A stretch of 41,465 bases of DNA, taken from positions 7,480-48,944 of the forward strand of contig JACRLG010000026.1 in the NCBI GenBank assembly GCA_016235345.1, given 5' to 3'. The notes under the pieces were generated by a model that saw only the letters and a program-made list of their open reading frames with translations, did not search any database and had not been told where the DNA came from. Position 1 is the first letter of the stretch; every line of letters starts with the position of its first letter. Shown one piece after another: positions 1 through 41,465 of this stretch. This DNA comes from Deltaproteobacteria bacterium. GTDB lineage: Bacteria > Desulfobacterota > Desulfobacteria > Desulfobacterales > Desulfatibacillaceae. Made by a program: the position numbers and the translations under genes.

Positions 1-2
1 CG

Positions 3-3000
3 CTTAAAATCACCATCCCGGTGCACGGCCCCGTCAACGCAACCCATTATCTCGATCCGCAGACCGGCATAATAAACGTCCACCTGCCCGGCATCACCGT
101 CAACCACAGCCCCGCCATCATGGAGCTTGTGGAAGGCAACGTGAAATCCATCCGCACCGAGGTTGATGAGACCTTAAATCTCACCAAGGTGCAGATAATA
201 ATGCGGGAGCGCACCACGGGTTACCCGATTCATCAGGTGAAACTCAATCCCACCGGGGCCGTGGTGGACGTGGGCCTTAAAAGAAGCCCGGACGCTGACC
301 CGGAGGAACTGCCCACGCCGCATCCCGCGCCCGACATGCTTAACCTTGCTGAAATTTACAGGCCCGTAAACGGCGAGAGCTACATAAGCCGCTCCGCCAT
401 AACCGTTGAGGTTGGTACGGCGCTTTCTGCGCAGTTCGAGCTTCTTATTAATGGCGTTGTGGTGGAAAAAGACAGGATAGGCAAGAAAACCTACGACACC
501 AGAAGCCAGCGTGCCCGTTACGAGTACGTGGGCGTTCCGCTCGAAAAGGGCAAAAACACCTTAAGGTTCGAGACTGTCATACCCGGAAACGGCAAAACGG
601 CATTTTCCGAAATCACGGTTTTCCGTGCAGACGATCCCAAGGAAATGACCGTTTCCATGGACCCGGAAAATCTCATGGCAGACGCCCGCACCGAGCCCAC
701 TCTGCGGATTTCCCTTCTTGATGAAAATAAAATCCCCACCGCAGTCGGCGCGGTAATAACTGCGTCCGTTGACCGGGGCGACATCCTTACTCCCGATTTA
801 CGGCCCATGGAGCCGGGAGTCCAGGTGACCATTCGGGACGGGGCAGCCCTATTGAGGCTTTCCGCCGCATCCGTCGCGGAAATCCGCACGGTCACCATAA
901 AGGCAGGTGATTTCGAACGTCAGGTGAAGGTCCAGTACAAGCCATTCCTGCGCGACTGGATAGTTACGGGCGTGGCGTCCGGCGTGGTTTCGGGCTCGGA
1001 ATCCAAGGAGAGCGACGCCGACGGCGGAGCCGAGGACAGCGACACCGAATTTGCAGGGCGCACGGCGGTTTTCGTAAAGGGCAAGCTGCCCGCCGATGTC
1101 TCCCTCACGGCGGCCTACGATTCCGAAAAGGACCGCGACACCACGGCGGCCTTCCAGGAAAAGGACCCCATGCGCTACTACCCGGTTTTCGGCGACGAAT
1201 CCAGGCCCCAGTATGAAGCAAGGAGCCGGGACAAGCTTTTCGTCAAACTGGAGCGCAATACCTCCTACGCCATGTACGGCGACTATCGCACCGAGCTGGA
1301 CAAGACCGATCTTCTTGCCTACGACCGGGCGCTCACCGGCGCGAAACTCCACGTTGAAAGCTCATATGTTGACATTCACGGATTTTTCGCCAGAAACGAT
1401 CAGGCCCAGGTAAAGGCCGAAATACCAGGCGATGGCACCAGCGGCTACTATCACCTGCCGAACGCGGGCCTTATCGAAAACACTGAACAGATCGTAATTG
1501 AAACCCGTGACCGGGATTTTCCCGACACGATAGTCTCCACCCAAAGCCTTACAAGGTACACCGACTACACCATTGATTACGAGCGAGGCAGGCTTCTTTT
1601 CAAAAAGCCTGTGGCGAGCTTCGATGACGATTTCAACCCGGTTTATATAGTCATCCGGTACGAGGTGGATTCGCGGGAGAACAAGGACTTCAACACCTAC
1701 GGCGGGCGGGCGGCCATTCACACCAGGGGGCGGCGTCTCGAAGCGGGCGCAAGCTTCATAAGGGACGAAGGCTCCCCGGCGGACCACACCATTGAGGGCG
1801 TGGACGCCACCATCCAGATTTTTCCCAAGGTGGTTTTAAGGGGTGAATACGCCGAATCGGAAGACCGCGACGGCCTAAAGGACAACGCCCAACTGGTGGA
1901 ACTGAAAAGCACCCTGGATTGGGCCGAGTTCACCTTATATTATAAATATGTGGGGCTCGATTTCGACAATCCCAACCTTTCGGGCGTAACCGCAGGCCGA
2001 ACCACAATGGGCTTAAAAGGCACGTTCAAGCTGGGAGAGCGCCTTAAGATCAAGGACGAGTTCTACACCGAAGACGACGACAACGACGACAGCCGCCGGG
2101 ACGTCTATCTGCACGACTTCATATATCAGTACAGGCAGACGGAGCTTTTGCTGGGCGGCGGCTACGTTACCGAGGAAACCTGGGACACCGCCAACAAGGC
2201 CGAGGAGTTCGCCGACTCTGTGGTGGCGCGCGCGGGTGCCGGGTTCGACGTCACCCGCAAGCTCAGGGTAACCCTTTTACACCAGCACGCCTTCGGGGAG
2301 TATACATCCATCCAGTCAACCCACAGCCAGTTGAAGGCCACCTATGCGGTTGACGATGCCACCAAATATACGGTTGGGGTTGAAGGGCGGAAGGCCGAGG
2401 ACGGCGATTATGACGCCAACGTGGTCGCGGGCGTGGAGAGCACCTTCAGCGAAAGCCTTTCGGGTTTCGCCCGCTACACCCTGGAGGATTCAACGGACGG
2501 GCCAAGGGGCAGGGCTGGGGTGGGCCTTGACCTTCATCACAAGATAAGCCCCACCACCAGGATTCTGGCCACCGGTGAAATATCCCAGACCGTCCATTCC
2601 AGGGGCGAAGAGGAAGAGCCGCATACCTGGGCGGGAACCTGCGGGTTCGAGTACAGGCCCAGGGACGAAAAGTCGGTTTCCTCCGGCAGGTTTGAAGTTA
2701 AGGACGACGAGAACTCAACCACCTATCTTGGCGAGCTTTCGGGGGCCGTGAAGGTGAGCCTGGATCACACCCTGTTTGCGCGGAACACCGTGCAGTATTA
2801 CGACAAGGACGAAGATGCCGACGGCTGGATAGCGGACGTCCTGATGGGGTGGGCGTTTCGCCCGGTGCGCGCCGACCGGCTGAACGTGATAAGCGATATC
2901 GAGTTCAAGTACGAGGACAACATAGAGGCCACCGAGGGCACGCGCTTAAACCGCCTCATGTTTTCCATGGAGGCCCATTACCAGCCGGTGCGCAAGGTTA

Positions 3001-3380
3001 TGCTGGAATCCAAGTACGCCTGCCGACAGGTGCTTTCCGGTTACTCGGAAAACACCTTCACCGATGTAAAGGCCGCAAGGTTGCGCTTTAACGCCACGGA
3101 CAGGCTTTTTTTCACCACCGGCGGGCGCTGGCTCTCCCAGTATGACACCGCTACCCATGACATAGGCTATGGGGTGGGGGTTGGATTCAACATATTCGAG
3201 GATATCCAGCTTCAGGCGGGATACAATTTCGCGGGATTTGAGGACGAGGACTTTTCAAGGGCCGAGCACTGGGAAAAGGGCTGGTACACCGGCATTCACT
3301 GGAAATTCGACGAGAGCCTGTTCGGCGTTCTGCGCCGCATGGAAAGACCCAAAAAGACCGCTTCCGGGTCGGGCGGATAG
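3..3380 (+). CDS. Outer-membrane beta-barrel surface protein, 5' end outside window
   Basis: The reading frame is open to the left edge, so the true start is upstream; the GTG at 21 is only the first possible start visible. About 1,125 residues are seen. The N-terminal third looks like beta-sandwich domains, one bacterial Ig-like (around residues 215-310). From about residue 320 to the end there are alternating hydrophobic/polar strands with many aromatic residues and acidic turns, as in a large outer-membrane barrel. The segment reading TDYTIDYERGRLLFKKPV is of a type I associate with barrel proteins encoded beside DUF11 repeat proteins. The stop lies 6 bases before the next gene, so they are probably co-transcribed. 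It may anchor or export the giant repeat proteins downstream; that role is inference. No enzymatic motif is seen. Confidence 0.75.
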   Translation, partial: LKITIPVHGPVNATHYLDPQTGIINVHLPGITVNHSPAIMELVEGNVKSIRTEVDETLNLTKVQIIMRERTTGYPIHQVKLNPTGAVVDVGLKRSPDADPEELPTPHPAPDMLNLAEIYRPVNGESYISRSAITVEVGTALSAQFELLINGVVVEKDRIGKKTYDTRSQRARYEYVGVPLEKGKNTLRFETVIPGNGKTAFSEITVFRADDPKEMTVSMDPENLMADARTEPTLRISLLDENKIPTAVGAVITASVDRGDILTPDLRPMEPGVQVTIRDGAALLRLSAASVAEIRTVTIKAGDFERQVKVQYKPFLRDWIVTGVASGVVSGSESKESDADGGAEDSDTEFAGRTAVFVKGKLPADVSLTAAYDSEKDRDTTAAFQEKDPMRYYPVFGDESRPQYEARSRDKLFVKLERNTSYAMYGDYRTELDKTDLLAYDRALTGAKLHVESSYVDIHGFFARNDQAQVKAEIPGDGTSGYYHLPNAGLIENTEQIVIETRDRDFPDTIVSTQSLTRYTDYTIDYERGRLLFKKPVASFDDDFNPVYIVIRYEVDSRENKDFNTYGGRAAIHTRGRRLEAGASFIRDEGSPADHTIEGVDATIQIFPKVVLRGEYAESEDRDGLKDNAQLVELKSTLDWAEFTLYYKYVGLDFDNPNLSGVTAGRTTMGLKGTFKLGERLKIKDEFYTEDDDNDDSRRDVYLHDFIYQYRQTELLLGGGYVTEETWDTANKAEEFADSVVARAGAGFDVTRKLRVTLLHQHAFGEYTSIQSTHSQLKATYAVDDATKYTVGVEGRKAEDGDYDANVVAGVESTFSESLSGFARYTLEDSTDGPRGRAGVGLDLHHKISPTTRILATGEISQTVHSRGEEEEPHTWAGTCGFEYRPRDEKSVSSGRFEVKDDENSTTYLGELSGAVKVSLDHTLFARNTVQYYDKDEDADGWIADVLMGWAFRPVRADRLNVISDIEFKYEDNIEATEGTRLNRLMFSMEAHYQPVRKVMLESKYACRQVLSGYSENTFTDVKAARLRFNATDRLFFTTGGRWLSQYDTATHDIGYGVGVGFNIFEDIQLQAGYNFAGFEDEDFSRAEHWEKGWYTGIHWKFDESLFGVLRRMERPKKTASGSGG

Positions 3381-3386
3381 GTGGGC

Positions 3387-6300
3387 ATGAGAAAATACGT
3401 CATCATAACCCTTGTTGCGTTTCTGCTCCTTTTGGCCGGAGCGGCCCACGCAAGCCCCGTTATAAACGAGGTGGTCTTCGACCCGTCGGGAACCGAGCTT
3501 GACGGCGAATGTGTGGAGATTTACAACGACTCCGCCGCAGCCATCGTGATGACCAACTACGCGCTAACCAACCAGGGGGCGCTTTCATACACTTTTCCTG
3601 TCTTTACACTTGCTGCCGGGGATTACGTGGTCGTCCACATGGGCGCGGGGGTTAATACCGCCACCAATCTTTATGCAAATCAGGCTTTGGCGCGGCTTGA
3701 CAACACCGGCGACGACCTCGTTCTTCAAAACGCGGGCGGAACAGCCATTGACTATATCGCTTATGGTTCGGGAGGGGCAATCCAGGCCTGTCCGGGGCCA
3801 CTTAGTTGGACCGGCGACATTTCCATAGCCGGGTATGCGGAGGGCGACTCCACGGCGCTCTATCCCAACGGGGCGGATGAAAACAGCGGCACATGGTGGA
3901 TAAGGCGCACCGGCGGCCAAATAAGCCAGGGAGCGGGCAACGGCGTGCAGCCCGATCCCACCGTCGCCTTCACAAATCTCAATCCAACGTCAACAGCCGC
4001 ATGCCAGGACATAAGGGCGGACGTGCGCATAACCAACAACGACTCTGCGTTTGCCCTATACGACACGGACGTCGTGGTCAGCCTGCCCGCAGATTACTAC
4101 TACATCTCATCCAGCCCGGCGGGAACCTATAACGCCGGCGCGCATACGGTGACATGGGCCGTTGGAACCCTTGCGGCTTCAGGAATACAGAACTTTGAGC
4201 TACATGTGAGGCCCGCGTGCTCAGCAGCTTCCGGCTCCCATCTTTCCGCAAGGGCCGATTACAGGCGTTTTCCAAGCGAGCCCAACCCGAAGCATTCAAC
4301 CTCTGCAGTCAACTCCGGCAACATCACCCTTTCAAGCCCTACGCTCGATCTGGTCCTTGGCGAATTCACCAGCGGGGCCACGGTGATCTGGGAGGAATCC
4401 GGCCAGACCGTCGAATACAAGATGACGGTGCTCAACACCGGAACAAGCGGAACCGTAACCGGCGTTCCCGTAACCTTCGCCTACGGCGCGGGCCTGACCC
4501 TGGTGGCCATTAAAAACGACACCTCGGTGGGAACCAGCGTAATATACACCGACGCAGGAAACGTGGCGTCCTGGACAACAGACGTCATCGCGGCGGGCGG
4601 CCAAGAGGTCTTCTACATCCGCTGCTCCACCACGGCCTGCGCGGACCTTGCCGCAACCGCCGGGGCAACCTGGGGCTGCGCCGACGACGGCGGGGCCCCC
4701 TCGTGCAGCCTTGCGGATTCGGCCCTTGTCACGGTTCGCTGCCCGCTCACCTTCACCATAGTTGAAACCCTGCCCGAAGGCGGCGGAACATACGTCAATT
4801 CCTGCCAGGAGTTCACGGAAACCGTCACCCTCACCAATAACGATGAAAACCAGTTGGATTCGGTTCAGGCGGTGGTCACCATTCCGGTGGACTACTACTA
4901 CGTTTCGAGCGTCCCAGCCGGGACCTACAATTCAGGCGCGCACACCGTAACTTTCAACGTGGGCTCCATCGCCGGTTTCGGAACCCAGGCCCTGGTGATG
5001 ACCCTGCGCACAAGCTGCAACGCAATATCCATGCAGCAGGTAATGGCCTCCGTCACCTACGAAACCCCGTCCCAAAACGTGATAACCCCTATTGGCGAGC
5101 ACATCGTGGTCCGCCACCCGGTGGTGAACATCACGATGGAGGATGACGCAAATCCCGGAGCCACAACCATTCTGGCGGCAAGGGGCGACACGGCTGTTTT
5201 CAGGCTCAACGTCGTCAACACGGGAGACGGCTCCCTAAAAAACGGCGCGGATGTTTCCTTCACCGCAGGGACCGGTTTTTCCAACATTTTATTTTATGAT
5301 TCAAGCGACGTGCTTCTTGCTCCCCAGCCCACCCTGTCAGGCGGCGTCTATACCTGGAACTCCGGCGAGGTCGCAGCCGGAACCACGAAATATTTCAAGA
5401 TACGCCTTCTGATTTCCGACTGCGTCAATCTTACCAATCAGGCTTCCTACACCTGGGGCTGCGCGGACGACGGAGGCGCGCCGTCCTGCACGGAAACCAA
5501 TCTCTCCAATTCATCCATCACCATATTATTAAAGACGCCGCTTGTTTCAGTGTCGGTCCCGGCCATTTCGGTTGCCTGGTGCACTGGAACCACTGTAACC
5601 ATACCTGTCACCAACAACGGCACGGGGCCTGCCAGAAACGTACAGGTCAACATCACTGGCCTCGACTACACAAATCTGGATATAGTAACCACCGGGGCCA
5701 GCAATTTCTCCTATGTTCAAAATGGTGCTGTAACCGAGTTTCATCTGACTTCGGGAGCCGACACCGACTCGGACGGAACCAGTGACGACATAGCCGCAAG
5801 CGGCTCGTACAACATAGTTTTCACCTACTCGGTGAAAACCGGAGGAGCCGGGTGCGCGGCAGGCGGCGCGGGCGGCGGCCTTATAGTGCAGCCGGAATAT
5901 GTGGACGACTGCGATAATGTTTTCACCGCAGGGACTGCGCTTGGGGCCTTCGCGGTGGCGGCCCGGCCCAGGGTCACCATCGTAAAAAACGGTCCCATCT
6001 TCGCAAGCGTGGGTGGAACCCTCGGCTGGAGCTTCACCGTCACCAATTATTATACTTCGCCACTTACGGTGGAAGTCGTTGATGAATACCCGGACGCAGG
6101 TGATACGGCCAACGGGTGGGGCAACTTCGTGTGCACCAATCCGGACGGAGGCACCAACAACGGCGATACCGTCACTTTCACAGTGGCCAACGGCAACGCC
6201 ATAACGATTCCGGCGGGCGGCAGCGTCACCAAGACTCTTGCTTTCAATGCTCCCACCGAAACCTGCGCGGGAGGCCAGACCTACGGCAACACTGCAACCA

Positions 6301-9300
6301 TGACCTTCACGGCCAACGACTGCAACGGCTGCGTGATTCTGGGCAACGGCTCCATTGCGGGTGCTTCGGTCTACATTAACAACACGAGCGAAGAGGTCAT
6401 AGAGGACCAGACCAGAATAATCACCTATACCAATTATAATAGTAACCACCGGCTGGTGGCCGCCGCTTCGGGAGAAACCTGCGCGGTCACCGAGGACGGC
6501 TCAGGTAACGTTTTGATAAACGGCGGCGTGAACGTATCAGCCTCCATAGACTTCAACAACGCGGTCACCGTTCCGAACACCTGGGACAATACCGACGGCA
6601 GCGGCAACAACATAAGCTTCACCGAGCACCTGGACGGCGGGTTCCAGATTCCGGCGGCGGTGAACATGGGCGATTCCCTGGCAACAAGGCTCAATCTCGT
6701 CATTACTTATAATGGCAACAACATCACAAGCCAGGTCACGGTAACCGACAACGGAGGAAGCTTCACCCTGGATTTCGGCGGGGTCAATGAGGCCACCTAC
6801 GGAACACCCAGGGACGGCTATGTACTTGCAATCAGCTACACCCTTTATGCCCCTGCCGGTGCTGCGGGCTCCTTCATCAATCATCACACCATAACGGTGC
6901 CCAATTCCGGCGGCGGGTGCGTGAGCGCACTGCCCGAAGATTACGACTGGGGCGCGATAGCCGCCATCGTTCCTTCAGGCGCGACTGTTGGTGTTTCAAA
7001 GCGCACCGGCAACGCCAGTTTCGTTGATAAATGCGAAACCGCCACCTTCCGCATAACGGTTGGAAACGGCACCCCCTGGACCACCTACGACGCCCGTGTG
7101 GAACTCAACCTCAATACGCTTGGGGCGGGAGCACAGTACACTTGGACCAGCGGCAGCACGGTGACTTTTTCCGGGTTCACCGACGAAACCGGGGCCGCAG
7201 TGGCGGCCTTTGACCCCACGGTGGTGGGCGACGTTTTGCGCTGGGACTTCGGTGATCTCAATTCGGTTGGCTACATCGAAGTGGAGCTTACCAAGAAGTG
7301 CTCCCTGCCCGGAACTTCGCTTGCAGCAACGGTTTACACCAACACCAACTGCACCAATGTAACCGACGGGTCGAGCTACGGGGCGAACGCATCCAGCGGC
7401 GCTTACGCTGCTGCGGTGTTCAGGTCCGCAAACATGGAGGTGGTGCTGACGCCTGAGATTTATTTCATCAAAGACGGCTACCCCACAATGAGGTTCTACG
7501 TCTTAAACTCCGGCAACGGCACCCTTTACAACGCGGTGGTTCCCCTGGTCTTCGGAACGGACCTTGATTACTACTCCCATACCCAGACGCTTCCCGTTGG
7601 AACGAACATGGTGTCGAACGTGATTGACGACCAGCACGTCACGTTCACCTTTGATCAGATAACGCCAGGCCAGCAGGCCTATGTTGATTTCACAATGCGC
7701 GCCCAAGGCTGCACCAACAAAAGCGTTGAAATCGTTGACGCCACGTGGGGCTGCGCGGGCCAGACCACCCAGTGCCAGGCGAGCCTGCCCCTGGATGAAG
7801 TGGCGGACGTGCGCGTGGCAGACAGCCGCATCATAGTCACCGAACACTCGGCGGTTCCATCCTTTCTGGACTATTGCGGCTCAATCGCAACCTTCACCAT
7901 AAGAATTTCCGATTCCGGGATTTCCGAGGTTTACGAGGCCATCGCCCGCGAGACCCTTCCCCCCGGTCTCGTGCTGTACGGAACCCCCCAGTACAGGATA
8001 GACCAGAACGGTGACGGAACCTGGGACGCGCCCCTGGCCAATTTCCCAAGGCCGGGAGGCTATACATCCTATAATGCAGGAACGCGGGTCATAACCTGGA
8101 ATTTCATGGACCCCAACAATGACAATTCCGAAGCCGATTCCATAATAACCACCACCGACGGCCACGAGGCCGACGCCGACGGCCTGCGGCACATGGTTTT
8201 GAAGCCGGGAGCACAGATAGAGATTCAGTTTGAGGCCAACATCCCCGACTGCGCCGAAGCCACCAATTACTATAACGGCAGCCGGCAGGCCCAGGCCGAG
8301 GTCTTTTTCGACAAGCCCTGCGATCACGCCAACATGGGTGATCCGCTTTCGTCTTCATCTTTGAACATGGTGACAGAGCTTCCCTCGGACGCCAACGTGG
8401 ATGTCCTGGTCCAAAGCAGGAACCCGACCGGAGCGCCATGGAACGGAGCATGGACCAATTCCATCGTACGGGGCGAAAACGGCCAGACCCTTGAATGGAA
8501 GGTGACTCTTACCAGCAACGGCGACGGATCGGCCCCGGTTGTGACCCTTAAGGATATTTTGCCCGCAAACGTGACCTATGTCGGTTGGGCCAACGTGGGT
8601 GCGGAATCCTCTGCGGGCGTTTCCATGAATTTCGTGTCAGGAAACGGCACTGCGGGAAACCCCCTTACCCTTCTTCTGAATAACACCAACAAAACCGACG
8701 ACCCCGGAACCACGGTGGATGAAACCACCTACCTGGACGACGGTCAGCAGGTCACCGTGCTTATCACGGCCACGGTCAACTCGTGTTCTCCGGTGCTCAC
8801 CACCAACGCGGCAACGGCTGAATGGGGCTGCTGCACGGTGGGCGGGCCTCCGGGGTCGAACGGCAACAACTCGGCGGCGGTTGACCTGCGCACCACGCCG
8901 GACGGGGTTCCAACCATTTCCGTGGTGGAGCTTCCGGGCGGCGAGTTCACAGGCTGCCTGGGCGCGCTTCGCATGACGGTCACCAACCCCAACCCGGATT
9001 ACACCCTTTACGGGTTCAACGTGAACCTTCCGGTTCCCGCCGGGTATCTTTACGACAGCAGCACTGCAACCCTGGGTTCGACATTCTCATACGCAGGTAA
9101 CGCAGGGCGCGCAGCCATCACCCTTACCGAGGCGGAAGAAGAGCCCAATGTGGTGGGGGCTACAGTTTACTGGCGGGGCGTGGCCGATACCGGCAACATC
9201 CCGGACGCCAAAGCGGTGATCCTGCCTGGCGAAACGGTCACCATCGTAGCCCGGTACCGCACGGACGGGGCCACCATCTGCGACACCGGCTCCGCCAACG

Positions 9301-12122
9301 ACCCCGTGAACCCTTACGACATGGGGGCGCTTGCCGATTTTTCAGCCGCCGGAAACGGCAGCTTCGACGACTCCTGCGGGACCGTGGTTGTCTCGCCGTC
9401 GGCATCGGTGTCCGTGAACCCGGAGCAGGCGGACGTGGACGTCTCCGCGCTTTCGGTGAATTCCACCCTGGCCAAGGGCGGGGACACGATTCAGTGGACC
9501 TTCACCCTCACCAACCGGGGCGACGCCACGGCCAGTAACCTTGCCTTCAACCTGAATCTTGGCGACGGTTACAACCTCATGACCAGGGTTTCCGGCACGG
9601 CGGAGAACACCCTTGCCGGAAACACCGCCACCTGGAACCGGGGAACCGTCAGCCTGGCCCCCGGCGCGAGCCAGACCTGGGTGTATTCAGCCCAGGTGCT
9701 CGCGGCGGGCGGAGACTTGCGCGCAACCGTGACGGTGAACGGCTACTGCGTTGACCTTAACGGAAGCGACGTCTGCCAGTACACCAACGATCAGAGCATC
9801 GGCTACCTTGCCGGAGCCGAGGTTTTAAAAACCATAGCGTCTGTGAACACCCCGGCTTCCATAACAAACGCCCCAACCAACACCACGGCCAACGCAACCC
9901 ACGGAAACGCCATAACCTACACCATAGAGGCAAGGTTCACGGACGACGGGCCGTACACTTCGGTGGCCCTCACCGACACACTTCCAGCCAACATGACCTA
10001 TGTGTCGGCTGTCCCCGCGCCGGATTCTGTGGTGGGACAGGTGCTCACATGGAACCTGGGCGGCGGGACCATTAACAGCGCGCAGACGATTTCAATTTCA
10101 GTAATCGCGCGGGTGGCCAACGCCACCAACCGTGGCGACGTGCTCACAAACACGGCGGCGCTTTCCTTCGTGCATCACGCGACAACTTTCAATTCCACCA
10201 CCCATCCGGTCAACCTTGCCGAAACCAACTCGGTGACGGTGATTGCATCCCGGTTCCGTACTGTTGACCTGCAGAAAACAGCGGTGCCGGTAGGAACCCC
10301 CACGCCGGGTAGCCTCGTCAAGGGTGGTGATACCATAGATTATACGGTGAGCGCGCGCAATTCAGGCAACAGCCCGGCTTACGAATCGGTTTTCGTTGAC
10401 GTTCTTCCCGTGGGGCTTCGCACGGCAGGCCTCACCAACATCACTGTGGGCGTGGATACATCCGGCGACCGGGTGGCCGAGCGCAATCTTACAAACGGCG
10501 TGGATTACAACACGAACTGGGTTGCGGGAACCGGAACCTTTACGGTTACGCTTCTTTCCACGGCCAACGCCACCATAGCGGCAACCGAGGCTTTGATTGT
10601 AAGCTACCGGGCAACGGTGGACGGAGCGGTTGGCGTCAATGTAATTCTCACCAACGGTGCAAGAATCAATTCTTACACCAGCCTGCCTTCCGCCGGGGCC
10701 GCCAACGAGGTTGACCGCTCCTATGCTGCCACCGGCAATGTTGTAAATTACCATCACACGGCAGGCCCGGTATCAGTTGGCAAAACCGTCGCCAACGCGG
10801 TGACTCCCACGGCCAATCAGGCGACAATAGGCGAACTTGTAACCTATACATTAACCTATGTTGTGCCCCAGGATTCGGCGGCCTTTGACCTGACCGTTTC
10901 GGATACCTTCCCCGATGGCCTCACGGTCCAATCGGCGGGCTTCAGCTACGAGAACCCGGCTGGCGGGCCTGCAATAACCGGCGCGCTCACCATAACCCCC
11001 AACGGCGACGGCACCTACTCGGTTACAGGCACCATCGGCGACGTAGAGGCCAACGCCACAACCGGCGACAACACGGTCACGGTTACGGTCACCGCCACCG
11101 TTGACCAGAAGTACAATAGCGGAACAAACGTGGTCAGGGGTGACGTCTTCAACAACACCGGCTCCTTTACCTGGAACGGAATAAACGACACCCCGGCCAC
11201 CACGCAGACAAACAGCACCGGGGCAGCGCCCACGGTAACCATAATTGAACCGACCCTTGCAAACCTCACCAAGGCGGTTCAGGGAATATCCACGCCGCGC
11301 GGCACGGACACATTCTACTGGTATGACGGAATCAACCCGGACCCCATCACCGCCGCAGGCCTTAACGTGGTTCTTCCGGGCGACCTTGTCACTTACAGGG
11401 TGACGGTGCAGAACACGGACGCCGCCTGCAGGGCCTACGACGTGGTGATTTCCGACGTTATTCCAAGCGGCATGACCTACAACTCCGTGGTGTCGGTCAC
11501 AGGCTCCATAAGGGGCGCGCTTGCCCTCACCACCGATTACACAATTGACACCACCGCGCCCAATCTTCAGATAACCGTCAAGCGCCTGGACCCCGGTGAA
11601 ACCCTCACCATCGATTATCGCTACTCGGTGGATAATGGGCTGGCCATAGGCAGGGTTCTCATAAACTCGGTCACCGAAACGGATTATTCGACCCTGCCCG
11701 CCGGAAACCCCTACGAGGCCCTTGAGCGCGACTCCACCTCCGATCCGGCCTACAGCGACCTTGGCCCCGCAACGGCCATGGTGGGCGTACGCAACACAAG
11801 CGCCACCTTTTCCGTCTACCGGATTTTCGACGACGCTGGAAGCCCCATCGCGCCCCAGAGCGTTTCAGCCGGAGAGGTGAGGGTAGGGGAGGTGCTTCGC
11901 TACGAGGTGGAGATTCCCATCTGGAACAACACCGCCTTCCTGCGCGGAACAGCAGCCTCGTCCCACTTTATTTTCAGGCTAATCTTCCGAACGGAGTCTC
12001 CCGCGTGGCGGGCCAGGACATCTACAACACCGGAACGCTCACCACGGCCCTTTCGCTTCTTGGCGTCGCCAACACCGGAACGGCCCAGCACGAGAACTGG
12101 CAATGGAGTTTCGACAACATAA
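3387..12122 (+). CDS. Giant lamin-tail/DUF11 repeat surface protein, N-terminal part (frameshifted)
   Basis: An ATG at 3387 gives a clean signal peptide (MRKY, a hydrophobic core, then AHA|S), better than the GTG at 3381. Residues about 22-140 are a lamin-tail (LTD) domain (PVINEVVFDPSG). The rest is a chain of DUF11-type beta-sandwich repeats with phrases such as LPANMTYVSAVPA. Two alternating modules are duplicated in the first half: one containing DYYY-SS-PAGTYN-GAHTVT and one containing a TWGC...C cysteine group. From about 10255 a longer 690-770 residue super-repeat starts, including segments like the isopeptide-forming fimbrial D2 domain. The last ~50 codons (after about 11972) are out of frame: the true continuation is in the -1 frame, in the next feature. 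Exported and probably cell-surface; the function is not known. Together with the next feature it would be one protein of about 4,300 residues. Confidence 0.85.
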   Translation: MRKYVIITLVAFLLLLAGAAHASPVINEVVFDPSGTELDGECVEIYNDSAAAIVMTNYALTNQGALSYTFPVFTLAAGDYVVVHMGAGVNTATNLYANQALARLDNTGDDLVLQNAGGTAIDYIAYGSGGAIQACPGPLSWTGDISIAGYAEGDSTALYPNGADENSGTWWIRRTGGQISQGAGNGVQPDPTVAFTNLNPTSTAACQDIRADVRITNNDSAFALYDTDVVVSLPADYYYISSSPAGTYNAGAHTVTWAVGTLAASGIQNFELHVRPACSAASGSHLSARADYRRFPSEPNPKHSTSAVNSGNITLSSPTLDLVLGEFTSGATVIWEESGQTVEYKMTVLNTGTSGTVTGVPVTFAYGAGLTLVAIKNDTSVGTSVIYTDAGNVASWTTDVIAAGGQEVFYIRCSTTACADLAATAGATWGCADDGGAPSCSLADSALVTVRCPLTFTIVETLPEGGGTYVNSCQEFTETVTLTNNDENQLDSVQAVVTIPVDYYYVSSVPAGTYNSGAHTVTFNVGSIAGFGTQALVMTLRTSCNAISMQQVMASVTYETPSQNVITPIGEHIVVRHPVVNITMEDDANPGATTILAARGDTAVFRLNVVNTGDGSLKNGADVSFTAGTGFSNILFYDSSDVLLAPQPTLSGGVYTWNSGEVAAGTTKYFKIRLLISDCVNLTNQASYTWGCADDGGAPSCTETNLSNSSITILLKTPLVSVSVPAISVAWCTGTTVTIPVTNNGTGPARNVQVNITGLDYTNLDIVTTGASNFSYVQNGAVTEFHLTSGADTDSDGTSDDIAASGSYNIVFTYSVKTGGAGCAAGGAGGGLIVQPEYVDDCDNVFTAGTALGAFAVAARPRVTIVKNGPIFASVGGTLGWSFTVTNYYTSPLTVEVVDEYPDAGDTANGWGNFVCTNPDGGTNNGDTVTFTVANGNAITIPAGGSVTKTLAFNAPTETCAGGQTYGNTATMTFTANDCNGCVILGNGSIAGASVYINNTSEEVIEDQTRIITYTNYNSNHRLVAAASGETCAVTEDGSGNVLINGGVNVSASIDFNNAVTVPNTWDNTDGSGNNISFTEHLDGGFQIPAAVNMGDSLATRLNLVITYNGNNITSQVTVTDNGGSFTLDFGGVNEATYGTPRDGYVLAISYTLYAPAGAAGSFINHHTITVPNSGGGCVSALPEDYDWGAIAAIVPSGATVGVSKRTGNASFVDKCETATFRITVGNGTPWTTYDARVELNLNTLGAGAQYTWTSGSTVTFSGFTDETGAAVAAFDPTVVGDVLRWDFGDLNSVGYIEVELTKKCSLPGTSLAATVYTNTNCTNVTDGSSYGANASSGAYAAAVFRSANMEVVLTPEIYFIKDGYPTMRFYVLNSGNGTLYNAVVPLVFGTDLDYYSHTQTLPVGTNMVSNVIDDQHVTFTFDQITPGQQAYVDFTMRAQGCTNKSVEIVDATWGCAGQTTQCQASLPLDEVADVRVADSRIIVTEHSAVPSFLDYCGSIATFTIRISDSGISEVYEAIARETLPPGLVLYGTPQYRIDQNGDGTWDAPLANFPRPGGYTSYNAGTRVITWNFMDPNNDNSEADSIITTTDGHEADADGLRHMVLKPGAQIEIQFEANIPDCAEATNYYNGSRQAQAEVFFDKPCDHANMGDPLSSSSLNMVTELPSDANVDVLVQSRNPTGAPWNGAWTNSIVRGENGQTLEWKVTLTSNGDGSAPVVTLKDILPANVTYVGWANVGAESSAGVSMNFVSGNGTAGNPLTLLLNNTNKTDDPGTTVDETTYLDDGQQVTVLITATVNSCSPVLTTNAATAEWGCCTVGGPPGSNGNNSAAVDLRTTPDGVPTISVVELPGGEFTGCLGALRMTVTNPNPDYTLYGFNVNLPVPAGYLYDSSTATLGSTFSYAGNAGRAAITLTEAEEEPNVVGATVYWRGVADTGNIPDAKAVILPGETVTIVARYRTDGATICDTGSANDPVNPYDMGALADFSAAGNGSFDDSCGTVVVSPSASVSVNPEQADVDVSALSVNSTLAKGGDTIQWTFTLTNRGDATASNLAFNLNLGDGYNLMTRVSGTAENTLAGNTATWNRGTVSLAPGASQTWVYSAQVLAAGGDLRATVTVNGYCVDLNGSDVCQYTNDQSIGYLAGAEVLKTIASVNTPASITNAPTNTTANATHGNAITYTIEARFTDDGPYTSVALTDTLPANMTYVSAVPAPDSVVGQVLTWNLGGGTINSAQTISISVIARVANATNRGDVLTNTAALSFVHHATTFNSTTHPVNLAETNSVTVIASRFRTVDLQKTAVPVGTPTPGSLVKGGDTIDYTVSARNSGNSPAYESVFVDVLPVGLRTAGLTNITVGVDTSGDRVAERNLTNGVDYNTNWVAGTGTFTVTLLSTANATIAATEALIVSYRATVDGAVGVNVILTNGARINSYTSLPSAGAANEVDRSYAATGNVVNYHHTAGPVSVGKTVANAVTPTANQATIGELVTYTLTYVVPQDSAAFDLTVSDTFPDGLTVQSAGFSYENPAGGPAITGALTITPNGDGTYSVTGTIGDVEANATTGDNTVTVTVTATVDQKYNSGTNVVRGDVFNNTGSFTWNGINDTPATTQTNSTGAAPTVTIIEPTLANLTKAVQGISTPRGTDTFYWYDGINPDPITAAGLNVVLPGDLVTYRVTVQNTDAACRAYDVVISDVIPSGMTYNSVVSVTGSIRGALALTTDYTIDTTAPNLQITVKRLDPGETLTIDYRYSVDNGLAIGRVLINSVTETDYSTLPAGNPYEALERDSTSDPAYSDLGPATAMVGVRNTSATFSVYRIFDDAGSPIAPQSVSAGEVRVGEVLRYEVEIPIWNNTAFLRGTAASSHFIFRLIFRTESPAWRARTSTTPERSPRPFRFLASPTPERPSTRTGNGVSTT
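11971..11974 (+). other. Frameshift site (one T apparently missing)
   Basis: In the upstream frame the protein reads GTAASSHFI and then loses similarity; in the -1 frame it resumes as FQANLPNGVSRVAG. Adding one T to the TTTT run here gives TAFLRGTAASSHFIFQANLPNG in two joined pieces, which lines up without gaps over 22 positions with the same place in super-repeat 2 (TLFDGNDGVSPHVIYVDALPAG, 14206-14271). The site is therefore placed quite exactly. It could be a sequencing or assembly error, a true mutation, or slippage. Confidence 0.7.
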
Positions 12123-15100
12123 CGAACTCCGATGGCGCTGACCGCACCGTAAAACTTGTCTTCTTCGCAGTGGCCACCAACGATTATTCCGATTACAACG
12201 ACAACACCCTTTCATATTCGCTCACCTCCACCAGCCGGGTGGTGTGGGACACCACTTCAACTGCGGTGGAGCGGGGCGACGTGGCAGACCACGACCGGCC
12301 TCGTCTCGATCCCGCGAACCTGACCTACACCCTCACCCAACCGAGTATTTTAACTGCCAATCATGTCTGGCAGAGCGTAAACCCGGCCTGCGGAGCCAAC
12401 GTCATAGGCAACCAGACCATAGACTATACGGTCCGGGCCACCAACACCGGCTCGGCGGGGGCGACGAAAAGCACCGCCTATGACCTGGTTTTCGTGTCCA
12501 ATATTCCGCTTGAAATGCGCGACGTTGCGGGCCCGCAGATTCAGGCCATAACGGCCAACGGCGCGGCCCTCACCGCCGGGGTGGATTATTCCACAAGCTG
12601 GGTGCAGGCCACCGGCGTCTACACCGTTACCCTGCTCCAGACCGCAGCAGCCCAACTCCTGCGCGGCCAGTATTTTGAGATAACCTACCGCACAATAGTT
12701 GACGGCCTTGTTGGAACCGACACGTCCTTCACCACCAACGGCTACGTGTCGAGCTACACCTCGTTCCCGGCCACAGTCCCTGCCCCCTGGCCCAACAAGG
12801 ACAGAGCTTACGGAAACACGGTGGGCGTCGGGAATCCCAGTTATCTTGCGCCCCTAACATGTACCCATCAGACCGCCTCGCCGCTGCCCACAAAAGCGGT
12901 CACCATGCGCCAGACCCTTCCGGCCCAGGACCCTGTGGAGGTTTCCGATAATTCAGGCCGGGCCACCATCGGCGAGCGCGTGACCTGGAAGGCGCGGCTG
13001 GTCATTCCGCAGAACCTGACGGTTTACGATCTCACATTTACCGATACCGTGCCGGACGGCCTCACCGCCATAAGCGCCGCCTGGGCCTATTCAAACGACG
13101 TGGGCGCGAACGTGACCGGCTCCTTTGCAGCTCCTGTCGCCAACGGAAACGGCACATACACGGTTTCCGGCACCATAGGCGACGTCCCGGCTGTCACCAT
13201 CGCCGCCAACAACACCGTGATAGTGCGGATAATCTGCACCGTGGACAAGACCTTCGTATCGGCCACGGGCTCGGTGGACGCCGACGGCAACAGCCGCGTC
13301 AGCCGGGGCGACTCCATGGGGAACGTCGCCTCCTTCACCTGGAACCGCAAGAACGACGACGCCGGAACCAGCGTCACCAGAAGCTCCAATACAGGCACCC
13401 CGGTCTACTTCACCATCGTGGAGCCCACCTTGGCGACCCTTGCCAAGCAGTTCGCGTCGGGCAACGTGGCGAACGGCAACGATCTTTACGACAGCGACGG
13501 CACAACGGTAAGGAACGCCAGGGGAACGGCGACCTATTACTATTACACCGCAGGACCGACCCTTCAAACGGTAGCAGGCGTTGACACTGTGTGGCCGGAC
13601 GATTTCATGCGCTTCACCGTTACCTTCGTGAACACGGGAAATTCCAGCGCCCACGAAATCAACATGGTTGACACCCTGCCGCCTGAGATGACCTATGTCA
13701 GCGCGGTTCTGGGAGTCACCGGCCCCATAACGGCCACTGCTTCGGACGGCTCCAACCCTGCCATAACCGTCAATGCCACTTCGCCCAACCTGGACGTGAC
13801 ATTCAGCCACTTGAACGCCGGGGCCACAATGACCGTCACCTACTGGTGCCAGGTCACAAGGCTCTCCGGCGCGGGCCGGTACATGAGAAACAGCGCGATT
13901 ATTAGCGATTATTCCAGTTTGAACGACCTCATGACGGACGCGGGAGTGCCCGCTCCCAACACCCGCGAGCGCAGCTCCACGGCGGAAGCCGCGCCGGGCT
14001 TGGCTTACGCCGATCTGGGGCCGGTCACCGAGCAGGCCGGCATAGCACACGCCACCATCGTCAAGAACCAGTACAGACTTTACGACATAGACGGCGACCT
14101 GCTGGCCGTTCCTGTCAACATAAACGCTGCGGCCAGCGCAAGGGTGAGGGTGGGGGAAATTTTCAGGTACGACATAGTTGTCACGCTGCCCCGGTACAGC
14201 ACCCTCTTCGACGGCAACGATGGGGTCAGCCCGCACGTGATCTACGTGGACGCCCTTCCCGCCGGCATCCGGCGCGTGGCCGGGTCCGACGATTACGCAT
14301 CCGGCAATCTGGCCGTGCCCGTTACCGTGGGGCCGACGGACACCGGTCCGGCAACCACCGAAACCTGGTTCTGGCGGGCAACGGACATCGTCAACAACAA
14401 CAACGCCCAGCAGACGGCCACAGTACGCTTCAACGCCTACGTTTCACAGACGAACAAGGCGGGGACGCCGGTCTTTACCGACAACTCAACCGATCTCCCG
14501 GCCCTTGTCAACACGGCCCGGTGCTTCTGGGACACCCAGGAAACGAGTCCTATTGAGCGGGGAACGGGCGCAGTGGCGGGAGCCATCGACCGGCCCTACA
14601 TCCAGGCCACCCGCAATATAAATGTCCAGCAGCCGCGCCTGGCCGTGGCCAAGGTTTCGGACCAGCCCAGCGGAACCCCGGTCAACGCGGGCGACGATGT
14701 GGTTTACACGGTAACCGTAACCAACCAGAACGCAGCCACCTTCACCTACGGCGTTGCCTACGATCTCTCGTTCCAGGATACGCTTCCAATAGGCATGAGA
14801 AACGCCGCGCCGGTGATAATTTCGGTGACGGCGGGCGGGCGGGTGCTTACTGCAAATGATTACACCTCAGGTTACAACGCCGGAACCGGCCTTTTCACGC
14901 TGACCACCAATTATGACGCCATTGCCGGTAACTACGACGCCCGTATCGCTGGCGCGGAAAGCCTCGTCATCAATTACCGCGCCTGGGTTGACCTGGGAGT
15001 TGGCGCTGGGACCCTCATCAACTCGGCCCAGGTCAACCAGTACTGGAGCCTTCCCACGGCCCAGCCCACCAGCGGCACGGGCAGGAAGTCCTACGGCCCG

Positions 15101-16339
15101 CACGGCCCGGCCTGGGTGGTTCTGCAGACCGAGGCTTCGCACATCTTAAAGTCAGCCGTGCCTGTTCCCGGCTCCTACGTCGCAATCGGCGACACAATAA
15201 CCTACACTTTGGTGATACCGAACCCGTCCATCACCGCCAACATGTACGACGTCGAGCTTACCGACGTCTTGCCCGACGGCCTGGAAGTGGTGACTCCCGC
15301 CACGGACATCACCGTTGCGGGGGGCGTCGGAACGGCCATCGCATGGGCCGGGGCCAGGAACGAACAGATAACCATAACCGCCACCAGCATTCCATCGTCC
15401 ACCCAGGTTACCGTCACCATCATTGCAAGGGTGACGGGAACCTTCAACGCGGGCGGGGCCATACCCTTCTACCACGTGTTCGAGAACTTCGGCACCGTTT
15501 ACTACTACAACGCGGCGGTGGCCCCCAGAACACGCTATTCGGCGGTTTCAAACCGGGTCACCCACGTTTTCCGGCCCACGGGAATACTTCTCGAGCCCGA
15601 TCACACCGAAAACGGCGCGCCCGGAGCGGTCAAGATTTACCGCCACATTTTGAGGAACATAGCCACTACTCCGGACAATGTCACCATCACCTTCGGCCCC
15701 TCAACCCGGGCCTGGGAGTGGATGCTATATCTTGGAGACGGCGGCGGCAACATAACGGGAAGCCCCATCACCAGCGGGAGCACGGTGAATGTGGCCGCCG
15801 GGACAACCCAGGAGTTGATTTTAAAGGCCTTCATACCCCAGAACACCCCGGCCTTCACCCAGGACGTGATTGTCATTACGGCAACCGGGGCTACCAACAC
15901 CGTTTTCAACACCGACACCACAGTTGTCCAGGAGGGCAGGGTCACGATATTCAAGGAAGTGTCCACGGACGGCGTTAACTACGTAACCGAGGCCAACGTG
16001 AACGTTGGAACCGAAGTCTACCAGCGTCTCACGGTTTACGTTAACGGGGATGAGGGCGTGATGAGCGTCTTTATCATGGACCCCATTCCCGAAAACACGG
16101 TATACGTTCGTAACAGCTCAACCGATGACAACGCTGTCGCTCCGGCTGTGAACGACCCGGAACTCAAGGTTTCCTACAGCACAAACGGCGGAACAGCCTG
16201 GACCGACGGCGAACCGGCCTCCGACCCGGTGGCGGCCCAGGTGACGAATCTCGGCTGGGAATACGTGGGTAACGCCCCAACCTTTGTTCTTGAACCGGGC
16301 AAAATAAAGCAGGTGGTATTCAAGGTGCGGATAAAGTGA
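12005..16339 (+). CDS. Giant DUF11 repeat surface protein, C-terminal part (after frameshift)
   Basis: This is the continuation of the preceding gene in another frame. The GTG at 12005 is internal, there is no signal peptide, and the in-frame sequence upstream of it (LPNGVSRVAG) already matches the equivalent place in the next super-repeat (LPAGIRRVAG). It carries the second copy of the super-repeat (about 12325-14630), with modules ending ERSSTAEAAPGLAYADLGP and RVRVGEIFRYDI, and a partial third copy (about 14635-15590). A divergent C-terminal domain follows and ends VVFKVRIK. The next gene product ends in the similar ATFSVRVK, which suggests a shared terminal strand. If the split is real, this part lacks export and start signals and would not be made; if it is a sequence error, this is simply the C-terminal third of one protein. 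Confidence 0.8.
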   Translation: MAGQDIYNTGTLTTALSLLGVANTGTAQHENWQWSFDNITNSDGADRTVKLVFFAVATNDYSDYNDNTLSYSLTSTSRVVWDTTSTAVERGDVADHDRPRLDPANLTYTLTQPSILTANHVWQSVNPACGANVIGNQTIDYTVRATNTGSAGATKSTAYDLVFVSNIPLEMRDVAGPQIQAITANGAALTAGVDYSTSWVQATGVYTVTLLQTAAAQLLRGQYFEITYRTIVDGLVGTDTSFTTNGYVSSYTSFPATVPAPWPNKDRAYGNTVGVGNPSYLAPLTCTHQTASPLPTKAVTMRQTLPAQDPVEVSDNSGRATIGERVTWKARLVIPQNLTVYDLTFTDTVPDGLTAISAAWAYSNDVGANVTGSFAAPVANGNGTYTVSGTIGDVPAVTIAANNTVIVRIICTVDKTFVSATGSVDADGNSRVSRGDSMGNVASFTWNRKNDDAGTSVTRSSNTGTPVYFTIVEPTLATLAKQFASGNVANGNDLYDSDGTTVRNARGTATYYYYTAGPTLQTVAGVDTVWPDDFMRFTVTFVNTGNSSAHEINMVDTLPPEMTYVSAVLGVTGPITATASDGSNPAITVNATSPNLDVTFSHLNAGATMTVTYWCQVTRLSGAGRYMRNSAIISDYSSLNDLMTDAGVPAPNTRERSSTAEAAPGLAYADLGPVTEQAGIAHATIVKNQYRLYDIDGDLLAVPVNINAAASARVRVGEIFRYDIVVTLPRYSTLFDGNDGVSPHVIYVDALPAGIRRVAGSDDYASGNLAVPVTVGPTDTGPATTETWFWRATDIVNNNNAQQTATVRFNAYVSQTNKAGTPVFTDNSTDLPALVNTARCFWDTQETSPIERGTGAVAGAIDRPYIQATRNINVQQPRLAVAKVSDQPSGTPVNAGDDVVYTVTVTNQNAATFTYGVAYDLSFQDTLPIGMRNAAPVIISVTAGGRVLTANDYTSGYNAGTGLFTLTTNYDAIAGNYDARIAGAESLVINYRAWVDLGVGAGTLINSAQVNQYWSLPTAQPTSGTGRKSYGPHGPAWVVLQTEASHILKSAVPVPGSYVAIGDTITYTLVIPNPSITANMYDVELTDVLPDGLEVVTPATDITVAGGVGTAIAWAGARNEQITITATSIPSSTQVTVTIIARVTGTFNAGGAIPFYHVFENFGTVYYYNAAVAPRTRYSAVSNRVTHVFRPTGILLEPDHTENGAPGAVKIYRHILRNIATTPDNVTITFGPSTRAWEWMLYLGDGGGNITGSPITSGSTVNVAAGTTQELILKAFIPQNTPAFTQDVIVITATGATNTVFNTDTTVVQEGRVTIFKEVSTDGVNYVTEANVNVGTEVYQRLTVYVNGDEGVMSVFIMDPIPENTVYVRNSSTDDNAVAPAVNDPELKVSYSTNGGTAWTDGEPASDPVAAQVTNLGWEYVGNAPTFVLEPGKIKQVVFKVRIK

Positions 16340-16343
16340 GCTA

Positions 16344-19220
16344 ATGCAAAACGGAAAGCGACATATTGCGTTTTTACCGGGTCTCGCGCTTCTGCTGCTC
16401 CTGGCGGTCGGGATTGCACCCGTTTATGCCGCATCCACCCCTGCCGGCACCATCATCCGCAATCAGGGCGTGGTGAGTTTCAAAAGCCTTGCGGGCGAGG
16501 ATTTCGAGGCAAGCTCCAACGAAATCATAATGATCGTTCTGCCGGTTTTCGGCATAACCATAGTGCCGGACGGCACAGCTGCGGCACCCGGACAGATTCA
16601 GTACGGCGTGGCCGGTCTCGACGTGGTGTTCCCATACATCCTGACCTTTACCGGCAACACCCAGGATTCGGCCACAATCGCCCCCACCTTCGATTTTGCT
16701 TCAAGCACCTTTTATCCCCAGACCCCCTCCGGCCCCACGGGCTATTATGTCTACAACGACTTGAACTACAACGGCGTGGTGGACGGAACCGACGTCGTGG
16801 TCACAAGCTGGGTGGACGCCGACGCGGACAACCAGATCGACGCGGTGGAAATCCAGAGCTTCGGCCTGGGCAAAAGCTACAACCCCGATGAACCGGCAAA
16901 CCTTCTGGTCATAATAAAGGTTCCGGCGGGCACGCCTTCGGGCCGGATCGCCAATTTCGGCATAGACGGCGCAAGCACGGGAGATGTCACCAAAACAGAT
17001 ACCGGCAACGTGTCCCGCGCTTTAACGGTCAACGACGCGGTGATGGTGGTGCGTAAATCCGCCAATCCCGAACATGAAGTTACGGGCGGCAACACGGTGG
17101 CCTATTCCGTTACGGCGGCCAACTCAGGCACCAACACGGCGGTCCGCCGCAACTATACCGTGGACGTGGCCGGTGTTCCAACGCCGTTTTCCGGCGTTCT
17201 GCTCTACGACGTCCTGCCCACGAACCAGGACACCGGGCTTCCGCTTGCAATAGCCCTTCCGGCCCCCACGGCAAACGACACATCCACCAACCTTGGAACC
17301 ATAATCTATTCCGACCGCTCTCCCATAGCGGGCGACCCCACCACCTGGAACTGGTACACCATCCCGCCCGCCGTAACCACGGTCATCGGCTACATCACCA
17401 GCAACGGCGGCGGAACCAATTACGATATCCCCGTGGGGGCCACGGTGTCCCTGGCCTTTTCGGTAACCGCGCCGCTCACCCGGCAGACCTTCCAGAATCA
17501 GGCGCATTTCAGTTACCTGGACAACACCGGCCCCACTGTCCAGACCTCAAGCTCAAACATTGTCTACACTTTGGTGACTCCGCCGGGCGGCTACGGCGTG
17601 GTGATACGGGACACCGATTATCTCGCGTCCCCCCCTCCAAAAACACCCCCGGACGACGGCGGCGGAGTCACCAATGATTTCCAGACCCAGGCCAACGGCC
17701 TGGCCGGAACCTTCGTGTACTTCACCAACAGGGTGGAGAACACCGGAGGAACGGACGATACCTTCAACATAACCATCGCCGGGGTTCCCGCCGGGTGGAC
17801 GGCGGTAATCCTGAAGGCGGACGGCGTATCTCCGTTGAACGACACCGGTTTTGACGGAATTTTCGACACCGGAAGCATGATTGCGGGCGACACCCGCGAT
17901 CTCGTGATCAGGGTGGCCATCCCTGCCAATCAGCCGACAGCGGCGGTTCCCGCAAACATCGTTGTGACTGCCACATCGGTTGCCGATCCCACCAAGACGG
18001 ATTCCACAGCGGACACCATTTCCGCCACCACGGCCTCCAGCATGAATCTGGCCAACACCGACGCGGCCAAGGCCGTGATCGAGGCCCTGGTATCCAAAAC
18101 AACCAACGCGGGCTCCTACGCGGATTTTCCCCTCATCGTGCAGAACACCGCCGCCGCTGGCGGAGCATACGACACTTACACGATGTCAACCCCGGTTCTG
18201 CCAGCAGGGTGGGGCGTGGTTTTTTACCTGGATGCAAATGAAAACGCGGTTCTTGATGACTCCGAACTTATTCCGACGCTACAGACCAACCCGGTTGCGG
18301 CAGCGGGCTACGCCATGCTGATAGCCCGCGTGCTCGTTCCCACCGATGCGTTCTACGATTCAAACACCGGCACTCCGCTGTTTCAGGACCCTTACGGAAT
18401 CACCTTTGCCGCCACATCCGCCAACAACGGCGCGAGCGACTCCATTGCCGACGAGGTCTTCGTCAACCCCGGCGACTCATTCGAGATTCATCCGAACTTA
18501 AGGGGCACAATCGAGCCGGGAGGGGTCGTAACCTACACCCATGAGGTTGTGAACCGGGGCTCCCGGCCAAACAGGTTCTATATCACCCTTGCGTCCGGTA
18601 CATCCACCTGGAATTACCTGATTTACGATCAGAACATGACCGCCTTTTTGCCCGTGGAAAACGTCATGGGGGTGGACCTTCCGTACGTTGACCTCACAGA
18701 GGCGGGCGGGGCCCTTGACAAGGTGTCCTTCACGATCAAGATTTTCGCGCCAGCAAACACCCCTGTCGGCACTATGGACGTTTCCCGCATCACGGCAACC
18801 GCCCGCGATTTCGGAATAGCCCTTGCCCCCGCGGTTATCGACACCACCCAGGTCGTGGCCGGAGACCTGATTCTCACCAAAAGTTCCGTCCCGGCCCCTT
18901 CGGTCCACGTCCAGCCCGGGGACAACATCGCCTACACCACAACATATTTCAACAAGGGGGCCATTCCCCTCTACACCTTTGTTCTCTACGATCAAATCTC
19001 GCCATTCACTTCCTACGTTCTGCAAAGCGGCTCCACCGTCCTGCCCGCAGGCCTTACCGGGGCCGCGTTCCAGGTGTCCCGTGACGGCGGCATATCCTGG
19101 ACCAACGACAACGTCGGCGCGGGCCCGGACGCCACAGTCACCAACGTGCGGGTGGTTTTCACGGGAGCCCTCGAATCCGGCCTCACAGGAAGCGCCACGT
19201 TTTCCGTAAGAGTGAAATAG
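16344..19220 (+). CDS. Exported DUF11-type surface protein with EF-hand-like loops
   Basis: The protein has 958 residues. It starts with a basic stretch, a hydrophobic core and VYA|AS, a standard signal peptide. The ATG is 4 bases after the preceding stop, so translation is probably coupled. Beta-sandwich repeats follow (NTGGTDDTFNITIAG, NRGSRPNRFYITLASG), and the C-terminal 130 residues are a DUF11-like domain (VQPGDNIAYTTTYFNKG). Three calcium-loop-like motifs are visible: DLNYNGVVDGTD and DADADNQIDAVE at about residues 138-170, and DANENAVLDDSE near 629. The first two are paired as in EF-hand or dockerin modules. It shares its C-terminal end with the giant protein before it, and an intrinsic terminator follows 37 bases after the stop. 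A surface or S-layer-like role is likely; the ligand is unknown. Confidence 0.85.
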   Translation: MQNGKRHIAFLPGLALLLLLAVGIAPVYAASTPAGTIIRNQGVVSFKSLAGEDFEASSNEIIMIVLPVFGITIVPDGTAAAPGQIQYGVAGLDVVFPYILTFTGNTQDSATIAPTFDFASSTFYPQTPSGPTGYYVYNDLNYNGVVDGTDVVVTSWVDADADNQIDAVEIQSFGLGKSYNPDEPANLLVIIKVPAGTPSGRIANFGIDGASTGDVTKTDTGNVSRALTVNDAVMVVRKSANPEHEVTGGNTVAYSVTAANSGTNTAVRRNYTVDVAGVPTPFSGVLLYDVLPTNQDTGLPLAIALPAPTANDTSTNLGTIIYSDRSPIAGDPTTWNWYTIPPAVTTVIGYITSNGGGTNYDIPVGATVSLAFSVTAPLTRQTFQNQAHFSYLDNTGPTVQTSSSNIVYTLVTPPGGYGVVIRDTDYLASPPPKTPPDDGGGVTNDFQTQANGLAGTFVYFTNRVENTGGTDDTFNITIAGVPAGWTAVILKADGVSPLNDTGFDGIFDTGSMIAGDTRDLVIRVAIPANQPTAAVPANIVVTATSVADPTKTDSTADTISATTASSMNLANTDAAKAVIEALVSKTTNAGSYADFPLIVQNTAAAGGAYDTYTMSTPVLPAGWGVVFYLDANENAVLDDSELIPTLQTNPVAAAGYAMLIARVLVPTDAFYDSNTGTPLFQDPYGITFAATSANNGASDSIADEVFVNPGDSFEIHPNLRGTIEPGGVVTYTHEVVNRGSRPNRFYITLASGTSTWNYLIYDQNMTAFLPVENVMGVDLPYVDLTEAGGALDKVSFTIKIFAPANTPVGTMDVSRITATARDFGIALAPAVIDTTQVVAGDLILTKSSVPAPSVHVQPGDNIAYTTTYFNKGAIPLYTFVLYDQISPFTSYVLQSGSTVLPAGLTGAAFQVSRDGGISWTNDNVGAGPDATVTNVRVVFTGALESGLTGSATFSVRVK

Positions 19221-19256
19221 CCGACAATTTTACATAAATGAAAACCGCTGCAAACT

Positions 19257-19292
19257 GGGGTGTGGGAAAATAGGTTCCCATGCCCCTTTTTT
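19257..19292 (+). terminator. Rho-independent terminator of surface-protein operon
   Basis: A 12-bp stem (19257-19268 with 19275-19286, two G-U pairs) has a 6-base loop and is followed by TTTTTT. It lies 37 bases after the stop of the last DUF11 gene. Confidence 0.9.
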
Positions 19293-19623
19293 GTCCGTAT
19301 CGGCAACAGAATTTCCGTAGTGAACTCAGGTGAAGCCTTCGGCAGCAGGTACGACGCCATCATCCCCCAACCCGCGCTCAATATTTACGGCTACAACCAC
19401 AGGAAGGCTTTTTGCCTTAAAAGGCCTTTTCGGGTTTGCCTCTGACTGTCATGCGGAAATTTTCAATTCCTGCCCATCGTTTCATTTGTTTACGATGCGT
19501 AAAAAATTCCGACACGTATCCGATTCCTCCAGGCAGGCAGATGATTTTGATAAAATGAAACCCTTACGGGGGGGATTGCCACTGGCCGTCCCAAGTGAGC
19601 CGTAAGCCCGGCATGGTGATTTC

Positions 19624-19639
19624 TGGCACATAAAATGCT
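19624..19639 (+). promoter_or_regulatory. Putative sigma-54 (-24/-12) promoter of hydrogenase operon
   Basis: TGGCACATAAAATGCT matches the consensus TGGCAC-N5-TTGCW at all but one specified position, with the essential GG and GC correctly spaced. Transcription would start near 19650, leaving a leader of about 190 bases before the flavoprotein gene. Sigma-54 control of hydrogenase genes is known in other proteobacteria. No activator site was identified. Confidence 0.55.
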
Positions 19640-19702
19640 GTAGCTTTATGAGGAATAATAAAAGAGTAATTGCCTGCCTCAGCCCCGGGGCCAGTTGAAA
19701 AG

Positions 19703-19749
19703 CCGTGATGGAGGCTGATGTCCATCACGGATGAGCGAACGGGCGCTCA
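19703..19749 (+). promoter_or_regulatory. Two adjacent hairpins in hydrogenase leader
   Basis: Hairpin 1 is a perfect 10-bp stem (CCGTGATGGA at 19703-19712 with TCCATCACGG at 19721-19730) with an 8-base loop. Hairpin 2 follows one base later (TGAGCG 19732-19737 with CGCTCA 19744-19749). Both lie between the putative promoter and the first gene, so they would be part of the mRNA leader. They could equally be a dyad operator; no known riboswitch class was recognised. Confidence 0.5.
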
Positions 19750-19837
19750 GGCATGTCGGGCGGCATATTCGCGCAAAACGGCTTGATCGTTTTTTTGGGC
19801 GGTATTTTCGTAAAAACTGGACAAGGAGGCGTCCCAA

Positions 19838-21637
19838 ATGTGGAAAACGGTGACCAACGGCACGGCTGGCGTGGAGCCTGCGGTAAGGCAATTCCTTCCG
19901 CCCTGCCAGGTGCGCTGTCCCATCAACGAGGACATCCAGCGCACCAACATGCTTATCGCCATGCTTCCCGAAAATCCGGACCGGGCCTTTGAAGGCATAA
20001 TCCAGATAGGGGATTACCTCTACGAGAAAAACCCCCTTTTCACGGTGTGCGGCTACGTGTGCGGCCTTTGCGAGCTGGAATGCAACTACCACGCTAAAGG
20101 CGGGGCGATAAAAAGAAGGCTTTTGAAGCGTTTCATCTCGGACACCTATACCGACTACTTGAACCAGAAATCCGAGTTCAACCTTTCAAAGCAGAATGAA
20201 AACGTGGCGGTGGTGGGCGGCGGCCCGGCGGGCCTCATGTGCGCCTACGACCTTTCCAAGAGGGGTTTCCGGGTCACCATCTTTGAAGCCTCCGAGCGCC
20301 TGGGCGGGGCCCTGTGGCTCATTCCGCGCTACCGGCTTCCCGAAACCGTGCTCACGAGCTGCGTGGAAAACATGGTGCAGCTTGCGGGCATAGACGTAAA
20401 GTACAAGGCCCGCGTGGGCGAAGGCCGCCTCACGCTCGAAAAGCTCAAGAACCAGGGGTTCCGGGCCGTGTTCGTGGCCGAGGGCACGCCTCTGCCCCGC
20501 ACGCTTGCCTTTCAGGGCCGGGAGGTCGAGGGTCAGGACTTTTCCGGCGTCATGTACGGCCACACCCTGCTTTATGAAGTCAGCCACGGCAACATCCAGG
20601 CCGAGTACTTCAAGGACAAGGAAGTGGTGGTGATAGGCGGCGGCAACGTGGCCTTCGACGTGGCCCGCACCACCCGCCGCATGGGAGGCCGCACCACCCT
20701 GGTCTGCCTGGAGTGCGAGGACAAGTCGAGCCGCGACGGAATCCCGGCAGACAAAGAGGAGATACGGGGAGCCTGGGAGGAGGGGGTCCGCACCCTCTAC
20801 TCGCGGGGCGTAAGCCGAATCCTCGGCAAGGGCGAGAAGGTGACCGGCCTCGAATGCCCGGCCTGCACCAATGTATTCGACGACAAGGGCTTCAATCCCA
20901 ATTTCGACATGGAAGACCTTCTCACCATAAACGCCGATGTCCTCATCATCACGGTGGGGCAGGGGCCCGATCTTGCAGGCGTGCGCAAGGACGGACTTCT
21001 GGATGAAAGGGGCAGGATGCCCGTGGACCCCCTCACCCTTCAAAGCACACGCATCCCCTACGTGTTCGTGGGCGGGGACCTGAAGCGTCCGGGTTTCATG
21101 GTGGACGCCATGCGTGACGGCCTGGTGGCCGCCGAATCCATAGAACGCTACATAAAGGGACTGGACTTGGGCCAGGGCAGGAAGCGCTTTTTCGCCACAC
21201 AGGACATCCCTCTTAGAAGGTTCTACTCTGACGAACCCGAAGTTCTGTGGATTCCGCCCGAAAAGCGTATGCACTTCCAGGTCTTCGAGCGCGGCTTCAC
21301 CCTGAAGGAGGCTATAGAGGAGGCCAAGCGGTGTACAGCCTGCGGCCCGTGCATCTCCTGCAAGGCCTGCGTTTCGGTGGGGATTCAGAAATCGCTTCCC
21401 ACCGTGGAGGTGATGGAGGACAGATGCTGCGGCTGCGGCATCTGCGTGACCGCCTGTTACTACGACGCGTCCCATCTGAAGCCAGCCGGAGGGGACAAAA
21501 AGGTGGCTTTCACCGACTCCTTCAAGTGCAAGTCCTGCGGCATGTGCGTTGTGGCCTGCCCGTCCGGAGCCCGCGTGCTTACGGGCGACGAAACGGAATC
21601 GAAGATTACGGCGGCCCTTGACCAACTTGCCGTATGA
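19838..21637 (+). CDS. GltD-like FAD/NAD(P) oxidoreductase fused to ferredoxin modules
   Basis: Start ATG with a strong AAGGAGG site 8-9 bases upstream. The 599-residue protein has four parts. An N-terminal GltD-type Fe-S domain has CQVRCP near residue 23 and CGYVCGLCELEC near 67-78. A Rossmann FAD site (VVGGGPAGL) lies near 124-132, and an NAD(P) site (VVIGGGNVAFD) near 263-273 followed by GGD...RDGLVAAES. The C-terminal cysteine-rich region has CTACGPCISCKAC, then two 4Fe-4S motifs, CCGCGICVTACYY (about 529) and CKSCGMCVVACP (about 564). The family moves electrons between NAD(P)H and iron-sulfur centres. Directly upstream of mvhD-mvhG-mvhA, it probably receives electrons from the hydrogenase in the place HdrA takes in methanogens. 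Reduction of NAD(P) or electron bifurcation is inference. Confidence 0.88.
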   Translation: MWKTVTNGTAGVEPAVRQFLPPCQVRCPINEDIQRTNMLIAMLPENPDRAFEGIIQIGDYLYEKNPLFTVCGYVCGLCELECNYHAKGGAIKRRLLKRFISDTYTDYLNQKSEFNLSKQNENVAVVGGGPAGLMCAYDLSKRGFRVTIFEASERLGGALWLIPRYRLPETVLTSCVENMVQLAGIDVKYKARVGEGRLTLEKLKNQGFRAVFVAEGTPLPRTLAFQGREVEGQDFSGVMYGHTLLYEVSHGNIQAEYFKDKEVVVIGGGNVAFDVARTTRRMGGRTTLVCLECEDKSSRDGIPADKEEIRGAWEEGVRTLYSRGVSRILGKGEKVTGLECPACTNVFDDKGFNPNFDMEDLLTINADVLIITVGQGPDLAGVRKDGLLDERGRMPVDPLTLQSTRIPYVFVGGDLKRPGFMVDAMRDGLVAAESIERYIKGLDLGQGRKRFFATQDIPLRRFYSDEPEVLWIPPEKRMHFQVFERGFTLKEAIEEAKRCTACGPCISCKACVSVGIQKSLPTVEVMEDRCCGCGICVTACYYDASHLKPAGGDKKVAFTDSFKCKSCGMCVVACPSGARVLTGDETESKITAALDQLAV

Positions 21638-21682
21638 GGCGGTCGAAAAACGCGAAAAGGCAATTTTTTCCGGAGGTTCAAC

Positions 21683-22078
21683 TTGGATACCTATAAGCCC
21701 AGGATCGTGTGTTTTGCGTGCAAGTTCGGCTGGGGCTACCTGTTTCCCGAACGCTTCGACGAGGCCAAAACCCCGGAATGGATACCCGTTGCATGCAGCG
21801 GAAAGATCGAGGTGAGGCACATCCTTTCCGCCATCAAAAAGGGGGCGGACGGGATTTTGATCCTCGTGTGCCGGGAGGGCAACTGCCATTTCCAGGACGG
21901 CAACTTCAAGACCGAGGCCAAGGCGGTTATAACCCAGAGCGTCCTTACGGCGCACGGGATAGACGCCAGCCGCGTGCGCATAGTCTCCGACATCGACCCG
22001 GACGGGGCAACCATCCAAAAGCTCGTAACGGATTTAAGGCAGGACATTCAGAAGCTGGGACCCGTAACGGTCCTGTGA
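21683..22078 (+). CDS. mvhD: Hydrogenase iron-sulfur subunit MvhD
   Basis: Starts at TTG (21683) with GGAGG six bases upstream; no ATG fits. The 131-residue size is normal for MvhD. It has CFAC near the N terminus, ACSGKIEVRHILSAIKKGADG and LVCREGNCHFQDGN, all typical of the family, whose cysteines bind a 2Fe-2S cluster. In methanogens MvhD passes electrons from the MvhAG hydrogenase to HdrA; here it sits between the GltD-like flavoprotein and MvhG, so it is probably the same bridge to a different partner. The 46 bases upstream begin with a sequence resembling the left arm of the nested repeat family (GTCGAAAAACGCGAA). Confidence 0.9.
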   Translation: MDTYKPRIVCFACKFGWGYLFPERFDEAKTPEWIPVACSGKIEVRHILSAIKKGADGILILVCREGNCHFQDGNFKTEAKAVITQSVLTAHGIDASRVRIVSDIDPDGATIQKLVTDLRQDIQKLGPVTVL

Positions 22079-22082
22079 CCGC

Positions 22083-22127
22083 CTGCCGAAAAACGCCGTG
22101 GTCCGTGTTTCGCAACGTTTTTTGGAC
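22083..22127 (+). repeat. Degenerate copy of nested inverted-repeat element after mvhD
   Basis: A few bases after the mvhD stop, GCCTGCCGAAAAACG resembles the left arm of the four full elements (GCC-G-C-AAAAACG). CGTTTTTTGG near 22117-22127 can pair with its inner part (10 bp, one G-U). The inner stem and the conserved unpaired blocks are missing, so this is a truncated or decayed copy. A small unrelated hairpin, CCCCG-TAATAT-CGGGG (22154-22169), follows. Confidence 0.4.
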
Positions 22128-22219
22128 TTCGCAAAATGGGACTAAACCCTGCTCCCCGTAATATCGGGGATGGGTAACCGGTCTTTTTCAACAGGCCAAC
22201 ATAATCGGGAGGAACGAAA

Positions 22220-23188
22220 TTGCCGGACAAGCCCAAAATAGCCATTTGCTGGTTGGGGGCCTGCGGAGGCTGCGACGAGGCCGTGGTGGACTTGAACGCA
22301 GCCCTCCTGGACGTCGCCGATGCCGTTTCCATAGTGCTCTGGCCGGTGGCTCTCGATTACAAGTACGACTCGGTGGCGGCGCTTCCCGACAAGTCCCTGG
22401 CGCTTGCCATCATAAGCGGCCATGTGCGCTTTTCCGAGCACAGGGAAATCGCGCACATGCTGCGGAAAAAGGCGAAACTCGTGCTTGCCTACGGGGCCTG
22501 CGCCTGCTTCGGGGGAACTCCGGGGCTAGCCAACATGGTGAGCAAAAAGGCCATCTACGACTGGGTTTTTCACAAGGCCCCCACGGTGGTCAATCCCAAG
22601 GGCAACATCCCCCAGGAAAAGACCGAGATCGACGGCGAAACCATAACGCTTCCTGAAATGTACGAGCACGTCTACGCGCTTAACCAGGTGATCGACGTCG
22701 ACTACTACCTGCCGGGATGCCCGCCCCCGGACAACCTGACGTTAAACGCCGTGAACGCGGTGCTTACCGGGGACCTGCCGCCCAAGGGCTCGACGCTCGC
22801 CCCGCGCCGGGCCTTGTGCGACACCTGCCCGCGCGCCAAGAAAAAGCCGGAAAGACTGGAAATAGGCGAGTTCAAGAGGGTCCACGAAAAGGAAACCGAT
22901 TCGGACTACTGCTTCCTGGAAGAGGGAATCCTCTGCCTGGGCGCGGCCACCCGTGGAGGCTGCGGCGAAAGCTGCATCCGCATAAACATGCCCTGCCGGG
23001 GCTGTTTCGGCCCGGTGCCGGGCGTGGACGACGGCGGCACACGCTTTCTTTCGGCCCTGGCCTCCATGCTGAACAGTGCGGATGGGCCGTCCCTGCAAAA
23101 ACTGGCCGCAAGCGTACCGGACCCGGCTGGAACCATTTACCGTTTTACGCAGCCATCCTCCATTTTGGGGAGAAAGAAGCTGGACTGA
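22220..23188 (+). CDS. mvhG: NiFe hydrogenase small subunit MvhG (group 3c)
   Basis: Starts at TTG (22220) with GGGAGG seven bases upstream. The 322-residue protein opens IAICWLGACGGCDEAVVDL, the proximal-cluster motif of hydrogenase small subunits, with further ligands in GACACFGG and LPGCPPPDN. The C-terminal part is cysteine-rich (CDTCPRAKKK, GGCGESCIR, MPCRGCFGP) and would carry the medial and distal 4Fe-4S clusters. There is no Tat signal, so it is a cytoplasmic enzyme like methanogen Mvh rather than a membrane uptake hydrogenase. It pairs with the large subunit encoded next and hands electrons to MvhD. Confidence 0.93.
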   Translation: MPDKPKIAICWLGACGGCDEAVVDLNAALLDVADAVSIVLWPVALDYKYDSVAALPDKSLALAIISGHVRFSEHREIAHMLRKKAKLVLAYGACACFGGTPGLANMVSKKAIYDWVFHKAPTVVNPKGNIPQEKTEIDGETITLPEMYEHVYALNQVIDVDYYLPGCPPPDNLTLNAVNAVLTGDLPPKGSTLAPRRALCDTCPRAKKKPERLEIGEFKRVHEKETDSDYCFLEEGILCLGAATRGGCGESCIRINMPCRGCFGPVPGVDDGGTRFLSALASMLNSADGPSLQKLAASVPDPAGTIYRFTQPSSILGRKKLD

Positions 23189-23287
23189 GGGCCTGGATCG
23201 AAATCGAATAAAACCTTAAGGCTTTTTGGCTTCTGCAACAGGCCCCGGCATCCAAGGGTGCGGGCTTAAATCTCACGGCGGGGGAAC

Positions 23288-24745
23288 ATGACGAAAAAGA
23301 TCACCATAAACCCGATGACGAGGCTTGAAGGCCACGGAAAAATAGAAATCATCCTGGACGACAAGGGTGATGTTAAAGACGCCTTCTGGCAGGTGGAGGA
23401 GTTGCGCGGCTTCGAGGTCTTCTGCCTTGGCCGCCCGTCCGAGGAAATGCCCAGGATCGTTCCCAACATCTGCGGCGTGTGCCCCTCGGCCCATCACATG
23501 GCCTCCACCAAGGCCCTGGACCGGGTGTGGGGAGTTGAGCCGACGCCCACGGCCAAGCTCTTGCGGCAGCTTGAGTACAACGCCTTTTACATCGAGGATC
23601 ACTACATCCATTTCTTCTTCCTGGCGGCCCCGGATTTCATCCTGGGGCCGGACGCGCCCGTGGCCGAGCGCAACATTCTTGGCCTTCTCGGAAAGGTGGG
23701 GCGGGAAATCGGCGAAAAGGTCATCGATATAAGGAAGAGAAACCGCGACATCATAAGGCTTCTTTTCAGCAAGGCTCCGCATCCCGAAGGCGGGCTTCCC
23801 GGCGGAATGCCAAGGGGAATCACCGAGCAGGAGAGGGCGGTCATCCAGGAGACGGCCTCCATGTCGCAGGATTTCGCCCAGTTCGCCATCAAGCTCTTCA
23901 AAGACCTTGTTCTTGGCGACAAGTCATGCCTGGCCCTCATCAAAAATCCGGCCTATTCTCTCGAAACCTGTTACATGGCCCTGGTGGGCGAAAACAACAA
24001 GGCGTCCTTCTACGAGGGCAAGGTGAGGGTGATCGACACCAGGGGGGAGCAGATCGCCTTTTTCGACCCGGACGATTACGTGAGCCACGTGGGGGAATGG
24101 GTGGAGCCCTGGAATTACATAAAGCTCACCCATTTGAGGAATCTTGGCTGGAAGGGCCTGGTGGAGGGGGAGGGCACGTCCCTCTACCGCGTGGGGCCGC
24201 TGGCGAGGCTCAACGTGGCGGACGGCATGGCCACCCCCCTGGCCCAGAAGGAATACGAGATATTTTTCGACACCCTGGGCGGAAAGCCCGTGCACAATAC
24301 GCTGGCCATGCACTGGGCCCGGCTCATCTGCGCCCTCCAGGCGGCGGAGCACAACAAGATCATTGCGGATATGCCGGAACTCACGAGCCGCGACATCCGC
24401 AACATGAACTTAAACCTGAAAAGGAAGGGAGTGGGCTGCGTGGAGGCTCCGCGCGGCACGCTTTTCCACCACTACGAAACCGACGACAAGGGATTCCTCA
24501 CGCTCATCAACCTTGTTGTGGCCACCCAGCACAACGCGGCCCCCATCTGCCTTTCTGTGAAAAAGGCGGCCCAGGAATTCATAAAAGGCGGCGAGGTAAG
24601 GGAAGGGCTTCTGAACCGCGTGGAAATGGCCTTCAGGGCCTACGACCCCTGCCTTGCCTGCGCCACCCATTCGGTTCCGGGGCGCATAGGATTAAGGCTC
24701 GTGATACGGGATGCAGACGGAAAAGTGCTGCGGGAAGTCTCCTAG
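23288..24745 (+). CDS. mvhA: NiFe hydrogenase large subunit MvhA (group 3c)
   Basis: ATG with GGGGG upstream; 485 residues. It has the N-terminal NPMTRLEGHGKIEI motif, the L1 motif ICGVCPSAHHM near residue 60 and the L2 motif DPCLACATHSVPG near the end, which together give the four cysteines that hold the Ni-Fe site. The first L2 residue is cysteine, so this is not a NiFeSe enzyme. About 25 residues after the L2 histidine form the tail normally removed by the maturation protease, whose gene follows directly. One oddity: L1 reads PNICGVC where most hydrogenases have RICGVC. It oxidises or forms H2 in the cytoplasm with MvhG and MvhD. Confidence 0.94.
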   Translation: MTKKITINPMTRLEGHGKIEIILDDKGDVKDAFWQVEELRGFEVFCLGRPSEEMPRIVPNICGVCPSAHHMASTKALDRVWGVEPTPTAKLLRQLEYNAFYIEDHYIHFFFLAAPDFILGPDAPVAERNILGLLGKVGREIGEKVIDIRKRNRDIIRLLFSKAPHPEGGLPGGMPRGITEQERAVIQETASMSQDFAQFAIKLFKDLVLGDKSCLALIKNPAYSLETCYMALVGENNKASFYEGKVRVIDTRGEQIAFFDPDDYVSHVGEWVEPWNYIKLTHLRNLGWKGLVEGEGTSLYRVGPLARLNVADGMATPLAQKEYEIFFDTLGGKPVHNTLAMHWARLICALQAAEHNKIIADMPELTSRDIRNMNLNLKRKGVGCVEAPRGTLFHHYETDDKGFLTLINLVVATQHNAAPICLSVKKAAQEFIKGGEVREGLLNRVEMAFRAYDPCLACATHSVPGRIGLRLVIRDADGKVLREVS

Positions 24746-24764
24746 CCTGTTGCACGGGAAATCG

Positions 24765-25238
24765 ATGCAAATGGCATTTCAATCTTTGCTCCTGGGTATG
24801 GGCAGCCCCATCCTGTCCGACGACGGGGTGGGGCTTTTCGTGGTGAGAAGTCTGGTTGGCCGGATTCCGGGCCTTGACGTGGACGAGGCCCACATCACGG
24901 GCCTTGGGCTATTGGACCGGATATGCGGCTATGAAAGGATTTTTCTGGCGGACGCCATGATATCCGAGAAGGCGGAGCCTGGCGAAGTGCTGATTTTTCC
25001 GCCCTCCACGGGCACCCTTCATCTGGCCTCGTCCCACGGCCTGGATTTTGCGGACCTGTTGGAAATGGGCAGAAGCGGCGGTCTCGCCATGCCGGAGGAC
25101 GTGACCATCTACGGCATCCCCATCAAAACCCCCGTGGCCTTTGGCGAGGAACTTACCGGGGACATGGCCGAAAAATTTCCCCGGATCGTGAAAATAATCG
25201 AAGCCGACATCCGGCGGAGAATGGCCCTTCCCCTGTGA
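24765..25238 (+). CDS. Hydrogenase maturation protease (HycI/HyaD family)
   Basis: The frame is open from 24711, inside mvhA, but family members begin just before the LLLGMGSP strand, so the ATG at 24765 (or 24771) is chosen; this gives about 157 residues, the usual size. Key features are GMGSPILSDDGVG (first metal-binding acidic residue), FLADAM (second acidic residue) and SSHGLDF (histidine). The family binds the nickel centre of the immature large subunit and cuts off its C-terminal tail. Its place 20 bases after mvhA fits that substrate. No strong ribosome-binding site is seen, so translation may be coupled to mvhA. Confidence 0.88.
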   Translation: MQMAFQSLLLGMGSPILSDDGVGLFVVRSLVGRIPGLDVDEAHITGLGLLDRICGYERIFLADAMISEKAEPGEVLIFPPSTGTLHLASSHGLDFADLLEMGRSGGLAMPEDVTIYGIPIKTPVAFGEELTGDMAEKFPRIVKIIEADIRRRMALPL

Positions 25239-25279
25239 TGCTAAGATGCATTCAGCAACATTAGATGAAAATTGGAACC

Positions 25280-25379
25280 CGTAGGGGCTACAAGTGGTCG
25301 CCCGCCTCTTTCTTTATGGCGAGAAGGACGAGGCAGTTTCATTAATGCCGCTAAAGGGCGACCGCCGGTCGCCCCTACG
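25280..25379. repeat. Short palindromic repeat (REP/MITE-like) upstream of kaiB-like gene
   Basis: Terminal inverted repeats CCGTAGGGGC (25279-25288) and GCCCCTACGG (25371-25380), with inner GGTCGCCC (25296-25303) answered by GGGCGACC (25356-25363). About 100 bases long, no coding capacity. The type resembles small non-autonomous repeats found scattered in bacterial intergenic regions. The whole gap between the protease and kaiB-like genes is 237 bases; nothing else was recognised there. Confidence 0.55.
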
Positions 25380-25475
25380 GATGAGCAGAAGCCCCGCAGA
25401 TGCTTAACGCTTTAATCGCAACTTTATAAGGATCCTATCACTTAACTCCCCGTCGCCAAAGGAGGAAAAGAAGCC

Positions 25476-25775
25476 ATGAAACCCTCTAAAAACGCTCCGG
25501 CGACAGTCTGCGAGCCTATCAAGTTCATTCTATTCGTGGCCGGACAGGAACCCAACTCCGTGATAGCCGCGCGAAACCTGGAGCGCCTGTGCCAGGAGCA
25601 CCTCCCGGGCTGCCACACCATCGAGGTCATAGACGTGTTCCAGAACATGGACATCGCCTTTAAGAACAATATCATCATTACCCCCACTCTTATAAAGGTC
25701 GCGCCGGACCCGAGCGTCACGATATTCGGAAGCCTGAGAGACTCACAGAAACTGATGCACGTGTTGCGGCCATAG
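25476..25775 (+). CDS. KaiB-like thioredoxin-fold protein
   Basis: ATG with AAAGGAGG upstream; 99 residues. FILFVAGQEPNSVIAARNLE, then TIEVIDVFQN and ITPTLIKVAPDP, followed by GSLRDSQKLMHVL, match the KaiB family over its whole length (cyanobacterial equivalent: LYVAGNTPNSVRAL...VIDVLKNP...TPTLAKVLPPP). KaiB is a fold-switching partner of the clock ATPase KaiC. Homologues outside cyanobacteria often lack a clock, and no kaiC or histidine-kinase gene lies in this window. It is 237 bases beyond the maturation protease and may be transcribed separately. Its function here is not known. It is followed within 3 bases by a nested inverted-repeat element. Confidence 0.88.
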   Translation: MKPSKNAPATVCEPIKFILFVAGQEPNSVIAARNLERLCQEHLPGCHTIEVIDVFQNMDIAFKNNIIITPTLIKVAPDPSVTIFGSLRDSQKLMHVLRP

Positions 25776-25777
25776 CA

Positions 25778-25896
25778 GCCCGTCTAAAAACGCGATATTT
25801 TTGCGTTGCGCTTCAAAGCCAATTCCGTCACGTACCATAAGCACAATTACTCATTGGCTTTTTGCGTGCCTTGCATTTCATCGTTTTTAGACGGGC
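25778..25896 (+). repeat. Nested inverted-repeat element, copy 1 (after kaiB-like gene)
   Basis: Perfect 15-bp outer arms: GCCCGTCTAAAAACG (25778-25792) and its complement (25882-25896). An inner 9-bp stem is AAAGCCAAT (25815-25823) with ATTGGCTTT (25853-25861). The block GCCTTGCATTTCAT sits before the right arm. It starts 2 bases after the kaiB-like stop and lies between convergent genes (kaiB-like and hypE), so it may serve both as a 3' end structure. Confidence 0.8.
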
Positions 25897-25935
25897 TTTA
25901 AATCCAGCCTTTTTCAACAGGCTGTTAACAGGCTT

Positions 25936-26877
25936 TCAGCATATTCTCGGAAGCTGCTCCCCCGCCAGCATATCCACCACCCTTGTTCCTCCGGCGATGG
26001 TTTTCATGTAAACCATGGGCTCCTGGTTTTCCTCCACGCATCCTATGATAACGGCGTTCTTTCCGTATGGGTGCCCTTTCATGGCCTCCAAAGCCTTTTG
26101 GGCGTCGGCCTGGGCCACGAAGCACAGAAGTTTTCCCTCGTTGGCCAGGTAAAGGGGCTCAAGGCCAGTTATGTCGCAGGCCCCGGCCACGCACAGCGTT
26201 GTCCCCACCCCGCCCCTGGTTGGGTCGCGCAGGCAGTGAACGTCCGCTCCGGTGGCCATTATGGCTTCCGCGAGGCCGTTTAACGGAGCCGCGTCGCTTT
26301 TTATTTCATCCGCGAAATTCAATCCGTTCCTTAAGGCCATGATGGCGGCTCCATGATCGCCCATGTTCCCCGAAAGAATCACGCAGTCTCCGGGTTTTAC
26401 AAACCGGGCCGAGAGATTCGCCCCCTCCCGCACCGGCCCGACCCCGGCGGTATTTATGAAAAGCCTGTCAGCCGCGCCTCTTGGCACTACCTTGGTGTCG
26501 CCCGTAACCACCATCACCCCGGCCTCTTGCGCGGTTTCGGCGATGGAAGCCAGAACCCGGTCCAGATCGGCGAGCGGAAAGCCCTCCTCTATTACCAGCG
26601 ACAGGCTCAGGTGCCCGGAAACCGCCCCGCACATGGCAAGATCGTTCACCGTGCCGCAGACCGCCAGTTTTCCTATGTCCCCGCCCGGAAAAAAGAGAGG
26701 CGAGACCACGTAGGAGTCGGTCGTCATGGCAAGCCTTGGGCCGGGGGAATCGAACACGGCCCCGTCGTCCAGAACCCGGAGCATGGGGTTGTCAAGCCTC
26801 GGAAGCAAGCGGGTTTCTATGAGCCTGTGGGACGCCTTGCCCCCGCTTCCGTGATCCAGAAGGATGATGTCTTTCAT
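25936..26877 (-). CDS. hypE: Hydrogenase expression/formation protein HypE
   Basis: 313 residues, slightly shorter than the usual 330-350. It begins ILLDHGSGGKASHRLI, contains DDGAVFDSPGPRLAMTTDSYVVSPLFFPGGDIGKLAVCGTVNDL in pieces typical of the AIR-synthase/PurM-like fold, and LRDPTRGGVGTTL. It ends PRIC; the C-terminal cysteine is the residue that carries the carbamoyl group passed from HypF, dehydrated to thiocyanate and donated as CN to iron. It lies last in the hypC-hypF-hypD-hypE run on the - strand, separated from hypD by a nested repeat element (copy 2). Confidence 0.95.
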   Translation of the reverse strand: MKDIILLDHGSGGKASHRLIETRLLPRLDNPMLRVLDDGAVFDSPGPRLAMTTDSYVVSPLFFPGGDIGKLAVCGTVNDLAMCGAVSGHLSLSLVIEEGFPLADLDRVLASIAETAQEAGVMVVTGDTKVVPRGAADRLFINTAGVGPVREGANLSARFVKPGDCVILSGNMGDHGAAIMALRNGLNFADEIKSDAAPLNGLAEAIMATGADVHCLRDPTRGGVGTTLCVAGACDITGLEPLYLANEGKLLCFVAQADAQKALEAMKGHPYGKNAVIIGCVEENQEPMVYMKTIAGGTRVVDMLAGEQLPRIC

Positions 26878-26936
26878 TTAAATTCCGCCTTGAATGGTGA
26901 TGATTTGGCAGTCTGTTAAAGATGGCTTGACGTGAA

Positions 26937-27094
26937 GCCCGTCTAAAAACGATGAAGTGCAAGGAAGGCGAGCGGCGCGGGAGCAAGCGTACCCGCCCAA
27001 GAAATCGCAGAGTTCTTGGGCTTAATAAAGATGGTCGTACGTGGCGGACCGCGATCGTTTCGCCTGACACAGCAATTCGCGTTTTTAGACGGGC
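26937..27094 (-). repeat. Nested inverted-repeat element, copy 2 (after hypD)
   Basis: Read on the - strand it has the same 15-bp outer arms as copy 1 (27080-27094 and 26937-26951), then CGAATTGCTGTGTCAGGCG, an inner 9-bp stem GCCCAAGAA/TTCTTGGGC, and CCTTGCACTTCAT before the right arm. It begins 3 bases after the hypD stop, in the same orientation as hypD. The end of hypD itself (coding for PV and the stop) repeats GCCCGTCTAA, so the repeat has apparently supplied the gene's stop codon. Confidence 0.8.
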
Positions 27095-27097
27095 GAA

Positions 27098-28186
27098 TTA
27101 GACGGGCGAAAAATATTTACTGTAAGCCGCACACGCGCCTTCGCTCGACACCATGCACGGCCCCACCGGGTTTTCCGGGGTGCAGGCCTTCTGGTACAGG
27201 GGGCATCGGGGCGGGGTGATGCGGGCGGTGAGCACCTGGCCGCAGAGGCATCCGGGCGGATCCGGCGCGGGCTCCGGTGAAATGCCCAGGCGCTTTGAGG
27301 CGTCGAAACCGGCGAATTCATCCTTTATTGCCAGTCCGCTTGCCGGTATGGTCCCAAGGCCCCGCCAGGCGGCGTCTGCGGGCTCGAATACCGAGTGCAT
27401 TATCCTTCGCGCCTTTTCATTACCATCCCAGGAAACGGCGCGCTCGTAGGCGTTTTCCGCCTCGACCCGCTTTTCCCCCATCTGGCGGAAAAGCCGGTAC
27501 AGCCCAAGGAGGATGTCAGCCGCCTCGAAACCCGCCACCACGCAGGGGAGTTTGAAGTCCCGCGCTATCGGCTCGTAGGCCCTTGCGCCGATGATCACCG
27601 AAACGTGGCCGGGGCACAGAAGTCCGTCAATTTCAAGTTTCCCGCCCGCCAAAAGCGCGGTGAGCGCAGGAGGAAGCAGCTTGTGGGCGCAAATCACCGA
27701 AAAATTTTTAAGCCCTTGGGCCTGCGCGGCCATTATTGCGGCGGCTGTTGCGGGAGCGGTGGTTTCAAAGCCGATTCCGGCGAAGGCCACCTGCCTTTTC
27801 GGGTTTTCCGCAGCCAGTTTCACGGCGTCCAGGGGGGAGAGCACCACCTTCACGTCCGCCCCGCCCGCTTTTTTTTCTCCAAGGCTGGCCTTCGTGCCGG
27901 GCACCCGGATGAGATCGCCGAAGGTGGCGAGAATCACGCCTTTAAGTCCGGCAGCCCTTATGAAAAGGTCGATCTCCGACTGGGGCGTGACGCACACCGG
28001 GCAGCCCGGCCCGGACAGGAGCCTGACGCCTTCCGGCAACAGGCTTCTTATGCCGTGCCGGAAAACCGCCACCGTGTGGGTGCCGCAGACTTCCATTATG
28101 CGGGCTCCGGGCGGCGCAACTTCCTTTATTTTCTCGGCGAGAAGCGAGCAGGAAGCGGCTATTTTGTCATTATTCGACAAGGGCAT
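27098..28186 (-). CDS. hypD: Hydrogenase maturation protein HypD
   Basis: 362 residues, normal length. It has MEVCGTHTVAVFRHG (catalytic Cys34), SGPGCPVCVTP (Cys62, Cys65), GFETTAPATA and GLLCPGHVSVIIG, and a C-terminal cysteine-rich segment (CLCGQVL, PRCPLYQKAC, GPCMVSSEGACAAY) that holds a 4Fe-4S cluster. With HypC it is the scaffold on which Fe(CN)2CO is built for the NiFe site. Its start overlaps the end of hypF by 17 bases, indicating one transcript. The C terminus is formed by sequence matching the repeat element that follows. Confidence 0.95.
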   Translation of the reverse strand: MPLSNNDKIAASCSLLAEKIKEVAPPGARIMEVCGTHTVAVFRHGIRSLLPEGVRLLSGPGCPVCVTPQSEIDLFIRAAGLKGVILATFGDLIRVPGTKASLGEKKAGGADVKVVLSPLDAVKLAAENPKRQVAFAGIGFETTAPATAAAIMAAQAQGLKNFSVICAHKLLPPALTALLAGGKLEIDGLLCPGHVSVIIGARAYEPIARDFKLPCVVAGFEAADILLGLYRLFRQMGEKRVEAENAYERAVSWDGNEKARRIMHSVFEPADAAWRGLGTIPASGLAIKDEFAGFDASKRLGISPEPAPDPPGCLCGQVLTARITPPRCPLYQKACTPENPVGPCMVSSEGACAAYSKYFSPV

Positions 28187-30482
28187 GGGAAAGTCCTTTT
28201 TTCACGCAGGCGGAAGCAACCAAGGCCTGGCCCAGGCAGATTCCGCCGTCGTTGGCCGGAACAAGGCGGTGGACGAAAACCTGGAAACCGGATTTTTTCA
28301 AGGATCGCACAAGCCTTGAAAAAAGCAGGCGGTTCTGGAAAACCCCTCCCGAAATTGCGACCCGGCCTATCCCGGTGTCGAGCCTGATTTTGATGCAAAG
28401 CTCCGTGAAGGCCCGCACAAGCGTGTTGTGAAAACGCCCGCTCACAGCCGGAACCGGAGCGCCCCGGGATATGTCCCGCGCAACCGCCCTTATGATGGAA
28501 AAAACCGAAACCGTAATACCGTCGCCGTCAGTAATAAGGTCTCCCTCGTAAAAGCCCTGTTCCGCAACGTCGGCTGCGGCCTCAATCTCCATCGCTGCCT
28601 GTCCCTCGTAGGAGGCCTCGGTGCGGATTCCGGCCATCGCCGCCACTCCGTCAAAAAGCCTTCCCAGGCTTGACGTAAGAGGGCAGTTCACCGATTTTTC
28701 GATGATTGAGGAAACGGCCCCGATTTTTCCGGGCGGGACTTTCTCCCAAAGGGGCAGGGGAAGATTTTTGGCATCCTCACCAAGGGCGGATAGAAGATAA
28801 CCAAGGGCCATGCGCCAGGGCTCGCGGACAGCCGCCTCACCGCCCGGCATGGGCGAGTATGAAAGATGGCCTGCCCGCCGGAAACCTGTGAAATCCGCAA
28901 TCAATGCCTCGCCCCCCCAGATTTTGCCGTCAGGCCCAAGGCCCGCGCCGTCCGCAGCAAGGCCGATCACCGGCCCGGAGACGCCGTTTTCGGCCATTAC
29001 CGAGGCTATGTGGGCGTGATGGTGAAAGACCCCGAAGAGCGCCTTCCCCTCCTGTTTCAGGGCGTATCGGGTTGAAAGGTAATCCGGGTGCATGTCGTGG
29101 GCGACTATTTCGGGCGCGATTTCCAGAAGGCTTTTCATGCCTTTCAGGGATTCCGAAAAAAAATTCAGGGTTTCAAGATTATCGAGCCCGCCTATGTGCT
29201 GGCTTAAAAAGGCCCGGTCGTCGCTTGCGAGGCAGAAGGTATTTTTAAGCTGTGCTCCCACTGCAAGCAGCGGAATAACATCCTGCTTCAAAAACACGGG
29301 GGACGGGGCATAGCCCCGGCTCCTTCGCAAAAGCCCTGTTTTGGAGGCGGCAACCCAGGCCACGGAATCGTCGCACCTGTTTATTATGGGCCGGTCGTTG
29401 GTGAGGAAAAAATCGGCTATTCCGGCAAGGCGTTCGAGAGCCTCGGAGTCGTTCGCGCAGAGGGGTTCTCCCGCCCGGTTGGCGCTGGTCATGACAAGGG
29501 CCGAAAAACCATCGGCCAGCAAAAGATGATGAAGGGGCGTATAGGCCAGCATCACACCGTAATGGGCGAGCCCCGGAGCCACGAAGGGAGAAATTCTGTT
29601 CGGCTCTTTTTTGGAAAGGATCACTATGGGCCGCTCCACGGATTCCAGGAGCCGCTTTTCTTTCTGCGTGACCCTGGCAAAGGAGAGGGCCTCATCCACC
29701 GAACGGCACATGAGCGCCAATGGTTTTTCAAAGCGGTTTTTCCGCCGCCTTATTTCGTTTACGGCCCGGTCATTTTCTGCGTCAGCTGCCAGGTGAAATC
29801 CCCCGAGGCCCTTTACCGCCACTATATAGCCTTCCCCAAGAAGCCTCCCTGCCTCCCCCAAGGGGTCCCCGGCCACCTCCGCGCCATTGGCGTCCAGTAA
29901 TCCGAGCTTTGGGCCGCAGTCCGCGCAGGCGTTGGGCTGGGCGTGGAAGCGGCGGTGGTTTTGGTCGTCATATTCGGCGCTGCATTTTTCGCACATGGAA
30001 AAACCGCTCATGCCGGTATGGCGGCGGTCGTAAGGCATTTTTTCGATTATGGTGAAGCGCGGCCCGCAATGGGTGCAGTTGGTAAATGCGTAACGATGCC
30101 TGCGGTCCTTTTCGTCAAAAATCTCGTCAAGGCAGGCCCGGCATACGCAGGCGTCCGGCGGAACGAGGGCGGATGAGGCTGCGTGTTTTTCGCTTTCGCG
30201 TATGGAAAAGCCGGTCAGGCCCGAAACGGTTTCCGGCCTGGATGAAACCCTCGTGATGCGGCTCAGGGGCGGGGCCAGCCGCACAAGGTCTTTCAGAAAG
30301 GCCGAAAGATTTGACGGCGCGCCCTCCACCCTTATGTTGACGCCGCTTTCGGTGTTCATTACATATCCCGAAACGCCCTTGCTCTGGGCAAGGTTTACCG
30401 TAAAGGGACGGAAGCCCACCCCCTGGCAGATTCCCTCTACCAATATGGCGAGGGCTTCCGCAGATGGCGCGTCATCCTCCAT
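28170..30482 (-). CDS. hypF: Carbamoyltransferase HypF
   Basis: The frame is open from 30542, but the ATG at 30482 gives the family's normal N terminus (LVEGICQGVGFRPF, the acylphosphatase motif) and 770 residues, the usual length; it overlaps the end of hypC by 11 bases. Domains in order are: acylphosphatase (about 1-95); zinc-finger region with CVCRACLDE, CTHCGPR, MCEKCSAEY and CADCGPK; YrdC-like domain (about 185-380, KGLGGFHLAADA); and C-terminal Kae1-like carbamoyl-transfer domain (HDMHPDYLSTRYA, HHHAHIASVMAENG, ISGGVFQNRLL). It turns carbamoyl phosphate and ATP into a carbamoyl group for HypE. Confidence 0.95.
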   Translation of the reverse strand: MEDDAPSAEALAILVEGICQGVGFRPFTVNLAQSKGVSGYVMNTESGVNIRVEGAPSNLSAFLKDLVRLAPPLSRITRVSSRPETVSGLTGFSIRESEKHAASSALVPPDACVCRACLDEIFDEKDRRHRYAFTNCTHCGPRFTIIEKMPYDRRHTGMSGFSMCEKCSAEYDDQNHRRFHAQPNACADCGPKLGLLDANGAEVAGDPLGEAGRLLGEGYIVAVKGLGGFHLAADAENDRAVNEIRRRKNRFEKPLALMCRSVDEALSFARVTQKEKRLLESVERPIVILSKKEPNRISPFVAPGLAHYGVMLAYTPLHHLLLADGFSALVMTSANRAGEPLCANDSEALERLAGIADFFLTNDRPIINRCDDSVAWVAASKTGLLRRSRGYAPSPVFLKQDVIPLLAVGAQLKNTFCLASDDRAFLSQHIGGLDNLETLNFFSESLKGMKSLLEIAPEIVAHDMHPDYLSTRYALKQEGKALFGVFHHHAHIASVMAENGVSGPVIGLAADGAGLGPDGKIWGGEALIADFTGFRRAGHLSYSPMPGGEAAVREPWRMALGYLLSALGEDAKNLPLPLWEKVPPGKIGAVSSIIEKSVNCPLTSSLGRLFDGVAAMAGIRTEASYEGQAAMEIEAAADVAEQGFYEGDLITDGDGITVSVFSIIRAVARDISRGAPVPAVSGRFHNTLVRAFTELCIKIRLDTGIGRVAISGGVFQNRLLFSRLVRSLKKSGFQVFVHRLVPANDGGICLGQALVASACVKKGLSHALVE

Positions 30483-30708
30483 GGGAGAGCCCGCCGCCAA
30501 GGCCCGACGCCTCGATGATATTGATGGCGCTTTTGGCGTCATCGGGCGCCATGACGCTTATGGCGTAGCCAGCGTGGATGATGAGATAGTCGCCCACCCT
30601 GGCGTCCTCCACAAGGGCGAGGCTGGCGGAAAACCTCACTCCCCGCGAGTCCACAAGGGCCGTGTCGCCTTCAATGGAAACGATTTTTGCCGGAACGGCC
30701 AGGCACAT
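30472..30708 (-). CDS. hypC: Hydrogenase assembly chaperone HypC
   Basis: 78 residues. It starts MCLAVPAKIVSIEGD; Cys2 is the residue that binds the iron intermediate with HypD. A good AGGAGG site lies 9 bases upstream. It is the first gene of the - strand hypC-hypF-hypD-hypE run. The region before it (30709-31075) is shared with a divergent + strand gene. hypA and hypB, for nickel insertion, are not in this window. Confidence 0.93.
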   Translation of the reverse strand: MCLAVPAKIVSIEGDTALVDSRGVRFSASLALVEDARVGDYLIIHAGYAISVMAPDDAKSAINIIEASGLGGGLSHGG

Positions 30709-31075
30709 TGAAAAAGGCCTCCTGCTGCTCTTTTCGGTTCGATCCGCCTTGAAATTTTCCCCAGGGTTTACATATCACCGTTGTCCGGAAAATATGATAT
30801 AAACCCGTATCGAAAGCAATAAACTTTCCTTTTCCCTGCCGGGTTACTATAAAGGTCTGGCATGAAAACGGGATAAAGTGTTACGTGGAGCAGGGTATAA
30901 TTCCTCTTTTCGAATTCCTAAAAACCTTGGATGAGAAGGCTTGCTGCATTTCTCCTCCCGACCGGTTTCCCTTAAAAACGGAAAAGAACCATGCTCTGCT
31001 TAATAAAGATCAAGCATGAAAACGGTATACAGTAAAATTTTATAATGCGTTCCCGCCGCCCCGGAGCAAAAATCC
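30709..31075. promoter_or_regulatory. Divergent intergenic region between hypC and radical SAM gene
   Basis: 367 bases with no gene. It contains an ATATCA...TGATAT dyad near 30772-30800, two copies of GCATGAAAACGG (30860-30871 and 31015-31026), and a TATAAT at 31041-31046 placed about 30 bases before the radical SAM start (no good -35). Another TATAAT is at 30896-30901. Promoters for both directions must lie here but none is certain. Confidence 0.4.
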
Positions 31076-32467
31076 ATGAGTCTTCGCGCCAATCCTCTTT
31101 CTCCGGCCCTTGTACGGGAATTTGACAGGACCCGCAGCTTTTTCGCCCGCGCGGCCATCTGCCACGCGCCCTTCAAGAGCCTGTACTTCAAGCCCCGTGG
31201 CGAGGTGCTGGCCTGTTGCTTGAGCGACCGGTACGAACTGGGCAGGTATCCCGAACAGAGCGTAATGGACATCTGGCGCGGAGCCAGGGCGAAGGACTTG
31301 CGCCGGGCGATTCTCCGCCGCGAACTTCCGCCTGCCTGCGGCGGGTGCCGGAAAGAGATCGAAGACGGGAATTTCACATCGTTCAGCGGAAGATGGTGCG
31401 ACGGGCTTCCCTATAACCGGAAGCAGCCCACGGCCCTTGAATTCCAGCTCGGAAACACCTGCAACCTGGAATGCATCATGTGTTACGGGGTTTATTCCTC
31501 CGCAATCAGAAAGAACAGGGAAAACCAGCCGCCCCTGCAAAGCCCTTACGGCAAGGACTTTCTGGAGGAAATGGGCCGCATCATCCCCGGTATTTCCCTT
31601 GCCCGGTTCAGCGGCGGCGAGCCCTTTCTGATGGATATCTACTATGGCCTCTGGGAGAGGATTATCGATAAAAACCCGCGCTGCCGGGTGCGGGTCATCA
31701 CCAACGGAACGGTGCTCAACCGGCGGGTCAGGAATCTGCTGGATAAGGCCGCCTTCGACATCTGCGTTTCGCTGGATTCCCTGGACCCGAAAACTTACGC
31801 GTCAATAAGGGTCAACGCGGAGCTTTCCCAGGTGCTGGAAAACATCGAGTGGTTCCGAAAACGTACAGCCGCAACCAACAGGGCCTTGTCCGTTTCCTTC
31901 TGCCTTCTGCGGCAAAACTTTAAGGACCTTGCCCCGGTGGTTGAATATTGCAACCAAATGGGGGCCTATCTATCGGTATCGCCATCCTATTATCCAGCCG
32001 AAACATCCCTGCGCACGCTTTCCCCGGAAGCACTGGGAATGGTCTGCGACCATCTTGCCCTGGTCCGCCTGCCGTCGTCAAACGAGCGGGAGAGATATAA
32101 CCTGGACGTCTTCAATAAAACCGCGAATACCGTCCGGGGCTGGCTTTCGGAAAGCCTTGAGCCTGCGGTGGAGGTTTCATGGGAGGAATTCAGGAAGGTT
32201 GCGGAGGAGCGGTTCGTAAAGCAGCTTGCGCTTGAATCCGCCATGCTGCCGCCGGATGAAAAAAACGCCGGGACAAGGCTTGTGATGGAAAAGTTCCATG
32301 CCGTTCTCGATTCGGTGTCCGGGAAGTGGCAGCCCGACTCCCGCCACTTGCGGGCCATTTCAGGCACGGACATGACGGGCTCCTATGAAATGTTCCTCAA
32401 CCTGCCTGTCGAAGACCTCAAGGCCCAGTTGGACGATCTTTTCGAGCGGCCCGAATGGTGGTGGTGA
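31076..32467 (+). CDS. Radical SAM protein with N-terminal SPASM-like module
   Basis: 463 residues, GGAG about 10 bases before the ATG. The radical SAM cluster motif is CNLECIMC (Cys129, 133, 136), with FSGGEPFLMD near residue 176 and ITNGTVLN, so the SAM-binding core is intact. Before it, residues 29-91 carry CHAPFKSLYFKP, ACC (47-48) and CGGC (88-91), the pattern of a SPASM auxiliary-cluster domain, which usually follows the radical SAM core. Such twitch/SPASM proteins modify peptides, sugars or other small substrates. No precursor peptide gene is seen nearby; the neighbours are a transporter and panC, so the substrate is not known. Confidence 0.85.
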   Translation: MSLRANPLSPALVREFDRTRSFFARAAICHAPFKSLYFKPRGEVLACCLSDRYELGRYPEQSVMDIWRGARAKDLRRAILRRELPPACGGCRKEIEDGNFTSFSGRWCDGLPYNRKQPTALEFQLGNTCNLECIMCYGVYSSAIRKNRENQPPLQSPYGKDFLEEMGRIIPGISLARFSGGEPFLMDIYYGLWERIIDKNPRCRVRVITNGTVLNRRVRNLLDKAAFDICVSLDSLDPKTYASIRVNAELSQVLENIEWFRKRTAATNRALSVSFCLLRQNFKDLAPVVEYCNQMGAYLSVSPSYYPAETSLRTLSPEALGMVCDHLALVRLPSSNERERYNLDVFNKTANTVRGWLSESLEPAVEVSWEEFRKVAEERFVKQLALESAMLPPDEKNAGTRLVMEKFHAVLDSVSGKWQPDSRHLRAISGTDMTGSYEMFLNLPVEDLKAQLDDLFERPEWWW

Positions 32468-32553
32468 GGGCGGCGCGCCCCGACGTAAAAGAAGCGGAGT
32501 GAAGAAAGACCCCTTTCGTACCGGCGGCCCCATAAGCGAAAGCCTTTTTTCCG

Positions 32554-33417
32554 ATGTGGATAATAATAACCCTTGTATGCGCCTTTTTTTTCGCCACCTC
32601 GGACGCCCTTTCCAAGGCGGCTCTCAGGGACAGCCCGCCCTTTGGCGTTGCCTGGGTTCGCTACGCCCTGGGCGCGCCGTTTTTGTGGGTATTCCTGCCC
32701 TGGTGCCGACTGCCGCCCGAAATCGGCCAGTACGCCTTATATTTCGCCCTGGCCATGCCTCTGGAGATACTGGCCATAGTCTTCTACATGAGGGCACTTT
32801 CCCGCTCGCCACTCAGCCTTACGGTCCCCTTTCTGGCCTTCACCCCGGTTGCTGCCATTTTTACGGGCTGGCTCATCCTGGGCGAAAAGCCCAACCTCGC
32901 CGGAATCGGAGGCGTCTTCCTGGTGGCCGGGGGAGCCTATGTGCTTTCCCTTAGAAAGGAGGTGCCCGGCCTTCTGTCCCCCTTCCGCCTGCTTCTGGTG
33001 GAGCGGGGGTCGCTGATGATGCTGGCGGTGGCCATGATATATTCGGTGACCGCCATTGCGGGAAAAAAGATGGTGCTGCTCTCCTCCCCCTTTTTCATGG
33101 CCATATCGTATAACCTCGGAATGAGCATTGCCCTTACCTTTTTTCTCGCCCTAAGGCACGGGCCGCAGATATTTCCCAAGCTGGTCACACGCCCCATTTT
33201 GTGGGCGGTAGGTCTTTCCGAATCCCTGCACGCCGCCACCCACGTAATCGCCATAACCATGGCCCCGGCTGCCTACATGATAGCGGTAAAGAGGGTCTCC
33301 CTGTTTTTCGGGGTTCTTTACGGGATTTTTCTTTTCAGGGAGGGCTCGGCGGCCTTCAGGCTGGCCGGAAGCCTCATAATGCTTCTGGGTGTATTCACCC
33401 TCGCTTTTTTCAGATGA
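32554..33417 (+). CDS. EamA/DMT family transporter
   Basis: 287 residues with about ten hydrophobic segments in two halves, the typical size and layout of drug/metabolite transporters with two EamA repeats. Visible family features are the opening hydrophobic helix with FFATSDALSKAAL, FLAFTPVAAIFTGWLILGEKP in the first repeat, and the last-helix GSLIMLLGVFTLAFF. It is an inner-membrane exporter or importer of a small molecule; the substrate cannot be read from sequence. It starts 86 bases after the radical SAM gene in the same direction and may be co-transcribed with it, possibly exporting its product (inference). Confidence 0.88.
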   Translation: MWIIITLVCAFFFATSDALSKAALRDSPPFGVAWVRYALGAPFLWVFLPWCRLPPEIGQYALYFALAMPLEILAIVFYMRALSRSPLSLTVPFLAFTPVAAIFTGWLILGEKPNLAGIGGVFLVAGGAYVLSLRKEVPGLLSPFRLLLVERGSLMMLAVAMIYSVTAIAGKKMVLLSSPFFMAISYNLGMSIALTFFLALRHGPQIFPKLVTRPILWAVGLSESLHAATHVIAITMAPAAYMIAVKRVSLFFGVLYGIFLFREGSAAFRLAGSLIMLLGVFTLAFFR

Positions 33418-33552
33418 ATTTCCGGTTTGGCCTTCTCGAAGTCATTGCACGCAAAGCAAAAATTGGTTTATACTTCGACTCCACTCCACAGTATTGACGA
33501 TTTCCGGTCGGCGGGAAGAACAAACTTTTACACACTCCACCTCCTGCCTTTC

Positions 33553-33579
33553 TTGACAAATTATTAAGGATACCATAAC
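33553..33579 (+). promoter_or_regulatory. Putative sigma-70 promoter for panC
   Basis: A perfect -35 TTGACA (33553-33558) and a -10-like CATAAC (33574-33579), 15-base spacing. Transcription would begin near 33586, about 40 bases before the expected panC N terminus. Confidence 0.4.
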
Positions 33580-33653
33580 TTTTTGCCCCTTGTCGCAACC
33601 CTCCCCAAAGGATTAGCGAGGCCGCCATAGAAATCATAGCCAAAAAAGAGGAA

Positions 33654-34472
33654 ATGTACGCCGCCACCGACGCCGTAAGAAGGGCGGGCGGAAGGGTGGT
33701 TTTCGTTCCCACCATGGGATTTCTGCACGAAGGCCACTTGGCCCTCATGCACGAGGCCATGCGACATGGTGATTTCCTGGTGGTGTCAATCTTCGTCAAC
33801 CCCACCCAGTTCGGCCCCAACGAGGATTTGGAAAAATATCCCAAAAATCTCGAAGGCGACCTGAAAATGTGTGAATCGGCAGGCTGCGGCGCGGTTTACA
33901 CCCCCACGGCCAAGTCCATGTACGGGAAGGGTTTTGAGACCTACGTATCGCTCTCCGACCTTCCCAACCACCTCTGCGGCCTTTCCCGCCCGGGGCATTT
34001 CAGGGGCGTGGCCACGGTGGTCACGAAGCTCTTCAACACCGTTCGCCCCCACGCCGCGATTTTCGGCGAAAAGGACTTCCAGCAGCTTGCGGTGATACGG
34101 CGCATGGTGAAGGACCTCGACTTTTTCATCGAAATAGTCGGCCTTCCCACGGTGCGGGAACCGGACGGCCTTGCCAAAAGCTCGCGCAATTCATATCTTG
34201 GGGCCGATGATCGCAAAAAGTCGCTTATCCTTTACGAAACCCTGTGCGAAACCGCTGACGCAGTGGCCAAAGGCGGGCGCGACGCGGGCCTTCTGATAAG
34301 CCGCGCAACGGATAAAATACTCGCCGCAGGCGGAACTGAAATAGACTACGTGGCCATAAGCGACCCCGAAACACTCGAAGACATGTTCACCGTTGACCGG
34401 CCCGCAGTGATGGCCCTGGCGGTGAAACTCGGAAATACCAGGCTTATCGACAACATGATGCTTTTGCCATAA
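33654..34472 (+). CDS. panC: Pantothenate synthetase PanC
   Basis: Joins pantoate and beta-alanine with ATP in coenzyme A synthesis, in the cytosol. The nucleotidyl-transferase motif PTMGFLHEGHLAL, then FVNPTQFGPNEDL, HFRGVATVVTKLF, FGEKDFQQ and LAKSSRNSYL (usually LAMSSRN) are present; the length is 272 residues from this ATG. The family's N terminus is about 9 residues longer, and the upstream in-frame codons spell the expected IEIIAKKEE. No ATG, GTG or TTG precedes them before the in-frame stop at 33576; the codon where methionine belongs is ATA (33627). Either translation starts at 33654 with a short N terminus, at a rare ATA/ATT codon, or the start was mutated. Confidence 0.93.
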   Translation: MYAATDAVRRAGGRVVFVPTMGFLHEGHLALMHEAMRHGDFLVVSIFVNPTQFGPNEDLEKYPKNLEGDLKMCESAGCGAVYTPTAKSMYGKGFETYVSLSDLPNHLCGLSRPGHFRGVATVVTKLFNTVRPHAAIFGEKDFQQLAVIRRMVKDLDFFIEIVGLPTVREPDGLAKSSRNSYLGADDRKKSLILYETLCETADAVAKGGRDAGLLISRATDKILAAGGTEIDYVAISDPETLEDMFTVDRPAVMALAVKLGNTRLIDNMMLLP

Positions 34473-34511
34473 ACCCCAACCTTTAAACGGAACCCGCCAG
34501 GAGAACCATAA

Positions 34512-35687
34512 ATGAGCAACCAGCAATTCCTCTTCACCTCAGAATCCGTCACAGAAGGACATCCGGACAAGGTGGCGGACGCCATTTCCGATTCCGTCCT
34601 GGACGCAATCATGACAAGGGACCCCAAGTGCCGGGTGGCCTGCGAAACCCTGGTCACCACCGGCCTTGCCTTCATAGCCGGTGAAATCACCACGTCCTGC
34701 TACGTGGACATCCCGGAAATCGTGCGCGGCACAATCAGGGACATCGGCTACAATTCCTCCCAGATGGGTTTTGACTGGCAGACCTGCGCCGTGGTCACAT
34801 CCATCGACCACCAGAGCGCCGACATAGCCATGGGCGTGGACGAGGACCCGGAAAAGGAAAAGGAGCAGGGCGCGGGCGATCAGGGCCTCATGTTCGGATA
34901 CGCCACCGACGAGACCCCGGAACTCATGCCCATGCCCGTGGCCTTTGCCCATAAACTGAGCCATCGCCTGGCCACTGTCCGCAAGAACGGCGCAATCGAT
35001 TTTCTGCGCCCGGACGGCAAGACCCAGGTCACCATAGAATACGCCGACGGAAAGCCCAAAAGGGTGGACACCATCGTCATCGCGGCCCAGCACAAGCCCG
35101 ACGTTTCCCAGGCCGAGGTGCGCGACGCGGTCATCGATGAGGTCATCAAGAAGGTCATCCCCAAGGAGATGATCGACGGCGACACCCGCTTTTTCATCAA
35201 CGCCACCGGGCGCTTCGTCATCGGCGGCCCCATGGGCGACTGCGGGCTCACGGGCCGCAAGATCATAGTGGACACCTACGGCGGCCAGGGCTCCCACGGC
35301 GGCGGCTGCTTCTCCGGCAAGGACCCCAGCAAGGTTGACCGCTCGGCCTCCTACATGGCCCGCCACATAGCCAAGAATCTCGTGGCATCCGGCATCTGCC
35401 ACAAGTGCGAGGTCCAGATAGCCTACGCCATCGGCGTCGCACGGCCCGTATCCATAATGGTGGATTTCATGGGCACCGGCGTCATAAGCGAAGCCCGCGC
35501 CAGGGAAATAGTGATCGAGGTCTTCGACCTTCGCCCCAAGGCCATCATAAGCTACCTCGACCTTCTAAAGCCCATCTATCGCAAGACCTCGGCTTACGGC
35601 CATTTTGGCCGCACCGAGCCGGGCTTCACCTGGGAGATGACCAATCAGGCGGCGAAGATCAGGGAACTGGCGGGGCTCAAAAAATAA
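34512..35687 (+). CDS. metK: S-adenosylmethionine synthetase MetK
   Basis: 391 residues; AGGAG precedes the ATG. It makes SAM from methionine and ATP. Family motifs are [30 protein letters not shown] (ATP site), [12 protein letters not shown] and [13 protein letters not shown], and AYGHFGR near the end. The phosphate-binding segment reads GGGCFSGKD where the common form is GGGAFSGKD. It is 39 bases after panC, too short for a SAM riboswitch. The gene is followed within 3 bases by nested repeat copy 3 and then by the damaged ahcY, its partner in the methyl cycle. Confidence 0.97.
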
Positions 35688-35690
35688 AAC

Positions 35691-35798
35691 GCCTGACTAA
35701 AAACGCGAACTGCTGTGTCACGCGCGAGCCGGGCAGGGCTGGGCACATCGTCTCTCCCGCCAGGCTCGCGCTTTCCCTTTCATCGTTTTTATCCAGGC
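35691..35798 (+). repeat. Nested inverted-repeat element, copy 3 (after metK)
   Basis: Outer arms GCCTGACTAAAAACG (35691-35705) and CGTTTTTATCCAGGC (35784-35798) pair at 13 of 15 positions. CGAACTGCTGTGTCA follows the left arm. The inner stem pairs 35722-35734 with 35759-35771 at 12 of 13 positions (GCGCGAGCC core). The element starts 3 bases after the metK stop. Confidence 0.78.
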
Positions 35799-35866
35799 TT
35801 TGCGAATAGCCTTTGACGACGGCCTTACAAGCCTTTCCACTAACGTTCAACGCGCTCATAATATAA

Positions 35867-36991
<1,125 letters not shown>

Positions 36992-36994
36992 CCT

Positions 36995-37114
36995 GGGCAA
37001 TCACAAGCGCGAACTGCTGTGTCAGGCGGGTTCGGGCGGGTCGTCATGTACCTTGTGTACTATTCCTCCCCGCCCGAACCCGCCTTCCTTGCATCTCATC
37101 GCTTGTGATTGCCC
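36995..37114 (+). repeat. Nested inverted-repeat element, copy 4 (after ahcY)
   Basis: Perfect 15-bp outer arms with a sequence unlike the other copies: GGGCAATCACAAGCG (36995-37009) and its complement (37100-37114). CGAACTGCTGTGTCA follows the left arm. A perfect 16-bp inner stem pairs 37025-37040 with 37069-37084. CCTTGCATCTCAT precedes the right arm. The element starts 3 bases after the ahcY stop. Confidence 0.85.
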
Positions 37115-37205
37115 CGGCCCGCGCCAGATGGTAAGGTGTTGAAGACAAAAAGGCACGGCAAGGCTGCTTGCCCCGGCCCGTGACGGAAGGGGAGAAGGCA
37201 TTTCG

Positions 37206-37253
37206 TTTGCAATATCAAAGCGATGTTGCAAAATGGCCCGGATAGGGTATATA
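37206..37253 (+). promoter_or_regulatory. Putative queF promoter with overlapping dyad operator
   Basis: TTTGCAATAT (37206-37215) and ATGTTGCAAA (37223-37232) form a 10-base inverted repeat with one mismatch and a 7-base gap. TTGCAA (37226-37231) could be a -35, with TATATA (37248-37253) as -10 at 16-base spacing, so the dyad would overlap the -35. No preQ1 riboswitch was recognised. Confidence 0.35.
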
Positions 37254-37371
37254 GACTGGTTGGGTGGTCCTGCGGGCATGGCGGGTTCACCCAGCCTTTT
37301 TTTGTGTCAGTCCCGGCGATTTGAAAAAAAGACGTCTTGGGGACGACCTGCGCTTTTTTGCGGAGAATTTG

Positions 37372-37812
37372 ATGGAAAAAACGTTTTCCCTGAATCCGGC
37401 CTCACCCGATACCGTCGACCTGGCGGTTCTTTTGGCCGTACCTTACCAGTACGCCGGAAAAAGGGACATCACTGTGGAAATCGTGCAGCCGGAATTCACC
37501 TCTGTCTGCCCCATGACCGGCCTTCCTGATTTCGGAATCATAACGGTTGTTTACTGCCCCAACGAACGGATAGTGGAACTCAAGAGCTTCAAGTATTATC
37601 TGTTGCAGTACCGGAACGTGGGGATTTTTTACGAGCACGTGATAAACAGAATCCTGGACCATCTGGTTGATGCGGTCGATCCCCAGTGGATGAGCGTCAC
37701 CGGCGATTTCACCCCCAGGGGCGGCATCAAGACCGTAGTCACCGCCCGGCACGGCATTGTGCCCTGTCATGCTCTCCCATTGCATGAAAAATTCGCCGGG
37801 AAACCGGCATAA
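37372..37812 (+). CDS. queF: NADPH-dependent 7-cyano-7-deazaguanine reductase QueF
   Basis: Start chosen at ATG 37372, with GGAG six bases upstream; this removes an unrelated extension and leaves 146 residues, the size of the single-domain (YkvM-type) QueF. It reduces preQ0 to preQ1 in queuosine synthesis. Motifs are FTSVCPMTGLPDFG (Cys46 nucleophile and Asp53), ELKSFKYYLLQYRN (the QueF signature) and FYEHVINRI. It stands alone, without other que genes in the window. An inverted repeat overlapping a possible promoter lies upstream. Confidence 0.95.
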   Translation: MEKTFSLNPASPDTVDLAVLLAVPYQYAGKRDITVEIVQPEFTSVCPMTGLPDFGIITVVYCPNERIVELKSFKYYLLQYRNVGIFYEHVINRILDHLVDAVDPQWMSVTGDFTPRGGIKTVVTARHGIVPCHALPLHEKFAGKPA

Positions 37813-37855
37813 TTGCATTTTCCACCACTCAAACGTCTCAACCGGGACCTTTCAA

Positions 37856-38743
37856 ATGAAAAACCTGCGCGTTCTGACTGCACTGATCCTTGTCATGGCG
37901 GTGTTCCCGTTTTTTTCCTGCGCCGGGAAAAAGGCCCAGGTCATACCTGCCGGAACCGATTGCGCCCCCATCGCCCAGGCAGGCTTGAAAATGGGCGTCT
38001 TCGTGGCCCCCTTTTCCGGGGCCGTTCCCGACGGCTCGCCTAACGGAGAAGCCTTCTACAAGCTAATGCGGGAAAAAATCGCCAAAAAGGCCGGTGGTAT
38101 AAGATACACTGCGGATCCCGGCCTTGAAGACGGAGCGCGCAAGCAGGAAATCGGCCCCACCGGCTGCGTCAACCCCCTGGCCCTTCTTGAGGACGCTGCG
38201 GCGAAGGGCGTGGCGGCGGTCGTCATAGGATGCTTCGAGGACCCGGAGACTGCAGCGGAAAAGCACGGGCTCTACGGTTTCCGCGAGGAACTGTGCGTAA
38301 CCAGCCTCCACCTTAGAATCTGGGTCTATGAAACCCGCACCCTCACCAAGATTTTAGACACCAACCTTTCCCAGAAACTCACCGGGGCCGACGCGCCCAA
38401 GACCACCGATCAATGCCTCGCCATCGTCTCGGAAAAACTGGCGACAGTGGCGGCTGACGCCGTGGCCTCCGCCCTTCTTGACATACCCTGGACCGCCTTC
38501 ATCACCGAATCCAGCCCAAAGGGCGTCACCATAGCGGCGGGCTCGGAAAGCGGCCTTGTGGAAGGCGCCTGCCTGGTTGTCTTCGGCCCCGGCAACATGC
38601 TGGTTGGCGCGGGCGACAACGCCTACTGTGTGCCCGGCCCCCAGGTGGGAAGGGTGCGGCTCACCAAGGTGAGCGAAGGACAAAGCCAAGCCGAACTGGT
38701 TTACGGCCAGGCTCCGGCCATGTCATGGGTGGGGCTCGATTAG
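37856..38743 (+). CDS. Exported lipoprotein, possibly CsgG/FlgT-like
   Basis: Start taken at ATG 37856, which gives a lipoprotein signal peptide (basic start, hydrophobic core, FFSC with Cys22 as the lipid-bearing residue) and 295 residues. The middle part (MGVFVAPFSG, LLEDAAAKGVAAVVIGCFED, LHLRIWVYETRTLTKILDT) resembles the CsgG/curli-assembly type alpha/beta domain. The C-terminal part (GVTIAAGSESGLVEGACLVVFGPG..., GRVRLTKVSEGQSQAEL) resembles the FlgT C-terminal domain. The likely location is the outer membrane, periplasmic face. This family call is a weak one; the function is unknown. A long hairpin follows 4 bases after the stop. Confidence 0.75.
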   Translation: MKNLRVLTALILVMAVFPFFSCAGKKAQVIPAGTDCAPIAQAGLKMGVFVAPFSGAVPDGSPNGEAFYKLMREKIAKKAGGIRYTADPGLEDGARKQEIGPTGCVNPLALLEDAAAKGVAAVVIGCFEDPETAAEKHGLYGFREELCVTSLHLRIWVYETRTLTKILDTNLSQKLTGADAPKTTDQCLAIVSEKLATVAADAVASALLDIPWTAFITESSPKGVTIAAGSESGLVEGACLVVFGPGNMLVGAGDNAYCVPGPQVGRVRLTKVSEGQSQAELVYGQAPAMSWVGLD

Positions 38744-38747
38744 CTGG

Positions 38748-38786
38748 CCGGTCCGCAACAGGCCCGCGCGGCTTGTTGCGGACCGG
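38748..38786. terminator. Hairpin between convergent genes (possible bidirectional terminator)
   Basis: A perfect 13-bp stem: CCGGTCCGCAACA (38748-38760) with its complement (38774-38786), 13-base loop. It lies exactly between the ends of the lipoprotein gene and the - strand DUF1573 gene. There is no T-run on either side, so intrinsic termination would be weak. Confidence 0.5.
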
Positions 38787-38791
38787 AAAAC

Positions 38792-39529
38792 TTATCTTGA
38801 TCTTCCCGCCGGGCGCTTGATTTTCGCGCGGACGGGTATCGAAAATTGCGGCCTTTCCTTCAAATTCGTGCGCACCACAATTGATTCAAAATACTGCATG
38901 GGTGTTTCGCTGATGTTGGCCACCCGAACCTCGTAGGCCCTTTTGCCCCCGCGCTTTACCTCCTTATATTCAACCTTTATTCTCTGCCCCGGAGACGCCG
39001 ACACCCCGGTCACGCGGAAGGGATGGACGGGAGTTATAAACAGGGACTGGGCAAGCCTTGAACCCGCAACGCCCTCCAGCTTCACCATCGACGGCCAGAT
39101 TTCGGCAAAGACCGTTACGTTTCCTGAAATGAAAAGACTGATTGCCGGATTTTTGGGGTCATTGGTATCCAGCTGCGCAACCTGTGAATATTTCCTGCCG
39201 CCGTAACCTGCGGTCAGTGCCTTGATGGTGACCTTTCCCTCGCCCCCGGCGGGGATTTCCCGCGTGTAATAAGCGGCTGCGCACCCTCAGCCCGTATGGA
39301 CCCTGTTAATGACGAGGCTCGATCCTCCCCTGTTCCTCACGACAAAATCGTGGGTGACCTCAGTTCCGTCCAATACCGGCGCGAACTCGAACCTGGGCTC
39401 CGGCACAAGCGCCAAGGGAGAGCCTCCGGCCAGGGCATCCCGGCCAGCCGCGCTCGCCAGGATCAATACCGGCAGCGACAGTGCGGCAACTTTAAAGACG
39501 ATGCGCCGCAATCCGCGAAAATGATACAT
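38792..39529 (-). CDS. Exported DUF1573 protein with in-frame TGA (candidate selenoprotein)
   Basis: Reading from ATG 39529 (AGGGACGAG just upstream), the product has a signal peptide ending near DALA and a DUF1573 domain: FEFAPVLDGTEVTHDFVVRNRGG, LVINRVHTG, then TGA (39287-39289), then GCAAAYYTREIPAGGEG and LDTNDPKNPAISLFISGNV. A second similar domain runs to the stop at 38792. The frame is the same on both sides of the TGA, with no other stop over 245 codons. In DUF1573 proteins this place reads V-T-x-C-G-C, so the TGA (codon 81) replaces the first conserved cysteine. Selenocysteine is the likeliest reading. The alternatives are a TGC-to-TGA nonsense mutation or a base error. The product would be periplasmic; the role of the family is not established. 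Confidence 0.7.
39243..39276 (-). promoter_or_regulatory. Candidate SECIS hairpin region downstream of the TGA
   Basis: On the - strand, 10-43 bases after the TGA, three overlapping hairpins are possible: CCGC/GCGG with a 9-base loop (39260-39276), GCGGG/CCCGC with a 5-base loop (39249-39263), and UCCCC/GGGGG with loop GCC (39243-39255). Bacterial SECIS elements lie in this distance range, inside the coding region. I cannot say which, if any, forms. Confidence 0.35.
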
Positions 39530-39974
39530 GTTCTCGTCCCTCTCAGTTGTTAAGCTGAAGAACCTTGAAAGATCACGCATTATGACCAGCGAGGCAAGAC
39601 CCCCAAAGGGGGATTCCGGAGCATGGCGGTGTGACGCCCGGCTCAGGCGCTTGCCGTAAAGCCCGGCCCCTTTCATAGTACAGGTGAACCTGCCTTTGAG
39701 ACGTCCTGGGGCGGCCCCCAAAGAGCCTCGTCGGCATATCCTGGGTCAGGCGCCTGACGCGTCAACCCTCATGCGCTTCCTCCAACCTCGCACCCGGCCC
39801 TCATTTAAGCCCTGGTGTTCTTCTCCCTGGCTGGTTTATACCACAGCCGGTCAGGCAGATGAATTATCATTTTGGATGCCGTCAAATCGGCATCTGCATT
39901 GCATCAAATTGGCTATTCGGATTATTTGTGCTTGACAAAATCCCGGGCGGATAATAGAAACGGCAAGTTTTTAC
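39530..39974. other. Intergenic region between DUF1573 gene and tRNA-Arg
   Basis: 445 bases with no supported gene. It holds a CCCCC-AAA-GGGGG hairpin (39600-39612), a perfect 14-base palindrome GTCAGGCGCCTGAC (39745-39758), and the tRNA promoter at 39932-39960. The promoter of the DUF1573 gene must be in its left part but was not identified. Confidence 0.6.
39932..39960 (+). promoter_or_regulatory. Sigma-70 promoter of tRNA-Arg
   Basis: Perfect -35 TTGACA (39932-39937), 17-base spacer, -10 TAGAAA (39955-39960; an overlapping GATAAT is also present). The tRNA begins 14 bases later. Confidence 0.75.
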
Positions 39975-40051
39975 GCGCCCGTAGCTCAGCTGGATAGTGT
40001 GCCGGACTACGAATCCGTAGGTCGCAAGTTCGAATCTTGCCGGGCGTACCA
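39975..40051 (+). tRNA. tRNA-Arg (anticodon ACG)
   Basis: 77 bases including an encoded CCA. Acceptor stem GCGCCCG pairs with CGGGCGT (first pair G-U). The D-loop is normal (AGCTCAGCTGGATAG), the anticodon loop CTACGAA carries ACG, and the T-arm GCAAG-TTCGAAT-CTTGC is perfect. The outermost anticodon-stem pair (27-43) is a C-U mismatch. A34 would be edited to inosine to read CGU, CGC and CGA codons. Confidence 0.95.
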
Positions 40052-40060
40052 TAGAAAACC

Positions 40061-40097
40061 AAAGGGAATCAGGCTTTTAGCTTGGTTCCCTTTTCAT
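40061..40097 (+). terminator. Intrinsic terminator after tRNA-Arg
   Basis: A 14-bp stem (40061-40074 with 40080-40093, two G-U pairs) and loop TTTTA, followed by a T-rich tract. It begins 9 bases after the tRNA. Confidence 0.85.
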
Positions 40098-40128
40098 TTT
40101 GGCGCTTCTTAAATTTGCCGGAAAATGG

Positions 40129-40202
40129 TTTTACCCAGCTTTTACCCAGCTTTTTTTGAATCCTATCTTTTGCCCAGCCTTTTACCCAGCTTTTTACCCA
40201 GC
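40129..40202. repeat. Five direct repeats TTTTACCCAGC (possible integrase arm sites)
   Basis: Copies at 40129-40139, 40140-40150, 40168-40178 (one mismatch), 40180-40190 and 40192-40202. Short direct repeats beside a tRNA gene resemble the arm-type binding sites of tyrosine integrases at att sites. No integrase gene is in the window. On the - strand the same sequence could encode a Leu-Gly-Lys repeat, but no start or ribosome-binding site accompanies it. Confidence 0.45.
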
Positions 40203-40597
40203 CTTTCAGAACCACCACCACGGCCAGGGCGAACCCGTCCGGGTGATCCTCATGGGGGCCTCAATTGTGATGGAGTCGCCGGGCAGGGAATAAGGCTTCC
40301 CTTCCTGCCAGAAGTCAACGACGTCCGGGTGATCCCTTCCGGGGCCGTGGAAAGGTTCCGGTGATCCGGCCAAGGGAAAGCACTACCGAAAGCCGGGGCA
40401 TCCTTCCCTGTGCGCCTTCGGGTGTATTGATGCTGGAATGTGGCCGCCTGTGGTCAACGTGGGCAGGCTTTAAGGCTTCGGGAATGGGTCAAGCAGGCTA
40501 AAAACGTCAGGGGCTTGCAGGTGATTTGCCCGCCGGGTGATCCGGCATTTCCTTACTTCAAAAATTCCAAGGCCCGCGCCGGGATTTTAGGGTCAGG
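40203..40597. other. Non-coding or decayed region downstream of tRNA-Arg
   Basis: 395 bases with no supported gene. A box CCGG(G)TGATCC occurs four times (40239-40249, 40325-40335, 40358-40367, 40533-40543). The longest + strand frame here (40440-40781) lacks similarity to anything and overlaps the Sel1 remnant on the other strand. Confidence 0.5.
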
Positions 40598-40846
40598 TCA
40601 CTCTTTGGAATGTTCGGGCGGTTTCGGCTTCCACTCCCGCGCCTTTTTTTGGGCTTCGGCTATTTGGGCCGGGGTCATAATATCTGCTAAAAGATCGCGT
40701 TGCCTAACGGCATCATCATGGTCTTCACCGGCTGGTGATCTGGCCGCCGATAAATTAAACCACTTGTGGGCTGTAACATAGTCTTGAGGAACGCCATGAC
40801 CTTGAGAGTAGATTACGCCCAGATTGAATTGCGCATCAGTATCTCC
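40598..40846 (-). pseudogene. Remnant of a Sel1-repeat protein (C-terminal 82 codons)
   Basis: The - strand reads GDTDAQFNLGVIYSQGHGVPQDYVTAHKW in pieces, then FNLSAARSPAGEDHDDAVRQRD and MTPAQIAEAQKKAREWKPKPP before a TGA at 40598-40600. This is the last Sel1 (TPR-like) repeat plus the typical C-terminal tail of such proteins. A TGA (40847-40849) stands in frame just upstream of the repeat, where the preceding repeat should join, and no start codon or ribosome-binding site fits. It is therefore a 5'-truncated relic. Its presence next to the tRNA-Arg suggests local rearrangement. Confidence 0.75.
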
Positions 40847-41028
40847 TCAAAAACTCATACCTTTAGGTGAGGAGCATCGGCATTCGTCGGGAGCTATTTT
40901 TTCGGGCATCGGGTTCCGAAAAGTAGAGTAAACTGAAATCGGATTTGTCCAATTCAGGCTGAACCAAAACAAAATCCGTTTCTTGATTTAACACCACATG
41001 GTACCAGGCTCAAAAGACTTGAAGGCAA

Positions 41029-41307
41029 TCAGAAATGATGATTTTTCAAGTCATTCATCGCCTTTACCATCTCCTGGATTGCCTCATGAACGCCTTCGAC
41101 GCCGGAGTTGACTTTAAACTCCCCCTCCTGCCCGCTTTTAGCCTTAACCTCGGATTTTATCTTTTCCAGGTTTTGAGCATGTTTTTCAAACTGCATACAG
41201 CGATCCTCATCCATGTCTTTGAGGAAATCAGAATTAATCTGTCTTATGAGTTCATCAGCTTGCGCCAATGATTGCTCAAGGTCTTTGAATTCAAAATTTT
41301 TTGACAT
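41029..41307 (-). CDS. Small charged helical protein of unknown function
   Basis: 92 residues, starting MSKNFEFKDLEQSLAQADELI with AAGGAG four bases before the ATG, so it is a genuine gene. The sequence is rich in Glu, Lys, Asp and Gln with hydrophobic residues spaced as in helices or a coiled coil (LIRQINSDFLKDMDED, LEKIKSEVKAK, HEAIQEMVKAMNDL). One cysteine, no signal peptide, no membrane segment. Base composition is more AT-rich than the metabolic genes to the left. I do not recognise the family. It is divergent from the partial gene at the window end. Confidence 0.75.
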   Translation of the reverse strand: MSKNFEFKDLEQSLAQADELIRQINSDFLKDMDEDRCMQFEKHAQNLEKIKSEVKAKSGQEGEFKVNSGVEGVHEAIQEMVKAMNDLKNHHF

Positions 41308-41427
41308 GATGTCTCCTTTAGCTGTTTTCTTTCAACGCTCCAATGCCCGTTTCGTTCGCACACAAGGAGAGTGTAAATTTATCTGTGTAACTGGTTGTGG
41401 TATGAACCCATCAGGGAGGAGGATACC

Positions 41428-41465
41428 ATGGCCAAAGAGAAGAGTCGAGTTGACGAGATTTTGGA
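41428..41465 (+). CDS. Start of an unidentified gene, cut by window end
   Basis: ATG at 41428 follows GGGAGGAGG at a good distance (41414-41422), and the visible codons give MAKEKSRVDEIL. Only 12 residues are present, too few for a family call. It is divergent from the small helical protein gene, with 120 bases between the two starts. Confidence 0.6.
   Translation, partial: MAKEKSRVDEIL

Follow-up and report, generated by a model that had tools for sequence, protein, structure and literature searches.

OS_HP2 (DUF1573) selenoprotein genes carry two hairpins under selection 3' of the in-frame TGA

Introduction

The bacterial selenocysteine insertion sequence (SECIS), as modelled in the relevant passage of PMC13188914, has a G among the first two bases of its loop and a spacing of 16-37 bases from the UGA to that loop; a section of a 2026 review adds that some putative bacterial SECIS elements deviate from this model. 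Among the proteins entered as selenoproteins in published tables are those with the DUF1573 domain. The table passages concerned list a 'DUF1573 domain-containing protein, pfam07610, UGC' (PMC9312934), DUF1573 with PF07610 and UGC (PMC13188914; both tables give Zhang and Gladyshev 2007 as their source) and OS_HP2 with pfam07610 and UxC (PMC2398784).

Here, we analyse a DUF1573 gene with an in-frame TGA from a member of the Desulfobacterales (Desulfatibacillaceae), together with the RNA structures that its mRNA may form. The DNA examined (the window) is a stretch of 41,465 nucleotides from one contig of the host genome, in which a first-pass annotation had marked the gene as a candidate for a new selenoprotein family. 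This claim of novelty did not hold, as the protein scores over the cut-off of NF041425 and DUF1573 with U-G-C stands in the selenoprotein tables: OS_HP2/DUF1573 is an already published selenoprotein family. That the annotation knew of no such report was a gap in knowledge and not a misreading of the sequence. The family reportedly received its name in a 2007 paper (Nucleic Acids Res 35:4952). As far as the portions at hand of the literature on DUF1573/OS_HP2 and on bacterial SECIS elements extend, we found no two-hairpin recoding element for OS_HP2, and the family-naming 2007 paper may show one.

The gene and its in-frame TGA

A minus-strand gene broken by TGA 39287-39289 alone had been predicted, and the sequence indeed holds one frame of 245 residues with this single TGA. 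The interval first assigned to it (39243-39529) lies inside the gene and covers only its first part, the full gene extending over 38792-39529:

38792..39529, minus strand: OS_HP2/DUF1573 selenoprotein gene (245 residues with the TGA read as Sec; TAA end; NF041425 and PF07610 over cut-off)
39287..39289, minus strand: Sec81, the sole TGA in the frame (TGA at this column in 79/80 named relatives)
39281..39283, minus strand: Cys83, second half of the U-G-C motif (invariant in 18/18 aligned family proteins)

The ATG start is our choice, and other in-frame starts occur upstream. Once the TGA is taken as a residue, a further 164 sense codons lead up to the TAA, in line with the roughly 165 intact codons first announced. 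The TGA opens a [U/C]-G-C motif, exactly on the first conserved cysteine as had been proposed, and an alignment of 18 OS_HP2 family proteins shows no variation at residues 81, 82 and 83. Membership of the family is clear from the scores of the NCBIfam model NF041425, 'OS_HP2 family (seleno)protein' (134 bits, cut-off 100), and of DUF1573, PF07610 (55.3 bits, gathering cut-off 26.1, residues 45-138), and the window gene has the U-G-C motif with in-frame TGA that is a feature of the family.

The host genome contains a second copy with one in-frame TGA (C7:200537-200818) and a third, weak match (22 bits) without TGA. In the 80 named relatives, which are the best of 158 confirmed and come from Desulfobacterales and other Desulfobacterota-type records, the column is TGA in 79 and TGT in one, in a sample that is biased to close relatives because the loci were found with patterns taken from an alignment of Sec forms. 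As the TGA is shared by 79 of these 80 relatives and by the second host copy, it is not there by chance, and the initial argument that a random nonsense mutation was unlikely is upheld. The divergence of the window copy, whose best-matching relative within its family shares 39% identity with it across residues 29-241, might be taken as a sign of a pseudogene, a nonsense mutation or a sequencing error; against this stand the recurrence of TGA at the same column, the intact codons 3' of it and the Sec machinery of the genome, so that we assign this reading a negligible probability. On the strength of the conserved TGA column, we reject a pseudogene or random nonsense mutation of the window gene.

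Elsewhere in the window, a minus-strand frame with two TGA (40553-40972) resembles, by eye, a remnant of a Sel1-type repeat protein. Two very long, overlapping plus-strand frames within 3381-16339 (3381-12122 with 2913 aa, 12005-16339 with 1444 aa) are not in phase with each other and look like parts of a single repeat-rich protein that is interrupted by a frameshift near 12005-12122, either real or an assembly error.

Selenocysteine machinery and distribution of the family

All four genes proposed for checking (selA, selB, selC and selD) are present in the host genome (97.36% complete, 36 contigs). They comprise a tRNA-Sec (74.9 bits, cut-off 47; called tRNA-SeC with anticodon tca by ARAGORN), SelB (360.6 bits), SelA (587.5 bits) and SelD (342.8 bits), and one in-frame TGA each is found in SelD and in FdhA. 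Judged from this gene content, the host would be able to make selenocysteine. For the stretch 3' of the TGA in the host SelD (L018), folding did not yield the hairpin that SelD genes of the class usually have.

The NF041425 model has matches in 345 of 389 genomes sampled from the class (over cut-off in 320), with one TGA in each of the 30 best matches; 59 of 148 genomes drawn from the phylum have matches, both with and without TGA, and 14 of them are over cut-off. A search for Cys/Sec pairs at the TGA column, also suggested at first pass, was fruitful: besides the 79 TGA and one TGT of the named relatives, the class holds 15 distinct Cys genes, and a further 18 were located by script among 20 loci fetched from other classes. 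A Sec copy adjoins a Cys copy in two genomes (G001, L142/L147; G083, L136/L143), and both of two neighbouring copies are Sec forms in another (G016, L141/L146). A scan of IMG/VR for viral relatives returned four pattern matches, none of them a relative.

The original reading of the gene as a selenoprotein gene is thus supported by the tRNA-Sec, SelA, SelB and SelD of the genome, the kept TGA column, the existence of Cys versions and the hairpins 3' of the TGA described below; gene 38792-39529 is, on this evidence, very probably a selenoprotein gene with its TGA read as Sec. It would be one more member of a published selenoprotein family that is common in its class.

Predicted structure, export and gene neighbourhood

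An AlphaFold2 model of the protein (36 sequences, mean pLDDT 91.8) consists of an N-terminal helix and two Ig-like domains, and it places Sec81-Gly82-Cys83 in a loop after the strand 72-79:

39428..39529, minus strand: likely signal peptide, residues 1-34 (judged visually from a basic start, a hydrophobic core and an A-L-A that precedes a G; helix 7-27 in the model)
39116..39397, minus strand: DUF1573 domain, residues 45-138 (Ig-like sandwich with U-G-C in the loop between two strands)
38816..39109, minus strand: second Ig-like domain, residues 141-238 (predicted model; single-domain fold matches)

The fold search returned only generic Ig-like matches, and an Ig-like fold by itself does not indicate a function. 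The Ig-like 6bqm superimposes with Z 11.0 (rmsd 2.5 over 98 residues) and the Ig-like 2qsv of P. gingivalis with Z 10.1, but the latter at rmsd 11.8 over 185 residues; to the Ig-like/ASH-type (HYDIN/CFA65/VesB-like) model PF22544 the window protein scores below cut-off (24.4 vs 25.5). No convincing sequence relative was found in the PDB (best E 0.84 with the single protein and 0.17, to troponin I, with a profile). Fusions of OS_HP2 to an OmpA domain occur in two relatives (C-terminal OmpA domain in L112, N-terminal in L032), which fits a location in the cell envelope. Taking the model, the Ig-like folds and these fusions together, the protein is predicted to be exported or periplasmic. On the same basis, Sec81 and Cys83 would form either a redox-active (selenenylsulfide) or a metal-binding pair; we lean somewhat towards redox chemistry, with metal binding as the alternative role that the pair may have.

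The gene neighbours of the 80 named loci indicate no function for OS_HP2. Upstream, a PriA-like gene is present in 40/80 and, downstream, a HAD-hydrolase-like gene in 41/80 (both as BLAST clusters with one member Pfam-checked), and neither adjoins the window gene. The window also contains a QueF-like gene at 37264-37812 on the plus strand (PF14489, 105.8 bits); a protein that resembles its product in a CPMTGLPD stretch is encoded downstream of OS_HP2 in 7/80 named loci.

Two hairpins downstream of the TGA

Hairpins that could act as a SECIS had been placed 10-43 bases downstream of the TGA. This placement has to be revised. For the 51 bases from the TGA onwards, folding is no stronger than in shuffles, and the stretch that includes both forms two hairpins, at 39260-39276 and 39236-39255:

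39260..39276, minus strand: hairpin 1, proposed spacer hairpin (4 bp, 9-base loop, -5.5 kcal/mol)
39236..39255, minus strand: hairpin 2, proposed SelB-binding hairpin (8 bp with one bulged base, loop GGG, -12.5 kcal/mol)

For the window gene alone, this 51-base stretch, which cuts hairpin 2, gave z +0.59, and a stretch holding both hairpins z -0.64 (dinucleotide shuffles). At the gathering threshold, Rfam recovered one tRNA and no SECIS-like family in the window; a tRNA-Arg (acg) lies on the opposite strand upstream of the OS_HP2 gene (39975-40051, plus strand).

We compared both hairpins with the bacterial SECIS (bSECIS) criteria (a loop of 3-9 bases with a G among its first two, a stem of 4-16 bp, an energy of -7.5 or below, a spacing of 16-37 bases), and neither of them alone agrees with the published model. 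Hairpin 1 departs from the canonical form (loop TTATTACAC, spacing 14, -5.5 kcal/mol). Hairpin 2 agrees in loop, stem and energy (GGG, 8 bp with one bulge, -12.5 kcal/mol) and lies outside the 16-37 spacing, its loop being 39 bases from the UGA, or 22 with hairpin 1 left out. The register of window hairpin 1 is shifted from that of the relatives, and the shifted register is without covariation in the family. Hairpin 1 of the window gene, with its 4 bp and low stability (-5.5 kcal/mol), is therefore the weakest link, and the case for both hairpins rests on the comparison of the family's sequences. Close relatives that all carried TGC and had no SECIS-like hairpin, an outcome that would have spoken against Sec, were not encountered: 79/80 have TGA, and the hairpins are present.

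Selection on both hairpins in Sec genes

Constraint on the RNA was parted from that on the protein by comparing each 24-base step with random synonymous recodings. Over 81 Sec genes (the window gene, the second host copy and 79 named relatives), the mean z was -2.55 at +12 and -2.5 at +30, followed by -1.55 at +36 (a step that overlaps the +30 peak) and by values from -0.95 to +0.47 in the remaining steps, a range that narrows to -0.82 to +0.22 for steps clear of both peaks; the window gene alone reached -1.91 at +12. The 15 distinct Cys genes of the class gave -0.54 at +12 and -0.46 at +30, and Sec and Cys genes (n = 15 Cys) differ with Mann-Whitney p of 7e-8 and 8e-8, respectively. Nine further Sec genes of the host's own family had z -3.63 (+12) and -2.15 (+30). 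The same was seen in other classes, where 20 Sec genes had z -2.2 and -1.75 and 18 Cys genes -0.41 and -0.11 (+12 and +30).

Covariation was assessed on an alignment of the 51 bases from the TGA in the same 81 Sec genes. For hairpin 1 (columns 16-20 x 27-31), 91.5% of the cells are paired, two-sided changes are seen in four of the five pairs, and the covariation score was reached by none of 500 shuffles. RNAalifold returned another structure for these 51 columns, without hairpin 1 and with one covarying pair, and the alignment it was given (TGA to +50) cuts hairpin 2; the further analysis used counts of the named structures and synonymous recoding.

Folding alone proved to be weak evidence, as a loose rule finds some second hairpin in 26/31 SelD genes, where there is no synonymous signal (z +0.72). 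Because this criterion is unspecific, the counts were repeated under a strict rule that asks for stems of at least 4 bp at both hairpin places. Under the strict rule, both hairpins are present in 87/90 Sec genes, 3/15 Cys genes and 8.9% of 4500 synonymous recodings, and five choices of the stretch ends gave 71 to 87 of the 90 Sec and 0 to 3 of the 15 Cys genes. The other classes of the phylum follow suit (16/20 Sec, 1/18 Cys), and up to 8/31 SelD (2 to 8 over stretch ends) and up to 8/27 FdhA (0 to 8) pass.

Coupled changes are seen between single columns. Column 17 x 30 of hairpin 1 reads T-A in 39, C-G in 36, T-G in 12 and otherwise in 3 of the 90 Sec genes, and columns 40, 39 and 48 of hairpin 2 are coupled, column 48 being C in 40 of the 41 genes with G at column 40; the Fisher p values of the couplings (1e-11 to 1e-14) take no account of kinship. 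When contrasts were counted, by a simple purpose-made routine, on a tree that excluded the hairpin-coding part, column 17 changed at least seven times, and six of seven contrasts led to the matching partner while one keeps G-U. Columns 40 and 39 changed jointly in seven of 13 contrasts, with no joint change in the other six. The independent changes that support the pairing are few. Codon choice is also skewed, a conserved Glu codon being GAG in 86/90 Sec genes vs 475/1284 Glu codons in the 80 named genes. We conclude from these computations that Sec genes, unlike Cys genes, are under selection for both hairpins.

Geometry and possible modes of decoding

Both hairpins could be measured under the loose rule in 108 of 110 Sec genes. 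The loop of hairpin 2 has G in its first two bases in 104/108, and that of hairpin 1 in 3/108. From the UGA to the loop of hairpin 2 there are 37-40 bases (median 39); with the bases of hairpin 1 left out, the median becomes 21 (range 13-25), near the spacing of SelD (20) and FdhA (18) in the class. SelD of the class has a GGA loop in 21/31 and a spacing of 20 in 22/31 genes, and FdhA has the loop GGTCT at 18 in 25/27, the host FdhA included (the motif was located in 27 of 30 loci).

Our overall reading, held with high confidence, is that the window gene encodes an exported OS_HP2 selenoprotein of two Ig-like domains, in which the UGA is decoded as selenocysteine by SelB and tRNA-Sec, probably by way of a bipartite signal. 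For the specific form of that signal we put the chances at about even: OS_HP2 mRNAs would carry a bipartite SECIS, in which hairpin 1, as a spacer free in sequence, takes up the bases that separate the UGA from hairpin 2 and thereby brings the GG loop of hairpin 2, as the putative SelB site, to where SelB expects a SECIS. The loop GG of hairpin 2 is also a conserved glycine codon, so that it need not reflect selection for SelB and is weak evidence when taken alone.

Two other arrangements have to be weighed. Hairpin 1 alone might be the SECIS, at a normal distance and with an unusual loop, hairpin 2 serving to slow the ribosome or to aid readthrough. Its position matches the one that the hairpins of SelD and FdhA take in the class, its covariation exceeds that of every shuffle, and the section of the 2026 review cited above leaves a subset of putative bacterial SECIS outside the model. 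We nevertheless consider this arrangement rather unlikely: a G at the loop start, so rare in hairpin 1, is found in 28/28 of the SelD hairpins found, the sequence of hairpin 1 is wholly different in some genes of other classes, which would be odd for a protein-binding site, and the window copy has 4 bp only. Alternatively, hairpin 2 could be an ordinary single SECIS at long distance and hairpin 1 be without a role. The G-rich loop of hairpin 2 and its distance of 37-40, which borders the 16-37 given in the published passage, are compatible with such an arrangement, yet hairpin 1 is itself selected relative to synonymous recoding and is lost in Cys genes, inside and outside the class, and we hold it to be improbable.

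Should the bipartite SECIS be correct, bacterial SECIS elements form a broader class than a single-hairpin model allows for, and such genes would be overlooked by programs that require one hairpin within 16-37 bases. If Sec insertion can make use of a SelB hairpin displaced behind a spacer, the rules for SECIS prediction and for the design of Sec sites widen accordingly.

Comparison with known systems

As a protein, the window gene product has no essential difference from the OS_HP2 family (NF041425; DUF1573, PF07610), with which it shares the matching models, the U-G-C motif, the in-frame TGA, the occurrence of Sec and Cys versions and Desulfobacterota-type hosts. The table passages of PMC2398784, PMC9312934 and PMC13188914 that concern OS_HP2/DUF1573 give no structure of a recoding element. 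Compared with the canonical bSECIS of SelD and FdhA, the OS_HP2 element likewise lies directly 3' of the UGA and within the coding region, and its hairpin 2 likewise has a small, G-rich loop. The canonical element, however, is one hairpin, and at the position of hairpin 2 no selection is seen in the SelD and FdhA genes of the class (z at +30 of +0.72 and +0.81, respectively), whereas the OS_HP2 element has two hairpins, the first without G at the start of its loop and the second with its G-rich loop 37-40 bases from the UGA.
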